From Terriglobia bacterium (GTDB taxonomy: Bacteria; Acidobacteriota; Terriglobia; Terriglobales; Acidobacteriaceae), in NCBI GenBank assembly GCA_020072645.1, contig JAIQGK010000015.1:62001-126000 (forward strand): a stretch of DNA of 64,000 nt. Direction: 5' to 3'. Position 1 is the first letter of the stretch, and each line of letters opens with the position of its first letter. The translations under genes and the position numbers were made by a program. Of the stretch, positions 1 through 64,000 are shown piece after piece. The notes beneath the pieces are model-generated. The model was not told where the DNA came from. It saw nothing but the letters and a program-made list of their open reading frames with translations, and did no database searches.

Positions 1-164
1 ATGACCTTGACGCGACGTTGATCCGCATTGTGTGGGCAGTGTGTGTGATATGCGGAGGAGTTGGTCTTTTGGCTTACATTGCCGCCTGGATCATCATTCC
101 GGAAGAGCCTTTAATGCTGGCCGCAGCACCACCTGCCACGCAAGATCGAGTAGCGAACAGATAA
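1..164 (+). CDS. PspC-domain membrane protein, C-terminal fragment
   Basis: The reading frame is open from base 3 to a TAA at 162-164, and the start lies outside the window. The visible 53 residues hold one hydrophobic segment that runs into an AAWIIIPEEP ending, which is the usual end of a PspC domain (a small membrane domain of phage-shock and envelope-stress proteins). The last 18 residues are a polar tail. Only the domain type can be inferred; the partner domains upstream are unseen. Confidence 0.6.
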   Translation, partial: DLDATLIRIVWAVCVICGGVGLLAYIAAWIIIPEEPLMLAAAPPATQDRVANR

Positions 165-188
165 AAAAACCACCCCGTACAAGGGTGG
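163..188 (-). terminator. Rho-independent terminator of the secreted TPR gene
   Basis: Arms CCACCC (170-175) and GGGTGG (183-188) enclose a 7-base loop. On the minus strand the hairpin is followed by seven T (163-169). It lies 27 bases past the stop of the minus-strand gene at 215-1276 and overlaps the stop codon of the converging PspC-like gene. Confidence 0.75.
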
Positions 189-214
189 CAGATGTGGCTA
201 TCGATTGAGTTCGC

Positions 215-1276
215 TTATTTCTTGCTGGCCATGTATGCCTGGGCTTGTTCCAGCATTTTGCGCGCCTTCTCACTATTAGGGCCTTGAGGATCTTTTTGCA
301 GGAAGGCTTGCAAGGCGGTCATGGCTTCCGGAAATTGCTTCATGGCCAGCAGCGCATGAGCACGCAGCAAGGAAATGAGCGGATAGTCCGCGGGAGCCAA
401 ACTTTGCGCCCGCTCCAATTGCCGCAGGGCATCAGGATAATCGGCCTTTCCGATATACGATTTCCCCATTTCAAAATAGCCTTGCCAATAATTTGGGGCC
501 AGAGACTGGCCGCGCTGGAGGCTACGGATGGCTTCATCAAACTTGGATTGCATATTCAATGCTGAGCCCATGACCAGATAAGCCATGGCATAGTTGCCGT
601 CGGACTGGATGGCTTTATCAAGGTCCGCGATGGCTGCCTGAGAATCCTGCTGGTTCAGCGCCAGCACACCGCGCAGCGTAAGAGCCTCAGCATAATTCGG
701 GCAGAGTTGCAGCGCCTTGGCAAGGTGCTTGTGAGCATCGTCCATCTTCCCTTTTTCCAAAGCCTCATGCGCCTGGCGATAGGCTTCACGAGCTTTGGCC
801 GGGACCCGATACTGCGCGATTGAAATTGAGTTGCCGTCAATTCCGTCAGTGGGCTTGCCCGCACCCTGCAGACGAACGCTAACGGTATTGGAAAAGTTGC
901 TGGCGTCAACACGCTCAGAAGCCTGCTGCAAGCCTGAAGTGGCAACCACAGTGTATGTTCCCGGTGCAAGACGGTTGAACTCAAAACGCCCGGACACACC
1001 AGTGTAAGTGGAGGCGACCATGGCACCATTTGAATCCGAGAGCTCAACGCGCACATCTTTCAAGCCATTGTTTTGTGTATCCTGCACAGTGCCGTTGATA
1101 GAACGATTGTCCGCATGCGCAGAGCTAAACGGTGAATTGTTCCCTCTCATCCCACCTGGATTGGAAAATGGCGATTGCGACGGCAGCGATGGATCCATGC
1201 CCATTCTTTGTGCCGAAAGATAAAGAGAGCAGCTAACAAATGCGAGACCGAGAACGATCAGCCGTGGAGTCTTCAT
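215..1276 (-). CDS. Secreted carboxypeptidase-regulatory and TPR repeat protein
   Basis: The 353-residue product starts with a signal peptide (about residues 1-22, ending LSAQ) and a Gly/Asn/Ser-rich linker. A carboxypeptidase-regulatory-like beta-sandwich follows (about 58-135; GTVQDTQNNGLKDVRVELSD, then GRFEFNRLAPGTYTVVA). Four to five TPR units cover about 165-345. These features suggest an envelope or periplasmic scaffold that binds other proteins; no enzyme motif is visible. It begins with ATG and ends in a clear terminator, so it is probably a single-gene transcript. The sandwich-plus-TPR arrangement is common in Acidobacteriota. The exact role is unknown. Confidence 0.85.
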   Translation of the reverse strand: MKTPRLIVLGLAFVSCSLYLSAQRMGMDPSLPSQSPFSNPGGMRGNNSPFSSAHADNRSINGTVQDTQNNGLKDVRVELSDSNGAMVASTYTGVSGRFEFNRLAPGTYTVVATSGLQQASERVDASNFSNTVSVRLQGAGKPTDGIDGNSISIAQYRVPAKAREAYRQAHEALEKGKMDDAHKHLAKALQLCPNYAEALTLRGVLALNQQDSQAAIADLDKAIQSDGNYAMAYLVMGSALNMQSKFDEAIRSLQRGQSLAPNYWQGYFEMGKSYIGKADYPDALRQLERAQSLAPADYPLISLLRAHALLAMKQFPEAMTALQAFLQKDPQGPNSEKARKMLEQAQAYMASKK

Positions 1277-1495
1277 AACAACCTGCTACATTTGAATTGT
1301 CACGAAGAGGAAATTCTGGAAAGGGGCCAGGGCCTGACCGAAGTGCCTCTTGTTGGCACCGCGCTTCCACGCGAGTGCTGACAATGAGAGTGCGTATGAA
1401 ATATGGGAGTTGTATTTGAGTAAACATTCCACAAATAATATTTTTCAGCGCTGATGGGCAACTTGAACGCAATTTTTTCAGGAGAAAAAAATTAA

Positions 1496-2770
1496 TTGAT
1501 CATTCGTCCGGCAAAAAACATACTGGGCGCGCTGCGGCTGCCCGGCGACAAATCAATTTCACATCGCTATGCCATGCTGGCGGCGATTGCCGCAGGCACA
1601 ACGCGACTGGCAAACTTTTCTACAGGAGCTGATTGCGCCAGCACCGTGGCGTGTGTGCAACAGCTTGGCTGCGCAGTGCGGCGAAATCAGGATGGCACGC
1701 TGGAAATCGACGGACGAGAGCAGCTCCTAGCACCGGTGAGCAGCCTGGACTGCGGCAATTCGGGTTCGACCATGCGCATGCTCTCAGGCATTCTAGCGGG
1801 CCAGAATTTCAGTTGCGATCTGCATGGCGACGAATCACTCTCACGGCGTCCGATGGGCCGCATTATGACTCCGTTGCGGATGATGGGAGCAGAGATCAGC
1901 GCCGCTGCGGGCGATCGGCCGCCGCTGCATATTCGTGGCGGCAAGTTGCGAGCCATTGAGTACATGACGCCAATAGCCAGCGCGCAGGTGAAATCCGCTG
2001 TGCTGTTTGCCGGACTGTTTGCTGAAGGCGAAACCAGCGTTGACGAGCCGCACAGAACGCGCGATCACACAGAACAGGCTTTGCGCGCTTTTGGAGTAGA
2101 GATTTCCCGCAGCAAGAATCGAGTGACGATAGCGGGCGGACAGAAGCTTACGGCGATCCAAGCGGCTGTTCCAGGCGATATTTCTTCTGCCGCGTTCTTC
2201 ATGTGCGCGGCTGCGCTGTTTCCGGGGTCGAATCTGATAATCGAAAGCCTGCTGCTCAATCCAACGCGCGCTTCCCTACTCGATGTGCTCAAACTGCTGG
2301 GTGCTCGACTGTCAGTCATCAACTTGGAAGAACATCACGGCGAGCTAGTGGGAACCGTCAAGATTGAACATAGCAAGTTGACGGGAATCACCATTGAAGG
2401 AGCGCAGTCTGTGGCGCTGATCGATGAACTGCCGGTGCTTGCAGCAATAGGTCCTTACACGCGCGATGGCATTGAAATCCGCGATGCTAAAGAGCTGCGG
2501 GTAAAAGAGTCTGACCGCATTGCGCTGGTGGCAAAGAACCTGCGCGCGATGGGCGCTGAATGCGAAGAGCGCGAAGACGGGTTGCTTGTTCCGGGAACCC
2601 AGCAGCTGCATGGAGCAGAGATTGATTCAGGCGGCGACCATCGAATTGCCATGGCGTTTGCTGTGGCGGCGTTGCGTGCAGAAGGCGAGAGCGTGATTCA
2701 TGGAGCAGAGTCGGCGAGGATTTCTTTTCCGGAGTTTTTTACGATGCTGGAGAGTGTTACTGAGCGGTAA
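1496..2770 (+). CDS. aroA: 3-phosphoshikimate 1-carboxyvinyltransferase (EPSP synthase)
   Basis: Catalyses transfer of the enolpyruvyl group of PEP to shikimate-3-phosphate, the sixth step of the shikimate pathway, in the cytoplasm. The 424 residues match the family length. Visible motifs in order are LPGDKSISHR near the N-terminus, DCGNSGSTMRML, GDESLSRRPMGR, RDHTEQALRAFG, PGDISSAAFF, IDELPVLA, AKELRVKESDRI and GDHRIAMA. The start is TTG at 1496, preceded by AGGAG at 1480-1484; no ATG lies in a sensible place before LPGDKS. It stands alone, with no other aromatic pathway gene nearby. Confidence 0.95.
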   Translation: MIIRPAKNILGALRLPGDKSISHRYAMLAAIAAGTTRLANFSTGADCASTVACVQQLGCAVRRNQDGTLEIDGREQLLAPVSSLDCGNSGSTMRMLSGILAGQNFSCDLHGDESLSRRPMGRIMTPLRMMGAEISAAAGDRPPLHIRGGKLRAIEYMTPIASAQVKSAVLFAGLFAEGETSVDEPHRTRDHTEQALRAFGVEISRSKNRVTIAGGQKLTAIQAAVPGDISSAAFFMCAAALFPGSNLIIESLLLNPTRASLLDVLKLLGARLSVINLEEHHGELVGTVKIEHSKLTGITIEGAQSVALIDELPVLAAIGPYTRDGIEIRDAKELRVKESDRIALVAKNLRAMGAECEEREDGLLVPGTQQLHGAEIDSGGDHRIAMAFAVAALRAEGESVIHGAESARISFPEFFTMLESVTER

Positions 2771-2825
2771 GCTTTTCTCATTCCCGAGCGGAGCGACGGA
2801 ACGCTACCCGCTTGTTATTCTTTAA

Positions 2826-2890
2826 GCCGCGAATACACGCGAATGAACACGAATCTAAAAAATTTGCTCTTTTTCGCGTCCATTTGCGGC
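2826..2890. repeat. Imperfect hairpin repeat of the CCGCGAAT...GAACACGAAT family
   Basis: GCCGCGAAT, ACGCGAAT and AACACGAAT units run rightward and are met by an inverted arm ending TTTGCGGC, followed by TGATTTTTTG. A related element lies at 45138-45202, and looser relatives at 21588-21690 and 50225-50324. It sits between the convergent aroA and M16 genes and could also act as a terminator. Confidence 0.6.
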
Positions 2891-2947
2891 TGATTTTTTG
2901 CTCAGCGAGTTGGTCGTCGATAGGGATCTCTCGCTAGGCTCGAGATG

Positions 2948-4252
2948 TTAGAACACCAAATTTTCCTTCGACAGCTTCAGCCCATCCAGATTTCCCAGCA
3001 CAGTAACCGCAACTTTGTCCGGATGGAAAAGAGCGTTCGCCATTTCGCAGACTTCTTCTCCAGTCACTGATTCAATCTGGTCGATGGTTTCATCGAGGCT
3101 GAAGAAGCGTTCAAAATACATTTCCTGGCGGGCCAGGTTCGACATGCGCGAGGTGCTTGATTCAAGGCTCAGCATGAGTCCGCCCTTGAGCTGGTCTTTG
3201 GCGCGGCGTAGCTCGTCGGCAGGAATGGGCGCGGACTTGAGCTCAAGAAACTCCGCCAGAATGTGGTCCACGACCTGCCGCACTGATTCCACTGACGTGC
3301 CGGCATAAATCGCCATGCAGCCGGTATCGCGATAAGGATTCAAGTCGCTGTAGATCGAATACACCAGGCCTTGCTCTTCGCGGATCTTCTGGAACAGGCG
3401 CGAGCTCATGCCGCCGCCCAGCACGGTATTCAGCACGTAAGAGACGTAACGCTTCTCGTCGGATATGGGGTGCGAAGGCACGCCGAGACAAAGCTGCACC
3501 TGCTCCAGCGACTTCTTATTGCGCGTGATCACGCCTCCCGTAACGGCCGGCGCCGGCAGATGGAAGCCGTTGGGCATGCGTTCCAGCGCGGCGAAGCGCT
3601 CTTTGATCAGCTCCACAAAAGCGTGATGGTTCAGATTGCCTGCCGCGGAGATGATCATATTGTTCGGCGAAAAGTGCTGGCGATAATATTTGAAGAGCTT
3701 CTCCTGCTCAAAGGAGCGGACAGTCTCTTTGGTCCCCAGGATCGGCTTGCCCAGCGGATGATCTTTCCAGAAATTCTGGGTAAAGATTTCATGCACCAGA
3801 TAATCCGGATTGTCTTCATCCATCTTGATCTCTTCCAGAATCACGCCTTTTTCGCGCGTGATGTCTTTGGGATCAAACGTCGGATTCAGTACCAGGTCAC
3901 TCAGAATGTCGATGGCAATCGGCAAATGCTCATCCAGGACTTTAATATTGAAGCAGACGGTTTCTTTGCCGGTAAAAGCGTCCATGTTGCCGCCAATGGA
4001 ATCCACCTGGCGGGCGATGTCACGCGCCGTGCGTGTCTTGGTCCCTTTAAAGACCATGTGCTCGGTGAAGTGAGAAATGCCGTTCAGCTCGGGCGACTCA
4101 TCGCGCGAGCCGGTCTTCATCCAGATTCCAATGGCAATGGAGCGGATGTGGGCCATCTCTTCACTCAGCACGATCAGGCCGTTGGGCAGAACTTCGCGCT
4201 TAATGTTACGTGGCTCGGTCAAAGGGAGTCGGGTTAGAACTGCGGTTTCCAT
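2948..4252 (-). CDS. M16-family zinc metallopeptidase (processing-peptidase type)
   Basis: The 434-residue product has the inverted zinc motif HxxEH of pitrilysin/MPP peptidases at H61-E64-H65 and the third ligand at E141, exactly 76 residues after H65. The second half carries the inactive-domain hallmark SSRLFQKIREEQGLVYSIYS with its Arg/Tyr pair. The length fits the single-chain bacterial type (YmxG/PqqL-like) that works as a dimer. The substrate is not predictable. The start is taken as ATG at 4252; a GTG lies one codon earlier. It is divergent from rlmN with about 150 bases between them, and no signal peptide is visible, so it is probably cytoplasmic. Confidence 0.9.
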   Translation of the reverse strand: METAVLTRLPLTEPRNIKREVLPNGLIVLSEEMAHIRSIAIGIWMKTGSRDESPELNGISHFTEHMVFKGTKTRTARDIARQVDSIGGNMDAFTGKETVCFNIKVLDEHLPIAIDILSDLVLNPTFDPKDITREKGVILEEIKMDEDNPDYLVHEIFTQNFWKDHPLGKPILGTKETVRSFEQEKLFKYYRQHFSPNNMIISAAGNLNHHAFVELIKERFAALERMPNGFHLPAPAVTGGVITRNKKSLEQVQLCLGVPSHPISDEKRYVSYVLNTVLGGGMSSRLFQKIREEQGLVYSIYSDLNPYRDTGCMAIYAGTSVESVRQVVDHILAEFLELKSAPIPADELRRAKDQLKGGLMLSLESSTSRMSNLARQEMYFERFFSLDETIDQIESVTGEEVCEMANALFHPDKVAVTVLGNLDGLKLSKENLVF

Positions 4253-4400
4253 CACTGGTTCACATTTGATTCTTACACACTGGAAATGGTCGCATGGGTA
4301 ATTATATGTTTATATTATTCAATAACTTACTTGCACCTTAGACGAATCCGACGCTTTCTGGTCCTTAACGTGTAGAATTTAAGGTGTAGTCAATCTTCAC

Positions 4401-5492
4401 ATGCCTGATCCGCTCCAAGACGGCCTTCTGGGCCTTGATTATCAAGAGCTTAGCAGCATTGCACAAAAATTTGGGCAGCCGGAATTCCGGGCGCGCCAGC
4501 TTTTTGACGCTCTTTATCCCCAGCGGCTCCCGGCGCTCGACTCCGTCTCAACGTTGCCCAAGCCTTTTCGCGCGGCGCTGCAACAAGAAGGTCTTGAGAT
4601 CAAGCACCCGCGCGTTGAAAAACGGTTTCAATCCGTTGACGGCACCATCCGCTACCTGATCGCCATGGCCGACGGAGAAACCGTGGAAACCGTCTGGATG
4701 CCTGAAGGCGATGACGGCGAGACCGGCGACGGCACTGAAGCCGGCGACTCTGAGTGGCATCGCGCGACGATCTGCGTTTCCAGTCAGGTGGGTTGCGCCG
4801 TAAACTGCCAGTTCTGCCTTACCGCGTTGCTGGGCGTAAAACGCAACCTGAGCGCCGGAGAAATCGTGGGCCAGGTCATCGCCGTGCTGAATGACCGCCA
4901 GGTTGATATGGAGCGCCAGCGCGTCAACATCGTTTTTATGGGCATGGGCGAACCGTTTCTCAACTATCCCAACTTCATCAAGGCCGTGCGACTGCTGGTG
5001 GAAGGCGTCGGCTTTCCGGAATCGCGTATGACGGTTTCGACTTCCGGGATTCTTCCGCGCATCCACGACTTTGGCTCTGAGCCAGTGCGACCCAAGCTGG
5101 CTATTTCGCTCAACGCGTCCAATGATCAGGTCCGCAGCAGCATCATGCCCATCAACAAAAAGTGGAACCTGGAAATGCTGATGCAGGCCGCGCGTGACTT
5201 CCCTCTCCGCAACCGCGAACGCATTACGTTTGAGTATGTCCTGCTCGCCGACGTGAATGACAGCCCCGCTCACGCCCGAGAAGCGATTGAACTGCTGCGC
5301 GGTATCCGCTGCAAAGTGAATCTCATCGCGCTCAATCCCGGCCCGGGCATCCAGTTTGGCACGCCGGCAGAGCAGAGCGTGCTGGTTTTCAAAGACCTGC
5401 TGGTCAAAGCGGGCATTCCGGCATTTGTGCGTCGGCCGCGCGGGAGAGATATTTACGCAGCGTGCGGACAATTGAAGAGGACGGTAGCCTGA
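4401..5492 (+). CDS. rlmN: 23S rRNA (adenine2503-C2)-methyltransferase RlmN
   Basis: Radical-SAM enzyme that methylates C2 of A2503 in 23S rRNA and A37 of some tRNAs. The 363 residues contain the cluster motif C132-x3-C136-x2-C139 within VGCAVNCQFC, the GMGEPFLNY motif, and the C-terminal Cys that becomes methylated (C355 in AACGQL). The N-terminal accessory domain (RARQLFDALY) is present. An acidic Gly/Asp/Glu-rich insertion at about residues 102-119 just before the radical-SAM core is longer than in textbook RlmN and is probably a surface loop. Start ATG at 4401. Confidence 0.95.
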   Translation: MPDPLQDGLLGLDYQELSSIAQKFGQPEFRARQLFDALYPQRLPALDSVSTLPKPFRAALQQEGLEIKHPRVEKRFQSVDGTIRYLIAMADGETVETVWMPEGDDGETGDGTEAGDSEWHRATICVSSQVGCAVNCQFCLTALLGVKRNLSAGEIVGQVIAVLNDRQVDMERQRVNIVFMGMGEPFLNYPNFIKAVRLLVEGVGFPESRMTVSTSGILPRIHDFGSEPVRPKLAISLNASNDQVRSSIMPINKKWNLEMLMQAARDFPLRNRERITFEYVLLADVNDSPAHAREAIELLRGIRCKVNLIALNPGPGIQFGTPAEQSVLVFKDLLVKAGIPAFVRRPRGRDIYAACGQLKRTVA

Positions 5493-5639
5493 TCACCGCC
5501 GCGCGAAGTTGGTATCAAGATGACATGGAAGGGCTCAACTCAACTCCGTTGGATACCGTTTCGCGCTCCGTGGTCTGCCCCTGAACGATCAAGCAGAGCG
5601 AAAGAGTCGAATAGGGCTCCCAGTGCGGATCAAGGTTTG

Positions 5640-6120
5640 GCTTTCCGATCACGCGCGATGTCGGCGATTCCGGCGATTACGGCGATCCGTGAACACCCCT
5701 CCCTCCATACCTCAACTAGGATTCCAAAGGGCTTACACAAATCAACCCCGGGCTTCCTACTTCTGATCAGGTTTTTCCGTGTAATGAGTGGATGTCGCCT
5801 TTCTGATCACGGCGATGTCCGGGGTCCCTGGCGCGCGCGTTTTTCGCGTGCTGGGGTGGGATTCCGGCGATAGGCGCGCTCCGCGCGCCACCCCACCCCC
5901 TATTTTTCCACTTCTGTTGCAAACAAACCACTTATCCAAATCGACCCATCGATGGCGCTTGGGTGGCCCTTGGGTGGCCCTTGCGTGGCCCTTGGGTGGC
6001 CCAAGGGTGGCCCAAGGGCGACCCAAACCCAATCCCAATCCCAAGCATGCAGAGGATCGCAGTTTTTTGCCCTTGGTCCTGATTTAGCTAGTAGCCAGCA
6101 GCTAGGAGCTAGCAGCTTCT
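5640..6120 (+). repeat. Composite intergenic repeat element, copy A
   Basis: In order it holds a 9-base tandem (CGGCGATT-type units, about 5660-5687), a unique core at 5716-5752, a GC-rich palindromic part, a GGGTGGCCC minisatellite (5959-6046) and a GCTAG-rich stretch (about 6086-6117). An inverted copy with the same order of parts lies at about 55975-56480. The 37-base cores of the two copies (5716-5752 and 56225-56261) match at 36 positions. Boundaries are approximate. Confidence 0.7.
5959..6046. repeat. GGGTGGCCCTT minisatellite
   Basis: About six near-identical units. The first four run as CTTGGGTGGCC and the next two are their inverse (CCAAGGGTGGC), grading into ACCCAAACCCAATCCCAATC. 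The inversion makes the block self-complementary, so it could fold. It forms part of the composite element. Confidence 0.75.
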
Positions 6121-6481
6121 ATATTTCAAATATCTTTTCCCGCTCACACCCTAGGGCGCTGCCGGAGTATAGCGCCATTTGTTCGCCTTAGCAAGCGCGA
6201 AGTAGGACATGCTTTAGAACGAAAATTCCTTGAAACTGTTCGCTCGCTGGACATGCTCTCGCCCAAGACGGTTCGCGCCTCCAGCCTAATCCCTTCGATT
6301 TAGCCAATTATCCCGTCAGAGGATTTCTGGGACTGGGATAAGGTCTCGTATTGCCCGTCAGCCATGAGTTCTCCTGAGATCGATTCACACAAGCCGACTT
6401 GTCGGTCCTAATGCACAAGGATTGCAAATGGTTTCTGTATTGCCCGCCACAACGTTCCGCTTGTCCCAGTTTTCAGGATCA

Positions 6482-9196
6482 TCAGCGCTTACGCTTGCGG
6501 GACTTCTGTCGCCCTTTGAGTGTCTTAGATACGTACTGTTCTTTGGCGAGTTTCCTTTCCAGCACTTTGACGGCGGCGTTTGCAGCATCCCTTTCGTTCT
6601 TAAGTTTGTCAATTTCCTGCACTCTTACTGCGACGAATTGATCCATCGCCCTCTTCATCTCGGTGCGAATTTCATTCTTCGCTTTTGCTGATAGTGCTGG
6701 GTCGTGTGCGGAGCCCGACTTCTTATCGTAATCGACGATGGATTGGCGAACGTGGAAGTCGCTGACCGCCGCTTCTGCCAGCTCCTTTACGGTGACCACA
6801 CCCTTGCTTAGAAGCTGTTTTTCTTCCTTCAGGATTGCTTGAATCGCAGCAATGCCAAGTTCACCGCTGACAACGCCAAAACGCATCCTAGGTTGCAATC
6901 GGGCAAAATTGTGACTACCCCTGCTTTGTACGTCAATAAGGTCTAGGTATTGGAACCAACTCCGTGGCGTATATGAAATCGGCAGAGGATACTTGTCTTT
7001 CTCCAATCGTTGAAGCTCGACAAGGAATCGATCCGTGGTAACGAACCATATTTTCGTGGCCAGATCCGGGTTCTGACGTCGCCGGAGATGGATCAGATAA
7101 AACTGTCGAGCTTCGTGCTCGCAAAGCTTCCGGTTCTTGAACCGATTCGCCTGTTTTCTTAGGAACTCGATGCTTCCGACGATCGGGTCTAATTCCTTCT
7201 GATCCATCTCAATTGCTGTGATGGAATCCGTTTCTATGCCCAATACGTCTGAGAGTATTCGAACTACGTGTTCTTCCTTGATTCCTAGGTCATCAACTCC
7301 TAAGACTTCCGACATATATGCGACTGACGTAAGTCCAGGATCCAGCTTCAGTCGAGACAACAGTCCTTCTAGGAAAACGTTCCCGTTTCCAGGTCCGTGC
7401 ATCACAACATATCCTTCAAGCACGTCCTGAATGTTCACTGAAGATCGACCAAACTCCTTGAATGCTGCGAGGGCCGTCCGGATGTTCGCCCACACTTCAT
7501 TGACCATATCTCCAATTACTCTGAGTTTCATGCCCAATGCCTGGGTTCGAGATAGTAGCCTCCGGTAGACTTGATTAGAGGGATGCCCTACTGCTAAGGC
7601 AGGCAGGATGATCGATGAGTCGAAGTAGACCCAGTGATCCCGTGCGTATTGCGACAGCAGCTTTTCACTAGTGGGGTCCAGCACATATGCGCTTGCTATG
7701 AAATAAGACTGCAATTTCTTGAAGAGGATATCTTCATCGGCATCGGACGGTTCGAAGACCATCCGTTTGATAGTTTTCTTGTAGAGCTCAGTCTTCCCCT
7801 CTAGTCCCTTCTCGCGGCAAAACTCTTCCACGGAATCATTAATCTTTTGAGACTCGTCCGTCGGCGGACGGCTGAACAGGAAAAGCTCAGCGACCTGTTT
7901 GCCTATTTCCAGAAGAACTTTTTCGATGAGCTGCGTCACATGTGTAAGGTCTCCGGTCTCAATCGTTCCCTGCTCAGCCCCAGATTGTTCCAAAGAGCGC
8001 GTCACCCACTCCATCTGGTCATGCTCGACAGCTGAAGCCTGTTCTTCTAGCGTTTTAAGGTCACGTTTGCTGACCCTAATCTGGTTCCCGTCGGTGGTTA
8101 TGAACTTCGCATCAACGAGTTCCTGTAACGCCCTGCCGGTAGCCTCCCGCAAGACAGGTGAGTCCTGACCAAGTGCGCGGGCTATGTGCGCATGAACTGC
8201 CTCTGTTTCCAAGACCTCAGCCTTCGATAAAGCTAACCACTCCAGCACAAGAGACTTTGCAACCAGCACTAGTCGGCTTTGCCGAGAAGGTGAGAATTGA
8301 AGAGAGATAAGAACATACCGTTCCAAGTCGCGGGCAATGTCCTGCGGTTGCGCACTTGTCGCTCCGCGTGGCTTCCGCTCTGAGATAACCAGTGCAGCCA
8401 GGGCTTCCAGAATTGCGGGTATGAAAGTGAAACTCCCATCGTCAGGAAATTCTATGACCGCGACGTTTCGTTGCCGAAACTCTTGATATTGACCTGCCCC
8501 GACAGAGCCTTTTGCGCAACAATAAATTGCCGGAGAGCGAAAAATTCGCTCTTTCAAGAGTTCATCCCAGTTTCGGTTGAAGTCTGGGTCTCGCATGCTG
8601 TAGCCAAGGAAGATAACTTGATTTGAGCTTACACACTGTGCCAGCAAGTCTTTGAAATCCCGATTGTCTCCGACGCGCTTCCAATCATTTCTGCTGAGTA
8701 CCATTGATCGGGGCGAAACAATCGATCCATGAGGCTTGACTACGTAAAACTTGTCGGAGGCCATCGCTTCAGCAATGTCGCCTAAAGGAATTCCTTTCCC
8801 TTCCTGCGCACAGGCGACCTCCAAACACGAATCAAAGTTTGTTGTAATGATTCCGCGGCAGTCCAGCTTTACTAGTCGTCGATGTGTCTCTCCTGTCTGA
8901 TCACGGCCGCGAAATACCTCTTCTGCGATTCCATAGAATGTAGGTTCAGGAAGTTCGTCTTGGAGAATCTGGAAAACCTCGTAGTACTGTTCTTTCTTGT
9001 ACTTGTCTTCTGCGTAGGTTGCAGCGGCGTCATCCAATCCTTTCGATCTAGCTTTCTTCAGAGCTTCTCGCGTTGCCGGACCCCAGAGAGGATAACCGGC
9101 TGGCACCGAGAGCCCGGCTCCAACAAAAAAAACCAACTTCTTTGCATCCATCACGTTTTCTAGGAAGATCTTCACTTCCGCAGAAATATCTGGCAT
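6482..9196 (-). CDS. SIR2-like NADase domain fused to a PIN-like nuclease domain; candidate anti-phage effector
   Basis: The 904-residue protein begins with a SIR2-like Rossmann domain (about 15-270). It has the nucleotide loop GAGLS (26-30), TNFD (N120, D122), KPHGS with the expected catalytic H156, and FLGYSMRDPDF near 197-206, as in the defence NADases ThsA and DSR. Residues about 300-380 look like a winged-helix part, followed by a helical linker. A PIN-like fold is suggested at about 520-730: VYFDSS (D526), VNEVW (E567), HEARQF (E695, where Asp is more usual) and VTTDR (D722). The C-terminus (about 850-904) is a predicted coiled coil with a very basic KGRQKSRKRKR end. The start is ATG with GAGGTG upstream. 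It stands alone, and the composite repeat lies at its 3' side. The SIR2 call is firm; the PIN call rests on motif spacing. Confidence 0.75.
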   Translation of the reverse strand: MPDISAEVKIFLENVMDAKKLVFFVGAGLSVPAGYPLWGPATREALKKARSKGLDDAAATYAEDKYKKEQYYEVFQILQDELPEPTFYGIAEEVFRGRDQTGETHRRLVKLDCRGIITTNFDSCLEVACAQEGKGIPLGDIAEAMASDKFYVVKPHGSIVSPRSMVLSRNDWKRVGDNRDFKDLLAQCVSSNQVIFLGYSMRDPDFNRNWDELLKERIFRSPAIYCCAKGSVGAGQYQEFRQRNVAVIEFPDDGSFTFIPAILEALAALVISERKPRGATSAQPQDIARDLERYVLISLQFSPSRQSRLVLVAKSLVLEWLALSKAEVLETEAVHAHIARALGQDSPVLREATGRALQELVDAKFITTDGNQIRVSKRDLKTLEEQASAVEHDQMEWVTRSLEQSGAEQGTIETGDLTHVTQLIEKVLLEIGKQVAELFLFSRPPTDESQKINDSVEEFCREKGLEGKTELYKKTIKRMVFEPSDADEDILFKKLQSYFIASAYVLDPTSEKLLSQYARDHWVYFDSSIILPALAVGHPSNQVYRRLLSRTQALGMKLRVIGDMVNEVWANIRTALAAFKEFGRSSVNIQDVLEGYVVMHGPGNGNVFLEGLLSRLKLDPGLTSVAYMSEVLGVDDLGIKEEHVVRILSDVLGIETDSITAIEMDQKELDPIVGSIEFLRKQANRFKNRKLCEHEARQFYLIHLRRRQNPDLATKIWFVTTDRFLVELQRLEKDKYPLPISYTPRSWFQYLDLIDVQSRGSHNFARLQPRMRFGVVSGELGIAAIQAILKEEKQLLSKGVVTVKELAEAAVSDFHVRQSIVDYDKKSGSAHDPALSAKAKNEIRTEMKRAMDQFVAVRVQEIDKLKNERDAANAAVKVLERKLAKEQYVSKTLKGRQKSRKRKR

Positions 9197-9547
9197 CGTT
9201 CACCTCTTGGAGCCTTCGCAACTATGCGAGCCGACAAGTATAGCTTGATAACCAGCCAAAACCTGCGATGCCAGGGGAATCGCCCCAAAAATGATGACAG
9301 CGGACGCACCTAGTTTCGTAAGACGACAGTGTCAACGGCGCACAATTTGTACCGATAAACGGCTTGTATGAGGTTACGGGGAGTTGTCGGCTACATGGAA
9401 ATTACCAGAAAGGGCGCTCTGAAAGGTTGCTTTCCGGCTGTTCTAAACTCTAGTTGGCATTTTGAAGCATTGCTTCAATCCGCGCTTATCCGCGTCGATC
9501 CGCGGTAAAACTCTCTTGGTTTCTTCGCGTCCGCCAGTGAAACATTC
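9197..9547. other. Intergenic region between the defence-like gene and the sensor kinase
   Basis: Contains the ribosome site of the SIR2-like gene at its left edge. Near 9487-9509 there is a short run of CCGCG-containing units (AATCCGCGC, TATCCGCG, GATCCGCG) like half of the hairpin repeats seen elsewhere. No coding frame or RNA was recognised. Confidence 0.5.
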
Positions 9548-10954
9548 CTACCCGCCCGTCCCGTCATACGTGATCGGCAACGCCAGCACGGCTTCACAGC
9601 CTGTCCGGTCAGAGCGGTTGGCGAGCTGCAGAACGCCGCCGTGGGCTTCTGCGATCTGGCGGCTCAGGATCAGACCGATGCCGCTGCCGCCGTGCTTGGT
9701 GGTGAAGAATGGAACAAAAAGATTGTCGCTGTTGAGCAGGCCGGGGCCCTGGTCTCGGATGAAGACTTCAACGCTGCGCGCGTTGGTGCGCCAGCCCACT
9801 TCCACGGTGCCGGGATGTTTAAGCGTGGGATCAAGCGAGGCGTCGACGGCGTTGCGGATCAGGTTGATCAGCACCTGCTCAATCTGGTCAGGGTCGGCTT
9901 CAATGGTGATGGGCGGGCCGCTGAGCGTCGTGACAGGAAGGCGGCGCTCAAGCGATGCGGCGCGCTGCACCAGAGGGCCGATATCGATGCGGGAGCGCGT
10001 GGGCGCAGGCATGCGGGCCAGCCGCGTGTAAGCCTGCATGAATCGATTGAGCGATTCAACGCGGTTTTCAATCACGCGCAGGCCCTGGTTCATGTCCTGG
10101 GCAACGTCTTCTGGCAGGGCGGCGCGCGCGGTGAGCGAGCCCAGCGTTCCGGCAATGGACTTGATTGGCGCCAGCGAATTGTTGAGCTCATGGCCCAGCA
10201 CTCGGATGAGGCGCTGCCAGGCCTGGCGCTCTTCTTCACGCAGGGCGCGGCTGAGATCGGAGATGATGAGCAGTTGATGCGGTACGCCGTTCTCGCGGAA
10301 CTCTGTGTGGCTGATCGCCCATCGGCCATGCTTGCCGGGAAACGTCATCTGCACCGTCTGCGGGCCGGGCGATTGCAGAAATTCTTTTAGCCCAACTTCT
10401 TCCGCGGTAAGGCCGAGCATGCGTGGAGCGATGCGTCCCATAAGCTGCTCGCCGGCGCGGTTGACGATGCGCAGCCGCTGTTGCTGATCGAAGGTGAAGA
10501 CCGCGACGTCGATCTCCATCATTACTTTTTTGAGCAGCGCTGTGGCCTCAAGCGCGCTTACTTTTTGTTGTTGCAGCCGCATAGCCAGCGAGTTGATTTC
10601 ATAGATCAGGTCGGCCAGCGAGTCTTCACGCCCGCCGCCGCGCAGGCGAAAAGAAAAATCTTCTTCGCGGATGGCGGCCACCATGTTTGAAAGCGTTTGC
10701 AGCGGGCGGATGATCTGGCCATGCAGCATCGAGCTGCCGATCATCCACGCCATCCCGATAAACAGCGTGACGGTCCACTTGAGTTCCAGCGAGTGGTGGC
10801 CCAGCCAGAGAAAGAGTTCGGCGACAACGGCGCCGGGCAGGCTGATGAGGAGGGTCATCAGAAGGATGCGCGTGTCAAAATTCAGCTTGATCCGTGTTTC
10901 CGGTTTTACGGCGAGAGTGCGGACGGGTTGTTGGGATTGCGGATCAGACGCCAT
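9548..10954 (-). CDS. NtrY-like membrane sensor histidine kinase
   Basis: The 468-residue product has two membrane segments (about 30-51 and 59-77), a HAMP linker (about 78-130), a PAS-like domain (about 140-235), a HisKA box with phospho-acceptor H255 in VLGHELNNS, and an HATPase_c domain (NLIRNAVDAS, DQGPGLL, GGSGIGLILSRQIAEAHGG). It should autophosphorylate and pass the phosphate to the NtrC-type regulator whose gene ends inside its start. The two genes overlap by 11 bases, which indicates translational coupling. There is almost no periplasmic loop between the two helices, so sensing is probably in the membrane or through the PAS domain. Confidence 0.92.
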   Translation of the reverse strand: MASDPQSQQPVRTLAVKPETRIKLNFDTRILLMTLLISLPGAVVAELFLWLGHHSLELKWTVTLFIGMAWMIGSSMLHGQIIRPLQTLSNMVAAIREEDFSFRLRGGGREDSLADLIYEINSLAMRLQQQKVSALEATALLKKVMMEIDVAVFTFDQQQRLRIVNRAGEQLMGRIAPRMLGLTAEEVGLKEFLQSPGPQTVQMTFPGKHGRWAISHTEFRENGVPHQLLIISDLSRALREEERQAWQRLIRVLGHELNNSLAPIKSIAGTLGSLTARAALPEDVAQDMNQGLRVIENRVESLNRFMQAYTRLARMPAPTRSRIDIGPLVQRAASLERRLPVTTLSGPPITIEADPDQIEQVLINLIRNAVDASLDPTLKHPGTVEVGWRTNARSVEVFIRDQGPGLLNSDNLFVPFFTTKHGGSGIGLILSRQIAEAHGGVLQLANRSDRTGCEAVLALPITYDGTGG

Positions 10955-12344
10955 ACTTTTGCATGCGGCGATAAAGCGCGCTTCGGCTCAAGCCGAGCGC
11001 GTCTGCCGCATGGCTGATATTACCTGAATGGCGTGCCAGGGCCTTCTTGATCAGCAGGTTTTCGACTTCTTCCAGGCTCAGCTCTTCAATGCGTCCGGTA
11101 ACGGCTTTGTCGGTTTCCAGGCCCAGATCGACTCCCTGAATGTGATCGCTGGTGCTCATTAAAACGGCGCGTTCGATCGAATGGTCCAGCTCTCTCACGT
11201 TTCCTGGCCATGGATGGTCCAGCATTTTTTGCAACGCTGAAGGATCGAATCCCTTCACCGGCTTGCGATATCGCTGCGCATACAGCTTAAGGAAATGCGC
11301 CGCCAGCAGCGGAATATCTTCTTTGCGTTCGCGCAGCGGAGGAATAGGCAGCTCAACCGTGTTGAGACGGAAAAGCAAATCCGGACGGAAGCGCCCTTCA
11401 GCGCTTTCCAGTTTCAGGTCAGCGTTGGTGGCGGAAATCACGCGGACATCGACTTTATGCGTCTTCGACGAACCAACGCGCTCCATCTCGCCGGTTTCCA
11501 GCACGCGCAGCAGCTTGGCTTGCTGTTTCATCGGGACGTTGGCAATTTCGTCGAGAAATAGCGTGCCGCGATCCGCCAGTTCAAAGCGGCCGACTCGATC
11601 TGCGCGCGCGTCAGTAAACGCGCCCTTCACGTGGCCAAACAGCTCGCTTTCAAACGTGCCTTCCGGCAGGCCGCCCGTGTTGACGGTAATCATCGGCCGT
11701 CCGCTGCGCGAAGAAAGCGCATGTAGCGTCTGCGCCACAACTTCTTTGCCGGTTCCGTGCTCGCCGGTGATCAGGACGTTGGCATCGCTTGGCCCAATGC
11801 GGCTCAGCAGCGTCAACAGCGGCTCCATCGCTTTCGATTCCGCAATGAATACCGGACGGTTCTGCGCGCGCAGCAAACTGTTTTCCGCTTCCAACCGTTC
11901 TGCGCGCCGCATGATGCGATACAAATCTACCTGTGTGCGAATAATGCTCAGCAGCCGGTGGTTGTCCCAGGGCTTTTGGATGAAATCGCGCGCGCCGCGC
12001 CGCATCGCTTCCACGGCCAGCTCAACGCTTCCCCACGCTGTCATCACCACGATTGGAAGTTTGCTGTCCGCCTGTTGCACGCGAGTAAGCAGATCGATCC
12101 CTTCCTGTCCAGAGGTGGTGTCCCTTTGGTAGTTCAGGTCCATCAGCATAATGTCGAATTCGTTGCTCTGCACCGCTTCCAGCGCGGAAGCCGGACTGTT
12201 GACCGTCTCCGTCGAGAACCCTTCAGCCTTCAGCAACAAACGCAGCGCTTCACGGACGTCCGCCTGATCGTCTGCAATCAAAATGCGGACTGGCTCAGAC
12301 CTGGTCGCTGTGGTGCTCACGAATTCCTGCGTTTTAGTCGACAC
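10944..12344 (-). CDS. NtrC-family sigma-54-dependent response regulator
   Basis: The 466 residues hold a receiver domain (acidic DDQ pair near residue 25, phospho-acceptor D69 in LMDLN), an AAA+ ATPase (Walker A GEHGTGKE, Walker B TLFLDEIANV) and a Fis-type helix-turn-helix at the end (AADALGLSRSALYRRM). The sigma-54 contact loop reads GAFTDA instead of GAFTGA, a recurring natural variant. The start is taken as GTG at 12344, seven bases after GGAG; a TTG sits one codon earlier. It lies between the transporter ATPase and the kinase, so it probably controls this operon through the candidate sigma-54 site at 18790-18803. Confidence 0.92.
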   Translation of the reverse strand: MSTKTQEFVSTTATRSEPVRILIADDQADVREALRLLLKAEGFSTETVNSPASALEAVQSNEFDIMLMDLNYQRDTTSGQEGIDLLTRVQQADSKLPIVVMTAWGSVELAVEAMRRGARDFIQKPWDNHRLLSIIRTQVDLYRIMRRAERLEAENSLLRAQNRPVFIAESKAMEPLLTLLSRIGPSDANVLITGEHGTGKEVVAQTLHALSSRSGRPMITVNTGGLPEGTFESELFGHVKGAFTDARADRVGRFELADRGTLFLDEIANVPMKQQAKLLRVLETGEMERVGSSKTHKVDVRVISATNADLKLESAEGRFRPDLLFRLNTVELPIPPLRERKEDIPLLAAHFLKLYAQRYRKPVKGFDPSALQKMLDHPWPGNVRELDHSIERAVLMSTSDHIQGVDLGLETDKAVTGRIEELSLEEVENLLIKKALARHSGNISHAADALGLSRSALYRRMQKYGV

Positions 12345-12389
12345 CAAACTTCTCCTGCTTTCAAAACTTCACTGCTTGATCGATTCCGC

Positions 12390-13085
12390 TTAGGCCGTCG
12401 CGCTACCTGGATGCACAGCGGAATCTTCCACAATCCATCCATCTTTAAGCTGAATAATACGATTCCCAAAGGCCGCGTTCGCTTCCGAATGCGTAACTTG
12501 AATAATCGTAGTTCCCTGCTCGTTCAACTTTCTGAACAGCTCCATGATCTCTTTGGCCTGTCCGGAATGCAGGTTGCCCGTCGGCTCGTCGGCCAGAATC
12601 AGTTTTGGATTTCCCGCTACGGCGCGCGCTACGCCTACCAACTGCTGCTGTCCGCCGGAAAGCTGGTTTGGATACAAATCTTTTTTGCCGACGATCTGAA
12701 AACGGTCCAGAATGTCCGCCACCATTGAAGCACGCTGCGCCCGCGGAATATCCCGGTAAGAAAGCGGCACATCAATATTTTCCTGCACTGTCAGGTTGTC
12801 CAGCAGGTGATAACTCTGGAAGACAAAGCCAACAAACCTGCGGTTCAACTCCGCCCGTCTCTTGCGATCCAGCTTATGCACCAACTGCTCGGCAAAAACG
12901 TATTCGCCGGCCCAACCGTCGTCCAGCATGCCAACAATGCTCAGCAGCGTGGTCTTTCCCGCGCCGGAAGGGCCCATAATGGTCACAAACTCTCCCTCTT
13001 TTATGTCGATATTGATGCGCCGCAGCAGCCACACCGTCCCGGCCGGGCTCTTGATCGTTTTTTCTACGTTGCGAAGTTGAATCAT
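12390..13085 (-). CDS. ABC transporter ATP-binding protein, MacB/LolD type
   Basis: The 231-residue ATPase has Walker [11 protein letters not shown]-loop region VFQSYHLL, signature LSGGQQQ, Walker [15 protein letters not shown] and the H-loop (VTHSE). The sequence [19 protein letters not shown] is typical of MacB/LolD/FtsE ATPases, which power type VII ABC mechanotransmission rather than substrate translocation. It lies 82 bases downstream of the second permease and 45 upstream of the regulator, so it probably drives the two adjacent permeases. In many acidobacterial genomes such permeases lack an adjacent ATPase; here one is present. Confidence 0.93.
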
Positions 13086-13167
13086 GTGTCCTTTATCGAA
13101 CCTTTGAAGACTCTTCTTTCATTTTCTCATGACCGCCAAGCCGCCACTCTGCTCAATGCCACGTTGC

Positions 13168-15597
13168 CTACTCATGCCGCAATGCGATCATCGGATCCAC
13201 TTTTGCCGCTCGTCGCGCTGGAATATAGCAAGCCAGCGTCGCAACAGAGCCCAGGATCAGCGCGATCACAACGAACGTCGCTGGATCATGCCGCCCCACT
13301 CCATATAACACGTTCGGCAGCAGGTTCGTCAGCCCTATGGCCAGCGGCACGCCGATCACAAGCCCGATCAACGTAAGCTTGATGCCTTCCCGCAGGACCA
13401 CCGTGAGGATATTTTTCTGGTCCGCGCCCAGCGCCAGACGAATGCCAATCTCTCTGGTGCGCTGGTTTACCCAGTATGAAAGCACGCCATAGATTCCAAT
13501 TGCCGCCAGCATCAGCGCCAACACGGCAAACGTGGTAATAAGAAACATCAGCGTCCGTTCTGAAGTCATGGAGCGCGAGATCAACTGGTCCATGGTGGCA
13601 ACACTATTGAGCGGCAGGCTGTTGTCCATGCTGGCCACCAACCTGCGCAATTGCTGCACCGCAACCGCAGCATCGCCCTTGCTGCGGATCACCAGATAGC
13701 GTTGTGTAATCGGAACGTGATAACGCTGGTGCTGATCAAAGGGGATAAGCACTTCGCCCTGAAGCCAAGGCGATCCGTAGTGCCTTACGTCATTGACAAT
13801 GCCGATAATGGTGAACCACGGATTCTGTTCATTCGCCAGATCTCGAGCTTTTCCTAGCCTCAACCGCCTCCCAATGGGATCCTTGTCGTGCAGCCAGACA
13901 TGAACAAAGGACCGGCTCACTAATGCCACAGGCGCGCTGCTGTCATTATCCGCCAGTGTAAAGTTTCTGCCCTGTACAAGAGGGATTTTCATTGTGCGCA
14001 GATAGTCAGGCGTCACGTAGTGCAGACGGGTGTTATTCTCCTGACTGGGACCAGGAATTGGGTCGCCATCCACCATGAAACTGTAACCCCAACTGTCCCC
14101 AGAAAATTCCAGTGGCATATTCACAGCAGATGACTCAATACCCGGAGTCGCATTCAGCTTTTCCACCAGTGTGTCAAAAAAGACATCAAGATCGGGCTGC
14201 GTCTTGTACTTGTTCAGCGGAAGTTGGATTCCTGCGGTGATCAGGTTGCGGTGATCGAATCCTGTTTCCTGCCTGATCATACGGACAAAGCTTTGCACCA
14301 ACAGGCCGGCGCCCACCAGCAGCACCAGAGAAATCGCCAGTTCCGCAACCACCAGCATATTTTTGATGCGTTGTCGTCCGGTGCTGACGGTTTTCTGGAC
14401 TCCATTCTGCAAGGCTCCGCGAAAGTATGCGATGTGCCATGCTGGGGCCAGACCAAAACCAATCCCCGTAAGAATCGATACTAATAAGGTGAACCCGACA
14501 ACTAGCGCGCTGAGATGAATTTCCGGCAGACGAACCAGCGTCTCCGGCGCCAGCCGCAGAAGTGCGTGGACGCCCGCTGACGCCAAGAGCAGTCCCAGAG
14601 CGCCTCCAGAGATTCCAAGCAGAACGCTTTCCGTCAGCATCTGACGGAAAAGCCGCGACCGCGGCGCACCCAGTGACAGACGGATTGCCATTTCACTTTG
14701 CCGGGCGGTCGCTCTTGCCAGTAATAGGTTCGCGACATTCGCACAAGCAATCAACAAGACCAGTCCGACGGCAGCAAGCAGGATTAAAAGCCAGTCATGC
14801 ACTCTCCAGGTGATCTCATCGTAAAGAGACCAGACATTGGCCTGCTTTGGGTAATCCACTTCCGGATATGCCCTGGCCAACCGCGCGGAGATCAAATCAA
14901 AATCAGACTGGGCTTGTTCCATGGTTACGCCTGCCTTGAGTCGTGCAATGGCATGAACGCCATCATGCTTAGCGCGGTCCTGCTTTTCGCGGGTATTAGC
15001 GGTCAAGCCTATCGGAACGAAGATTTCGGCAGAATCATCACGAGGAACCTGAAAACCCGCTGGCATCACGCCAACAACGTGATAGGCGCGTTCATCCAGA
15101 TTAATGACTTGGCTTAATACGCTCGGATCGCCACCGAGTCGTTGCTGCCAGAATTTGTAGCTGACCAACGTAACCGGAGTAGCTGAAGGCTGATCATCCG
15201 CAGACACAAAACCACGGCCAATTACTGGCTTGACGCGCAGAGTGGGGAAAAAACCTTCCGCCACATAACTTCCCGGAACCAGTTCCGCCTCCTCGTGTCC
15301 GGTAAGAACAAAAGAGGCGGGCTGGATGGCGCCGATGTTTTCGAAGACTTTATTCTGTGCGGCCCAATCCAGGTAATTCGGATATCCAAGGCTGCCCCCG
15401 TCCCCTTCTACTAGGTAAACCAGCCGATCCGGCTCAGGATATGGCAGCGGCTGCAACAGGACGGCATTCACCACGGTAAAGATGGCTGAATTCGCGCCGA
15501 TGCCCAGCGCCAGCGTAAGCACGGCAACGGCCGCAAAGCCGGGGTTCTTCCGCAGCATGCGCAGGCCGTAGCGAAAGTCTTGAAAGAGAGTTCCCAT
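13168..15597 (-). CDS. MacB-like ABC permease of the ADOP type (second copy)
   Basis: The 809 residues begin [20 protein letters not shown], the typical N-terminus of acidobacterial duplicated orphan permeases. After one membrane helix (about 20-42) come a large MacB_PCD periplasmic domain, an FtsX block of three helices (about 268-390), a further helix with a second periplasmic domain (about 415-670) and a final FtsX block (about 685-800, with [11 protein letters not shown] and the closing [14 protein letters not shown]). ATG start, one base after the stop of the upstream permease. It probably works with that paralog and the ATPase, moving or sensing an envelope substrate that cannot be named. 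Confidence 0.92.
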
Positions 15598-15598
15598 G

Positions 15599-18097
15599 CT
15601 ATTCGTATCGCAACGCGATCATCGGATCCACTTTCGTCGCTCGCCGCGCCGGAATGTAGCTCGCCAGCAAGGTGATCGCCAGAAGCACCGCAAGCACCAG
15701 CAGCATGGAAACCGGATCGGTCCCTTTCAGCCCAAACAGCATCGACGAAAAAAGTCTGCTCGCCAATATCGCTGCGGGTACTCCAATCACCACTCCCAGC
15801 AGCACAAGCTTTCCTGCTTCCTGCAAAATCATTTTCAGCACGCTGCCGCGTTGCGCGCCCAGCGCCATGCGCACGCCAATCTCGCGGGTGCGTCCCGCTA
15901 CTGAATATGAAAGGATTCCGTACAACCCTATCGCCGCTAAAAGCAGCGCAAGACCCGCAAAAACACTGGAGAGTCGCGCAATCAGGACCTGGTCGCTAAT
16001 AGCTCGCTCCGTCAATTCATTGAGTGAGCGAATATTATTCACGGGAATGTTTGCGTCCAGACTCTTAATCTGTTTGCGTACGGCCTCGGCCACAGCAACA
16101 GGATTTCCCACTGTCCTTACCACAAAATTCACTACGGGAATCTGCCCAATCGATTGCGAAAGCGGCAGGTAGAACCTTCGATCAATACTACCCTTAAGCT
16201 TGTGGTCACGGGCATCCCGCGCCACTCCAACTATCTCCACCGGCCCTTTGGATTCCTGATCATCAACAATAAATTTTCTGCCAATGGGATTCGCCTGTCC
16301 AAAATAGAACTTAGCCATCGTCTCATTGATCACGGCCACTCTCGGTGAAGTCGCTGTGTCCTGCAATCCAATATCGCGCCCCAGAAGCATTGGGATTCCT
16401 ACACCGAGGAAATAGTTCGGGGCCACCTCGTCAAACGCGGCCTGCAAATCAGCGTCATTCTTTGAGCTGTAACCTTCCACTTTGATACTGTTTCCTGATT
16501 CGCTCCCGCTGAAGAGCCCATTCTTGGAACTCGTCACCGCACGAACTCCGGGCAGGCTGCCAATCTTCTCCGCCAGCTCATTGGCAAAGCTCGCAATCCT
16601 CACTTTGTCATAACCCGCGGCCAATGGATCTGTAGACACCACCAGCAAATGTTCACGGTTGTAGCCCAGGTCAACGTTGCGAATATTTTGCAGGCTGTGT
16701 ACCAGCAGCCCGGCTACAAACAGCACCAGTAGTGACACGGCTACCTGCCCTGTCACCAGCAATTTTCCCCAGTTCCAGCCGGCATTGGCGCTGCTTCCAT
16801 TTTGCGATCCGGATTTCAGCGTAAGGGCCGCCGCCACACGGCGTGAACGCAGCGCGGGTATCAGGCCAAACAGCACGCCGGTAAGCAGACACACCACGGC
16901 GGTAAAAACAAATACCCGCAGATCGGGTGAAGCTTCCAGATCTTTGTTTCCGCTTAGTTTTAGCAGCGCGTCTGTGCCCCAGCGCGCAAGCAGGAATCCT
17001 AGCGCTCCACCCGCAAAAGCCAGAAGAATGCTTTCCGTCAAAAGCTGGCGGACGATTCGGCCCGGAGCGGCGCCAATCGCCACTCTTACGGCGAATTCCT
17101 TCCTGCGTGAGGAAGCTCGCGCCAGCAGCAGGTTTGCCACGTTGACGCACGCAATTACCAGGACCAGCGCCACAATAATCATCAGCAGCAAAAGCGGTTG
17201 CTGGAAATCGCCACGCAGATCAGAAAAGCCGCCTCCGCCCGCGCTCACCGGGACCTTGTCTGCCTTCAGATTATCCAGATCGTCCTTGGAAAGTTTTGCT
17301 TTAAGCGGCCCGCTGACCAACTGCTGGACCACCAGGTTCACGTTCGCCGCGGCTTTCTCCACCGTCACTCCGGGCTTCAGGCGGGCGATCACGTGCAGCC
17401 AGCTCGCGTTGTAGTCTTCCAGCCATTTGCGGCCGTTAATCACTTGCTCCTGCATTGTCACGGGGACCCACAAATCTTGTGCGTCGCCCACCGTGTCGCC
17501 GTAGAATCCCGGCGGCGCAACGCCTATCACGGTAAAGGGATAGTTGTTGATGCGTAGCGTCTGACCAACAATATTGGGATTCTCGCCCAATTTGTTTTTC
17601 CAGAAGCCGTAGCTCACTACCGTTACCGGATGAGCGCCCGGAGCAGAATCGTCATCCGGTGTAATCACGTGTCCGTAAAGCGCATTCACGCCCAGCACCG
17701 CAAAGTAATTGCCGCTCACCAATACCCCAGTGGTGTTGCCGGAAATTTCGCCAATGGAATCTCCAGTGATGCGCAGACGATGCACCTCGCCAGAAGCAAG
17801 CATCGCGGTAAACACACTGTTTCCATCACGTATGTCCCGGTAAAGCGGATAAGAAAACGAGGTTACTTGGGGATCGCCCATGTGCCGCCCGTGAACGTCC
17901 GTGGGATCGCCCACAACCACCAGCTCTGCGGGATTCTTTACCGGCAGCATCTTCAGCATGACGGCATTTTCCAGGCTGAAGATGGCCGTGTTCGCGCCAA
18001 TGCCAAGCGCCAGCGTTATTATCGCAACCGCGGTGTACGCGGGATTCTTGCGCAGCATGCGTAAGGCATATCGAAGGTCTTGAAAAAAAGTTCCCAT
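15599..18097 (-). CDS. MacB-like ABC permease of the ADOP type (first copy)
   Basis: The 832-residue paralog of the next gene opens [20 protein letters not shown], has the same two MacB_PCD/FtsX halves (second FtsX block with [14 protein letters not shown]) and ends [16 protein letters not shown]. The start is placed at ATG 18097, which matches the N-terminus of the paralog; an in-frame TTG eight codons upstream would add an unrelated stretch. Its TAG is separated by one base from the next ATG, so translation is probably coupled. The two copies differ strongly in the periplasmic parts, which argues for a heterodimer or distinct substrates rather than a recent duplication. Confidence 0.92.
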
Positions 18098-18240
18098 GCA
18101 ATCACCAGCTAACTGAATCAACGTTGAAAAATAAAACGGCTGAAAGCTGAACGCTGCGTTGTAATTTTCCCTCTCAGCTCACAGTCCCAATTGACACACT
18201 TGTCGCGTCTTGCTCCCTTAAGTGGTTTGAAAGTGCTTCT

Positions 18241-18702
18241 CTAGATCTCGCTGCTGGTGGCGCCGGTGTCGTGCAGCGCGCCCAGGGCCCAGGCGGCATT
18301 CTTGCGCGCCTCGGCTTGCGGAGAATTTTTCAGCACCCGGATCAGCGGTTCAATCGAAGGATGGCCAATGTTGACCAGGGCTGCGGCCACTTCCTCGCCC
18401 AGAGTCATCTTTTCCAGCGGACGCTGGCGGTACTGCTTGGCGTCAACTTCAGTGGCGTCACCCAGAAATTCCAGGAGCGAATCAACCGCGCCCGCCGCCG
18501 CCGACTTCTGTTGCCCCAGCCAGTATGCAGCGGCTGCTTTCTGCTGCGGCTTGCCTGATCGAAGCAGGGCAACGTGGCGCGCAAAAGCATCGGTCTCCCC
18601 ACCGGCGGAAACGGTGGTGCCGCGCTTAGGCCCAAAACCAGTAAGAATCAACAGAACCATTCCCAGACAGAGGGCAAAGCCTGCTTTCTTAACTTCACGC
18701 AT
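18241..18702 (-). CDS. Small exported HEAT-repeat protein
   Basis: The 153-residue product has a signal peptide or N-terminal anchor (about 1-25) and two to three HEAT-type helical repeats (AAAYWLGQQ, EEVAAALVNIG, ARKNAAWALGAL). Such repeats act as protein-binding scaffolds. The start is ATG 18702 with AAGGAG six bases upstream; GTG two codons earlier is less likely. It lies 143 bases upstream of the first permease and directly downstream of the candidate sigma-54 promoter, so it is probably the first gene of the permease operon. Its role is unknown. Confidence 0.75.
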   Translation of the reverse strand: MREVKKAGFALCLGMVLLILTGFGPKRGTTVSAGGETDAFARHVALLRSGKPQQKAAAAYWLGQQKSAAAGAVDSLLEFLGDATEVDAKQYRQRPLEKMTLGEEVAAALVNIGHPSIEPLIRVLKNSPQAEARKNAAWALGALHDTGATSSEI

Positions 18703-18789
18703 ACCCACTCCTTATCCACGGGCAGCGGCGCCGGTCGCCGAAGTTTGGTTGCTTTTCTCGTGCCCAAAAAGCGTGGCACGTAAATAATG

Positions 18790-18803
18790 GCACGTATTGT
18801 GCC
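18790..18803 (-). promoter_or_regulatory. Candidate sigma-54 promoter of the HEAT-ADOP-ABC-two-component operon
   Basis: On the minus strand GGCACAATACGTGC has GG and GC separated by exactly ten bases, as in the -24/-12 consensus (GGCAC followed by TGC). A start near 18778 would give a leader of about 75 bases before the HEAT gene ATG. The site is a near-palindrome (GGCAC GTATT GTGCC), so it also reads on the plus strand, and a second TGGCACGTA lies at 18774-18782. The operon encodes an NtrC-type activator, which supports the call. Confidence 0.45.
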
Positions 18804-18877
18804 GAAATGACATCTTCTCATAACCCATTAAAAACATTAAGCAAAATAGAAGATCAATGCTTCCCAGTGGCCTCTTT

Positions 18878-18919
18878 GGGTGTTCGCTAACGCAATCGGC
18901 TGTTCGGAATCGAACACCC
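18878..18919. other. Nested alternative hairpins
   Basis: GGGTGTTCG (18878-18886) pairs with CGAACACCC (18911-18919). The inner TGTTCG (18901-18906) pairs with the same CGAACA (18911-18916) across a four-base loop. The two pairings exclude each other. No adjacent gene makes use of them obvious. Confidence 0.45.
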
Positions 18920-19027
18920 TTTAGAACGCTCAGGGATGCGCTAAAGTTCCTAAAATAATTCCTTAATCGGGACTAAACCGTATAAAGAGGGCGCGCTGGT
19001 GCTGGCACACTTTCAAGATCCGCTAGT

Positions 19028-19168
19028 GTGGTGTCTCTGAAATAACTCGACAATGCATGCAATAGACAAATCATTGTGGACCGCAGTCGCCCTCGGCTGC
19101 GTGGAATAATCTTTTGGGCGAGCGAGTATCGGGGCCAACTCTTTGTAAAGGTGTTTGTGAGACACCAC
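19028..19168. repeat. Possible MITE or IS remnant with 10-base inverted ends
   Basis: GTGGTGTCTC (19028-19037) and GAGACACCAC (19159-19168) are perfect inverted repeats that enclose 121 bases without a reading frame. No clear target-site duplication flanks them. Confidence 0.4.
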
Positions 19169-19303
19169 CAGGAGAATTACCCGGCAGTTGCGCTTAGAAT
19201 CGCACTAAAATTCCGAGTGCGTAGATATAGTTCGTCATATTGCGCATATGGTTGATTCTGAAGCGACTCATTGGGACGTATATTCAAAGCCTACTGCCGA
19301 ATC

Positions 19304-19340
19304 TTGACGATACGCACCATACGTGCTACACGTAAGATAC
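19304..19340 (+). promoter_or_regulatory. Promoter/operator region of the toxin-antitoxin pair
   Basis: TTGACG (19304-19309) is a candidate -35. It is followed by the perfect inverted repeat TACGTG CTA CACGTA (19320-19334) and a third half-site ATACGTG just after it. Repeated half-sites before the antitoxin gene are what an autoregulating ribbon-helix-helix antitoxin would bind. The -10 is not clear. Confidence 0.45.
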
Positions 19341-19366
19341 GTGATAAATTGGAATGGAGGCCACTT

Positions 19367-19621
19367 GTGGCAGCTTCGCGAGACGGCGGGAAACAAAATG
19401 TAACCATAAGTTTGAGCCGGAAAGTGCTCAAAAAAGCGAAGATTCTCGCCGCCCGGCGTGAGACTTCGATCAGTGGGCTCCTGGCCCAGGAAATCGAATT
19501 TCTCGTAAGTAACGATGAAGCATACGAGCGTGCCGAACGCCAGGCGTTGGCGTTTCTCGATCACGGCTTTCATCTGGGTGGTGTAATTCAAGCGGATCGG
19601 GACGAACTGCATGAACGATAG
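19367..19621 (+). CDS. Ribbon-helix-helix antitoxin (VapB-like)
   Basis: The 84-residue protein has a short beta strand (NVTISLSRKVL) followed by two helices (AKILAARRETSISGLLAQEIEFLV), the layout of a ribbon-helix-helix DNA-binding antitoxin. The start is GTG at 19367, six bases after GGAGG; a longer upstream ATG frame would add 32 unlikely residues. The C-terminal half (about 50-84) would wrap the toxin. It overlaps the toxin gene by 11 bases and probably represses its own promoter through the TACGTG repeats. Confidence 0.8.
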   Translation: MAASRDGGKQNVTISLSRKVLKKAKILAARRETSISGLLAQEIEFLVSNDEAYERAERQALAFLDHGFHLGGVIQADRDELHER

Positions 19622-20036
19622 GACATTTGTCGACACAAATGTGTTGATTTATGCGCACGATGTTGATGCCAAAGCCAGGCACGAGGCTGCGAAGAGTGTT
19701 CTGCGTGACCTCTGGAGTGAACGGACTGGTGTCTTGAGCACGCAGGTGCTCCAGGAATTCTACGTCAACGTTACGCGAAAAATTCCGAATCCCATCTCCA
19801 AAGACTCGGCCCGCACGGTCGTGAACAACTACGCAGTTTGGTGCGTGGATACCACACCTGCTGAAATTTCTATGGCATTCCAGATCGAGGATGCGTCCAA
19901 GATCGGATTCTGGGACGCTCTGATTGTCGCCTCCGCTCTCAAGAGTGGCGCCGTCCGGATCCTGTCTGAAGATCTGAACGCGGGACAAATGATCGCGGGT
20001 ATTCTCATTGAGAACCCATTCGTCAGCGCACGCTGA
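19611..20036 (+). CDS. PIN-domain ribonuclease toxin (VapC-like)
   Basis: The 141-residue PIN domain carries the acidic residues D8 (FVDTNVLIY), E49 (LQEFY), D102 (FWDALIVASAL) and D121 (LSEDLN), which bind magnesium in VapC toxins. These cleave tRNA or rRNA when not held by the antitoxin. Length and overlap with the preceding antitoxin gene are typical. All catalytic positions are intact, so the module is probably functional. Confidence 0.88.
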   Translation: MNDRTFVDTNVLIYAHDVDAKARHEAAKSVLRDLWSERTGVLSTQVLQEFYVNVTRKIPNPISKDSARTVVNNYAVWCVDTTPAEISMAFQIEDASKIGFWDALIVASALKSGAVRILSEDLNAGQMIAGILIENPFVSAR

Positions 20037-20093
20037 GCGGCGCTTTCCTGTGAAATGGTTCGCTTCGCAATAGCTACTGCTAAAGGACGGACT

Positions 20094-21527
20094 GTGGCTT
20101 ATCTTCAATTTCTGGGCGCTGCCGGAACCGTTACCGGATCCAAGCACCTCATCAACACCCGCGACGATTCTTCCCATCAGCCGGGCATGCAGGTGCTTGT
20201 TGACTGCGGTCTTTTTCAGGGGCAGAAGGAATGGCGGTTGCGCAACTGGGAAGATACTCCCGTTCCAGCCCGCGACATCGACGCCGTAATTCTTACACAT
20301 GCTCATCTCGATCACTGCGGCTGGATTCCGCGGCTGGCCAAAGAGGGGTTCAACGGCCCAATTTATGCCACGCCTCCCACTATCGATCTGTGTTCCGTCA
20401 TATTGACTGACTCCGGACATCTGCAAGAGGAAGAAGCGCGCTTTCACAATCAGAAAAAATCTTCTAAGCACCATCCTGCCCTGCCTCTCTACACATTGCA
20501 GGAAGCTGAAGATTGCATGCATTTGTTCCGTCCCGTTTCCTTTAGGCAAATCACGCAACTGGGTCCAAAGATTGCATTTCGGTTTGTCCACGCTGGGCAC
20601 ATTCTTGGCTCCGCCATGGTTGAGCTTTTCCTGGGTGATCGAGCCAAACCGCGCAAGCTCCTCTTCACCGGAGATATTGGCCGGGTCCCCATGAAGCCCA
20701 GCGCTCCTGGCCGCGTCGTCCACGCCGGACCGGAACCAAATGAAGACCCGGAAATCCTGGTCATGGAATCCACCTATGGCAATCGCGCACATCCGCATGA
20801 CGATGTACGCCCAGAGCTGGCACAAATCATTTCCCAGACTGTGCAGCGCGGCGGTTCCGTCATCGTTCCGGCTTTCGCCGTAGAGCGCACACAGAAATTT
20901 TTGTTTCTGCTCAAGGAACTTATGGAATCCAACCAGATTCCCCGGGTGCCCGTGTTCGTTGACAGTCCCATGGCCATTAAAGCTGTCGAAATCTTCATGA
21001 AATACGCTGAGGAATTCAACGAAGATGCGAAACAGCTTGTCCGGAAATACGGCTCGCCGCTGAACTGGGCGGGTTTCCACTTTGCTCCCAAGCAGGAAGA
21101 TTCGCGCAAGATCAATGACATGCGCTATCCCTGCATCATCGTTTCTTCCAGCGGCATGGTGACCGGCGGACGCATCCTCCACCATCTGCTGTTGCGTTTG
21201 CCCGATCCGCGCAACCAGGTGCTGTTCATTGGATTTCAAGCGCCCGGCACGCGCGGCGAGATCATCAAGAGCGGAGCAAAGTCCGTGCGGATTTTTTCTG
21301 AAGCCGTTCCCATCCGCGCCCAGGTGGCCGCGCTGGAACAATTCAGTGACCACGCCGATACTGAAGAGCTGCTTGGCTGGCTGCGGACGTTCAAAGCGCC
21401 CCCAAAGAAAACTTTTCTGGTCCACGGCGAATCCGAAGCGGCCAACCGGCTTAAACAGGCCATTACCACCAAGCTGGGCTGGAACGTGGAGATCGCTCAT
21501 TGGCTGGAAAAAGTTCCTCTCGGGTGA
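20094..21527 (+). CDS. Metallo-beta-lactamase/beta-CASP ribonuclease (CPSF-like)
   Basis: The 477 residues include the zinc motif HAHLDH (HxHxDH), VHAGHILGSAMVEL, FTGDIGR, the beta-CASP motifs (ESTYGNRAHP, then SSGMVTGGRILHH) and a closing FSDHAD and VHGE. This order defines the RNA-processing beta-CASP family related to eukaryotic CPSF73 and bacterial RNases such as TTHA0252. The start is GTG at 20094 with AAGGA seven bases upstream, giving the usual MAYLQFLGAAGTVTGS N-terminus. It probably acts in RNA turnover in the cytoplasm; it has no neighbour in the same pathway. Confidence 0.93.
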   Translation: MAYLQFLGAAGTVTGSKHLINTRDDSSHQPGMQVLVDCGLFQGQKEWRLRNWEDTPVPARDIDAVILTHAHLDHCGWIPRLAKEGFNGPIYATPPTIDLCSVILTDSGHLQEEEARFHNQKKSSKHHPALPLYTLQEAEDCMHLFRPVSFRQITQLGPKIAFRFVHAGHILGSAMVELFLGDRAKPRKLLFTGDIGRVPMKPSAPGRVVHAGPEPNEDPEILVMESTYGNRAHPHDDVRPELAQIISQTVQRGGSVIVPAFAVERTQKFLFLLKELMESNQIPRVPVFVDSPMAIKAVEIFMKYAEEFNEDAKQLVRKYGSPLNWAGFHFAPKQEDSRKINDMRYPCIIVSSSGMVTGGRILHHLLLRLPDPRNQVLFIGFQAPGTRGEIIKSGAKSVRIFSEAVPIRAQVAALEQFSDHADTEELLGWLRTFKAPPKKTFLVHGESEAANRLKQAITTKLGWNVEIAHWLEKVPLG

Positions 21528-21587
21528 CGGGAACCCGAGGTTTAGCTATCATTAGGCGCCTTCTGCTTTGCACAGAAAGCAAACCTT

Positions 21588-21690
21588 GCCACGGATGAAC
21601 GGCGATGACACGGTTTACAAATTCAAGGGGTTTTATTGAACTTTCTTGATCTGTGTAAATCAGTGTGATCAGTTTTTTATCAGCGGTGAG
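21588..21690. repeat. Imperfect hairpin repeat (CCACGGATGAAC...ATCAGCGGTGAG)
   Basis: Units GCCACGGATGAAC, GGCGATGACACGG run in, and CTGTGTAAATCAGTGTGATCAG, then ATCAGCGGTGAG run out as a degenerate inverted copy. It belongs to the same loose family as 2826-2890, 45138-45202 and 50225-50324. Confidence 0.45.
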
Positions 21691-21769
21691 ATTTGGCTTC
21701 GAAGGCTTAAAAATGTAAAGCCAGACACAACGCCGTTCCGTCCGCAGCAATCAGAGTGGAAGGAAGATT

Positions 21770-22132
21770 ATGCGCATGTTTATTTGCACTTTCCCCCGCA
21801 TGCAGGCGCTCAGGATCGGATGCGCAATACTCGCCGCGTCCTTGAGCATTCCCTTGTCCTCACAAACAGCTCGAATCCACAGCAACGGAGCGCAATCCAA
21901 CCTGCGCATTGATGTAAAAGTAGTTCCCGCTGTACGCGTGCATCATCGTGACAGAGATGACGATAAGGACAAGGATAAAGATGGACGGCAGGACGGCGAC
22001 GCCGTGTCCTACAACCTGAATCCTCGGCATGAAGAATTTTCAGTCACAGAAGAAATACGTCCCATGCTGGTGGACTCCGGAAACTCACTCCGACAAGAGC
22101 CGGTATGGGCCATCACGGTCGTGCCGAAATAG
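21770..22132 (+). CDS. Small secreted protein with Asp/Lys/Arg-rich stretch
   Basis: The 120-residue product has a hydrophobic N-terminal signal (about 10-32). A highly charged stretch (HHRDRDDDKDKDKDGRQDGD, about 59-78) follows, then a tail with no known domain. The start is ATG at 21770, with GGAAGG six bases upstream. The charged run could bind cations, but this is only a guess. No family was recognised. Confidence 0.55.
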   Translation: MRMFICTFPRMQALRIGCAILAASLSIPLSSQTARIHSNGAQSNLRIDVKVVPAVRVHHRDRDDDKDKDKDGRQDGDAVSYNLNPRHEEFSVTEEIRPMLVDSGNSLRQEPVWAITVVPK

Positions 22133-22206
22133 AGCTGCGCCATTTACTCAATCCATCTGGCAGGTACACTATCTGTTGAGACAGTCCTACAAGTCAGGAT
22201 GGAAGC

Positions 22207-23283
22207 ATGGCCGACCTTCAGGGCTCCATCGTCGTTTTAAATCTGTACGACATTGCTGAGGAAATCAGGCTCTCTGATCTTCCTCCCATCACGGGCGGCA
22301 CTCGGCTTGCACCCGCATTCAAGTCATCGACACCGGCACACGTCCGTTTCGAACGGCCTCCGGTCATCGAGCCTCTGCCACCCCTGTCTCTTTCCACCGG
22401 CCAGCGCTTTGACGTCACGCTCCAGTATTACGATTACGGTGTTGTCAGCGTGCTTCTGCGCTTCGCCTTTTCCGGTTCATGGGAAGAACTTCAGCAACTC
22501 GCCGGAAGCTGGATTTCAGGCACAATTTTCGACGAGCTTTGCCGTAACACGATCCGTGAACGCCTGAAGACAATCGGCGCGGCACTGGTAAAGCCCTATA
22601 CAAATTGGCTCAGTGAGGACTACGCCGTAATTCATCTGCATTCCGTCGCCGGGACAACGAATGGCGCAGCGCTTCTACAGGAGCATGGCAAAGAAATCAG
22701 CCAGATCGTCCGCGGAGAGCTTACGCCGCTGGCTGACCAGGAGCGCACCGAAGTGCTCCAGGGATATATGTCGTATTACCCCAATGACCTTATTGTTGCC
22801 GGCTGGAATGCGGCTTTTGTGTTCGATACTCCCGCCGGCGCCGAGCCCACGATCACGCTGCTGGAATATGCCAACTCACAGCTACTGCAGTTCCGCCATT
22901 ATGACGAGATTCTCACCCGCGAACTTGAGCGCGTGTATGACATTGTGGAAACCCGCAAGGGCCTGTTCTATGGATGGCGCATGCGCTCCGCTGCCGCTCG
23001 GCTACGCACAATGCTGGTGGATGTGACCGAACTGACGGAGCGCACCAACAACGCGCTTAAATTTGTCGGCGACATGTTTTTTGCCCGCGTCTATAAGCTT
23101 TGCGCCGGCAAAATTGGCGTTACCGACTACCAGGCCCTGGTGCAGGAAAAGCTCCACACCGCTGACGAACTCTATGATTTCATGATTGAAGAATTCCATC
23201 AGGCGCGCGCCTTCCTGCTGGAATTTATCGTCGTGCTGATCCTGCTAATAGAACTTTTCTTCTTGTTTCACGGAAAAAAATAA
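22207..23283 (+). CDS. RMD1/YagE-like (DUF155) protein with C-terminal membrane anchor
   Basis: The 358-residue product has a central YYDYGVVSVLLRF segment. A long helical half (about 225-330; ERVYDIVETRKGLFYGWRMR..., ELTERTNNALKFVGDMFFARVY) follows, ending in a membrane helix (about 335-354, LLEFIVVLILLIELFFLF). This order resembles the DUF155 family, whose members end in a single C-terminal helix and whose eukaryotic relative RMND1 is mitochondrial. The match rests on layout and a few motifs only. A rare membrane-tethered protein with a cytoplasmic body is expected. Function unknown. Confidence 0.55.
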   Translation: MADLQGSIVVLNLYDIAEEIRLSDLPPITGGTRLAPAFKSSTPAHVRFERPPVIEPLPPLSLSTGQRFDVTLQYYDYGVVSVLLRFAFSGSWEELQQLAGSWISGTIFDELCRNTIRERLKTIGAALVKPYTNWLSEDYAVIHLHSVAGTTNGAALLQEHGKEISQIVRGELTPLADQERTEVLQGYMSYYPNDLIVAGWNAAFVFDTPAGAEPTITLLEYANSQLLQFRHYDEILTRELERVYDIVETRKGLFYGWRMRSAAARLRTMLVDVTELTERTNNALKFVGDMFFARVYKLCAGKIGVTDYQALVQEKLHTADELYDFMIEEFHQARAFLLEFIVVLILLIELFFLFHGKK

Positions 23284-23299
23284 GAGCGGCAGGATGGGA

Positions 23300-26278
23300 T
23301 TACTGCTTTGGCGCATCCACCAGATAAGGCGCCAGGTCCGGATTGCTGATCACAATCGTCGCGCCCTGCACCTGGATTGGCTCTGGCGGCATTTTTACCT
23401 GGCCAACAGGGACTTTCATCCCCGGCGGTAAATCCTTTACTGGGGCCAGTGTCACCGTGAGTTCTCCTGCAGGCAGATCGCGCAGCAAGAAGTTTCCATT
23501 TTCATCGGTCTTGGCAATGCCGTGCCCTGCCGTGATCTGAACACCGGCGATTGGGACAAGGTTGTAATCTCCACCCGTAGAAGTTCCGGTAGTCCCCTGT
23601 GCCTGGCCGCGTCCCGTTTGGCTTACGCGTCCACCTACCTGTCCGCCGCGCTGGCTGCGCACCGATCCGGGAGGCATGCCGCCGATCTTCAACTTACCGG
23701 AGTCTGCCGGCTGGGCCGCTGACTCCGCCAGAACTTTTACAAACACTCTGCCAGCAATCGACCGCATCGCCCGTGCCGGAATATTTTCCACGGCGGTCGA
23801 AATCGGCGTCACATGCAGAGTGAAAGTGTCTTCCGGTAGTGAATAGTTTGCCGGCAATGTGCTCGCATCCACGGTGATGCGATAATCGCCCGGAGGCACG
23901 TCATCGACTTCAAAATCGCCCGTATCCTGGGCAACGATGTTGCGATGCGTCTTGCCATCATCCAGGGTCAGGTGTACGCCAGCCAGTCCTTTCGCATCCG
24001 GCGTTCGGTTGCCGTCGAGGTTCAGATCGTTGAAGACGCTTCCGGTGACCTGGGCAAAATCAACGACGCCAAAATTCACCATGCCGATCTTCTGCCGGAT
24101 CAAATCGACAGACGCCTGATTTTTAGTGGTCATGCGCACCGGCTCGGCAAACTGAGTCAGTGACAATGACACCATGTGCTCGCCCTGGCTCACGTCAGTA
24201 AATTTGTACCGGCCCTGCTCATCGGTTTCCGCGACTTCGCCGTCATCCAGCCGCACACGCAATCCGACCAGTCCTTGTTCGCCAAAGTTAAACGTGCCAT
24301 TCACGTTGTTATCGCGGAAAACGCGCCCTTCGATCAACCGTCCGGCATGGCGCGTGGGAATGAGCGCGCCCGGCATGGCGCTGAAGCGCTTGGTAAAACC
24401 AAAATACATCAGCGTGGTCCGCTGGACCGTGTTCGCCGTATTGCCCAGCACCCAAATGTTCGTTAGCCCTGAGTTGAAATCAAGCGATGGCCGCACTTGA
24501 TATGCCAGTGAGTATCCAACGTATGGCGTCCAGGAATCGGTCTTGCCGTTGGAGGCGCGGGCAAAAGCAAAGTTAGGATTGAGGCTGAGCTTCTTGCCAA
24601 AGCGCATCTGTGCGGATGCGGAAATCGACGTATTGATCGGCACCTGCGAGTCCAGCAGCGCCTTGACCTCTGGCGGCACATCGTTCGATTGCACAAAGGA
24701 AATCGGGTCCTGCAGGAACAACTGTTGCAACGCCGGAGACAGCAGCTCCAACTCAGATCCCAGCTTCTTTACCAGCGACGGATTGCGGCGATCATGCTCA
24801 AAGCCCACCGTCATGCTTCCACTCTTGATCAGGAAGGTAACGTTATCGCGCAGGGCAAACTCATCTTCTGAGCTGAGCTGCAATGGGTCCTGTACGGAGC
24901 CGACAGTAAACTGGGCGGCGTTGGAAATGCGTGGCGCAATCTGATGATGCCAGTTGGTATCAAAGCGGTTTCCGTCGGTGGATTGGTTTGCAAAGCCGCC
25001 ATCATTGTGGCTAAACGTATAGCTTAAGCTGACATCATCTTTGGGATTGATGCGCCATGAGACTGCGGGAGATAGATAATCCGAACTGCCCGCGTGCAGT
25101 ATGTTGCCGAAAGGCTGTGTGATGGTGTGCTGGTAATAGACAGATTCGCTGAAGCGCTCGCCAGTGCTCAGCGTGAGTCCCGCCTTGGCTGAAGTTGTGC
25201 CCGAAAACAATGACTGCACCCGGTTGAGCGGAAACAACAGCGACGACGCGCCTCCAGCGGCAAAGAACGTAAAGCGATGGCTGATGTAATCGACTTCTCC
25301 GCGTCCCATGCCGCCATGAGTGCTCACACCGCCTGTGGACTGGAAATTCCATTTGTCACTGGCCTGGTAGTTAAACCCACCAGTCTGCATCCAGTCATCC
25401 TGCCGTCCGCCGGTCGGATTCAGGAAATCGACAGGAGAATTGATATAGCTCGTGGTGGCAAACAGATTGAGTTTCTTGGTCTGCTTGCGTTGGAAAGAAA
25501 AGCCGCCGATATCGCGCGTGGAGCCCAGCGTGAGAAAGTAAAACGGAATGGTTGAGCCGCCAAAAAACATGTACTGATTTTCGCCATGGCGAACAGTCAC
25601 GCCTGCGCCGCGCAGTTCCACCGAATCCGAGTAAGTGAATGGACTCAGGTGGCGCTCATATCCGTTGTCAGTAAGGCTCACCAGATTGTCGAGCAGGCTT
25701 ATGTCTATACCGGGGCTGCGGTAGGCAATGCTTCCGTGCCGGATGTTGAAAGCGTGGCCGCCCTGAATATCGTTGTCTTCAACCTGCGTTGAGACGGTCA
25801 GTCGTCCCTGGCTTCCGGCCAGCTGCGTCCAGTTAAAGTCATTGACGACGGCAGTCGTTGTCTGACCGCCCGCATTGGCAATCTGCACGCCCGAACCAAA
25901 GCTCCCCTGTGCCATCTCACCCTGGCGGCGAAGCTGTGCCGGTGAAATCGTAACCTGCGGACGCGGAACAACTCGCACGCGAATGCTTACCGGCTTGTCA
26001 TTCAAGTAGCCGAGCACTACCGTCTCGCCGCGCGCCAGGCCAAAAATCTGAATGCCGTCACCAGTGCTTTCCACCCGCGCAACTTCCTGGTCGAGCACAA
26101 TCATGTTGGTCAGCTCGGGCATTGTGATCGTGCGTGACCACTGCCAATAGACTTCAACCAATGAAGGCACACCGTTTCCATCAACGGATTGCGCCGTAGC
26201 GGCCGGAACGAACGCACACAACAACAGCAGGCTGCTCAGTACTGCTGCCATTGCCGTGATGTGCCATTGCCGCTTCAA
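23300..26278 (-). CDS. Usher-like outer-membrane protein of a surface-fibre system
   Basis: The 992 residues begin with a signal peptide (1-29). A small domain at about 38-108 (SRTITMPELTNMIVLDQEVARV, then GLARGETVVLGYL) looks like the pilus-formation N-terminal domain of CpaC-type secretins. A long run of amphipathic strands (about 130-660) suggests a beta-barrel. Three prealbumin/SdrD-B-like modules follow (GRVFRDNNVNGTFNFGEQGL, GSVFNDLNLDGNRTPDAKGL, and a third interrupted by a Gly/Gln/Ser-rich linker). Carboxypeptidase-like plug modules in a barrel recall fimbrial ushers, but no classical usher motif was recognised. TTG start. It follows the chaperone-like gene by 11 bases. Confidence 0.65.
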   Translation of the reverse strand: MKRQWHITAMAAVLSSLLLLCAFVPAATAQSVDGNGVPSLVEVYWQWSRTITMPELTNMIVLDQEVARVESTGDGIQIFGLARGETVVLGYLNDKPVSIRVRVVPRPQVTISPAQLRRQGEMAQGSFGSGVQIANAGGQTTTAVVNDFNWTQLAGSQGRLTVSTQVEDNDIQGGHAFNIRHGSIAYRSPGIDISLLDNLVSLTDNGYERHLSPFTYSDSVELRGAGVTVRHGENQYMFFGGSTIPFYFLTLGSTRDIGGFSFQRKQTKKLNLFATTSYINSPVDFLNPTGGRQDDWMQTGGFNYQASDKWNFQSTGGVSTHGGMGRGEVDYISHRFTFFAAGGASSLLFPLNRVQSLFSGTTSAKAGLTLSTGERFSESVYYQHTITQPFGNILHAGSSDYLSPAVSWRINPKDDVSLSYTFSHNDGGFANQSTDGNRFDTNWHHQIAPRISNAAQFTVGSVQDPLQLSSEDEFALRDNVTFLIKSGSMTVGFEHDRRNPSLVKKLGSELELLSPALQQLFLQDPISFVQSNDVPPEVKALLDSQVPINTSISASAQMRFGKKLSLNPNFAFARASNGKTDSWTPYVGYSLAYQVRPSLDFNSGLTNIWVLGNTANTVQRTTLMYFGFTKRFSAMPGALIPTRHAGRLIEGRVFRDNNVNGTFNFGEQGLVGLRVRLDDGEVAETDEQGRYKFTDVSQGEHMVSLSLTQFAEPVRMTTKNQASVDLIRQKIGMVNFGVVDFAQVTGSVFNDLNLDGNRTPDAKGLAGVHLTLDDGKTHRNIVAQDTGDFEVDDVPPGDYRITVDASTLPANYSLPEDTFTLHVTPISTAVENIPARAMRSIAGRVFVKVLAESAAQPADSGKLKIGGMPPGSVRSQRGGQVGGRVSQTGRGQAQGTTGTSTGGDYNLVPIAGVQITAGHGIAKTDENGNFLLRDLPAGELTVTLAPVKDLPPGMKVPVGQVKMPPEPIQVQGATIVISNPDLAPYLVDAPKQ

Positions 26279-26289
26279 AATCTCAATAC

Positions 26290-27111
26290 CTACTCTGTTA
26301 CGTTGAATGGAATCTGTTGCGTCTCAATTCGGTCTTCACCGTATGCCACGGTGAGCACGGCCGTGTAATTTCCAGCGGGCAACTTCCCTGCCCACTCCAC
26401 GTGCATGGAATTTTTTTGCCCGGGAAGAAAACGCTTTTCTTCGCTTTCAGCTTTTGCCACCAGCTTGCGGCTGGCATCCAGCACGGCGACGCGCGCCACT
26501 GGAAACACATGCGTGTTGCTGGCATTCAAGAGATCAAAATCCACGCCCAGCCCATGCGCATCCGTCGGCGGAGTCACTTTTTCATTGCTCAGCTCGATCT
26601 TGTATTCGCCGGTGTTTTCCGCGCGCAGCAGCACCAGGCAGCCAATGCGCATACTGGTGAAAACGCCTTTGCCGTCGCTCTTGGGAAATGAAAGCTGCGG
26701 CTTGGATGTCACAAACAGCACCGCGTAGTAGCCGCCCTTCGCATCGGATGGCGGGGTAACAATGGCTTTCATCTTCTGTGTGCCGTGCGGGCCCACTTCA
26801 AAGTGATCGGGCACAAACTGTATCCAGTTGGCAGCGGAGCGCGGCGAGGTTCCGGGCGAGGAAAAGACTTTCTCGTTCTTCTCGTCGTACCAGAAATCGG
26901 TGATCTCAACGTGCATGTCCACCGCCGTGTCACCGGAATTCACGGTGGAAAGATCAAACTGGAAAGGCACACCCGGCTTAAAAGTTTCCACCACCTGGGC
27001 CGGAGCCAATCCCAGTGATTGCGCACTGGCTTGTCCTGCCAGAGCAGCCAGGCAAACTAGCCCACAAAGCAGGCGGAACATTATTTCGCGGCTTTGATTC
27101 ATCGTCATCAT
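26290..27111 (-). CDS. Periplasmic chaperone-like protein of the fibre cassette
   Basis: The 273-residue product has a signal peptide (MFRLLCGLVCLAALAGQASA) and two beta-sandwich-like halves. The first (about 30-140; FQFDLSTVNSGDTAVDMHVE, FEVGPHGTQKMKAIVTPP, GGYYAVLFV) resembles PapD-like/DUF916 domains. The second (about 165-273) ends in strand-rich GNYTAVLTVAYGEDRIETQQ. It starts three bases after the stop of subunit 2, and the usher-like gene begins 11 bases after its own stop. It probably holds fibre subunits in the periplasm before assembly. Confidence 0.65.
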   Translation of the reverse strand: MMTMNQSREIMFRLLCGLVCLAALAGQASAQSLGLAPAQVVETFKPGVPFQFDLSTVNSGDTAVDMHVEITDFWYDEKNEKVFSSPGTSPRSAANWIQFVPDHFEVGPHGTQKMKAIVTPPSDAKGGYYAVLFVTSKPQLSFPKSDGKGVFTSMRIGCLVLLRAENTGEYKIELSNEKVTPPTDAHGLGVDFDLLNASNTHVFPVARVAVLDASRKLVAKAESEEKRFLPGQKNSMHVEWAGKLPAGNYTAVLTVAYGEDRIETQQIPFNVTE

Positions 27112-27114
27112 TGC

Positions 27115-28272
27115 TTATGGCACCGTCATCGTAAAAGTGAGTGTGGCAGAATCGCTTCCTTGAAAAGCCGTTGCGCCGTTGGTGTTGGAAACAAATAGGC
27201 CCAAAAATCGTGTGATCGAACTGCGATCAGCGGCAGTATTAGTGATCTGTGTGGCTGTTCCGGCCGTCGTGCCAATGTTGTTGTAAGGACCGGCGCTGGC
27301 TGCGGCATCGCGCAAGATTAAAATGGCTGGGTGCGCAAAAGTTGTGCTCACGAAAGTCTTGATCGTCGCCGTGGTTGACCTGAAAGCGCTAAAAGCGGGC
27401 TGCAAAAGATAAGGCGTGGAATAAATCACTCCACCCGGGGCAGCGACGGTAGTCAGTCCAGCGCCTGGACCAAAACCAAGGCCGTTGACGTTGCCAAAGT
27501 TCATGGAAAAATCTGCGCCTGGCGTGACTGTGAGTCCACCGGTCGCCGTCGCTAAAGTGAGCCGCACGGCGTTCTGAACAGTCTCACCCACTGGCGTATC
27601 AAGACGGATTTCCGCGGTCGCAAAGTTTTTGTTGTTTGTTGTGTCCGTTGCGGTCAACGTAATGCGCGCTGTATCAACGCCGGTAAACGATGAAGCGCCG
27701 TTGTTGTCCGGAACAAAAATCCCCAGCCCAAGCGTGATGGTCTGATTATTGATTCCCGGCGCTGCAACCACTGTGGTCGGCGCGGCGGCAAGCAGCGACA
27801 TGGCAGAAAAATTTCCTGACGCATTGCAGCTTGAGCTGCTGGGGCAACTCTGCATGATCAGCGCGGCGGGATGCGTGAAATTGGAATTCACAAATGCCGT
27901 CACAGCGCCAAGATGAGGGTTGGGCAGTCCTGAAATAGTTATTTGATAGTGTGTGATGTAGAGAGCGCCATTACTCAGAGGGATCACAGTAACGCCAACA
28001 CCGGGCGTTCCGATGCCCAGCGCATTCATGGTGCCGAACTGGCCAGACAGCGTGCCGCCGCCACCAGCGGCAAGGGCGATTCCACCGGGAGCCGCCGAAA
28101 CAGTGAATGTACCGTTTTGGGCCTGGACCGGCTTGGTAAATGCAATTGCAGCAATAGCCAGAATGATGAGCGCTGAGAGGGATCGTCCAAACGACGCACT
28201 ACACACCTTCCCGCCGGACTTGACGACGGGGAGGTGTGTGCGTCGAAGGTCTTCATACTCTCTAAATCTCAT
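27115..28272 (-). CDS. Fibre subunit or tip-like secreted protein (two-domain)
   Basis: The 385-residue product has a long charged N-terminus, a signal helix (SLSALIILAIAAIAFTKPVQA, ending near residue 51) and two related halves, each with a FGxxNxLGxGxPGxG-type motif (FGTMNALGIGTPG; FGNVNGLGFGPGA) like the one in the next gene (FGTVDALGIN). These suggest two pilin-like beta domains. The start is uncertain: ATG 28272 has no ribosome site and the first codons run through a strong hairpin (28192-28245); a GTG at 28210 just before the signal helix is an alternative. It is co-transcribed with the chaperone-like gene. Confidence 0.6.
   Translation of the reverse strand: MRFREYEDLRRTHLPVVKSGGKVCSASFGRSLSALIILAIAAIAFTKPVQAQNGTFTVSAAPGGIALAAGGGGTLSGQFGTMNALGIGTPGVGVTVIPLSNGALYITHYQITISGLPNPHLGAVTAFVNSNFTHPAALIMQSCPSSSSCNASGNFSAMSLLAAAPTTVVAAPGINNQTITLGLGIFVPDNNGASSFTGVDTARITLTATDTTNNKNFATAEIRLDTPVGETVQNAVRLTLATATGGLTVTPGADFSMNFGNVNGLGFGPGAGLTTVAAPGGVIYSTPYLLQPAFSAFRSTTATIKTFVSTTFAHPAILILRDAAASAGPYNNIGTTAGTATQITNTAADRSSITRFLGLFVSNTNGATAFQGSDSATLTFTMTVP
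28192..28245 (-). promoter_or_regulatory. Strong intercistronic hairpin at the start of subunit 2
   Basis: CGACGCAC, then ACACACCTCCCCGTCG on one arm pairs with CCGGCGGGAAGGTGTGT and GTGCGTCG on the other, with a 6-base loop and only small bulges (about 22 pairs). It lies between the first subunit gene and the rest of the fibre operon. It could limit expression of downstream genes or protect upstream mRNA, or be a palindromic insertion. Confidence 0.6.
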
Positions 28273-28324
28273 TGTCTAAGTGCTAGACAGGGCAACCGCG
28301 GCAACTGGCAGAGAAGCTCGCAGA

Positions 28325-28948
28325 CTACTGGACTGTCAAAGTAAAGGTAACCGTGGCCGACTTTGCGCCCGTAACGCCGGCGCCGTTGGCTGGCGTTACT
28401 GCCACGCCGATGAAGCGCGTCTGGGTTGAACCGCTGGCCGCGTTGGTCACGATAGTGTCAGGCGTTGCCGTGCTCACAGCCGTAAAGTCCGTCGCGGCAG
28501 CGGGAACGGTGGCGGAGTTCGCAGAGTCACGAACGATAAAAAGATTGTTCGGCGCGGCGAAATCTGTGGTCACCTGAGCGGTGATGGTATTGGTGGAAGC
28601 CGTCTGGCTGGTGAACACCGGGTTCAGGTTGTAATCGGACCAGTAAATGGCGTTGGTGGTTCCCGGAGTTGTCGGGGCAAACTTATTGCAGTTTCCGGCG
28701 TTGATGCCCAGTGCGTCCACTGTGCCAAAGTTCATGGTGTAATCCGGCGTGCCGCCTGTTGGCGTAACGGCGCAATGCGTTACGGCCGCTGTGCCTGTGC
28801 TAAGCGTCAACTGAACCGCGCTCTGGACGGTCGCTGAAATCTGCAAAGTCGGCGACACTGTGTTGGAATTGGTCGCCGTGGTGCCGGCGAATGCCGCTGT
28901 GGAAAGTGCCATCATTCCCAGCGCAAAGATCGTAAAGTATTTTTTCAT
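28325..28948 (-). CDS. Putative major fibre subunit (DUF4402-like)
   Basis: The 207-residue product opens with a classical signal peptide (MKKYFTIFALGMMALSTAAFA) and then has an Ala/Thr/Ser-rich beta domain with the motif TMNFGTVDALGINAGNCNKF. It ends in hydrophobic strand AKSATVTFTLTVQ, like secreted pilin-type subunits whose last strand is paired by a chaperone. The start is ATG 28948 with GAGGAG upstream; the frame is open further but has no signal. As first gene of the cassette it is the likely major subunit. Two Cys could form a disulphide. Confidence 0.65.
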   Translation of the reverse strand: MKKYFTIFALGMMALSTAAFAGTTATNSNTVSPTLQISATVQSAVQLTLSTGTAAVTHCAVTPTGGTPDYTMNFGTVDALGINAGNCNKFAPTTPGTTNAIYWSDYNLNPVFTSQTASTNTITAQVTTDFAAPNNLFIVRDSANSATVPAAATDFTAVSTATPDTIVTNAASGSTQTRFIGVAVTPANGAGVTGAKSATVTFTLTVQ

Positions 28949-29335
28949 TTGTAAGCTTCTCCTCGTGCGCAAATCACCGGGCGGGCAGTCCAGATCAACA
29001 GCCTTCTTCCCTGCGTACTTGTTCATTCTTAAGGGGTTCACCGTTTGTGACAACGGTACTTCAGTAATCCGCACAGTACTGTGCATTTTTCTACGTGCAT
29101 TTTCATTGTGAGGATCTGGGCCGGGGGAAGTTGATCACGATTTTACGTGCGCCATGAACCGCCACAACTAGGGATTCACCCTAGGTACCAAGCTAAACAT
29201 CGCCCTAGCTGTCAACGTGATCAAGCACCAGGACGCAGCTTTTACGCATGTCAAAGGGACAAGTCAACACCAGCGTTTGTGCGTGCATCAGAAATTAAGA
29301 AAGGCAATGCCTGGCAAGTATGAAAAGAGGAAACA
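28949..29335. other. Divergent promoter region of the fibre operon and the BON gene
   Basis: Holds three inverted repeats: CCGTT...AACGG (29041-29056), the palindrome at 29071-29084, and CTAGGG attca CCCTAG (29168-29184). No coding frame was recognised. These are plausible regulator sites for either direction. Confidence 0.55.
29071..29084. promoter_or_regulatory. 14-base perfect palindrome, possible operator
   Basis: GCACAGTACTGTGC is a perfect palindrome located 123 bases upstream of the fibre subunit ATG. It looks like a dimeric regulator site, but the regulator is unknown. Confidence 0.45.
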
Positions 29336-29914
29336 ATGAGTAAAATCCCAGGTTTTCTGTTAGTCGGTGCACTTTGTATCGGGATGTTTGGGGTCAGTGT
29401 GGCCCAGGAACCAGCCGGCGGTAATTCTAGCAGCGGGGCGCAAAATGTTACCGGACCGCAACGCATGCAGGACAGAATCTCGCGCGAGGTTTATCACGAA
29501 CTAGTGATGCTGCCGCAGCTCACCATTTTTGACAACATTCAATACAAAGTAGACGGCAACAAAGTTACGCTGATGGGACAAGTGCGAGACGCAATCCTGA
29601 AGGACTCGGCGGAAAAGACCGTCAAACACATTGAAGGCGTGGATAGCGTGAACAATCAGATTGAGATTCTGCCCCCTTCAGGGAACGATGACCGGATTCG
29701 CAGAGAAGTGGCGCGTTCGCTTTTCAATGACGAGCGGCTATTCCGCTATTCCATGGGATCAGTTCCGCCCATCCACATTATCGTGAAAGGCGGCCATGTC
29801 ACGCTGGAAGGCGTTGTGAATTCGGAAGCGGACAAGAACGAGGCCCGCATTCGCGCGAACAGTGTTCCCGGAGTTTTCTCGGTAGATAACCATCTTCAAG
29901 TGCAGAAGTCCTGA
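29336..29914 (+). CDS. Secreted protein with two BON domains
   Basis: The 192-residue product has a signal peptide (1-23) and two BON domains (about 55-108 and 118-190). Each shows the VTLxGxV strand and a conserved Gly near the end (KVTLMGQVRDAILKDSAEKT; HVTLEGVVNSEADKNEARI). BON domains bind phospholipid or help keep the envelope intact (OsmY/DolP). The ribosome site GAGGAAACA precedes the ATG and a strong terminator follows, so it is a single-gene unit. It is divergent from the fibre operon and may share its control region. Confidence 0.88.
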   Translation: MSKIPGFLLVGALCIGMFGVSVAQEPAGGNSSSGAQNVTGPQRMQDRISREVYHELVMLPQLTIFDNIQYKVDGNKVTLMGQVRDAILKDSAEKTVKHIEGVDSVNNQIEILPPSGNDDRIRREVARSLFNDERLFRYSMGSVPPIHIIVKGGHVTLEGVVNSEADKNEARIRANSVPGVFSVDNHLQVQKS

Positions 29915-29951
29915 TTAAGCAGTTACCTTGGAAAGCGTGAAAGGGATCGAA

Positions 29952-29975
29952 CGGAGGAGATTACTCCTCCGTTTT
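29952..29975 (+). terminator. Rho-independent terminator after the BON gene
   Basis: Perfect arms CGGAGGAG (29952-29959) and CTCCTCCG (29964-29971) with loop ATTA, followed by TTTT. It overlaps the stop of the converging gene at 29974, so it may serve both. Confidence 0.85.
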
Positions 29976-30960
29976 ATTTGCGCGCGATCTTTCCGGCTGC
30001 AAGGCAGGTGGTTCCTCGGCCATCGTCGGCGGCGCGCAGGTTGTTCGTATTATCAGAGCAATAAGCCTTCCCGTGGCCTGCCACCGGCTCAGCGATAATG
30101 CGAAACGCCCGTGCGGGAGCATGCTCGCATCCGGTGAGCGTAAATCTATAGCCGTTATAAAGGCCGCCGGCAAATTCGGCATCCATGAATTTGTACATGC
30201 CTTCTTCGTCCATCCCTTTGCCAATATTCACCAGCTTGGAAAGATTGCACGTATAACCAAATCCGGGATGCATCTGGGCATACAGGTTTTCCGCCATGCC
30301 AATCATTCGCACTGCTCGCAAAGGATTCATCTTGGGGCGTTCATCAATCACAACCGGCGAAGAGCCGGGAGTGTCTTCGTCCGCGCCTGCGGCAGCCGCA
30401 GCCGCAACCGCCGGTCCCCACCATGACTTTTCTAGAATTCGGGGATCGCCCACCGGCAGCGAGGCGCTCAGGTTGACTGCTGTCAGCCGCCAGACACCGG
30501 CCTGCCGCTTAAGTTTGGCAAGTATTTTGAGACCCACGGGGATCTCACGCTCCACGCCATTGCGCACCAGATGGAGTGAAAGCGCCATGCTATCTTCGTC
30601 TCCATGCTGTTCGTCGCTGTCAACATCCACTTCGTATCGCTCATGCTGGTCGGGATTGTTGAAGGCGAAAAGGATAGGACCTATATCGAAAGACTGAAAC
30701 CCGTTTGCGCCTGCGGATTTTGCCCCCGTTAAGGCTAAGAGTGGGTTGGGTGCGTTGTCGACCGAACCCTTCATCAGATTCTGGAGCTTACTCTGCATTT
30801 CCAGCGTAAGATGCTTCTTGAATGGCGCTTCGCCTCCTGAAAACATCTCAATCAGGGCCTGACGCGGCGACTGATCATGCATCGCAGAGCGCTGTGCCAA
30901 GGCGCTGCCCATAAAGACAAACGCGGCGCAGATCGCCAGCCGGAATCTGGGACGGAACAT
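29974..30960 (-). CDS. Secreted protein of unknown function
   Basis: The 328-residue product has a signal peptide (1-22, ending ALAQ). The middle (about 30-190) is a mixed domain with charged DSDEQHGDED run. The C-terminal part (about 215-328; ENLYAQMHPGFGYTCNLSKL, GGLYNGYRFTLTGC, GKAYCSDNTNNLRAADDG) resembles the globular half of acidobacterial type IV pilin-like proteins without the pilin helix. Four Cys in that part could form disulphides. It converges with the BON gene. Function unknown. Confidence 0.6.
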   Translation of the reverse strand: MFRPRFRLAICAAFVFMGSALAQRSAMHDQSPRQALIEMFSGGEAPFKKHLTLEMQSKLQNLMKGSVDNAPNPLLALTGAKSAGANGFQSFDIGPILFAFNNPDQHERYEVDVDSDEQHGDEDSMALSLHLVRNGVEREIPVGLKILAKLKRQAGVWRLTAVNLSASLPVGDPRILEKSWWGPAVAAAAAAGADEDTPGSSPVVIDERPKMNPLRAVRMIGMAENLYAQMHPGFGYTCNLSKLVNIGKGMDEEGMYKFMDAEFAGGLYNGYRFTLTGCEHAPARAFRIIAEPVAGHGKAYCSDNTNNLRAADDGRGTTCLAAGKIARK

Positions 30961-31163
30961 TTATTTCTCCAGGAACCTAATTGACGCAAGCTTAGAGCAT
31001 TGTCTCTTCCACAGACAACGCCAAAACAACCTTACGCAGGTAACTTTGGGGCAAGGCTCATATGTGCTTCTGGCTGGTAAAAGATCAGGTACCCCCTGGG
31101 CCTTAACGGCATTTTGCCGGTGCTGTTGGCGCGTTGCCGCTGAAATGAGAGCGCGCGGGGATA

Positions 31164-31382
31164 TTACTTGGTGACGACCCGGTCCTTTGATAAGGCGGTA
31201 ACCGGCTTGGGCTCAGAGATATTCATGCGTGTGCCACAAACCGAGCAGTACACCCAGCCGGCGTGCTCCACGACGGAGGGAACAGTCCTGAACTTGCGCA
31301 TGCATTTGGGGCACTGGACGTCGACGATATGGACCAACTGAAGACCCTGACTTGTAGATTTGAGATGTTGATAGCCTACCAA
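31164..31382 (-). CDS. Small zinc-ribbon protein
   Basis: The 72-residue product has paired Cys (C24-x2-C27 and C46-x2-C49) in VQCPKCMRKF...VYCSVCGTRM, a zinc-ribbon like the MJ0042-type fingers at the start of many bacterial proteins. The best start is TTG at 31382; no ATG precedes the first Cys pair. The tail is basic. The function is unknown; it may bind nucleic acid or a protein. Confidence 0.55.
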   Translation of the reverse strand: MVGYQHLKSTSQGLQLVHIVDVQCPKCMRKFRTVPSVVEHAGWVYCSVCGTRMNISEPKPVTALSKDRVVTK

Positions 31383-31456
31383 TGTAATGACCTGCCTGAC
31401 AATATTACGTCCGATTAATTTTCAAAACTTTACTGATTTTTTTAGAGTACTGGGCG

Positions 31457-32761
31457 TTATCGAGTAACGCCATTGCTGGCAACCACTCGCGCCACAGCCA
31501 GCATGGCAATGGCCTGGGCGGAACTGTCACGCAGCTTTTGCGCCCGAGACAACGCATTCAATGAATCCACCTGTGCTGCCGCCTCGCTGATCTCCTGCAC
31601 CACGGCCGCTGCATTCTGCTCTGGCGTGCGCGCATCCCAGACTTCATCGGCGGCGCTGAACGCCATGTCAAAGTACTTGCTTGCCTGCTGCTTGTTGCCG
31701 CCTGTGCCCGTTGCAAAGCCGTCGGCTGCGGCTTCACGCGCCCGCTGGCTAGCAGGCAAACTGCGAAGGCGCTCGGTCTGGTCAGTGGCTTTGTTATCCA
31801 TTGCGGAAAGAATTGAGACGCTCTCCTGCTCCGGACGTTGAATTTCACGCTGCTCGCCGGCATTTTGTACCGTGGTATTGGCCACCACGTCAGACTCCAG
31901 CGCTTTCTGGTAGCCTTCCGCGCCCAGAGCCTTCTGCATCGCTTGTGTGGTGATGGTGATTGAAAGCGTGCGCAGAGGCGAGTCGTCAATCTTTCCCAGC
32001 CATGTTAGAAGCTGCAAGCCGCTCTTGGCTGCAATGTCCTTATTCACCGAACCGGACATCTGCATGTACATTGCTGCAATATTCTCCGCTTCTGCGGCGT
32101 TTTCTTTTGGGTCCGGCAGCGAATCAAACATTTTTGCGAAATGCTGCTGTGACCATGCCGAGCTTTCGCCCTGCGCTGCCATTACCGCCATCAGGGCGCG
32201 CGAAGCCACAATGTTCTTCTCCAAACCGGCATCCAGCTTGCGTGAAACGGGATCCAGAGTCTGCTTGGGACAACTTGTAACTGCGCCAATCAGTGATTGC
32301 TCCGCGCGCAGCACAGCGCTGTCCGGCAGGTTTTCCACAAAGTTAAGGGCGGCGGCGCAATCCACCAAACCGCTGGACATCATGGAGACAGCGGGCGTTT
32401 GCCCAATCCGAACCAGATCAGTTTCAATGCGTGCCCCTTCATGCCAAAATCCGCGCGCCATCTTTTTATCGATGGGAGAGACTACATCGGCGGCTGAGGA
32501 GAGAACGCGCAACCTGTCCTGCGGATCAGATTCGGGCAATGCAACCGCCATTTTTACCGTGTCGATCACAAACTTCTGCTCGCGCGTAAGTTTGGCCGGG
32601 GTTGCAGGCGCGTTGGCCTGAGGTTTTGCCGATCTCTTCAGGCTTGGATTGCTCTGCTGCTGGGCCGTCCCAGTCAGAGAAAGACCAAGGACAACAACAG
32701 CAGCCAGACACTTATGTATGCTCTGCACTGCTCTTAGACTCCAAAATTGTTTGATGCTCAC
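31457..32761 (-). CDS. Secreted helical protein of unknown function
   Basis: The 434-residue product has a signal peptide (about 18-34, ending GTAQ) and then mostly helical sequence rich in Ala, Gln and Glu. No enzyme motif was seen. The helix-loop pattern with Ala at the turns resembles TPR-like repeats but none is clear. GTG start at 32761. The nearest gene on the same strand downstream is the small zinc-ribbon protein. Confidence 0.6.
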   Translation of the reverse strand: MSIKQFWSLRAVQSIHKCLAAVVVLGLSLTGTAQQQSNPSLKRSAKPQANAPATPAKLTREQKFVIDTVKMAVALPESDPQDRLRVLSSAADVVSPIDKKMARGFWHEGARIETDLVRIGQTPAVSMMSSGLVDCAAALNFVENLPDSAVLRAEQSLIGAVTSCPKQTLDPVSRKLDAGLEKNIVASRALMAVMAAQGESSAWSQQHFAKMFDSLPDPKENAAEAENIAAMYMQMSGSVNKDIAAKSGLQLLTWLGKIDDSPLRTLSITITTQAMQKALGAEGYQKALESDVVANTTVQNAGEQREIQRPEQESVSILSAMDNKATDQTERLRSLPASQRAREAAADGFATGTGGNKQQASKYFDMAFSAADEVWDARTPEQNAAAVVQEISEAAAQVDSLNALSRAQKLRDSSAQAIAMLAVARVVASNGVTR

Positions 32762-32936
32762 CTGCCGGTGAGGACTGTCCTGAGGTTAACCAAGCATCTA
32801 CTCTGCTTCAATCTTTTAGCAGAGCTCCACATAACATTCCCGAATCAGGAATTAGATGAGAACTAAGTAGCTTTCTTAACCCGAAAGACTATCGGCCACA
32901 GAGGGGAAGATGGGAAATTTCGTTACGCAACTGAGG

Positions 32937-33911
32937 TTATTTGACCACAGCTGATTCGGCGTTCCGGAGTTCAGCCACAATTTCCGCTGCTGCCGTACGC
33001 GCCAGATCGCCTTTATCGGGCGGAAAAGAGATAGCGCCCACCCGAGCATGTCCTCCACCGCCATAGCGCTCACAGACTTTTGCCAGGTTCACCATGTTCT
33101 GGCGATTAGTCCACGGATTTGACCCGACAGAGACTTTCACGCGGAAGCTGCTGCTGCTTAGCCCAACGCTGTAAACCGAATCGCGGTGCAGATAATAAGG
33201 AATGAATTTGTTGTAGCCTTCCAGGTCCTGATCACTAATGTCAAAGTAAATGGTTCCCTGTTTGCACTCTGAACGCTGGCGCAGGATATCAATCGAACGG
33301 CGATGGCGCGCCATGAGCGGTGGAACAACCGTGGCGACAAAAGGCTCCTTCAGAACGTCAGCCAGTGGCTCACTCACCAGATGCGGGATCAGGCGCGGAA
33401 GGAAATCAGGATCGTTGGTGGACTCAATGGCCATGGTGAGTTTCATGGCGGGCTCGGCCATTTCCACCGCTTCTTCCGGACTGTGAAACTGTGCGCCATC
33501 AATAATATCGGCCCAGCGAATCAGCTCTTCCACGGGACGCGGATCAAAACCAAATTTCTGCTCCGCCACATGCGCCAGAAACTTGGTGCATGATTTGTAT
33601 TCAGGATCAAAAAATTTCCGGCTCTTATCGCTCAGGCGATAGTGCTCCTCATCTTCCGGCGAGAGAAATGCGCTCTGGTGATGGTCAAACCACCAGGTAA
33701 TCTTTGGCGAAGCGGAATACTTAAAGTCGACAATGGCATTCTCATCGCCATCAAAATCTGCTTCATTGAAGAGCGCGCCCGCGCGATGCACCAGGCCGGT
33801 GAACTGGAAGTCCACGTCTGACCGTATGCGTTCGCGGTAGAAGCGCGAAAACAGCGCAGCCGAGGCCGTCCCGTCAAAACATTTGCCGTGAAAAAAGACC
33901 CTGACTTTCAA
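32937..33911 (-). CDS. DHH-family phosphoesterase
   Basis: The 324-residue product has the DHH phosphoesterase signature: FHGKCFDGTASAALF near the N-terminus, an Asp in AIVDFKY, and the DHH triad in WWFDHHQSAF. It ends with the DHHA1 substrate-binding motif YGGGGHARVGAISF. Members cleave nano-oligonucleotides, cyclic dinucleotides or polyphosphate using Mn2+. The exact substrate cannot be read from sequence. It lacks the GGDEF and membrane part of GdpP, so it is a stand-alone cytoplasmic enzyme. TTG start with AAAGG just upstream. Confidence 0.88.
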   Translation of the reverse strand: MKVRVFFHGKCFDGTASAALFSRFYRERIRSDVDFQFTGLVHRAGALFNEADFDGDENAIVDFKYSASPKITWWFDHHQSAFLSPEDEEHYRLSDKSRKFFDPEYKSCTKFLAHVAEQKFGFDPRPVEELIRWADIIDGAQFHSPEEAVEMAEPAMKLTMAIESTNDPDFLPRLIPHLVSEPLADVLKEPFVATVVPPLMARHRRSIDILRQRSECKQGTIYFDISDQDLEGYNKFIPYYLHRDSVYSVGLSSSSFRVKVSVGSNPWTNRQNMVNLAKVCERYGGGGHARVGAISFPPDKGDLARTAAAEIVAELRNAESAVVK

Positions 33912-34060
33912 AAGACCTTTCTCTGCTCTTCAAAATATGGCATTAAGTAAAGCTACTAGAAATGACATTCCCGCGCGGTAATGTCAAGCAGGTACACGCC
34001 TTTGTGGTGCTGAATACTGCTCTTTGGTGCGGACGGCGGCCTTGATAGGCTGTCAATCGT

Positions 34061-34453
34061 TCATTTGTAAATGGAAAGCTGCTCAGCCGGTTTTTGCAAC
34101 TTGATGGTGAATTCATGATTAGGCTGATTGATGCTGAAATCTTCTCCGTACGTCCTGAACCCCGGCGCGATCACCTGAATGCGGACTTTGCCATAAGGAA
34201 TGCCGCTTGCTTCCGCTTTGCCGTCTTCATGGGTCTTAAGCTCCAGACCTTCCTGCTTTGCTTTGCCATGGTTATCGATCAAGTGAATCACCACTTCAGC
34301 ATTTTTCACCGGCTTGCCGCTCGAATTCCTGATCACGGTCATATTTACGGAAGCGGTCTTCTGTTCGGGCTCAGGCGGCTTTTTTTTGGCAAGCGCAGCC
34401 GCCGGCAGAAGCATACAAAACAGGCACACAAGGGTAAGACGCTGGATATTCAT
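34061..34453 (-). CDS. Small secreted carboxypeptidase-regulatory-like protein
   Basis: The 130-residue product has a signal peptide (about 1-22) and one beta-sandwich of the carboxypeptidase-regulatory type (about 33-118; NSSGKPVKNAEVVIHLID, then SGIPYGKVRIQVIAPGFRTYGEDF). These modules usually act as binding or stabilising domains in the envelope. It ends in a short tail, with no partner domain. It probably belongs to the same minus-strand run as the EamA transporter gene that ends 37 bases upstream. Confidence 0.7.
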   Translation of the reverse strand: MNIQRLTLVCLFCMLLPAAALAKKKPPEPEQKTASVNMTVIRNSSGKPVKNAEVVIHLIDNHGKAKQEGLELKTHEDGKAEASGIPYGKVRIQVIAPGFRTYGEDFSINQPNHEFTIKLQKPAEQLSIYK

Positions 34454-34489
34454 GGCTGCTGCTATTTTACAGCCAGAGCGGCTTATACC

Positions 34490-35464
34490 CTAGCCCGCCG
34501 GTGCAGGACGGCCCGCCACTCGCCGCCTCAATTGGACCATTACGGTGGCAACCAGCACGGCCACAATTCCTACGATCTGCAACGCCCGCAGCGTTTCACC
34601 CACAAAAAGCACCGCAAAAACAATGGCGAACACCGGCTCCAGGCAACTGGTGATAACGGCGCGTGTGGGATCAAGGTATTTCAACCCGCTGAGATAAAGC
34701 ATGTAAGGCAGCACCATGGAGAGACAGGCAAAGACAAACAGAAATCCCCATTGCCGTCCGCTGAAATCCTGTGCCATCAGCTTCCACGGAGGATCAACCA
34801 CGGTCCACAAGACCGCCGCGCCCAGCAGCAGATAAAACATGACGGTGAACTGGTGGTTTCTCGTCACCAGCCCTTGTGCTGCGACGTTATAAAAAGCGTA
34901 GCCAAACGACGCCAGCAAAGCGGACGACACGGCAATCAAATTGAATTTTACGCCGGTCTGGAAGACCCCAATCGCAAGGGCGGTTCCGATCATCGCTACC
35001 AGCGTTGCCGCGGTACGCTGAACTGTTGCCCGTTCCCTGCCCCGCGCGACCATGTAAATCAATACCCAGAGCGGCGCGGTGTATTGGATCGTAATCGCCA
35101 GTGAGACAGTCGATTTCTTGACGGCAAAATAATAGAAAAAATTGGAGCAGGCCACGCCCAGTGTGCCGACAAGCGCGCACAACATCAGGTCACGCCGAGT
35201 GATGGAAAAGATACGGCGGCCAAATCGCAGCAAGAGAATGGGACCAAAAACCAGGACGGTAAAAGTGGTCCGGGCTTGCGTGAGCACTACAGGTGAAATC
35301 AAGGCATGGCCGGCAAAGAGGCTGCCGTTAAAAATCGCCTTGCCAACTACAGCGGCGGCTCCCCAGCAGAACGTTGCCGTGGCCACAAAGAAATAGCCCC
35401 GCCATGGATGTTGATGCTCCGGCGCGGGGCTTATTGACTGTTGGGCAGCGGACTCACTCGGCAA
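34490..35464 (-). CDS. EamA/DMT-family membrane transporter
   Basis: The 324-residue product has ten predicted membrane helices in two EamA halves. The motif-like FCWGAAAVVGKAIF and YLDPTRAVITSCLEPVFAIV with closing FVGETLRALQIVGIVAVL are typical of the drug/metabolite transporter superfamily. The start is placed at TTG 35464, which overlaps the selenoprotein gene by 11 bases; the frame is open upstream to 35563 but that stretch is occupied by the glutaredoxin in another frame. The substrate is unknown. The overlap suggests translation coupled to the glutaredoxin. Confidence 0.85.
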   Translation of the reverse strand: MPSESAAQQSISPAPEHQHPWRGYFFVATATFCWGAAAVVGKAIFNGSLFAGHALISPVVLTQARTTFTVLVFGPILLLRFGRRIFSITRRDLMLCALVGTLGVACSNFFYYFAVKKSTVSLAITIQYTAPLWVLIYMVARGRERATVQRTAATLVAMIGTALAIGVFQTGVKFNLIAVSSALLASFGYAFYNVAAQGLVTRNHQFTVMFYLLLGAAVLWTVVDPPWKLMAQDFSGRQWGFLFVFACLSMVLPYMLYLSGLKYLDPTRAVITSCLEPVFAIVFAVLFVGETLRALQIVGIVAVLVATVMVQLRRRVAGRPAPAG

Positions 35465-35693
35465 GCATCGCGTCCAGGCGCTCAGGATCAAAGCCGACCA
35501 TGACTTTTTCTCCGACGACGATGGTTGGCGTGGAACGGCTCTTATAGGTGCGGACCAGCTCAAAAACCGCCTGCTGGTCAGAACTAACGTCTTTCACTTG
35601 AAACTCAATACCTTTCTCCGAAAGGTAGGACTCAGCCCATGAGCAGGGCGGTCAACCCGGCTGGCTGTACACCACAACTTTCTTTTGCGACAT
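35454..35693 (-). CDS. Glutaredoxin-like selenoprotein (in-frame TGA read as selenocysteine)
   Basis: Translated from ATG 35693, the frame gives 79 residues with TGA at codon 14 (35652-35654). Reading TGA as selenocysteine gives VVVYSQPG-U-PPC-SWAESYL, so the usual CPPC redox motif becomes UPPC (U14, C17). The rest is an ordinary glutaredoxin: KGIEFQVKDV, RSTPTIVVG and VGFDPERLDAML are family hallmarks, all after the TGA in the same frame. A SECIS-like hairpin starts 24 bases after the TGA (35609-35627). Unless TGA is decoded the active site is lost. It lies 58 bases downstream of an OsmC gene and overlaps the EamA gene, so it is probably part of a thiol-peroxide stress operon. A sequence error or pseudogene is the main alternative. 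Confidence 0.85.
35609..35627 (-). promoter_or_regulatory. Bacterial SECIS-like hairpin
   Basis: On the minus strand TACCTTT and AAAGGTA (7 perfect pairs) enclose loop CGGAG. The loop starts 31 bases after the TGA, and its second base is G, which fits the bacterial SECIS pattern (apical loop 16-37 bases from UGA, G at loop position 1 or 2). It lies inside the coding sequence, as bacterial SECIS elements do. Confidence 0.75.
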
Positions 35694-35751
35694 GAAAGGA
35701 ACTTCCCCCCTTTGTGTGGATTAGATTCTTTCCGCTACCGCAATGTTTCTT

Positions 35752-36186
35752 TTATTTCTTTGCCGGAGCAAGCGTTTCCGCACCTGAAAGATGCACTTCA
35801 GTAACGATCTTTGCCGTACATTTCAGCATCGCAGAGACGCCGCAATACTTTTCTTCAGACAGCCTCACCGCGTCTTCCACCGCCTTGCGTGAAACCTGCC
35901 CGGAAACTGTATAGATAAGCTTGATCGAAGTATAGACCGTGGGCGCTTCCGTCGCGCGAACTGCCTCGGCCTTCACGTGCACGCCGACGAATGGCTCACG
36001 CTTCTTGCGCAGGATGCTCACGACATCGGTGGCGGTGCAAGCGCACAGGCCCATCAGGACCATTTCCATGGGACCTGCAGCAGTGTTGCGCTGGCGGTCG
36101 GAATCGATCACGATGGCATGGCCGCTGCTGGCATTGGCGACAAATCTCTCGCCATCTGTCCACGTTACCTGCGCTTCAACGTTCAT
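35752..36186 (-). CDS. OsmC/YhfA-type thiol peroxidase
   Basis: The 144-residue product has the OsmC fold with both redox Cys: one in GLCACTATD (about residue 48-50) and one in EEKYCGVSAML (about residue 115). PMEMVLMGLCACTATDVVSIL is typical of the YhfA subgroup. Family members reduce organic hydroperoxides. Some OsmC-like proteins elsewhere are selenoproteins; here both positions are ordinary Cys. It is the first gene of a probable OsmC - selenoglutaredoxin - EamA operon. Confidence 0.9.
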   Translation of the reverse strand: MNVEAQVTWTDGERFVANASSGHAIVIDSDRQRNTAAGPMEMVLMGLCACTATDVVSILRKKREPFVGVHVKAEAVRATEAPTVYTSIKLIYTVSGQVSRKAVEDAVRLSEEKYCGVSAMLKCTAKIVTEVHLSGAETLAPAKK

Positions 36187-36819
36187 GGTCCCTGATCCCT
36201 CCCCCTAGCCGCGAAAACTCTATCATACGGCAGCCGAGTCATCACAGGTGCCTTCAAAGGTCCGGTAACGAGCGATTCCGTCTGTTGTCGTGTGATGGGA
36301 GTGAGAGTCAGGGAACACACACATTTCCCATCGTCGGACTTATGGTCCACCAAGGAAAATGTGAGGTTCCTTTTGCTTTCCGCAAACTTGAAAGGGGATC
36401 ATAGTGACCCGACGAAGCGGGGGATGGCAGTGCTTCAGATAACCCGCTATCGTCGGTACAAGAGAAGCTAATCCGGCACTGAGTGACAATCTTTGGTTTG
36501 CAGGATGTCTGAAGGAGATCTTTCGGGGCTAAAACGATTTCGGGACTATTGGCTGGCAGAGTACGATCGGACACAATGGCATTCAGCGAAGAATTGCTAC
36601 GCAGACGTCTATGACATTTTCATGTACTCGCTTCCGCTAGCTCAGGAGAAAATACTCGTGCTGTTTCTGTCTCAGCCCGGCGCGCCGGGGAGCAGCCGGC
36701 GGAACACATGCTCTGGCGCCGCGCGTGGTACCTTGAATTTTAGTCAGGGTGTCAGATCAAGTGTGAGCTACACATGATCGGGATTAGTACCCAAGCTTCA
36801 CTGGAACGCGGATTTCCGA
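36187..36819. other. Intergenic region without a recognisable gene
   Basis: A 630-base stretch. An open frame at about 36504-36777 on the plus strand has no ribosome site and no recognisable motif, so I do not call it a gene. No tRNA or repeat of another region was noticed. Confidence 0.5.
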
Positions 36820-37524
36820 CTACACGGGACCGCGGATGCTTTTGGCAACAACACCTTTTAATACTGCCACAATCAGATCTTGATGTTTCCCGCACCATTG
36901 CTCAATTCGAAACCAGACCTGCTTCCATTTTAATTGGGATGTATCAAACTTCTCTGATAATAACTGCTGCTCCAATTCGTCAAGTAACTCCAGGCAACGG
37001 TCGGGTTCGAGCCCTCCGAACCGCAATACGAATTCTGGAGAAGTGTAAGTATTCCCATTTTTGATCACGACACCTTCATCCGTACGCTCCCGGTATGGCA
37101 AAATAGGTCGCTTGGAAAAAAATGCAACATAAGGTCCCGCCGAATAGCTAAGTGAAAGCCCGTGGCAAATCAGCCTAGCACGCTCGATGTCATAGCTTCC
37201 TTGCGAGGCTTGTTGCGCGCCCTTCTCGAAGTGCTCTGTTGTGAACTTCTTTAACTCTTCTACTGAACTGATATGGTGGCCGATGGCGGCAATGACTTCT
37301 GAATCTACTAACCTCCCATAACCAAACCAATCGTGGTAAAACCAGAATGTCAAATGATCATCGCCGATGATCTCACCGACTCTTTTAAAGCGGTTGAAGA
37401 ATTTGTATGCGCCCGCAAGTCCTACCTTATTGAACCACTCATAATCTGGAATCAGGAGCGCAGAGTACGTCTTGTATCCTTCAGGCACATCCATGAACTG
37501 GTTATATATTTCATGTTTTGCCAT
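36820..37524 (-). CDS. Orphan hypothetical protein
   Basis: The 234-residue product begins MAKHEIYNQFMDVPEGYKTY and is mixed alpha/beta, rich in Phe, Tyr and His in the first half (HDWFGYGRLVDSEVIAAIGHH). No signal peptide and no known motif are visible. The start is ATG 37524, six bases after GGTGA; a GTG three codons earlier is possible. Its base composition is more AT-rich than its neighbours, and it stands alone between gene-free stretches, so it may have been acquired by transfer. Confidence 0.55.
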   Translation of the reverse strand: MAKHEIYNQFMDVPEGYKTYSALLIPDYEWFNKVGLAGAYKFFNRFKRVGEIIGDDHLTFWFYHDWFGYGRLVDSEVIAAIGHHISSVEELKKFTTEHFEKGAQQASQGSYDIERARLICHGLSLSYSAGPYVAFFSKRPILPYRERTDEGVVIKNGNTYTSPEFVLRFGGLEPDRCLELLDELEQQLLSEKFDTSQLKWKQVWFRIEQWCGKHQDLIVAVLKGVVAKSIRGPV

Positions 37525-37906
37525 AAGAGTCACCAGCCACTATCCGCGAGACCACGACCAAGCGAGGATAGCATAAGAATTCATTGGCGGTTCGGCGTCG
37601 TTCACCCGTCCTCCTCCGATTGTCAGTGTCGGCGATCAGGAAATTATCAGAAACGGGCTTCCTCGGAAGCGCCTAGGCCATTACGAGCAGATTGATGCCA
37701 AGCCGGAACCAATCCAGGTCCGAGATTATTCTCCTGGACGAAGAAATTTGTCTAAGACTCCTTGGGTGTCCAATAACTGAAAAGTAGACAAATCCATCCG
37801 ATCGTTGAAGCAACCTGCTTTCTATCACAAAAAAATAATGGAACCATCTTCGGGATCGAGTACTGGGCCTCGTCTGTCAGGGCTCAAGCCACGGCTACAA
37901 CCATTT
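37525..37906. other. Intergenic region, nothing recognised
   Basis: About 380 bases between the orphan gene and the methyltransferase gene end. No coding frame, tRNA, or strong inverted repeat was seen. Confidence 0.4.
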
Positions 37907-38653
37907 TCATTGATTCGATTTCCGCGCCACAGCGATCAGCCGCTGCGCGTCGAGGCCATAGGGCGACCCCTGTTGATCGCCAAATAACTGCACTTGATTG
38001 AAGCCGCAGTCAAATAGCCGATCCTTGAGTTCTCGGCCCGAATAGATGGTGTGTTCAAAGGCGAAGCTGCGCGAACGGCCATCTTTCACCAGCGTCCATT
38101 CAGAGCGGATTCGGGTCCAATCGTTGAGAATCTGGGGACGCTGAAAAATCAGCGAGCCATCCGCCAGTTCGTTGCACATGGTATCTTTCCAGACGCGCGC
38201 CAGACGCTCTTTGCCCAGCATTTCCATAATGAGGACGCCGTTTTCTTTGAGACTTTGGTGAATGTTGCGCAGCACGCGCAAATCGTCCTGCTCATCTTCA
38301 AAGTATCCGAACGAGGTAAAGAGGCTGCAGGCCAGATCAAAGCTTGCGGGCCGAACGAAATCGCGCATGTCCTGCTCTACCCATTCGATTGCATCGCCAG
38401 ACTTGGCTGCATGTTCACGGGCCTTGGCCAGCAGAAAAGGAGAGCGGTCAACGCCTGTGACTTTGAATCCTCGGCGGGCGAGTTCAACGGAGTGGCGTCC
38501 CGGCCCGCAGCAGAGATCGAGCACACTGCCGCCGCTGCATTGCGTCAAGGCAAGAATGCGAGTCACTTCGTCCGGGGTGGCGGCAAACCGCTCATCGGAA
38601 AACATGAAAGGATAAAAATCCCGCCAGAAATCGTCATTTTCAAACCATTCCAT
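37907..38653 (-). CDS. SAM-dependent class I methyltransferase
   Basis: The 248-residue product has the Rossmann SAM motifs: VLDLCCGPGRHSVELARRGF (motif I), GVDRSPFLLAKAR (motif II) and a DMRDF/FDLACSLFTSFGYF stretch (motifs III-IV). The C-terminal half has the beta strands seen in small-molecule methyltransferases. The substrate cannot be named. The start is ATG 38653 (MEWFENDDFW); a TTG 32 codons upstream extends the frame through a non-coding-like stretch. It lies just outside the left 26-base inverted repeat. Confidence 0.85.
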   Translation of the reverse strand: MEWFENDDFWRDFYPFMFSDERFAATPDEVTRILALTQCSGGSVLDLCCGPGRHSVELARRGFKVTGVDRSPFLLAKAREHAAKSGDAIEWVEQDMRDFVRPASFDLACSLFTSFGYFEDEQDDLRVLRNIHQSLKENGVLIMEMLGKERLARVWKDTMCNELADGSLIFQRPQILNDWTRIRSEWTLVKDGRSRSFAFEHTIYSGRELKDRLFDCGFNQVQLFGDQQGSPYGLDAQRLIAVARKSNQ

Positions 38654-38709
38654 AGGCAAAGAGTTTAGCGTAACTGAGGTTTTATCTTCGGTTAACGGTA
38701 ATTTGAAAT

Positions 38710-38735
38710 CGGAAGTATGCACTTTACGCAAGGGC
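38710..38735. repeat. Left 26-base inverted repeat flanking the accessory segment
   Basis: The stretch pairs with 41937-41962 as its reverse complement at 25 of 26 positions (the only difference is C/T at base 11); outer flanking bases are also loosely alike. The core reads CGGAAGTATG, then ACTTTACGCAAGGGC. Confidence 0.75.
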
Positions 38736-38802
38736 GTTCTGTGCGTCAACCGTGGCCAAACGGGGAAGGGGCTGTGAGATGACCCCGAAAACCCTTTCCC
38801 TG

Positions 38803-39666
38803 TTACGTTTGTTTTGTTTCGTCCGGCGGGTTTTTCAGGGCTGTAAGCGTTCCACTGCCCGTAGAAGTTCCGTCCGACCTTCCACCAATGCTTACAGCCA
38901 TCCTTGTGTCGAAATCACACGGTACAAACTTTGGGAATCCCTCAGGCACGGGTACAAGTGGGCACCGATTGTACTTGTAACAATAGTCCTCTGTTTTATC
39001 GTCCCATGCTATGCGACCACGAACACGCAGCGTGTCACCGTCCAACCTTTGCAACAACTCTGCACTGATGCCAACGTGAGACGTAATGGAGAAATCTCTT
39101 TTGCCGTTAGCAGGTACCATCATGGCAATACTGCCCTGATATTTAGTGGTGTTCCCGGCAAGGTCTACTTCCATAGTCATAGAAACGCGCTTAGCGGTCA
39201 GTCCCGAGTTTACGACGGTAACGAAAAATACTTGCATGTTACTTTCTGCCAACTCGGCGGCGGTTCTGACGTTATCAACATGGACACCTCCCTCCATCAG
39301 GCGCAGTTGCGCGGTAGAGATGGCGGACTGCTCTTTGGTTTCCTTGAGTATCCCGCTAGTAATACGAACGTAAAGGGCCGTGATAATGGCCAGAAAAAGG
39401 GTGATAACATCTTGCACCCACTCAGCAGCAGTAAGACCCAAAAGCCTTGGTTGCTCTTGTGCGGCACGATCATATTTTTTGGATGTCTCCCCTTGTCGAT
39501 CATCGCAGGGGGAAAAATTTGTGACGGTAGATACTTGATCGCCAATGTTTACATTGCCACGGCTGTGCTTGTCGGGATTAGCGGGCTGATTATCGGCTTG
39601 TGTGCCTTCTGACAAGAACAGAGATAGTGATATTGCGAGGATGCCCAGAACGTACATGAGGCGCAA
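38803..39666 (-). CDS. Exported membrane protein of unknown function
   Basis: The 287-residue product has a hydrophobic signal or anchor (1-20), a polar loop, then a clear membrane helix (about 84-101, DVITLFLAIITALYVRI) and a C-terminal half with beta-rich sequence (about 135-235). The motif TSGILKETKEQSAISTAQLR next to the membrane helix suggests a short coiled coil. No family was recognised. It lies inside the inverted-repeat-bracketed segment, next to the tRNA and the insertion sequence. Confidence 0.55.
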   Translation of the reverse strand: MRLMYVLGILAISLSLFLSEGTQADNQPANPDKHSRGNVNIGDQVSTVTNFSPCDDRQGETSKKYDRAAQEQPRLLGLTAAEWVQDVITLFLAIITALYVRITSGILKETKEQSAISTAQLRLMEGGVHVDNVRTAAELAESNMQVFFVTVVNSGLTAKRVSMTMEVDLAGNTTKYQGSIAMMVPANGKRDFSITSHVGISAELLQRLDGDTLRVRGRIAWDDKTEDYCYKYNRCPLVPVPEGFPKFVPCDFDTRMAVSIGGRSDGTSTGSGTLTALKNPPDETKQT

Positions 39667-39770
39667 TTTTAGCAGAGAAAACGTAGCACACTTAAGACGG
39701 TTGTACTGTCAACTATTTGACGTGTAACATTGTTTCAGGAATTGGCAGCAGCAATGCTTCCAATTGGACG

Positions 39771-39854
39771 TGCGGGAGAGGGGATTTGAACCCCCACGGC
39801 GTTTCCGCCAGCAGAGTCCAAGTCTGCTGCGTATACCAGTTTCGCCACTCCCGC
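39771..39854 (-). tRNA. Class II (Leu-like) tRNA, anticodon reads UGG
   Basis: The 84-base gene has a perfect 7-pair acceptor stem (GCGGGAG/CTCCCGC), a Leu-type D-arm (GTGGCGAAACTGGTATACGC), a T-arm (GGGGGTTCAAATCCCCT) and a long variable arm (GGCG GAAA CGCC), with discriminator A. The variable arm and D-arm fit tRNA-Leu. The anticodon stem GCAGA/TCTGC encloses loop CTTGGAC; with U33 at the second base the anticodon is UGG, which would read proline codons. No CCA is encoded. It is complete and structurally intact, so it is not obviously a pseudogene. Confidence 0.75.
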
Positions 39855-39944
39855 ACGTTTCATATATTACCAAAGACTCCCACAAAATCAGACACACTCA
39901 ATTTTATACTTGACACAACATTGCGTTAGGTATAAAGTTGTTTT

Positions 39945-40913
39945 ATGAAATCCAAGAGCTACAAAAAGCACAGCCTCTCAAACTCAGAAGTTATCCGCGC
40001 AATCCCATTGGCCTGTTCCGATGAGGTTGCAGCAGTAGAGTTTTTCGAGGCACAGCGTTGGGGTAGCACTCCCGCATGTGTCCATTGTGGCAGTGTTGAT
40101 GTGTACAAGATGGTAGAAGCGGGAACGGGAGAGCGTAGCAAGCGTTTCCTGTGGCGTTGCAAGGATTGCAAGGCGCAATTCACGGTACGCATTGGAACGG
40201 TCTATGAGGAATCCAGACTGCCCCTTCGTCATTGGGCCTATGCGTTCTGGAGAGCCGCAACATCAAAGAAAGGCGTATCCGCGCTGGAGATCAAACGGCA
40301 TTGCCAGATAAGCTACAAGTCGGCATTGTTCTTAATGAATCGCATTCGCTTTGCGATGGCCGATAATGACGCGCCCAAACTCAGCGGCACGGTTGAATGT
40401 GATGAAACGTACATCGGGCCGCGCAAGCCACGTTACAAAGGCACCAGCAAGCGCGGAAGGGGAACCAGTAAGACTCCCGTGTTCTGTGCTGTACAGCGTG
40501 ACGGAGAAATTCGTCGGCGCATTGTGGCAGATGTAACAACGGAAACCATAGAGGCTGCAATCCGCGAAGAAGTAGACAGATGCGCGCATTTAGTCACAGA
40601 TGAGTTTTCGGCATACAGACGCATTGGCCCAGAGTACGCAAGTCACAGCACCGTATGCCACGCAACAAAAGAGTATGCCCGTGGCGACATCCACACAAAC
40701 ACAGCAGAGAGCAGCCATGCTCTAGTGAAACGTGGAATCGTCGGCATCTATCACAACGTAAGCACTGAATATTTACATCGGTATCTGTGGCAGTTTGATT
40801 TTCTTTGGAACAATCGCCAGTTGAATGACGGAGAGCGTACCATCTTGGCAGTGCAATCAGCGGAAGGGAAACGCATGATGTATAAACCGCCAGTTACGGG
40901 AGAGGCGGCATGA
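39945..40913 (+). CDS. IS1595-family transposase (ISXO2-like DDE)
   Basis: The 322-residue product has an N-terminal zinc ribbon (C45-x2-C48, C72-x2-C75) followed by a helix-turn-helix-like part and the ISXO2 catalytic core: D153 in VECDETYIG, D219 in LVTDEFSAY, and the N252/E255 pair in HTNTAESSHALVKRG. The C-terminus has the RYLWQFDFLWNNR motif. All catalytic positions are intact, so the enzyme is likely active. The ATGA overlap with the next small gene suggests co-translation. Confidence 0.93.
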   Translation: MKSKSYKKHSLSNSEVIRAIPLACSDEVAAVEFFEAQRWGSTPACVHCGSVDVYKMVEAGTGERSKRFLWRCKDCKAQFTVRIGTVYEESRLPLRHWAYAFWRAATSKKGVSALEIKRHCQISYKSALFLMNRIRFAMADNDAPKLSGTVECDETYIGPRKPRYKGTSKRGRGTSKTPVFCAVQRDGEIRRRIVADVTTETIEAAIREEVDRCAHLVTDEFSAYRRIGPEYASHSTVCHATKEYARGDIHTNTAESSHALVKRGIVGIYHNVSTEYLHRYLWQFDFLWNNRQLNDGERTILAVQSAEGKRMMYKPPVTGEAA

Positions 40914-41065
40914 TAAAGACTAAACGCAAGAAACGTAAAAGCACTAAGAGAGGGGCAACTCCCGGCCCTAAGCCAGATACCCTCAAGATCGAGGGCAAAT
41001 GGCAGGACGCGGTTAAGAAATCTCTCACCAAGAAAAAGCCCGCTAGTGGATGGCCTAAGGATTAG
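40910..41065 (+). CDS. Small basic protein overlapping the transposase stop
   Basis: A 51-residue protein with a Lys/Arg-rich N-terminus and GPKPDTLKIEGKWQDAV, GWPKD at the end. It begins in an ATGA overlap with the transposase stop. Its basic nature and location fit an accessory protein of the IS (DNA-binding helper), but no function is known to me. Confidence 0.65.
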   Translation: MIKTKRKKRKSTKRGATPGPKPDTLKIEGKWQDAVKKSLTKKKPASGWPKD

Positions 41066-41074
41066 ACTCAGGAC

Positions 41075-41242
41075 ATGCAGAATGAAGATTTATTTCAATA
41101 CCAAACAATCGAAGGTAGACACGACCAGATAACAGACGCAATCAACGAATTTGCGAAAGATGGCTGGCGCGTTGTCGGCTTTACTTGTGTGGCGACGACT
41201 AAGCCTTGGCTATTTGTTGCGCTTCTGGAAAAGAAGAGATAA
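41075..41242 (+). CDS. Small DUF4177-like protein
   Basis: A 55-residue product (MQNEDLFQYQTIEGRHDQIT..., GWRVVGFTCVATT..., LFVALLEKKR) with the alpha/beta shape of DUF4177 proteins (helix, GWRVVGF strand, closing LLE-K strand). It starts 9 bases after the previous gene, and its last 44 bases overlap the end of a minus-strand gene. Passenger of the IS; function unknown. Confidence 0.5.
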   Translation: MQNEDLFQYQTIEGRHDQITDAINEFAKDGWRVVGFTCVATTKPWLFVALLEKKR

Positions 41243-41399
41243 GGGACTTGAGAAGTTCTGCTTTTGAATTTTTTGGGTAGGGATACAGTACCTCTGCAAT
41301 GCTACCGGCCCTCATAACACTTTCAATTGCTGCCGTATCTGTGCCTGTGATATGCCGCGCATACGCCAAAATCATAATGTCATATTTGTGATCTTCCAT
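41199..41399 (-). CDS. Small hypothetical protein, IS passenger
   Basis: A 66-residue product (MEDHKYDIMILAYARHITGT...) preceded by a good ribosome site (GGAGAACAAA) at ATG 41399. Helical with no known motif. A hairpin with a T-run (41411-41440) lies directly upstream, so it may be read through or controlled by attenuation. Its end overlaps the DUF4177-like gene on the other strand. Confidence 0.5.
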   Translation of the reverse strand: MEDHKYDIMILAYARHITGTDTAAIESVMRAGSIAEVLYPYPKNSKAELLKSLISSFPEAQQIAKA

Positions 41400-41410
41400 T
41401 TTGTTCTCCA

Positions 41411-41440
41411 ATAAAAATCCCGCCCCAATCGCGGGGCGGG
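41411..41440 (-). terminator. Rho-independent terminator between the two minus-strand passenger genes
   Basis: Perfect arms CCCGCCCC (41419-41426) and GGGGCGGG (41433-41440), then on the minus strand ATTTTTATT. It lies 12 bases before the ATG of the downstream gene, so it can also act as an attenuator. Confidence 0.75.
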
Positions 41441-41462
41441 TCATTTTGTTAAAGGCTATCTT

Positions 41463-41801
41463 TTACTTTTTCTTGCGTTGCTTAGCGAGTTGCTTTTTAC
41501 GTTCTTTAGCTTGAATGAAAACGTCATCTGGGTCACGCAAGTGCTTTTCCCAGCGTTGCCGTGCCTTCCCGTACTCACCCCAATCGTCTAGCTCAATCTG
41601 GTGCAGGTCTTCGAGAAATTGTTGGTTAAACTCAGCTTGTAATTCTTGAGCAAAACCGGGAAACAGCTTTGCAACTTTGGATTTAAACAGCCCTGTTTTC
41701 TGTAGCGTGTGAAGGTGCTGGATGACTTCGTTAAAGGCAGTATTGAGGCTGGACAGAGTTTCATAAACGCCAGCCTTTTGGGTAACATCAAGGACAGCCA
41801 T
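41463..41801 (-). CDS. Hypothetical helical protein, IS passenger
   Basis: The 112-residue product (MAVLDVTQKAGVYETLSSLN...) is mostly helical with a very basic C-terminus (QAKERKKQLAKQRKKK). The start is ATG 41801, six bases after AAAGGC; a TTG upstream adds six codons. Function unknown; the basic tail could bind nucleic acid. Confidence 0.55.
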   Translation of the reverse strand: MAVLDVTQKAGVYETLSSLNTAFNEVIQHLHTLQKTGLFKSKVAKLFPGFAQELQAEFNQQFLEDLHQIELDDWGEYGKARQRWEKHLRDPDDVFIQAKERKKQLAKQRKKK

Positions 41802-41936
41802 GATTCGCCTTTCTAGCAAAGGTGATTTGTGGTCAGGGACGGGTCGGCGTTCACGCGCTGGCCTGTCCTGTTTCCGCTTATAACGTGTCCCTGAGTCTAA
41901 AGCAACGAAATAATTGCGAATCTGTTGGGCCTAACT

Positions 41937-41962
41937 GCCCTTGCGTAAAGTACATACTTCCG
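41937..41962. repeat. Right 26-base inverted repeat flanking the accessory segment
   Basis: Reverse complement of 38710-38735 at 25 of 26 positions. The two copies enclose 3.2 kb with the membrane protein, the unusual tRNA and the insertion sequence. Confidence 0.75.
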
Positions 41963-42045
41963 TTTGAAATTGGGCCAAGCGTGAATGTGGCTTTGGTTTG
42001 AGCTGATTCTCTTTCCTTCAAGGATGGTTTGCGGCCGACAGCAGC

Positions 42046-42624
42046 TCAGCGCTGACTCTCTTCCGGAGGTTCAGGAGTGGGAATTATCCGCCAGGAAATC
42101 GTACACCACCTGTGCTGCTCGAAATCATCCACATGAAAGGTCACATAAAAATCAGCGGTTTCGTCTTTCACGTGTAAGAGGTACATGTGGCCAAGGATGA
42201 CTTTGGCATATTCCCCAGAACGCGTCCATGCTCCATGCGGATCGGGCGTGACAACGACTGTCGGTTGCCATTTCTTCCCTTTCTCAACTAGCGGGCGCGG
42301 TTCGAGGACAGGAATGGGATAGTCGTCATCCCAGTCAAACTTGCCCAGATCCTGAATGACCGAGCGGGTTTCTGGTCCAAAGTGAAGCCCAAACCAGTCC
42401 TCGTCATTGATGATCCAGCCGCCATAGCTGAGGTCCCAATCCTTTGTACTTTTGGTGATATCTTTTGTCGCACCGCGCTTGAAACTGAAAAGTGATTTAC
42501 CCTCGTCATAATGTTTTGTGACGGGATCAACCGCTGGATAAAGTGTGAACGTGGGCATTGACGCATTTAGCCCACTTACCGCAACAAGGACAAAGAGGAG
42601 AATTCGGCAGCAGCGTATTGCCAT
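42046..42624 (-). CDS. Secreted protein of unknown function
   Basis: The 192-residue product has a signal peptide (about 5-24) and a Trp/Asp-rich body (DWDLSYGGWIINDEDWFGLHFG). The tail is Pro/Glu-rich. The start is ATG 42624, nine bases after GGAGG; an upstream frame extends eight codons. No family was recognised. It lies just outside the right inverted repeat. Confidence 0.6.
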   Translation of the reverse strand: MAIRCCRILLFVLVAVSGLNASMPTFTLYPAVDPVTKHYDEGKSLFSFKRGATKDITKSTKDWDLSYGGWIINDEDWFGLHFGPETRSVIQDLGKFDWDDDYPIPVLEPRPLVEKGKKWQPTVVVTPDPHGAWTRSGEYAKVILGHMYLLHVKDETADFYVTFHVDDFEQHRWCTISWRIIPTPEPPEESQR

Positions 42625-42861
42625 ACGATCTGGCCTCCGCGTAACCAAATAATTTTAAACCCGCTCAGCTTGAAAGAGTAGACTGGACGCAAACACAACG
42701 AGCCAATCTTCCGACTCCAGGCAGCTCCCTATTTTGCTCTTTCTAAGACGTGCCCATTACGATTTGGCCAATCCTCCCTGGGCCTCGATAACTGAAAGCT
42801 TCCCTGACCGTCTCATGCTGAGGCGACTGAGTGGCTACCTCCGATCAATCACAAAAAATAA

Positions 42862-43512
42862 ATGGAACGATTTGCCCAATTCGAGCAATGGATAACAGGA
42901 GCGAGGGCAGCGCCCAGCAAAGCCATGGCAGAATCGCCAGTCGAAGATCAGGAGCTGCTGCGGCAGCTTCGCAAAGGAAATGAGACGGCGTTTACCGCGC
43001 TCTATGAGCGGTACCAGGGGGCTATTTACCGGTTTGCGCTGCACATGAGTGGCAATAACGCCACGGCGGAGGAAGTAACGCAGGAAGTGTTTATGCTGCT
43101 GATCGGGAACCCGAAGGGATATCAGGCGGACAAAGGAGCTTTAGGCAACTATCTGTTCGGTGTGGCGCGCAACTTGACCCGGCGAGTGATACAGCGGTCG
43201 CGGCTGGATCTGCCAATTGAAGAGGAATGGCTGGATAGCGGAGATTCGGGGTTCACCAGCGATCTGGATGTTCTTTCCGAACTCAGCAACACTGAGCTGC
43301 TGGAGTTGCTGCGCAAAGCGGTGCTGGCATTGCCGGAGCAATACCGCGAGGTGGTTGCGCTGTGTGACCTGGAAGAGATGAGCTACGCCGATGCGGGGGC
43401 GCTGCTGGAGTGTTCGCCTGGAACGGTGGCCTCGCGGCTGCATCGTGCGCGGGCGATGTTGAAAGCCAAGTTGTTGAAAATCAGGTTGAGCTGGCAAAAA
43501 TGCGTGAAATAG
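42862..43512 (+). CDS. ECF-type RNA polymerase sigma factor
   Basis: The 216-residue protein has sigma region 2 (ELLRQLRKGNETAFTALYER, then EEVTQEVFMLLIG and YLFGVARNLTRR) and region 4 (LPEQYREVVALCDLEEMSYADAGALLECSPGTVASRLHRAR). The start is uncertain: ATG 42862 lacks a ribosome site and ATG 42925 (MAESPVEDQE) is closer to the family N-terminus. It overlaps the anti-sigma gene by 13 bases. It should direct transcription of envelope or stress genes, probably including this operon. Confidence 0.9.
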   Translation: MERFAQFEQWITGARAAPSKAMAESPVEDQELLRQLRKGNETAFTALYERYQGAIYRFALHMSGNNATAEEVTQEVFMLLIGNPKGYQADKGALGNYLFGVARNLTRRVIQRSRLDLPIEEEWLDSGDSGFTSDLDVLSELSNTELLELLRKAVLALPEQYREVVALCDLEEMSYADAGALLECSPGTVASRLHRARAMLKAKLLKIRLSWQKCVK

Positions 43513-44111
43513 ATCCACAATCCGGAGATCCACTGAAAGATGCCACAGGGGATGCGCGACTAAGCGAGGCGCTGCGCGGAATGGCTGTCTCGGCGCGGCA
43601 GGGCGCACCGGCCGAAATTGGCGCTGGCCTGGCGGCGGCATTCCGACGCCATCATGCGCGACGCAGGCTGGTACGGCGGGTTAGCATCGGCACGATAGCG
43701 GCAGGTTTAGTAGTAGTGGCCGCCCTGATGTCTTTGGGATCGCGCGCACCACATCAAGTGCCGGGACAAGAAATCGTGAAAGAACAACCGAACGGCGTTC
43801 CAGCAAAATCTCCGGACGTCGCAAACGTCGCCAAGGTGAACACAACGCCACCACGATCTGTGAAGAAGCAAGCAAAGCCGAAGGCCGCGAACAGCAGCCT
43901 TGCCTCTTCCGGACGCCAGTTCCTTGCTCTGCCCGGATACGATCCCTCTGTTCCGGCTGACGAACTCCATGTGGTGCGGGTGCAGGTGCCCGCAAGCGCG
44001 CTCTGGCAGATGGGCGCTCCGGTAAGCCCCGATCTAGGATCGCGAAGATTTATGGCCGATTTTGTGGTGAGCCAGGATGGAACGCCCTACGCCGTGAGAT
44101 TAGTGCAATAA
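43500..44111 (+). CDS. Membrane anti-sigma factor
   Basis: The 203-residue product has a short cytoplasmic N-terminus (1-59), one membrane helix (about 62-80, SIGTIAAGLVVVAALMSLG), a Pro/Lys/Ala-rich linker and a periplasmic tail (about 135-203). No zinc-binding HxxxCxxC anti-sigma motif is present, so it belongs to a different anti-sigma class. The overlap with the sigma gene implies equal production of both. It probably holds the sigma factor at the membrane until a signal arrives. Confidence 0.75.
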   Translation: MREIDPQSGDPLKDATGDARLSEALRGMAVSARQGAPAEIGAGLAAAFRRHHARRRLVRRVSIGTIAAGLVVVAALMSLGSRAPHQVPGQEIVKEQPNGVPAKSPDVANVAKVNTTPPRSVKKQAKPKAANSSLASSGRQFLALPGYDPSVPADELHVVRVQVPASALWQMGAPVSPDLGSRRFMADFVVSQDGTPYAVRLVQ

Positions 44112-44133
44112 CAATTTTTCAAGGAGAGTATCT

Positions 44134-45054
44134 ATGAATCGAATTGCTGTTTTATTGCTCAGCGGATGCGTGCTTGCAGCGAGCGTTGCTGCGCAGGAAT
44201 CCGCGCAGAAGGAGAAGCGCACCTTCACGTTCACGCAGGATGAACCCATCACCATGATGGCGCCATTTGGAATGATGCAGAGCGAGCGCGTGCCGGAAGG
44301 CAAGATTGAATTCTTCTCGGCGGAAATGGCCGGCGCGGGCGAAGTGGTAACGGGAGCACCCTATTCCGCCACAGCGACCACGGAAAGCACACAGGTATTG
44401 GCGGACGGCAACAGGATTGTGAATAAGACATCGTCTTTTGTGGCGCGTGACAGCCAGGGGCGCACGCGGCGCGAAACCGATCTGCGTCGCATCGGTCTCA
44501 TGCCGGTGGATAGCCCTAAGACCATCTTTATCAACGATCCCACCACACATACCCAGTACATCTTCGCTCCCGGAGGCGAAGCCACAAAGGTGGTACGCAG
44601 CGAAGGCAGCTGGAAAGAGGGGCCACAGATCATTGAGCTCGGCGGCCAGCGCGAGCGTCGCTTGAAAGAAAAAGTCATGATAAACGTGCAGGGCGCAAAT
44701 GAGGCTCTGCAAAGCAAGGAAAGCAGCGAGCAGGTTAAACATGAAGACCTGGGAACGCAGACGATTGAAGGCGTCTCCGCCCAAGGCAAGCGCGAAACAG
44801 TAACGATTCCCGCAGGCCAGATCGGTAACGAGCGGCCAATTGAGATCGTTACGGAGACATGGTTCTCACCTGAGCTGCACACCATGGTGCTGAGAAAGCA
44901 TTCTGACCCGCGCACGGGAGACAGCACCTATCGGCTGACGGACATCAAGCGCAACGAACCGGATGCTTCGCTCTTTCAACCCCCGCCGGGAGCCAAGGTT
45001 TCAGTTGAGCGGCAGCTGGAAATGCACAAAGAAATTGCTCCTTCCAAAGAGTAG
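44134..45054 (+). CDS. Secreted protein of unknown function, sigma/anti-sigma operon
   Basis: The 306-residue product has a signal peptide (1-20, ending SVAAQ) and a beta-rich body with repeated charged segments. No enzyme motif was seen. The ribosome site AAGGAG lies before ATG 44134, 22 bases after the anti-sigma stop, so it is the third gene of the operon and a likely target or sensor. It ends at a strong terminator (45085-45108). Confidence 0.65.
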   Translation: MNRIAVLLLSGCVLAASVAAQESAQKEKRTFTFTQDEPITMMAPFGMMQSERVPEGKIEFFSAEMAGAGEVVTGAPYSATATTESTQVLADGNRIVNKTSSFVARDSQGRTRRETDLRRIGLMPVDSPKTIFINDPTTHTQYIFAPGGEATKVVRSEGSWKEGPQIIELGGQRERRLKEKVMINVQGANEALQSKESSEQVKHEDLGTQTIEGVSAQGKRETVTIPAGQIGNERPIEIVTETWFSPELHTMVLRKHSDPRTGDSTYRLTDIKRNEPDASLFQPPPGAKVSVERQLEMHKEIAPSKE

Positions 45055-45084
45055 CCTCTTCTCTCCTCTTTTGGTTGGTGAAGG

Positions 45085-45108
45085 CCGGGCTGAAACGCCC
45101 GGTTTTTT
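45085..45108 (+). terminator. Rho-independent terminator of the sigma operon
   Basis: Arms CCGGGC (45085-45090) and GCCCGG (45097-45102) with loop TGAAAC are followed by six T. Confidence 0.88.
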
Positions 45109-45137
45109 GATCGCTGCGCAGCGCGAAAAAACAATTG

Positions 45138-45202
45138 GCCGCGAATGAACGCGAAAGACGCGAATTTTTTTAAGATTCGTGTTCATTCGTTAAATTCGTG
45201 GC
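45138..45202. repeat. Imperfect hairpin repeat (GCCGCGAATGAACGCGAA...)
   Basis: GCCGCGAATGAACGCGAAAG and ACGCGAAT on one side are met by ATTCGTGTTCATTCGTTAAA and TTCGTGGC on the other. It is the cleanest member of the family seen at 2826-2890 and lies between convergent gene ends. Confidence 0.65.
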
Positions 45203-45207
45203 TAATT

Positions 45208-46641
45208 TTATCTGCGGTTGTCTGTCTGTGGCTCAGGATGGATCAGTACCTTAAACAACTCCGGAGCGGCCTGTTTAAAGCGGATTTCCAGCTCCGTGGA
45301 AACGTCATGCACGCGGGAGAGCGGCAGTTCGTCTGACATGGTGCAGTGGCACGACATATAAATCTTCCCACGCACACGCTTGATTTCCACGTCGTGCATA
45401 TCCACCACTTCAGGAAATTCATGGATCACGGGCTTGAGCTTCTGCTCCAGTACCGCGTCACGCACCACGGTATTGCCAGGCTCGATTGTTGAAGGCTCGC
45501 TCTCAATATGCGTGAGGATGGATGAAATTTCCGGGACGTCACTGCGGATTTCCGCTTCAAGGACAGTCACCACATCGTGCGCGTCTTTCAGACTGAGAGT
45601 TTCGTCCAGCTCCAGATGAAGTTCCGCATGGAGCCGGCCTTCAAGGTCCTGGACGCTGACATCATGCACGCTGAAGTTATTGCGCGAAGCCACGGCACGG
45701 ATGCGGTCAAAAATATTTTCATGTCCTGTTTCACGCGGGATGGAATGGATGACCACATCGGCATCGGGCAGGATCGTATGCACGGCGCGCGTGATTTCTC
45801 CCACCACCTGGCCTGAGCGCTGGAAGGTGACATTGCGCGCCAGCCCAACGGTAAGATCGGCAAAATAGCGGTTGCCGGCGCGGCGGATGCGGGCGCGCTC
45901 CACCTCAATCACGCCATTTACCTTTAGCGCCGCGTCCATGATGCGCCCGCGATAGCCGGCGGGAGCGGCGTCCAGCAGTGCATCAATGGTGCGGCGGGCC
46001 AGGCGCGAACTAACGTAAACGATTACGGCAGAGACCATGAGAGCAGCGACGGCATCGGCCTTGGTCAGCCATCCAACGTGCCAGTGCTCGCCTACCCAGA
46101 CCATTGCCAGTCCCAGCGCCACGACGCCACTGGAAAAAATATCGGTACTGAAATGGAGAGCGTCAGCCTCCAGAGCCTGGCTGTCATACTTATCGGCAAT
46201 GACTTGAAGCTTGCGTGAACGCCACCAGTCCACCGCCATGGAAAGGAACATCACGCCAAAAGCGGCCAGAGAGGGCTCAATGTGCACGCTATGATGCCCA
46301 TTGAGACGGCGAACCGCTTCCCAGACGATCCAGACGCAGGTAAGAAGAAGCAGGCCGGTTTCAATAAAGGCAGAAAAGTTTTCCACCTTGCCATGGCCGT
46401 ACTGGTGTTCAGCATCGGCAGGCTTATCTGAAACCCGGACGGAAAGCAGCGTGACCAGCGCGGCCACCAGATCGAGACCGGAATGCGCCGCCTCAGAAAG
46501 AATGCCCAGGCTCAGCGTGGAAATACCGACGATCAGCTTGAGGACGGTAATTCCAAGCGCGGCAAGCAGAGAATTGAGCGCAACGTTGCGCTTTTCCTTC
46601 TGCATACTATCCAGCACCGGGTTGAGTTCAGCCGAGGACAC
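45208..46641 (-). CDS. Cation diffusion facilitator (CDF) metal exporter
   Basis: The 477-residue product has six membrane helices in the first 220 residues and metal-site residues H53/D57 (EAAHSGLD) in helix 2 and H163/D167 (ALHFSTD) in helix 5, with HQYGHGK between helices. An HxxxD/HxxxD tetrad with His in place of the first Asp is typical of Zn/Fe/Mn-type or mixed CDFs. After a ZT-dimer-like domain the protein continues through two further cytoplasmic ZT-like domains (about 290-470), longer than average. Start GTG 46641; ATG at 46605 is an alternative. Exports a divalent metal by proton antiport. Confidence 0.9.
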   Translation of the reverse strand: MSSAELNPVLDSMQKEKRNVALNSLLAALGITVLKLIVGISTLSLGILSEAAHSGLDLVAALVTLLSVRVSDKPADAEHQYGHGKVENFSAFIETGLLLLTCVWIVWEAVRRLNGHHSVHIEPSLAAFGVMFLSMAVDWWRSRKLQVIADKYDSQALEADALHFSTDIFSSGVVALGLAMVWVGEHWHVGWLTKADAVAALMVSAVIVYVSSRLARRTIDALLDAAPAGYRGRIMDAALKVNGVIEVERARIRRAGNRYFADLTVGLARNVTFQRSGQVVGEITRAVHTILPDADVVIHSIPRETGHENIFDRIRAVASRNNFSVHDVSVQDLEGRLHAELHLELDETLSLKDAHDVVTVLEAEIRSDVPEISSILTHIESEPSTIEPGNTVVRDAVLEQKLKPVIHEFPEVVDMHDVEIKRVRGKIYMSCHCTMSDELPLSRVHDVSTELEIRFKQAAPELFKVLIHPEPQTDNRR

Positions 46642-46767
46642 ACTGCCATTGTCTCAAGTTTTTGGTTCCTAGTACTACAACCATTGTTGCTGGCTGCATT
46701 TGCCAAAAAACCATTATGCTAGGATATTGCCGCCTGACTTCCCTTATACGACGAAAGGAACCCAACG

Positions 46768-47853
46768 ATGATTCGCAGGCTCATTATTTGCGTTTTTATA
46801 GCATCCACGGCGCTGGCGCAGACGCCAGGCGCAACCAAGAAGCAAGGCGCGGCGACGACGAAGGCCCCTTCAGCCAGCCCGACGCCGACCCCGAAGGCAA
46901 CGCCTCCCTCATTATTAAAGCGCGATGAACAGCCTGCTGAGTTGCCGCCAGAGACGCCAGTGATCAGCATTAAAGGCCTTTGTCCGGCTGAAAACAGCCC
47001 GGCAGTGAGCAATAAGGTGCCTTCTAACAGTGACTGCTCCATGACGGTGACCAAGCAGCAGTTCGATAACCTGGTGAAGGCCTTTAACACGAACAACCAG
47101 ACTGTGACCCAGGCGCAGCGGCGCAATCTGGGACAATCCTACGTGGAGTTGCTGATATTTTCAGAAGCCGCCAAGGCCGCGGGTATAGAAAATACTCCGG
47201 CTTTCATTGAAGTGATGCGTGTGCTGCGGATGAAAACGCTGGGCGACCTTTACCGCAACCAGTTGGCAGAACAGTACCGCACCCCGTCGCAGCAGGAGAT
47301 TGAGGATTATTACAAGGCCAATCCGGACAAATTTGAAGGCGCCAAGCTGACCAGGATTTTTATCCCGACGAGCGATCCTGATCCGCAGGCTACCGCAGAA
47401 AAAAAGGCCGAGTACCAGAAGAAAGCCCCGCAGGTGGCGGACGATATACAGGCACGCGCGGCCAAGGGTGAAGACATGAGCAAACTGCAAAAAGAGGCTT
47501 ATACGACCCTGGCAATCGCTGCTACGCCTCCGACCACGGACCTGGGCCTGGCCCGCCATGGCACTTTCCCGCCCAAGATTGAACAGGAAATCTTTTCCCA
47601 CAAAGCGGGAGAGGTCTTCCGCTCTGATGAAGCAACAGGCCACATGATTTACCGGGTCGATAGCCGGCAGACTAGTCCGCTGGATAGCGTAAAAGCTGAG
47701 ATAACGCAGCAGCTATTCCGCCAGAAGATGGAAGCGAAGACCAAGGAGCTGAATGCACCGGTGCACGTCGAGTATGACGAAAAATATTTTGGCCCGCCGG
47801 TTACGCCAATGCAGCTCAAGCCGCCTGTGCCGCCGAATCCGCAAGGCAGATAA
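46768..47853 (+). CDS. PpiC-type peptidyl-prolyl isomerase, SurA-like, exported
   Basis: The 361-residue product has a signal peptide (1-17), a Thr/Pro/Ala-rich linker, a SurA_N-like helical part (about 90-170) and a parvulin/PpiC domain (about 175-315; DYYKANPDKFEGAKLTRIFI, DLGLARHGTFPPKIEQEIF, GHMIYRVDSRQ). It probably assists folding of outer-membrane or secreted proteins in the periplasm. AAAGGA precedes the ATG. It has no obvious operon partner. Confidence 0.85.
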   Translation: MIRRLIICVFIASTALAQTPGATKKQGAATTKAPSASPTPTPKATPPSLLKRDEQPAELPPETPVISIKGLCPAENSPAVSNKVPSNSDCSMTVTKQQFDNLVKAFNTNNQTVTQAQRRNLGQSYVELLIFSEAAKAAGIENTPAFIEVMRVLRMKTLGDLYRNQLAEQYRTPSQQEIEDYYKANPDKFEGAKLTRIFIPTSDPDPQATAEKKAEYQKKAPQVADDIQARAAKGEDMSKLQKEAYTTLAIAATPPTTDLGLARHGTFPPKIEQEIFSHKAGEVFRSDEATGHMIYRVDSRQTSPLDSVKAEITQQLFRQKMEAKTKELNAPVHVEYDEKYFGPPVTPMQLKPPVPPNPQGR

Positions 47854-47955
47854 AAGCTAAAATTGCATGATGAATGCAAAGATCGCCGTGGCGTTGCGGG
47901 CTGCGGCGTGAAAGGGCAAATCGCGGCAAGCGAGCGCCAATCTTGAACGGCAGAA

Positions 47956-49041
47956 ATGGCAGTGAACACCCAAAAACCGACGGTGCTGGTGACCGGAGTT
48001 TCCGGCAACCTGGGCGTTCGTCTCCTCAAGCAACTGGCGGACTTTAACGTAATCGGCACGGACATTCGCGAACCGGAAGATGCATCCAGTCTGGCGCGCT
48101 TTGAGAAAGTTGATCTGGCGGAAGAGCGCTCCTGCGATCAATTGCTGGACCTGATGCGCACGCACCGTCCGGAGTCAGTAGTTCATCTGGCGTTCATTCT
48201 GGATCCGTTGCGCTCCGGAGTTGTGGAGAAAAAACGCATGTGGCGGGTGAACGTTGCGGGCACCAGCCGCGTTACTGAAGCCATTGCGGAACACAACCGC
48301 ATGCTGGGCGTGATTGACAAGTTTATCTTTCCCAGCAGCGCGTTGGTGTATGGTCCTGACCTCACCAAACCGGCGACGGAAGACGCTCCGCTGAACGCGC
48401 AGAGCCTGCCGTATGCGCTCCATCAGCAAGAAGCCGACCGCACGGTGCAATCGCGGGTCAAGAGCATGAAGACCAAGGTGTACATTCTGCGTCCGCACGT
48501 TTTTGCCGGGCCTACGGTACAGAATTATCAGATGGGTGTGCTGCGCGGCATTCCCGGCGGAAAAGGACGTTTGGCGGAACGTTTGCGCCGTCAAGGCAAG
48601 CGCCTGCCACTTTGGCTGCCTTCACGCGGTGACTACCTGGAGCACAAGTTTCAGTTTGTCCACATTGATGATGTAGCTCGGTTGATTGCACACATACTGC
48701 AACGCAAACTGCTGGACCCAAAACTCACGATCCTGAACGTGGCCGGCCGAGGCGATCCGCTGGAACTGCGCCGGTGCATTGACATTGCAAAGATAGAAGT
48801 TCAGCGCGTTCCAGCAAGGTCGATTTGCAAACAGGCGCTCCGCGTGCTCTGGGACCTTGGCGTTTCCGATATTCCGCCCGAAGCGCTTCCCTACCTGCTG
48901 GGCTCCAGCACCATGGACACCGCGCGCCTGCGCGTCTTTCTGGGCGAGCATTACCGCTCTGTGATTGAGCACACATGCGAAGAAGCGCTGGCAGAAGGTT
49001 TCACCAGCATGCCGGTGGCGACTTCAGCGGCCAAGAGCTGA
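47956..49041 (+). CDS. NAD-dependent epimerase/dehydratase-like protein (extended SDR)
   Basis: The 361-residue product has the Rossmann GxxGxxG (TGVSGNLG near residues 14-21), the strand-loop VVHLAF and FIFPSSALVYG with catalytic-like Ser/Tyr. The active-site YxxxK reads YALHQ, with Gln at the Lys position. It may therefore be a binding protein or use another residue. The C-terminal half has the usual helix pair of NAD epimerases. The substrate is unknown. Start ATG 47956. Confidence 0.8.
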   Translation: MAVNTQKPTVLVTGVSGNLGVRLLKQLADFNVIGTDIREPEDASSLARFEKVDLAEERSCDQLLDLMRTHRPESVVHLAFILDPLRSGVVEKKRMWRVNVAGTSRVTEAIAEHNRMLGVIDKFIFPSSALVYGPDLTKPATEDAPLNAQSLPYALHQQEADRTVQSRVKSMKTKVYILRPHVFAGPTVQNYQMGVLRGIPGGKGRLAERLRRQGKRLPLWLPSRGDYLEHKFQFVHIDDVARLIAHILQRKLLDPKLTILNVAGRGDPLELRRCIDIAKIEVQRVPARSICKQALRVLWDLGVSDIPPEALPYLLGSSTMDTARLRVFLGEHYRSVIEHTCEEALAEGFTSMPVATSAAKS

Positions 49042-49148
49042 AAACTCACCACTGTTAAGCACTCATGACGCTGATCTGCGTTGGCAGGTAAATCTCTGTG
49101 ACAGAGAGACGTAGCATGCTAAGTCTCTACGGAAACATTTTCTCTCAA

Positions 49149-50141
49149 TCATCCGTGGTGTTGTTCTGGCGTGATCCGTGGCCGCTGCGGCGCGGGACAA
49201 CAACCGGGCTCGCAGTGCGCTAGAATTTCTGTCGTCGGCGAATGTAAGAGCATGTCGCAAACCATACTAACAAGCTTAGGATGCGCGCCTGCCGTGCCGG
49301 CGCGGACCATCTTCATACCGAGCTGGTCGCATAGCGCTCGCGCTTCAGTATCCAGGTCATAAAGCACTTCCATGTGGTCGGAAATAAACCCGATGGGACA
49401 GATAATCACCCTGCGAACGCCAGCCGCATGTTGCTGGCGCAGGTAATCGCAGATATCGGGCGCAAGCCAGGGCTGCGTGGGAGGGCCGCTGCGGCTCTGG
49501 AAAACCAGAGTCCAGTTGCTCATGCCAGAGGCGGCGGCAACGCGCGCGCTGGCTTCCTTTAACTGCCGCAGGTATGGAGACGCTTCGGCCATGCTTACGG
49601 GAATACTATGAGCGGTGAAAATGAGTTGCTCGGCTCCTTGCAGTTCGGCCATGGCGGCGCGAACGCGGTCGGTCATGGCTTCAATAAATTCGGGGCGATC
49701 GCAAAAGTTCGGCAGCTTTTCAATTACCATATCCTGCACGCTGGCGGTCTGTTGCGCCCGCGCAATGTCTTCTCGATACTGGCGGCAGCCTGAGTACGAT
49801 CCGAAAGCCGAAGTGGTGAGCGCCGCGGCGCGACGAACGCCTTCAGCGTGCATCTGCTTCAGCGTGTCCGCCAGCAGCGGATGCCAGTTGCGATTGCCCC
49901 AATATACCGGCACGGCAATGCCTTTGGTTCTGCACTCGCCTTCCAGCGCGGCTATCAGTTGCTTGTTCTGGTCATTGATGGGGCTGCGGCCGTCAAAGTG
50001 GTAGTAATGCTCGGCCACTTCCAGCATGCGTTCGCGTGGAACGTTCTTGCCGCGCAACACGTTTTCCAGAAAAGGGACTACGTCTTCATGCTTTTCCGGG
50101 CCGCCAAAAGAGACAACCAGCAATGCGTCAAATGAGTTCAT
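49149..50141 (-). CDS. hemH: Ferrochelatase
   Basis: Inserts Fe2+ into (copro)protoporphyrin in the last steps of haem synthesis. The 330-residue product contains LLVVSFGGPE near the N-terminus, FTAHSIPVSMAE (active-site His) and GFISDHMEVLYDLD (active-site Glu). The start is ATG 50141; a TTG three codons earlier is less likely. At the C-terminus C310, C314 and C315 (HCEPGCCPAP) form a CxxxCC cluster that could hold an iron-sulphur cluster, seen in a subset of bacterial ferrochelatases. No other haem gene is nearby. Confidence 0.93.
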   Translation of the reverse strand: MNSFDALLVVSFGGPEKHEDVVPFLENVLRGKNVPRERMLEVAEHYYHFDGRSPINDQNKQLIAALEGECRTKGIAVPVYWGNRNWHPLLADTLKQMHAEGVRRAAALTTSAFGSYSGCRQYREDIARAQQTASVQDMVIEKLPNFCDRPEFIEAMTDRVRAAMAELQGAEQLIFTAHSIPVSMAEASPYLRQLKEASARVAAASGMSNWTLVFQSRSGPPTQPWLAPDICDYLRQQHAAGVRRVIICPIGFISDHMEVLYDLDTEARALCDQLGMKMVRAGTAGAHPKLVSMVCDMLLHSPTTEILAHCEPGCCPAPQRPRITPEQHHG

Positions 50142-50224
50142 GGGAAGCAAAGATTCTAAATCATCGCCGTCTCAAAACCGTTTAACCAATGGTTAACATC
50201 GGCTTGCATAAACATTAAACCTTA

Positions 50225-50324
50225 CCGCTGATGACGCTGATAACACTGATTTGCACTGATCAAAGTAATTCAATAAAAGAATTTAGCTTGGTAAATCGGT
50301 GTCATCCGTCTCATCGGTAGCGGG
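50225..50324. repeat. Long imperfect hairpin repeat (CCGCTGATGACGCTGAT...)
   Basis: CCGCTGATGACGCTGATAAC, then ACACTGATTTGCACTGAT on the left pair with AAATCGGTGTCATCCG and TCATCGGTAGCGG on the right, enclosing an AT-rich middle. It lies just upstream of the next gene and belongs to the loose family at 2826, 21588 and 45138. Confidence 0.6.
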
Positions 50325-50376
50325 GTTTGCTTTTATGGAAAGTAATTGACATCTTTCATGTCTATAATCTCCAGCC

Positions 50377-51894
50377 ATGCACGCTACATCCATTTCAAAG
50401 CCAGCCCTAGCAACGATTGCGATATTGCTTCTCTGCTCCGCCGCCAACGCCTTGCAGTCCGCACCCTCAAGCGCCGATCTCAAGACAGCCGATTTTGACG
50501 GTATCGTCCAGCGCGTCATCGCGCAGGAACGGGTCGTTGGAGCGTCGGTGCTGGTGGCGCGAGGTGACAAGATCCTGCTGCACAAGGGCTATGGCTTTGC
50601 CGATCTCGCACTGGAAGCGCCGGCAAAAGCTGAAACCGTCTATCACATTGTTGGGCCCATGCTGCCGTTCACCGGCATTGCGGTAATGCAGCAGGTGGAG
50701 CGCGGCAAGCTTTCACTGGACGATGACATCTCCAAGTTCATTCCTGAATTTCCTTTGCAGGGTCATCACGTTACCGTGCGGCAACTGCTCAACCATACTT
50801 CCGGCATTGTGGACTACCACTACCTTGGCGATCCCATTGAAGCCACCAGCCGCCAGCCTAAAGCTCTGGATGAAGTAACAGCCTTATATGCCGGTAAAAG
50901 ATGGGTCAATGAGCCTGGCCAGAAGTGGGATTGGTCCATCTCCGGCTTCAATCTTCTGGTCACAATCGTGGAGCGCGTCACCGGCCAGAGCTTCCCTGAC
51001 TACGTGCAGCAAAACATTTTCAAGCCTGCGGGAGTGAAGTCAACTTCGTACTGTGACGACTTTACGCTTACACGCGGACTGGCCCACGCGTATCGCAAAA
51101 TCGGCGGCGGTTACGTTGAAGCGCGCGAAAACGGCATGGTCTATAACTCTGACCTGCGCTTTTGCTCCACCGTGGGCGATCTTCTGCAGTTGTGGCGCGC
51201 TATCAAAGACAAGCATCTCGTCCGCCCTGAAACATTCCAGCAGATGACAACCGCTGAGGGCGCGGCGCAGCATATGTCCGCGCAGGACCCCAAAGCGCAA
51301 TACGGGTTCGCCATGATCCTGAACCATGAAGAGGATCATCGTCGAATCGGCCAGCACGGATCGCTCATGGGATACAGCGGCAGCCTGTATGACTTTCCTG
51401 AAGACAATCTCACCATCATAGTGCTGACCAACACTGAAGACCAGAACGCTTACGCCATCACGCGCGCCCTGGGCCGCGCGATCCTTGGCTTGCCTGCTCT
51501 GCCCGCGCCCAAGCGTGAAGCTGAACCCACGCTGGCCGATAAACCAATTTCCGCCGACGAGCGCAAGCAGCTTGCCGGAACGTTTGTGCTCAAACTGGGC
51601 CAGGTGGGCGCCGGCGCTAATCTGCATGACTCTTTCGCGCAATATCGCCGGACATATCGCGTCTTCGATGAAAACGGACGGCTGATGATCCAGCCGCTGG
51701 GTGAAGGCCCGGAGCGTTTGCTCAAACAGGATGACGGCAGCTTTGCCATGCGGTCATCGCCTGTGGCGCATATTTCTTTCGTAGTGCAGAACGGTCACGC
51801 CACAACGATGAAGCTGGATTCACCGGGCTTTCCGCTGGTGGGAGGGCGCGTAGGCGATGGCGATCCGGAGACGTTTCACGGGCAGTTGAGGTAG
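50377..51894 (+). CDS. Secreted beta-lactamase-fold (class C/serine hydrolase) protein with missing catalytic residues
   Basis: The 505-residue product has a signal peptide (about 1-26) and the class C beta-lactamase/esterase fold. The first active-site motif SxxK is replaced by G93-P-M-L96 (in HIVGPMLPFTG), and YxN reads W186-S187-I188 (in WDWSISGFNLL). The third, HxG, is kept (H327-G328-S329). Without the Ser and Lys it cannot work by the family's acyl-enzyme route. A 130-residue tail (about 375-505) follows the fold. It may be a binding protein or pseudoenzyme. Start ATG 50377. Confidence 0.85.
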   Translation: MHATSISKPALATIAILLLCSAANALQSAPSSADLKTADFDGIVQRVIAQERVVGASVLVARGDKILLHKGYGFADLALEAPAKAETVYHIVGPMLPFTGIAVMQQVERGKLSLDDDISKFIPEFPLQGHHVTVRQLLNHTSGIVDYHYLGDPIEATSRQPKALDEVTALYAGKRWVNEPGQKWDWSISGFNLLVTIVERVTGQSFPDYVQQNIFKPAGVKSTSYCDDFTLTRGLAHAYRKIGGGYVEARENGMVYNSDLRFCSTVGDLLQLWRAIKDKHLVRPETFQQMTTAEGAAQHMSAQDPKAQYGFAMILNHEEDHRRIGQHGSLMGYSGSLYDFPEDNLTIIVLTNTEDQNAYAITRALGRAILGLPALPAPKREAEPTLADKPISADERKQLAGTFVLKLGQVGAGANLHDSFAQYRRTYRVFDENGRLMIQPLGEGPERLLKQDDGSFAMRSSPVAHISFVVQNGHATTMKLDSPGFPLVGGRVGDGDPETFHGQLR

Positions 51895-51895
51895 G

Positions 51896-51922
51896 TCCGG
51901 CGGGCAACTTTCACCCGCCGGA
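51896..51922. terminator. Convergent-gene hairpin
   Basis: Perfect 9-base arms TCCGGCGGG (51896-51904) and CCCGCCGGA (51914-51922) lie one base past the stop of the hydrolase-like gene and 11 bases before the end of the converging Cys-rich gene. No T-run follows, so it is a possible terminator for both. Confidence 0.45.
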
Positions 51923-51933
51923 GAATGACGAAG

Positions 51934-52362
51934 CTACTTACACTCCGCCTTGAGGGCTTCCTTGAGGATGGAATCAGGCAGGGACGTTTTGTGTGAAGAG
52001 GACTCAAAGCTCTGGGTGAACCAGTCGATTTCCGAGTTTTGCGATTTGCGCGCGCAGCAGGTGATGAACGGACGGCATGCGTTGCCGCCGCAGTCAGCGG
52101 ACGTGGAGCAGCGAATACCACAACCGCACTGGCAGAATCCCGACTTGGTAGCGCCAGCGGGTGCTGCATCCGGCTGTGACGTCAGGGCCGCAGCCTGGGG
52201 CAGAAGGTCCGGGAACACGCTCTTGATCGAGAGGTCCGGCATCAGGTAAGTCCGGATGGCCGGAGTGACTGTTGCGCGTGAAGAACTGGAATCAGACGTT
52301 GCAGCAAGGGCAGCCGTGGCCGCCAGCAGAAGAACAAATACCAGGAACAATTTTTTCGTCAT
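51934..52362 (-). CDS. Small secreted Cys-rich protein
   Basis: The 142-residue product has a signal peptide (1-20, ending ALAAT) and a Cys cluster (FCQCGCGIRC, DCGGNAC, TCC: eight Cys in about 27 residues). Such dense pairs suggest disulphides or metal binding in the envelope. No family was recognised. Confidence 0.6.
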   Translation of the reverse strand: MTKKLFLVFVLLLAATAALAATSDSSSSRATVTPAIRTYLMPDLSIKSVFPDLLPQAAALTSQPDAAPAGATKSGFCQCGCGIRCSTSADCGGNACRPFITCCARKSQNSEIDWFTQSFESSSHKTSLPDSILKEALKAECK

Positions 52363-52681
52363 ACGCAGTGTCCTTCCTTAAAGACCAGCCGAAAGGTCTT
52401 ATCAAAAAATTCTAGTCCCGCGAACCGGACAAACAGCAGCAAAATCGCGTATTAGAGATGACGCGCTTCCCGTTTTGAAACCTCTGTTGATCTAACCAAC
52501 CTCCATGTTTGACTCTCCGGGTCTTTTCTCGCGACCTATCAGCCAACTATCACTCAACTGTGGAACAGCCCTGTTCACCAGCGGTAACCACAGCATGGAA
52601 ACATATTGCTTGAATCAGAGTAGCTGGATGGAGTAGGCTAAGCTTAACCCCCTAGCCTATTACCTTTTTGGAGGACTCCAT
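52363..52681. other. Intergenic region, divergent promoters
   Basis: About 320 bases between the Cys-rich gene start and the first tandem secreted paralog. The ribosome site TTGGAGG lies at its right edge. No coding frame or clear operator was seen. Confidence 0.4.
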
Positions 52682-53296
52682 ATGCACAAGAGAGTCGCAA
52701 TCCTCGCCGTTTATTGTCTGGCGATTGCTGGGTTTGCCGTGGCCCAGAGCAATCCGCAGAGCGCGCCGGCATCTGGCCAGACGGCATCACAATCCACACC
52801 GCAAACCAATGCGCCCACAACTCCCGGCACTTCCACCGATGCGCAAGCCACGCCGAAGAATGACAACGCGGCAGATTCGAAAGATCCCAAGACGTCTCCG
52901 ACGGCCACACAGACAGCCGCGCCAAACCACACGCCGGTAACCGGGATCAAGATTCCGTCTGGCTCCCGGGTTTACGTTGCGCCCATGGGCGGCTTTGAAA
53001 GCTACATAGTTGCGGGCATCATGAAGAAAAAGGTCCCGGTAGCAATTGTGGCCGACCGCGACAAAGCCGACTTTGAGATCAAAGGCGCCGCGGAATCGCA
53101 AAAAGCCGGCTGGGCCAAGATCATGTTCACGGGCAACGACTCTACCAATGAAGAGGCCAGCATTAACGTAACGGAGATCAAAACCGGCGACGTTGTCTTT
53201 GCTTATTCCGTGCACAAAGGGAACTCCGTGAGAGGCAAGCAGAGCGCCGGAGAAGCCATTGGCAAGCACTTGAATGAAGCGATTGGGAAGGATTAA
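52682..53296 (+). CDS. Secreted protein, tandem paralog 1
   Basis: The 204-residue product has a signal peptide (1-20) and a low-complexity Pro/Thr/Ala/Gln linker (about 25-85). A compact domain (about 93-204) opens SRVYVAPMGGFESYIVAG and contains KVPVAIVADRDKADFEIKG and GDVVFAYSVHKGNS. The same domain makes up the next gene. The domain looks like a small alpha/beta fold with a bacterial-lipoprotein-like shape (CsgG/LPP20-type C-terminal half is a guess). It is probably periplasmic. A clear GGAGG precedes the ATG. Confidence 0.7.
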   Translation: MHKRVAILAVYCLAIAGFAVAQSNPQSAPASGQTASQSTPQTNAPTTPGTSTDAQATPKNDNAADSKDPKTSPTATQTAAPNHTPVTGIKIPSGSRVYVAPMGGFESYIVAGIMKKKVPVAIVADRDKADFEIKGAAESQKAGWAKIMFTGNDSTNEEASINVTEIKTGDVVFAYSVHKGNSVRGKQSAGEAIGKHLNEAIGKD

Positions 53297-53425
53297 CGAG
53301 TTGACGATGAACGTACGGTGATTTCAGCGGGCTGGAGGCCCAATGAAATCCAACTGCACGGTTAAGCCGCGCCCTGACACAAACCAGATTTAGCGGAAGA
53401 ATGTCCGCACCCTAAAGGAGATTCC

Positions 53426-53878
53426 ATGAAAAAAGCAATCGTTATTCTGCTGGCAATGGCCTTCAGCCTGGCGGGGTTCGCCCAGGACACAAAGAGCAAG
53501 GACGCAAAAGCTCCAGAAAAGACGGAAAAGAAGATCCCGGCAAACTCCAAGGTATTTCTCGCCCCGATGGGCGGCTTTGAAAATGATCTGAAGGCCGCTA
53601 TCGAAAGCAAGAAGGTCCCGGTTGTACTGGTCACGGACAAAGACCAGGCTGACTACGAGATCTCGGGAACGTCGGATTCGGAGAAAGCCGGAGCGGTGAA
53701 AAAAGCCGTTATGTGGAACTGGCACTCCAACGAGCAGGCCAGCATTACCGTCACGGAACACAAGAGTGGCGAGGTGGTATTTGCCTACTCCGTCAATAAG
53801 AAGAGCTCAGCCCACGGCAAACGCAGCACCGCTGAAGCCTGCGCCAAGCACTTGAAAGAGCAGATAGAAGGCAAGTAG
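53426..53878 (+). CDS. Secreted protein, tandem paralog 2
   Basis: The 150-residue product shares the domain of the previous gene without the long linker: SKVFLAPMGGFENDLKAAIE, KVPVVLVTDKDQADYEISG and GEVVFAYSVNKKSSAHGKRS align residue by residue with paralog 1. It has a signal peptide (1-19, ending GFAQ). AAGGAG precedes the ATG. The pair probably arose by duplication and may be partners. Function unknown. Confidence 0.7.
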   Translation: MKKAIVILLAMAFSLAGFAQDTKSKDAKAPEKTEKKIPANSKVFLAPMGGFENDLKAAIESKKVPVVLVTDKDQADYEISGTSDSEKAGAVKKAVMWNWHSNEQASITVTEHKSGEVVFAYSVNKKSSAHGKRSTAEACAKHLKEQIEGK

Positions 53879-53914
53879 ACGCATCCGCACGTCAAATGCG
53901 TGAGGAGTCCAGTC

Positions 53915-53934
53915 GCCGGGGCGAAGGCCCCGGC
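53915..53934 (+). terminator. GC-rich hairpin after the tandem paralogs
   Basis: Perfect arms GCCGGGGC (53915-53922) and GCCCCGGC (53927-53934) around GAAG. No T-run follows; it may be a terminator or mRNA end stabiliser. Confidence 0.5.
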
Positions 53935-54067
53935 TGATTGAAGAGTCTGGAAAAACTTTTATCAGAGCACGACTTTTAGTGCGACCTGCCCAGACTCCCC
54001 AAATTGAATTCCTATCTTCCGAAGATTCGCGCAGTGGTGCGTGCATTATCGATCCCGGATCTACCGA

Positions 54068-55774
54068 TTATAGCGACCAGACATTGTCGTAGGCTTCCTT
54101 TGCAAGGAGCTTAGTGCGTTGCGCGATCTCAGGACCACCCCATTGCTTAGCCTTCAGGATAACCGGATCGATCCAAACGTTGGCATTTTTAAGGATATTA
54201 ACCTTCTCGGAGAAACTCTTATTTGCTAATTCATTGTTCAATGCTTGATTCACGAGTATCAGGTTCCCTATCGAAGCAATGTCTTCTTGAGAAAGGCTGG
54301 TGGACTTAGCCGGATTCTCTGATGCAAGATGCTCAATTGTCGCCTGTTCTGGATCAATGGGAAGCCCTTTGGAGTTCTTTTGGTAAATGTTAGTCAATAT
54401 ATATCTAACCAAATTCTTCTGCTTTGTCATTTGACTTGAATATTTCAACTCCAAGAAGCTGGGTTCAAATTCTGCATACTGAGGCTGCTTGGCGGCTAGC
54501 TTTTTCTTCTGAAACGTCTGCAAGCCCTTCACCTTGGCCTCAAGATTCTTGGCTTGGTATAGCTCACGCGCAGCCAGCGCATACATAAACGAGATTCCAC
54601 CAGAAGATCTCTGGGAAGCAATCGCCGTAAACGTGAAATGGAAATTTTCAATGGCCGACAGAATTGCGCACACGTGTTTCGTCTTTAAAGCTTTATCCTC
54701 GTAGTGCCGCATAACACTGAGGACCAGCGGGAGTTGCTGTTTAATTCGAAATAGGTTCATTGCGCGCAAAGAGTCGCGAATATCACACTCGTCTTTAGCC
54801 CATGTTCTTGAAGACGGCTCATGTATGTATCGATAAATCACGCTTTCTGTTACAAGATCGTCCAAAAAAGAACTTGCGTCTTCTTTTTTTATCCTCTTTC
54901 GTAGTGCCTTAAAAAGCTTCTTCTCAGTGATGTACTCATAACGAGAAAGCCAGAAATGATGAATGAATGTTGAAACACTAAGATCCGCTTGAGACGCTTC
55001 AAAGACATTATGGATTTTGTTCCATTTGTCTTTGGCCAGATCTACTCCAGTATTGGAGGGTTTCAACAATCGGGAGAGATGGCTTTTCACGAGATCTGAG
55101 AGCGTTAGGTCCTTCCCACGCGTATTTAGGGTCTCAAAAATGACATAGGCGTCGTCATCATTCTCTAACGCCGTGAAAATTAGCTTTAGGCTCAAAATCT
55201 TATCTCTGATCTTGGATAGTTCCTCTTGGAGCTTGGCTTTTTTCTTTGTATCGGACAGACTCGGGAGGCTTTTTATCCCAGAGACCAAGCCATTGACATT
55301 GCTTTGAAAATATTCGAAGGCCTGTTTAAGCAACTGTTCTTCAGGTGCTGCATCGACGGGCACACCTGGCTTTCCATCGAATTTCTGTATGTGCTCCTGA
55401 AAGTATGGATAAGAGGTTTCTGTCTGCAGCACAAAGAATCGCTGGTCCGAGATGTCCGTACGCTCGATAAGGCCATGGACACCCTTGGCAAGGTTGGAAA
55501 AACCTTCATTCTGGAACGCATTCCGAAGGGCGCAAAGAAGCAGGGTTATAGTCGTGAGCCGCTGCTGTCCGTCAACCACGCCCATCGCACCTTTGTCGTC
55601 ATACACGACGAAGTTGCCAATGAAATACTGGGCCTCATTCTCTACAACAGCATCGTTCCAGAACTCTTCAATGTTCGTCCGATCCCACGAATAGGGCCTT
55701 TGAAATCTTGGAATCCGGTAAAAAGATTCCTTAAGGAATTGGCCCACTTGCTTGTCTAGGCAGGTTATCTTCAT
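54068..55774 (-). CDS. DUF262-DUF1524 protein, GmrSD-like; candidate defence nuclease
   Basis: The 568-residue product has an N-terminal DUF262 (ParB/Srx-like) domain with YRIPRFQRPYSWD and D68GQQR72 (VVDGQQRLTTITLLL), a helical middle, IFETLNTRGKDLTLSDLVKS, and a C-terminal DUF1524-like HNH part: IEH (H482), IGNLILVNQ (N504) and NELANKSF (N518). Fusions of these two domains form type IV restriction enzymes (GmrSD, SspE, BrxU) that cleave modified phage DNA. All key residues appear present. The gene is AT-richer than its neighbours and stands alone. Defence is an inference. Confidence 0.8.
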   Translation of the reverse strand: MKITCLDKQVGQFLKESFYRIPRFQRPYSWDRTNIEEFWNDAVVENEAQYFIGNFVVYDDKGAMGVVDGQQRLTTITLLLCALRNAFQNEGFSNLAKGVHGLIERTDISDQRFFVLQTETSYPYFQEHIQKFDGKPGVPVDAAPEEQLLKQAFEYFQSNVNGLVSGIKSLPSLSDTKKKAKLQEELSKIRDKILSLKLIFTALENDDDAYVIFETLNTRGKDLTLSDLVKSHLSRLLKPSNTGVDLAKDKWNKIHNVFEASQADLSVSTFIHHFWLSRYEYITEKKLFKALRKRIKKEDASSFLDDLVTESVIYRYIHEPSSRTWAKDECDIRDSLRAMNLFRIKQQLPLVLSVMRHYEDKALKTKHVCAILSAIENFHFTFTAIASQRSSGGISFMYALAARELYQAKNLEAKVKGLQTFQKKKLAAKQPQYAEFEPSFLELKYSSQMTKQKNLVRYILTNIYQKNSKGLPIDPEQATIEHLASENPAKSTSLSQEDIASIGNLILVNQALNNELANKSFSEKVNILKNANVWIDPVILKAKQWGGPEIAQRTKLLAKEAYDNVWSL

Positions 55775-56480
55775 CGCCGAAATACCCTCGGAATAGTCTT
55801 GGTTGGCATAGCGAATCAGCGCATTCAGCTTAGAAAGCAGCCACGAATGCTTGTTGATTATAGGCTGCGTTTCTTAAGGCGTGCGAAAGCGTTCTTCTTC
55901 AAAATTTATCAGGCCGAGCAACCAGATCAATTGTCATCTTTCGCACTTGATTCGCTTTATGGATGCCATTATACTCTGGCAGCGCCTCAGGGTGCGAGCA
56001 ATCCAATATCTTTGAAAATTAAGCAAATAGCAGCTAGCAATCAGCAATTTAGCCAATCAAGACCAAAGCAAAGAATTGCGACCCACTGCCGACTCTTGGG
56101 TGGATTGGGTGACCTTGGGTGAAATTGGGTGGAAGCCGGGGGGCAGGGGTGGGGTACGCGCGTCATCGGAAAAACAAACCTGAACCACAAAGGACACGAA
56201 GGAACACAAAGGATGGGGGTCATCCCCGGGGTTGAATTGTGTAAGCCCTTTGGAATCCTAGTCGGGGCAGAGGGGGGAGGGGGGAATCGCCGACATCGCC
56301 GTGATCGCACGACATCGTCGAAATCGGAAAACCAACCCCTTACCACGAAGGCACGCAGGATCCAGATAGAAATCACCGCCGAGGGCGGCGGTGCCACATG
56401 GGTTTCGGCAATTACCACAGCACTGATCGCCCTAGAAATCACGGGCCAAGAGCTAAAAGCCACTAGCCAGCGGCTAGAAG
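55775..56480. other. Gene-free region containing composite repeat copy B
   Basis: The first 200 bases (55775-55975) show nothing recognisable. The rest is the inverted composite element. No coding frame with a ribosome site was recognised. Confidence 0.6.
55975..56480 (-). repeat. Composite intergenic repeat element, copy B (inverted)
   Basis: Reading the minus strand from 56480 down, the order repeats that of copy A: GCGATG-rich units (about 56286-56328), the core 56225-56261, a GC-rich part, ACCCA/ACCCAA repeats (56100-56132) and a GCTAGC-rich stretch (about 56031-56040). The core is 36 of 37 identical to 5716-5752. Other parts share order but not exact sequence. The element ends within the stop codon of the gene at 56481. 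Confidence 0.7.
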
Positions 56481-57746
56481 CTATTTTTCCTCTTCCGTCC
56501 TTGTCAGGTTGACTGACTGCGCCATATAGCGCGTGCCTTCAAACGTTGCGCGGACCAGGACATCGCGGCCAACGCCGAGCTCGCTTCTGTTGGCAACAGC
56601 CGACGGACCGAAGTGAATTTCGTAATTCTTGTCGTCAGTTGTGTTCTGCACCGCCAGAAGGCCGCGATGGAGATCAAGGTAGGTGACTTTGCCGGCAAAA
56701 GTGAAGCTTGATCCGGGCACGGCGATGATGCTGATTTCGCGCGCCAGGCCGCGGTTGGGGCTGGATGCGGCAAAGCGCACGTGCACCAGCGTTCCGGGCT
56801 TTACGTCCTTAAAGGCCGCTGGGGTCTGGCCGTTGCTGATGCGGGTTTCCGGATCGACGGCGAAGCGCACCGGCACGGAATTGAGCGTGTCTCGCAAGGT
56901 AAGTTCATTGTGCCTGGTGTCAACGGCGATGATCTGGCCGTCGGCGTCGGCAGGCAGCTCAGCCACGCCCACGCGGATATTGCGGGCAAAAATATCATGG
57001 CGGTTGTTGTCTAGCTGGGTGTCAACGTAAACGCGCTCGCCCTTTTTAAGCGCCAGTTGCGTGGTTTCCGCGCCGTTATGGAAGATGTGCGTGCGCTCGT
57101 CAAAATTGACGGTCCAGTGACCGCCACCAAAAACGTGCACGGTCATCTTGTTGCGCAGGCGGTCAACGCCGCTGATTGTGCCTCCCACCATGGTTGTGGT
57201 TGTGCGCGGCACAGGCGCGGGATCAAGAATGGGATCGTGCCCGTCCGTGACCAGCGCGCCGGACGTGGCGGAGCTATCAAGAATGTCTGTCTTCGGCTGC
57301 GCCTGCGGAATAGGAGTTGGCGTGGCTGCGGGCCGGCTGGTTCCGTTGCTCTTTTGGCCGGCTGACTTTTGATCTGAAGACTTCTGATCGGCTGAGCGTT
57401 GGTCGGCAGTTTTTTGCTCGGCTGACTTCTGGACGGTTGAATCTGTTGAGCCTGCGGAGCCTGTTGAACTTGGGCTGGCGCTGGAGTTGTTCTGGTCCGT
57501 CGCCGCAGGCTGGCTGCTGGCCGGAGCTGCCGTTTGGTTCGCCGGCTTTGGCTGGTCGGCCGTTGCAGGCTGGGCGGGAGCAGGAGCGGTGGCCGCAGGC
57601 TGCGATGGCGTAGTGTTCGGCACGGGCGTTTGCGGCACGCCGGAGCCGGGGTTCGGCGTGGCCGGATTATTCTGTGCCACGGCAGCAAGGCCAACCGTCA
57701 TGAATATAAAAAGGACTGCGAGCGACGTTTTGGGGGAACGATGCAT
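56481..57746 (-). CDS. Secreted DUF5666-type OB-fold protein
   Basis: The 421-residue product has a signal peptide (1-25), a long low-complexity linker rich in Pro, Gln, Ala and Ser (about 26-150). That linker includes repeats of the kind AEQKTADQRSADQKSSDQKS. Three related beta-barrel modules follow (about 180-421), each with a strand pattern like GTISGVDRLRNKMTVHV, GQIIAVDTRHNELTLRD, and FAGKVTYLDLHRGLLAV. DUF5666 modules are secreted binding domains of unknown ligand. Probably anchored or free in the periplasm. Confidence 0.75.
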   Translation of the reverse strand: MHRSPKTSLAVLFIFMTVGLAAVAQNNPATPNPGSGVPQTPVPNTTPSQPAATAPAPAQPATADQPKPANQTAAPASSQPAATDQNNSSASPSSTGSAGSTDSTVQKSAEQKTADQRSADQKSSDQKSAGQKSNGTSRPAATPTPIPQAQPKTDILDSSATSGALVTDGHDPILDPAPVPRTTTTMVGGTISGVDRLRNKMTVHVFGGGHWTVNFDERTHIFHNGAETTQLALKKGERVYVDTQLDNNRHDIFARNIRVGVAELPADADGQIIAVDTRHNELTLRDTLNSVPVRFAVDPETRISNGQTPAAFKDVKPGTLVHVRFAASSPNRGLAREISIIAVPGSSFTFAGKVTYLDLHRGLLAVQNTTDDKNYEIHFGPSAVANRSELGVGRDVLVRATFEGTRYMAQSVNLTRTEEEK

Positions 57747-58080
57747 AGAGTTCTAAGAGACTCCGGAGCTTAAGGTTCTAAACAATAAAGCTCTGAACAC
57801 TCCCTTGGATGCAAAGAGCAGCAGCTCAGATGGCAGCCCAGCGTAAATAGGTAGTGGGGCAGTTTTTGGATTTCTTTGACTATTTTCGTTTGGCAGCCTA
57901 CGACACTATTCATCGCTAACGCGATGAACGTCTGCCCAACCTGAGAGAGGGTTTCGCCATCCAACTGACAAGCAGAGCTACTGCCCTGCGGCCCCCGGTG
58001 TGCGAAATTACGCTGTGCGAAAGAACGGTGTGAGAAATAACACGCCAGAGGGCCAGGGCTTACGAGGATTTGAAAAACTC
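57747..58080. other. Intergenic region with GTG-rich tandem repeat
   Basis: At 57998-58043 a roughly 15-base unit (GTGCGAAATTACGCT, GTGCGAAAGAACGGT, GTGAGAAATAACACG) occurs three times; the frame runs into the TPR gene but is unlikely to be its true start. A weak promoter-like pair is TTGACT (57876-57881) and TACGAC (57899-57904). Confidence 0.4.
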
Positions 58081-59460
58081 ATGCGTTCCCCATTCTCCAG
58101 TGTTCCAGCGCCTTCAGTTCTAGCTTTGTCTCTTGGTTTATGTCTGGGTTTGCCTATGATGTCCGGCGGAGTTGCCGCCCAGGCCCAGCAGGTGCGTATC
58201 CCGCTGCCCAAGAAAAGCAAGTTCACCCCGGTACAGCAGTTGAATCGCGATGGCGTGGCGGCACTCAAGAAGCATGACATCAGCAAAGCCAAGCGCCTCT
58301 TTTATAAAGCGTACCTGATTGACCCGAACGATCCGTTCACGCTGAATAACCTGGGCTATGTCTCTGAACTGGAAGGCAGCCTGGAACGCGCGCAACGTTA
58401 TTACGATCAGGCCAAGGCCAACACGTCTGAGGCCGTGATTGACCGGTCGACCAATCAGGAGGCCCAGGGCAAGACCGTGGCCAGCGTTGCCGGACATACC
58501 GCTGAAGGCCCGATGAAAGTGAATGAACTGAACAGCGAAGCGCTGGGATTGCTGAATCGCGATCGCGCGCCGGAAGCTGACGTGGTGCTGCAATCGGCGC
58601 TGAAGCTTGATCCCAAAAATCCCTTCACGCTGAACAATATGGGATTTGCCAAGGAAAAAGAGGGTGAACTGGAATCGGCAATACGATATTACGATAGCTC
58701 CGCCGCCACCGGATCACGCGAACCAATTGTGATTGCCTTTAACAAGAGCTGGCGTGGCAAACCGATCAGTGAAGTGGCGCAGCAAAACGCGGACAAGAGC
58801 CGCAAGGAGCTGAACAAGGCGCAGGACATGCAAGACCGCGTGGCACGGCTGAATCTGCGCGGCGTTTCCGCGATGAACAGGAATGACCGCAAGGCGGCGC
58901 GTGACAGTTTTGAGCAGGCCTACAAGATGGACCCAAAAAATTCTTTTGCGCTGAACAATATGGGCTACCTGGCTGAACTGGAAGGCGACACGGAGACGGC
59001 GCAATCGTTTTATCAGCAGGCGCAACGCGCGGAACGCGCAAGGCAGAAAGTAATGGTCTCAACCCGGCCTGAAGTGGAAGGACAGAGCGTGGGCCACGTG
59101 GCGGAAGAAAGCACAACGTTGGTGGAATCAAGCTTTGAGGCGAAGGCGGAAGCCAGACGCCGCAGCGGCGCGGCTCCGGCTCTAAGAACGCGCGACAATC
59201 GAATTATCATTGAACCGAAAACTCCGCCGCCCACCACCAACACTACGCCTCCGGAATTTCGCAATCCTGCACAAGGAGAAGAAGAGCCAGCGGTTGCGGC
59301 GCCGCAGTCTGATCAACCACAGCAAAATCGGCCTCCGCAAAATAATAGTGAGCCGCAGTTAAAGACGCGTCCGACGCAGCAGCCTGCAAATACTCAGCCT
59401 CCGGCGAACTCACAACAGCAGAATGCGCCGCCATCGAATAACCAACCGCCCCAGGATTAG
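58081..59460 (+). CDS. Secreted TPR protein with threefold internal repeat
   Basis: The 459-residue product has a signal peptide (about 8-34, ending VAAQAQ). Three roughly 100-residue repeats follow, each with two TPR-like helix pairs (NPFTLNNLGYV..., DPKNPFTLNNMGFAKEK, DPKNSFALNNMGYLAEL) and a shared VA-rich end (GKTVASVAG, GKPISEVAQ, GQSVGHVAE). The last 120 residues are a Pro/Gln/Asn tail. The start is ATG 58081; upstream frame is repeat DNA. It is probably an envelope protein-protein scaffold. Confidence 0.8.
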   Translation: MRSPFSSVPAPSVLALSLGLCLGLPMMSGGVAAQAQQVRIPLPKKSKFTPVQQLNRDGVAALKKHDISKAKRLFYKAYLIDPNDPFTLNNLGYVSELEGSLERAQRYYDQAKANTSEAVIDRSTNQEAQGKTVASVAGHTAEGPMKVNELNSEALGLLNRDRAPEADVVLQSALKLDPKNPFTLNNMGFAKEKEGELESAIRYYDSSAATGSREPIVIAFNKSWRGKPISEVAQQNADKSRKELNKAQDMQDRVARLNLRGVSAMNRNDRKAARDSFEQAYKMDPKNSFALNNMGYLAELEGDTETAQSFYQQAQRAERARQKVMVSTRPEVEGQSVGHVAEESTTLVESSFEAKAEARRRSGAAPALRTRDNRIIIEPKTPPPTTNTTPPEFRNPAQGEEEPAVAAPQSDQPQQNRPPQNNSEPQLKTRPTQQPANTQPPANSQQQNAPPSNNQPPQD

Positions 59461-59510
59461 CTTAGGCTGGAGCAGAGGCAGCAACGGTCCTTAGATTTAA
59501 CGATCGTGTA

Positions 59511-59558
59511 GTTTAGAGATCTTTTGATTTAAAGATCTTTGGATTTAAAGATCTTTGA
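59511..59558. repeat. Tandem AAAGATCTTT-type repeat
   Basis: Three copies of a 15-16 base unit (TTTAGAGATCTTTTGA, TTTAAAGATCTTTGGA, TTTAAAGATCTTTGA), each centred on an AAAGATCTTT-like palindrome. It lies between the TPR and thiD gene ends. Confidence 0.7.
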
Positions 59559-59594
59559 CATCCGAATAAGCAAACAGCAAGCATGAAGCTTGAG

Positions 59595-60380
59595 CTAGAC
59601 CACGGGACCGCTTCCCTTGCCTACGGAGAGCGCTTTGCGCATAGAGCTTTCCACGTAATGCTTGGCTGCTCTCGCGGCTGTGAGCAGGTCATTGCCCTTT
59701 GCCAGGGAGCACGCCAGCGCCGATGAAAAAGCGCAGCCCGTTCCGTGCGTTGAGTTGCCGGAAATTTTAGCGCCTTCAAGCACAGTAGAGCGACGGTCCT
59801 CCCTGCTCACCAAGTCGTGCGGCGGATCAAGATGTCCGCCGGTGATAATTACGTTTCGCACGCCCATCTCATGCAGTCGTTGAGCGGCAAGTTGCATTTG
59901 GTCCATGGTACTCACGGCAAGGCCGGTAAGCGTGGCGGCTTCATCCACATTAGGTGTGATAACGGCCACTTGCCCCAGTATCCGCTCCTTCATTACCTGC
60001 AAGCCTTCGCGGGTGATCAGTTCAGCGCCGGAACTTGAGTGGATAATAGGATCAAGCACAACGTGCCGCAGATAATAGCGTTTTAGAAAACCCGCAACAC
60101 ACTTTGCCGCTTCCGCCGAGCCCAGCATGCCAATTTTTACCGCGGCAATTTGCATATCATCCATGAGGTGTTCCAGCGTTTCCGTGATGATTCTGCCTTC
60201 AACGGGATCAATGCGCTTTACGCCGCGCGTGGATTGCACAGTAAGAGCCGTAATGCACGTAACGCCATAACACCCATTTGCGGCCATGGTTTTCACATCC
60301 GCCGTGACTCCCGCGCCCGACGAAGGATCATGGCCGGCAATTGAAAGCACCACCGGAAGTTGAGCCCTTTTGTGCAGCAT
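59595..60380 (-). CDS. thiD: Hydroxymethylpyrimidine/phosphomethylpyrimidine kinase
   Basis: Phosphorylates HMP and HMP-P in thiamine synthesis. The 261-residue product begins LPVVLSIAGHDPSSGAGVTA, and has DPIIHSSSGAELI and the anion-hole STHGTGCAFSSALAC near the C-terminus. All three are hallmarks of ThiD ribokinase-like enzymes. The start is ATG 60380 (MLHKRAQLPVV); an upstream frame runs to 60512 without signal. It is divergent from the RNA methyltransferase gene and has no thiamine partner nearby. No TPP riboswitch was recognised. Confidence 0.92.
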   Translation of the reverse strand: MLHKRAQLPVVLSIAGHDPSSGAGVTADVKTMAANGCYGVTCITALTVQSTRGVKRIDPVEGRIITETLEHLMDDMQIAAVKIGMLGSAEAAKCVAGFLKRYYLRHVVLDPIIHSSSGAELITREGLQVMKERILGQVAVITPNVDEAATLTGLAVSTMDQMQLAAQRLHEMGVRNVIITGGHLDPPHDLVSREDRRSTVLEGAKISGNSTHGTGCAFSSALACSLAKGNDLLTAARAAKHYVESSMRKALSVGKGSGPVV

Positions 60381-60568
60381 GAAGTAATGAACCGCTGTTC
60401 GTCTCCGCAGATATTTTAATGGCCATGGTGGCAAACACAAACATGGTGTTGGAACTTTTCGCTCGACAGAACATGACGAGATAAGTTTCAGAACGGGAAA
60501 TGTAGCCGCCACTTGTGCGCAATTCCGATTGCTGCAACACTAGAAGCTGGCAATCATTCTCCTCTTTG

Positions 60569-61294
60569 ATGATTATCTTTGGCATTCATGCTGTAGAAGA
60601 AGCTTTGCAAGCGCGGCAGCGCGCATTCGACTATGTGGCCGTGGCGCCGGGACGCGGCGATGCGCGCATCCAGAAAATCGCACAACTCTGCCGCAGCGCT
60701 GGGGTTCCACTGCGTACCATGCCGCGCGAACAACTCACGCGACTGGCTCGCGCCGCGAATCACCAGGGCGTTGTCGCGGTCACCGCGGAAAAGCAATACA
60801 ACGACGTTGACGACATTCTGGCCGGCAAGCGTGGCACGCACAGTTTTGTTCTACTGCTGGATGGCATTGAAGATCCGCATAACCTTGGCGCGATTATTCG
60901 CACCGCGGAAGGCGCAGGCGCTGACGGAATCATTATCCCAGAGCGACGCGCCGCCGGCGTTACGGGAACGGTGGTCAAGGCTTCCGCCGGAGCGTCAGAG
61001 TATCTGCCGATTGCCCGCGTTACCAATGCGGGACGCGCGCTGGAAGAATTGAAGTCGCGCAATATATGGACTGTTGGCTTGGACGAGCGCGGCGACAAAC
61101 TCTATGACCAGATCGATTACAAAATGGATTGCGCGCTGGTGCTGGGAGCGGAAGGCCACGGATTGCATGAACAGATTCGCAAGAAATGCGACTTTCTAGT
61201 AAAGATTCCGATGGCGGGAAAAGTGCCGTCACTGAATGTGTCTGTAGCAGCTGCAATCGTCATGTATGAAGTGGCGCGGCAGCGGCGCAAGTGA
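60569..61294 (+). CDS. rlmB: TrmH-family (SpoU) 2'-O-ribose RNA methyltransferase, RlmB-like
   Basis: The 241-residue product starts MIIFGIHAVEEALQ, the substrate-binding N-domain of RlmB-type enzymes, and then has the SPOUT knot motifs: LDGIEDPHNLGAIIRTAE, LVLGAEGHGL and IPMAGKVPSLNVSVAAAIVMYEV. These mark 2'-O-ribose methylation of 23S rRNA G2251 (RlmB) or a close relative. The start is ATG 60569; an upstream frame of 18 codons is unlikely. It is divergent from thiD. Confidence 0.88.
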   Translation: MIIFGIHAVEEALQARQRAFDYVAVAPGRGDARIQKIAQLCRSAGVPLRTMPREQLTRLARAANHQGVVAVTAEKQYNDVDDILAGKRGTHSFVLLLDGIEDPHNLGAIIRTAEGAGADGIIIPERRAAGVTGTVVKASAGASEYLPIARVTNAGRALEELKSRNIWTVGLDERGDKLYDQIDYKMDCALVLGAEGHGLHEQIRKKCDFLVKIPMAGKVPSLNVSVAAAIVMYEVARQRRK

Positions 61295-61318
61295 TTACCG
61301 CTTATATTTGCGAACATC

Positions 61319-61954
61319 TCATGGCTTCGCGGCTGGCCGCTTCTTCGCCTTGAGCACTACCGCCAAATCGCCGTTCCGAGTATTCGTGAAGCGCAGCTTG
61401 ATTCGTCCTTCTTCATCCAGCGTGATCACCGCAGGCGTGTTCACTTCAGTCAACATCCATCCGGCTGGAAGCGTTACATAATTCAGCGGACGCCCCAGCG
61501 TTCGCGTCCAGGTCAGCTCTCCGTCTTTTACGACATAGCCAACCGGATCGGTGTATGTTTCCTGTACGCGCACGCGCGTGGACTGGCCTTCGCCCACTGG
61601 ATGTTCAAGGTCGCCCTGCACCGCCACAGAATCCGGCTCAACCGGCTCCGGATAATAGCCCAGTGCGTTTACGTCCTTGCCCGCGACGGTTGAAGTCTTC
61701 AGCGGCTTGCCCGTATCCAGATCGGTCATCTTCGCATCCGGCGCAACCACGCTTCCCTTGCGAACAAAGCTGTGAACGGATTTTTGCCCAACTCGCGTGA
61801 CGGTGAAGTCATGCGAGATGCGGAACTGATGGGTTGAAGGCTCAAGCAGCCAGTAGCTGATCTCGCGGTCCTGCTGAGCGCGATGAAAAGATTCGTCCTG
61901 CGCCAGCATTACAGCGGCCATCGATAGAAAGCACGCTAAAATGATTCTTCTCAT
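61319..61954 (-). CDS. Secreted protein, paralog of the following gene (second in pair)
   Basis: The 211-residue product has a signal peptide (1-18, ending MLAQ) and the same domain as its neighbour: WLLEPSTHQFRISHDFTVTR, GKDVNALGYYPEPVEPDS, TRVRVQETYTDPVGYVV, PLNYVTLPAGWMLTEVNTPA, RIKLRFTNTRNGDLAVVLKA. No enzyme motif is visible. It overlaps the previous gene by four bases (ATGA). Function unknown. Confidence 0.65.
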   Translation of the reverse strand: MRRIILACFLSMAAVMLAQDESFHRAQQDREISYWLLEPSTHQFRISHDFTVTRVGQKSVHSFVRKGSVVAPDAKMTDLDTGKPLKTSTVAGKDVNALGYYPEPVEPDSVAVQGDLEHPVGEGQSTRVRVQETYTDPVGYVVKDGELTWTRTLGRPLNYVTLPAGWMLTEVNTPAVITLDEEGRIKLRFTNTRNGDLAVVLKAKKRPAAKP

Positions 61955-62544
61955 GGCAGCCTCCGCGCGACAATCTTCACCGGAAGCTGATCGTCACGGT
62001 CGTTTAGGAAGCTGACGCGGATTCGTCCATCCGCATCGGTTGAAACAATTCCCGGCGACGCGCACTCCACCAACTCCCAGCCTTTGGGCAGCAACACTAC
62101 ATTGCGCTTGATGCCAAGCGGTCGAACAAAAATTAGTTTGCCGTCGCTCAGCGAGTAGGAAGGCGCATCCGTGTAAGTTTTGAAGATGCGTATCCGAGTT
62201 TCCCCGCCTTTTGGCACCGGCCCCGGTAAATGTACTTTGATGAATTCTGCTTTGTCCGACGTATCAGATGGAATAAGTCCCGTGGCCTTTGCGTCTTTGC
62301 CGTTCACCGTTTCAAACTTCAATTCCTTGCCGCTGCTGCGCTCGATCACGCGCTCTTTCGTCGCAACGGAGCCAGGACGTATGGGATTGAAGAAGAATTG
62401 CGCGCCTTCGCGCGTTGTGGTTACGTCGTAAGTTATCGCGAACTGATGTGTTTCCGGCTGCTGCAATTCATACAAGGTAAACTCATCGGCAGCGAGCAGT
62501 GGCACACTGAGCAGGCAGAGCATGAATGCGATCTTTGGCAACAT
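61951..62544 (-). CDS. Secreted protein, paralog of the preceding gene (first in pair)
   Basis: The 197-residue product has a signal peptide (1-18) and aligns with its neighbour throughout: YELQQPETHQFAITYDVTTT, TRIRIFKTYTDAPSYSLSDG, NVVLLPKGWELVECASPGI, RIRVSFLNDRDDQLPVKIVA. Two translationally coupled copies suggest a heterodimer or a pair with different ligands. Function unknown. Confidence 0.65.
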   Translation of the reverse strand: MLPKIAFMLCLLSVPLLAADEFTLYELQQPETHQFAITYDVTTTREGAQFFFNPIRPGSVATKERVIERSSGKELKFETVNGKDAKATGLIPSDTSDKAEFIKVHLPGPVPKGGETRIRIFKTYTDAPSYSLSDGKLIFVRPLGIKRNVVLLPKGWELVECASPGIVSTDADGRIRVSFLNDRDDQLPVKIVARRLP

Positions 62545-62673
62545 AGCGGGCGGAGTTTATCACATCGGCCGCCGAAAATGTCGGCGCGATTGCATATTGC
62601 AATGCCCGGAGGCGCGACCAGAACAGTTATTACAAATCTGCAATGTCATCCTTCTGCATATAATTGGAGACGA

Positions 62674-63468
62674 ATGGCTCCTAACAGAATCTGGCAGGCA
62701 ACAATGTGTGCTTTGGCGCTGGCCTGTCTCACAACCGCGCTTTCCGCCGAGCCAATCAAACAACTCAAGCCCACGGGATACGTGAATGACTTCGCCGGCG
62801 TGCTTGACGCTTCGTCCTCGGAGTCGATCCGCAACATCTGCGAGCAGATTGATCAAAAGGCCCATGCTCAAATCGCAATCGTTACCATCCAGTCGCTGGA
62901 TGGCGCAGATATTGAAAGCTACGCTTCTGATCTCTACAAAGCCTGGGGAATAGGGCCAAAATCGAACAATCGCGGCGTTTTGATCCTGCTGGCGATTAAC
63001 GATCGCAAGCGCCGCATTGAGGTGGGCTATGGGCTGGAGCCTATCCTTCCCGACGGGAAAGTAGGTGGCTTTGGCCGTGAAGCCGTTCCTTTGCTCAGGC
63101 AGGATCAATACGGCCCTGCTGTTCTGCTCATGACACAGCGCGTTGCGGGAGTGATCGCCGCCGATGCCGGCATAACCCTTGAAGGCCCTGAACCGCCGCG
63201 TGCACCGCCAGACGAGGCGCCGGCGAATGGCCCATCTGCCGGAACCATTTTTTTAGGAATAGTTATAGTCCTGGTTGTCCTCGCCGTGTTATCCAGGGCA
63301 GGAGGCAGCGGCCTGATTTGGTTCTTGCTCGGCATGTTCCTGAACAGCGGAGGCCGAGGTAGTGGAGGCAGTAGTTGGGGTGGCGGCGGCGGGTTTGGCG
63401 GCGGCGGAGGTTTTGGTGGTTTTGGCGGCGGAAGTTCTGGAGGAGGCGGCGCAAGTGGCGACTGGTAG
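62674..63468 (+). CDS. TPM-domain (YgcG-type) membrane protein
   Basis: The 264-residue product has a signal peptide (about 1-25), a TPM domain (about 32-160; YVNDFAGVLDASSSESIRNI, VLILLAINDRKRRIEVGYGL), one membrane helix (about 190-212, GTIFLGIVIVLVVLAVL), and a Gly/Ser-rich tail (GGGGGFGGGGGFGG-type) ending GASGDW. YgcG/TPM proteins act in photosystem II repair and phosphatase-like roles in other organisms; here the role is open. The ATG at 62674 follows TTGGAGA. Confidence 0.85.
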   Translation: MAPNRIWQATMCALALACLTTALSAEPIKQLKPTGYVNDFAGVLDASSSESIRNICEQIDQKAHAQIAIVTIQSLDGADIESYASDLYKAWGIGPKSNNRGVLILLAINDRKRRIEVGYGLEPILPDGKVGGFGREAVPLLRQDQYGPAVLLMTQRVAGVIAADAGITLEGPEPPRAPPDEAPANGPSAGTIFLGIVIVLVVLAVLSRAGGSGLIWFLLGMFLNSGGRGSGGSSWGGGGGFGGGGGFGGFGGGSSGGGGASGDW

Positions 63469-63489
63469 CCGCGAAGACGCTTATAACTT

Positions 63490-64000
63490 ATGGAAACAGA
63501 AAAACAGATCACGGATTTTGTGAATAGCCTCAGGCAGGCGGCGGGCGCAAACCTGGAATGTGTGGCGCTTTTCGGGTCGGCTGCATCCGGAGAATTTCAT
63601 GCGGATTATTCTGACATCAACATCCTCTGCGTGATGCGTGAGCTTTCCGCTCCGGTGCTTGCAGCGCTGGCGCCGGCTATTGCCGGCTGGACGAAACGCA
63701 AGTTTCCTGCGCCGCTGATATTCTCACGCTCTGAATTAGAGCAATGCACAGACGTGTTCGCCATTGAGATGCTCGATATCCGCCAGCGCCATCGCATCCT
63801 GTACGGCGAAGATATTTTTACCGGCATGAACGTCCCCATGGACCGTCATCGCGTTCAACTGGAGCACGAACTGCGCACCAAACTACTTACGTTGCGGCAA
63901 AGTTATCTCCAGGCCGCGAGCGACGACAAACGCGTTCGGCGCTTAATGCTTGATTCCATTTCCGCTTTCAGCACGTTGTTCCGGCATACGCTCATTGCCA
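63490..64000 (+). CDS. MNT-type nucleotidyltransferase-fold protein, partial (C-terminus cut by window)
   Basis: The frame is open from ATG 63490 to the window end (170 codons). It contains VALFGSAASGEFHADYSDIN, the GSxxxG...SD motif of minimal nucleotidyltransferases (about residues 29-44). The rest (DRHRVQLEHELRTKLLTLR, RQSYLQAASDDKRVRRLMLD) resembles the helical part of proteins that modify small molecules or act in toxin-antitoxin pairs. The function cannot be assigned from a fragment. Confidence 0.7.
   Translation, partial: METEKQITDFVNSLRQAAGANLECVALFGSAASGEFHADYSDINILCVMRELSAPVLAALAPAIAGWTKRKFPAPLIFSRSELEQCTDVFAIEMLDIRQRHRILYGEDIFTGMNVPMDRHRVQLEHELRTKLLTLRQSYLQAASDDKRVRRLMLDSISAFSTLFRHTLIA

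Follow-up and report, generated by a model that had tools for sequence, protein, structure and literature searches.

A putative YruB-type glutaredoxin-like selenoprotein gene between osmC and eamA in a Terriglobia bacterium

Described selenocysteine glutaredoxins and the family placement of grx

Excerpts of three published sources list selenocysteine (Sec)-containing glutaredoxin as a selenoprotein family (PMC13188914 Table 1; PMC1794560; PMC9312934). An excerpt of a further report describes cGrx1 of Clostridium oremlandii as natively a selenoprotein and gives its motif as U(or C)PXC; attack comes from the first residue, resolution from the second Cys, and glutathione completes the cycle by reducing the protein (PMC7642778). 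In the deep-Sep paper, as excerpted, a single acidobacterium appears, credited with three known selenoproteins (PMC12013277). The UxxC class of Sec-glutaredoxins is already known, and the acidobacterial gene reported here, grx, is a further example of it.

We analyzed grx within a 64-kb window (the whole stretch of 64,000 nucleotides under study, C15:62001-126000) from a Terriglobia bacterium whose genome assembly comprises 6.4 Mb and is 99% complete. The grx protein shares with WP_010943784.1 and cGrx1 a PF00462 UxxC site with Sec first, a resolving Cys and the glutaredoxin fold (excerpts of PMC13188914 and PMC7642778), the likeness to WP_010943784.1 being drawn solely from its table entry (PMC13188914 Table 1, seen as an excerpt). 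Unlike cGrx1, it belongs to another phylum, shows 34-35% identity to that protein in the fold alignment, and is encoded in the gene order osmC-grx-eamA. This acidobacterial gene group is not named in the literature we found, and we do not claim its absence from print. We take WP_010943784.1 to be a protein of Geobacter sulfurreducens.

Table 1. Coordinates of the features at the grx locus, numbered from the first base of the window.
Feature	Position	Strand	Basis
OsmC-family gene, upstream of grx	35752-36186	-	PF02566, 56.8 bits; match in 39/49 UPPC loci
Possible Shine-Dalgarno sequence, G-rich, 11 bases 5′ of the grx ATG	35705-35710	-	by eye
grx, 79-residue YruB-type glutaredoxin-like putative selenoprotein	35454-35693	-	ATG 35693, terminal stop TGA 35456-35454; profile matches
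In-frame TGA, residue 14, motif UPPC, read as Sec	35652-35654	-	codon conserved in family; selA/selB/selC/selD in genome
SECIS hairpin (stem of 8 pairs, GGA loop), 24 bases 3′ of the UGA	35609-35627	-	covariation in 49 UPPC loci, Cys control, synonymous null
EamA-family transporter gene, downstream	34490-35464	-	PF00892; match in 47/49 UPPC loci; putative start TTG 35464

Translation of the minus strand from 35693 to 35454 reads MSQKKVVVYSQPG*PPCSWAE...LDAMLAE* (asterisks mark stop codons). This frame of 79 codons plus stop contains a single internal TGA (35654-35652) at the first Cys of a CPPC motif, exactly where the first-pass annotation had placed it. For scoring, the TGA was written as Cys for the profile programs. 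The protein matched PF00462 at 51.6 bits (cut-off 22.9), which assigns it to the glutaredoxin family, and barely exceeded the cut-off of the YruB family TIGR02196 (88.6 versus 88.55 bits), although it carries Sec in place of the first Cys. Members of TIGR02196 are presumably Cys proteins. The Uxx-star families, glutaredoxin-like (seleno)protein families by name, gave scores below their curated cut-offs (NF041212, 55.6 versus 66 bits; NF041211, 41.5 versus 100; NF041114, 34.7 versus 72), so that the grx protein falls outside NF041212. An alignment of 21 of the 30 loci from the 81-genome search described below (alignment A1) consisted entirely of members matching both TIGR02196 and NF041212 at E ≤0.001. 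YruB-type glutaredoxin-like is the best-scoring class for the grx protein. The early description of the product as a normal glutaredoxin holds for the PF00462 match, but was too strong given this YruB-type best score and the lack of a TIGR01380 match.

The AlphaFold2 model built on A1 was confident (pLDDT 91, pTM 0.78), and both the predicted model and its fold matches place the protein in the glutaredoxin fold. The best solved matches by sequence and fold were BC3987 (3zij, 3zit) and cGrx1 (7c10). The closest of these, BC3987, is a thioredoxin-like protein, which we take to be a Cys protein without Sec. The host genome also contains a second, stop-free glutaredoxin-family gene (L001, contig C1:80053-80226).

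Conservation of the UGA codon and the selenocysteine pathway

At E 1e-8, a grx homologue was found in 30 of 81 genomes (the host's own and its relatives), and in 25 of the 30 the codon for residue 14 is TGA. A family-level survey at E 1e-15 recovered homologues in 73 of 398 genomes; 48 carry TGA, and the other 25 have no internal stop. The aligned residue was read in 23 of the latter 25, G195 and G247 being excluded as not fetched from their own contigs, and proved to be Cys in 22 and Ser in one (G245, locus L099). The in-frame UGA is therefore aligned to a conserved redox Cys for which Cys homologues are known, and the proposed search for both Cys and Sec homologues yielded both (48 UGA, 22 Cys and 1 Ser among the family genomes read). 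We kept 80 named loci, some from records titled Clostridia, Chloroflexi, Rokubacteria and Nitrospinae; the site is a stop (UGA as Sec) in 53 of them, Cys in 26 and Ser in one. Acidobacteriota supply the nearest named relatives of the grx protein (records titled Acidobacteriaceae, Terriglobia and Candidatus Angelobacter). Ser replaces Sec/Cys in a homologue adjoining eamA (L099:1370-1600) and also in L136, and G245, the genome of L099, keeps a SelA match.

In the bacterial Sec pathway, SelD makes selenophosphate, SelA turns Ser-tRNA-Sec into Sec-tRNA, and SelB brings the Sec-tRNA to the ribosome. The first-pass annotation implied that selA, selB and selC should be found in this genome, and their absence, which would have spoken against a selenoprotein, was looked for. 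All are present, together with selD: SelA matched at E 4e-131, SelB at 387.9 bits over positions 1-578 of 581, the tRNA-Sec (selC; anticodon TCA) at 73.9 bits, over the Rfam cut-off, and SelD over its cut-off. The host thus has the complete selA+selB+selC+selD set of selenoprotein-encoding bacteria.

Presence of selA (E 1e-20) followed the UGA, with matches in 46 of 48 UGA genomes versus 9 of 25 non-UGA genomes (Fisher P 4.3e-8, genome lists compiled by hand). This co-occurrence is not independent of ancestry, because 13 of 17 Cys rows form one separate clade in the tree described below. The two UGA genomes lacking a SelA match (G158 and G219) each contain SelB as well as tRNA-Sec, so an assembly gap likely accounts for the missing SelA.

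Two side observations concern the Sec genes themselves. The host selD is itself UGA-coded (L023:1531-1533, contig C12), and just downstream of its UGA lies a hairpin whose GGC loop is closed by C-G; the grx hairpin has loop GGA, also closed by C-G, and the distance from UGA to hairpin differs between the two genes. Such a common apical loop type in two UGA genes of one genome is what a single SelB would be expected to require. In addition, the 3′ end of the tRNA-Sec gene on contig C11 is part of a 29-base repeat (97%; L004:1355-1383 and 1494-1522), whose two copies lie 139 bases apart and which resembles the remnant of an integration at selC.

The SECIS-like hairpin, Sec/Cys switching and rival readings

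The hairpin noticed at first inspection 24 bases after the TGA was recovered, with 7 pairs if the loop is taken as CGGAG or 8 if it is taken as GGA. Folding of the single sequence was weak (z -1.8; 12 of 200 shuffles folded equally well or better), and a synonymous-codon test on the window's grx gene alone gave P 0.034. It is the comparative evidence (covariation, Cys control and synonymous null), not the single-sequence fold, that places the hairpin far beyond chance. We assembled 49 UPPC loci (47 distinct rows) and used as a Cys control the 17 of 23 non-UGA loci that were fetched (missed: L085, L091, L094, L095, L097 and L099). Four loci with UMFC/UIFC-type sites (L051, L052, L053 and L083) were left out of the hairpin set, having a different active site and no evident counterpart of the helix. 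These four represent a second Sec-glutaredoxin type, with a U(M/I)FC active site, on a separate tree branch.

Across the 49 UPPC loci, 94.1% of the cells of the 8-pair helix were paired, with double-sided changes in 5 of 8 pairs (28 such cells) and a covariation score of 0.221. None of 500 shuffles attained the observed score, pairing, double-sided pairs or double-sided cells; for the fifth measure, which counts further pair types, 47 of 500 did. Sliding the partner strand by 1 to 3 bases reduced pairing to 43-71%. The outer pairs are weakest, pair 29-45 failing in 17 of 47 rows. The 17 Cys control rows showed 47.1% pairing, which is the shuffle level.

Because the hairpin sits in coding sequence, random synonymous codons of the same proteins were used as the null. 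Observed inner pairs in the UPPC rows averaged 5.94 of 6 (six in 46 rows, five in three) versus 3.37 (sd 0.13) expected, and the Cys rows gave 2.24 versus 2.22 expected. Folded by itself, the 19-base hairpin had a median energy of -8.5 kcal/mol in the 49 UPPC loci versus -0.6 in the 17 Cys loci. In 26-base windows, another fold was best in 5 of 49 rows (L041, L056, L058, L078 and L081); taken alone, the 19-base stretch forms the hairpin in the first four and is weak in the UPPC locus L081 (-1.6 kcal/mol).

Under the bSECISearch model, a SECIS hairpin lies just downstream of the UGA and has G in its first two loop positions. The grx hairpin lies just 3′ of the UGA, and its first two loop positions are GG in 49/49 UPPC rows, so the SECIS-like pattern first recognized by inspection is borne out by covariation, loop sequence and an excess over the synonymous null. 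Codon 15 starts with C in all 49 UPPC rows, giving UGAC. An Rfam scan of the grx locus returned no relevant family and one chance match.

To place the Sec/Cys states, we masked the column that carries them and built a tree (70 rows, 67 columns); its support is limited because the protein is short. Apart from the separate Cys clade, four Cys rows (L042, L049, L054 and L055) fall among UGA rows. The Sec/Cys label needs four changes on this tree, two of them forced by well-supported branches; L042 and L049 sit on long branches, and their positions are uncertain. L054 and L055 share a genus with UGA rows L031, L056 and L058, and keep the eamA neighbor with no osmC match. Their 19-base stretch folds at -0.5 and -0.6 kcal/mol versus -8.5, -8.0 and -8.0 in those three UGA rows. 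This pattern is best read as a change from Sec to Cys followed by decay of the hairpin, the direction being our inference. Both genomes keep SelA, tRNA-Sec and SelB matches, the SelB match in G163 being partial and below the cut-off. Altogether, nine non-UGA genomes retain selA. L042, a Cys locus adjoining osmC and eamA, has a hairpin that still folds at -7.4 kcal/mol, consistent with a recent change or with chance. The 49 UPPC loci with a covarying hairpin, together with the few nested Cys rows, provide a natural series for the codon constraint imposed by SECIS, and one equally suited to the study of hairpin decay after Sec loss.

By simple counting, dN/dS after the UGA was 0.04-0.16 in 10 of 11 hand-picked pairs, four of which include the window's own gene; the eleventh was saturated at synonymous sites. 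The part upstream of the UGA comprises 10 codons, too small for dN/dS by itself. Judged from these substitutions, the codons 3′ of the UGA are under purifying selection.

Against this background, three other accounts of the TGA can be weighed. A decaying pseudogene, or an error turning a Cys codon into TGA, would take a single base change, and Cys homologues exist; yet the TGA is also found in 48 of 73 family genomes with a homologue, selection is purifying 3′ of it, the hairpin covaries, and UGA and hairpin are conserved together across genera, which leaves this account a negligible probability. In particular, the suspicion that re-sequencing might reveal TGC or TGT is excluded in practice, because TGA occupies the same codon in assemblies of many genera. 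Also barely credible is a true stop, by which a 13-residue leader would be followed by a 47-residue protein from GTG 35597. A GTG-started frame (35597-35454) does exist, but its product would have no active site and would also lack the first strand and first helix of the predicted fold, and the stretch from UGA to GTG is conserved both as protein and as hairpin.

Slightly less improbable, though still very unlikely, is that a variant tRNA outside the Sec pathway reads the UGA and inserts a standard amino acid, Cys or another. A selC-like tRNA-Cys charged by CysRS is described in an excerpt of PMC7609411, and the Cys homologues indicate that Cys is tolerated at residue 14. However, the genome encodes SelA, SelB and SelD, its tRNA-Sec exceeds the Rfam cut-off, and UGA homologues track selA; the tRNA finder covered the 64-kb window and 11 loci, beyond which a second UGA-reading tRNA may exist. 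Decoding of the grx UGA as Sec, giving a glutaredoxin-like thiol/selenol oxidoreductase, is on comparative grounds almost certainly the correct reading, and the conserved UGA, the hairpin and the Sec genes all support the original suggestion of a probable selenoprotein with a UPPC site. The actual insertion of Sec, the catalytic cycle, the substrate and the reductant are inferred.

Neighboring genes and proposed mechanism

OsmC upstream and EamA downstream, the latter overlapping the 3′ end of grx, were identified as previously annotated (PF02566 and PF00892). Searches to about 1.5 kb on each side found at least one of the two in 48 of 49 UPPC loci (separate counts in Table 1), and these counts are lower bounds because some loci are cut by contig ends. 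The three genes share the same orientation in all rows listed. In the Cys control, OsmC was matched in 1 of 17 loci and EamA in 3 of 17, and the four UMFC/UIFC-type loci had no osmC or eamA match. An extra gene between grx and eamA was considered and rejected, since eamA directly adjoins grx in the six loci whose ORFs were examined. The idea of an operon for thiol or peroxide stress stands as regards the conserved gene order osmC-grx-eamA, but not as an established function; the placement beside osmC and eamA suggests a role for grx in peroxide or thiol stress.

In the window, eamA is in the +1 frame, and its nearest in-frame candidate start is TTG 35464, 8 bases ahead of the first base of the grx stop. 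Placement of the eamA frame succeeded in 31 of 52 loci and gave +1 in 27 of the 31; an ATG, GTG or TTG in the eamA frame precedes the grx stop in 23 of the 31. Such gene overlap often accompanies translational coupling. Because the nearest eamA starts in the window are TTG codons inside grx, ribosomes halted at the UGA without Sec-tRNA would miss them. If eamA translation were coupled to that of grx, Sec supply could set the expression of the EamA exporter plus the redoxin, although a selenium-gated operon of this kind is an unlikely proposition at present.

In the proposed mechanism, SelD would provide selenophosphate and SelA would convert Ser-tRNA-Sec(UCA) to Sec-tRNA. SelB would deliver this Sec-tRNA and be retained at the UGA by the hairpin, which lies 24 bases 3′ and has a GG-containing apical loop. 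The UPPC site would then act as a dithiol-type redox center, in which Sec14 would attack a disulfide or other oxidized substrate and Cys17 would resolve the intermediate. By analogy with cGrx1, the first two steps of its cycle, attack and resolution, most likely apply to the grx protein as well. A search of the host genome by the TIGR01380 route found no prokaryotic glutathione synthetase (GshB); together with the YruB-type best score, this makes glutathione dependence doubtful. Thioredoxin reductase or another thiol may instead serve as the reductant.

A gene finder treating the UGA as a stop would end the protein at residue 13 or begin it past the active site, so that in many genomes of this group grx-type genes may go undetected or carry a wrong annotation. 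A plasmid search returned 65 records, all below 60% identity; among the eight matches listed, two had no feature, one was annotated as a glutaredoxin domain and five as NrdH.
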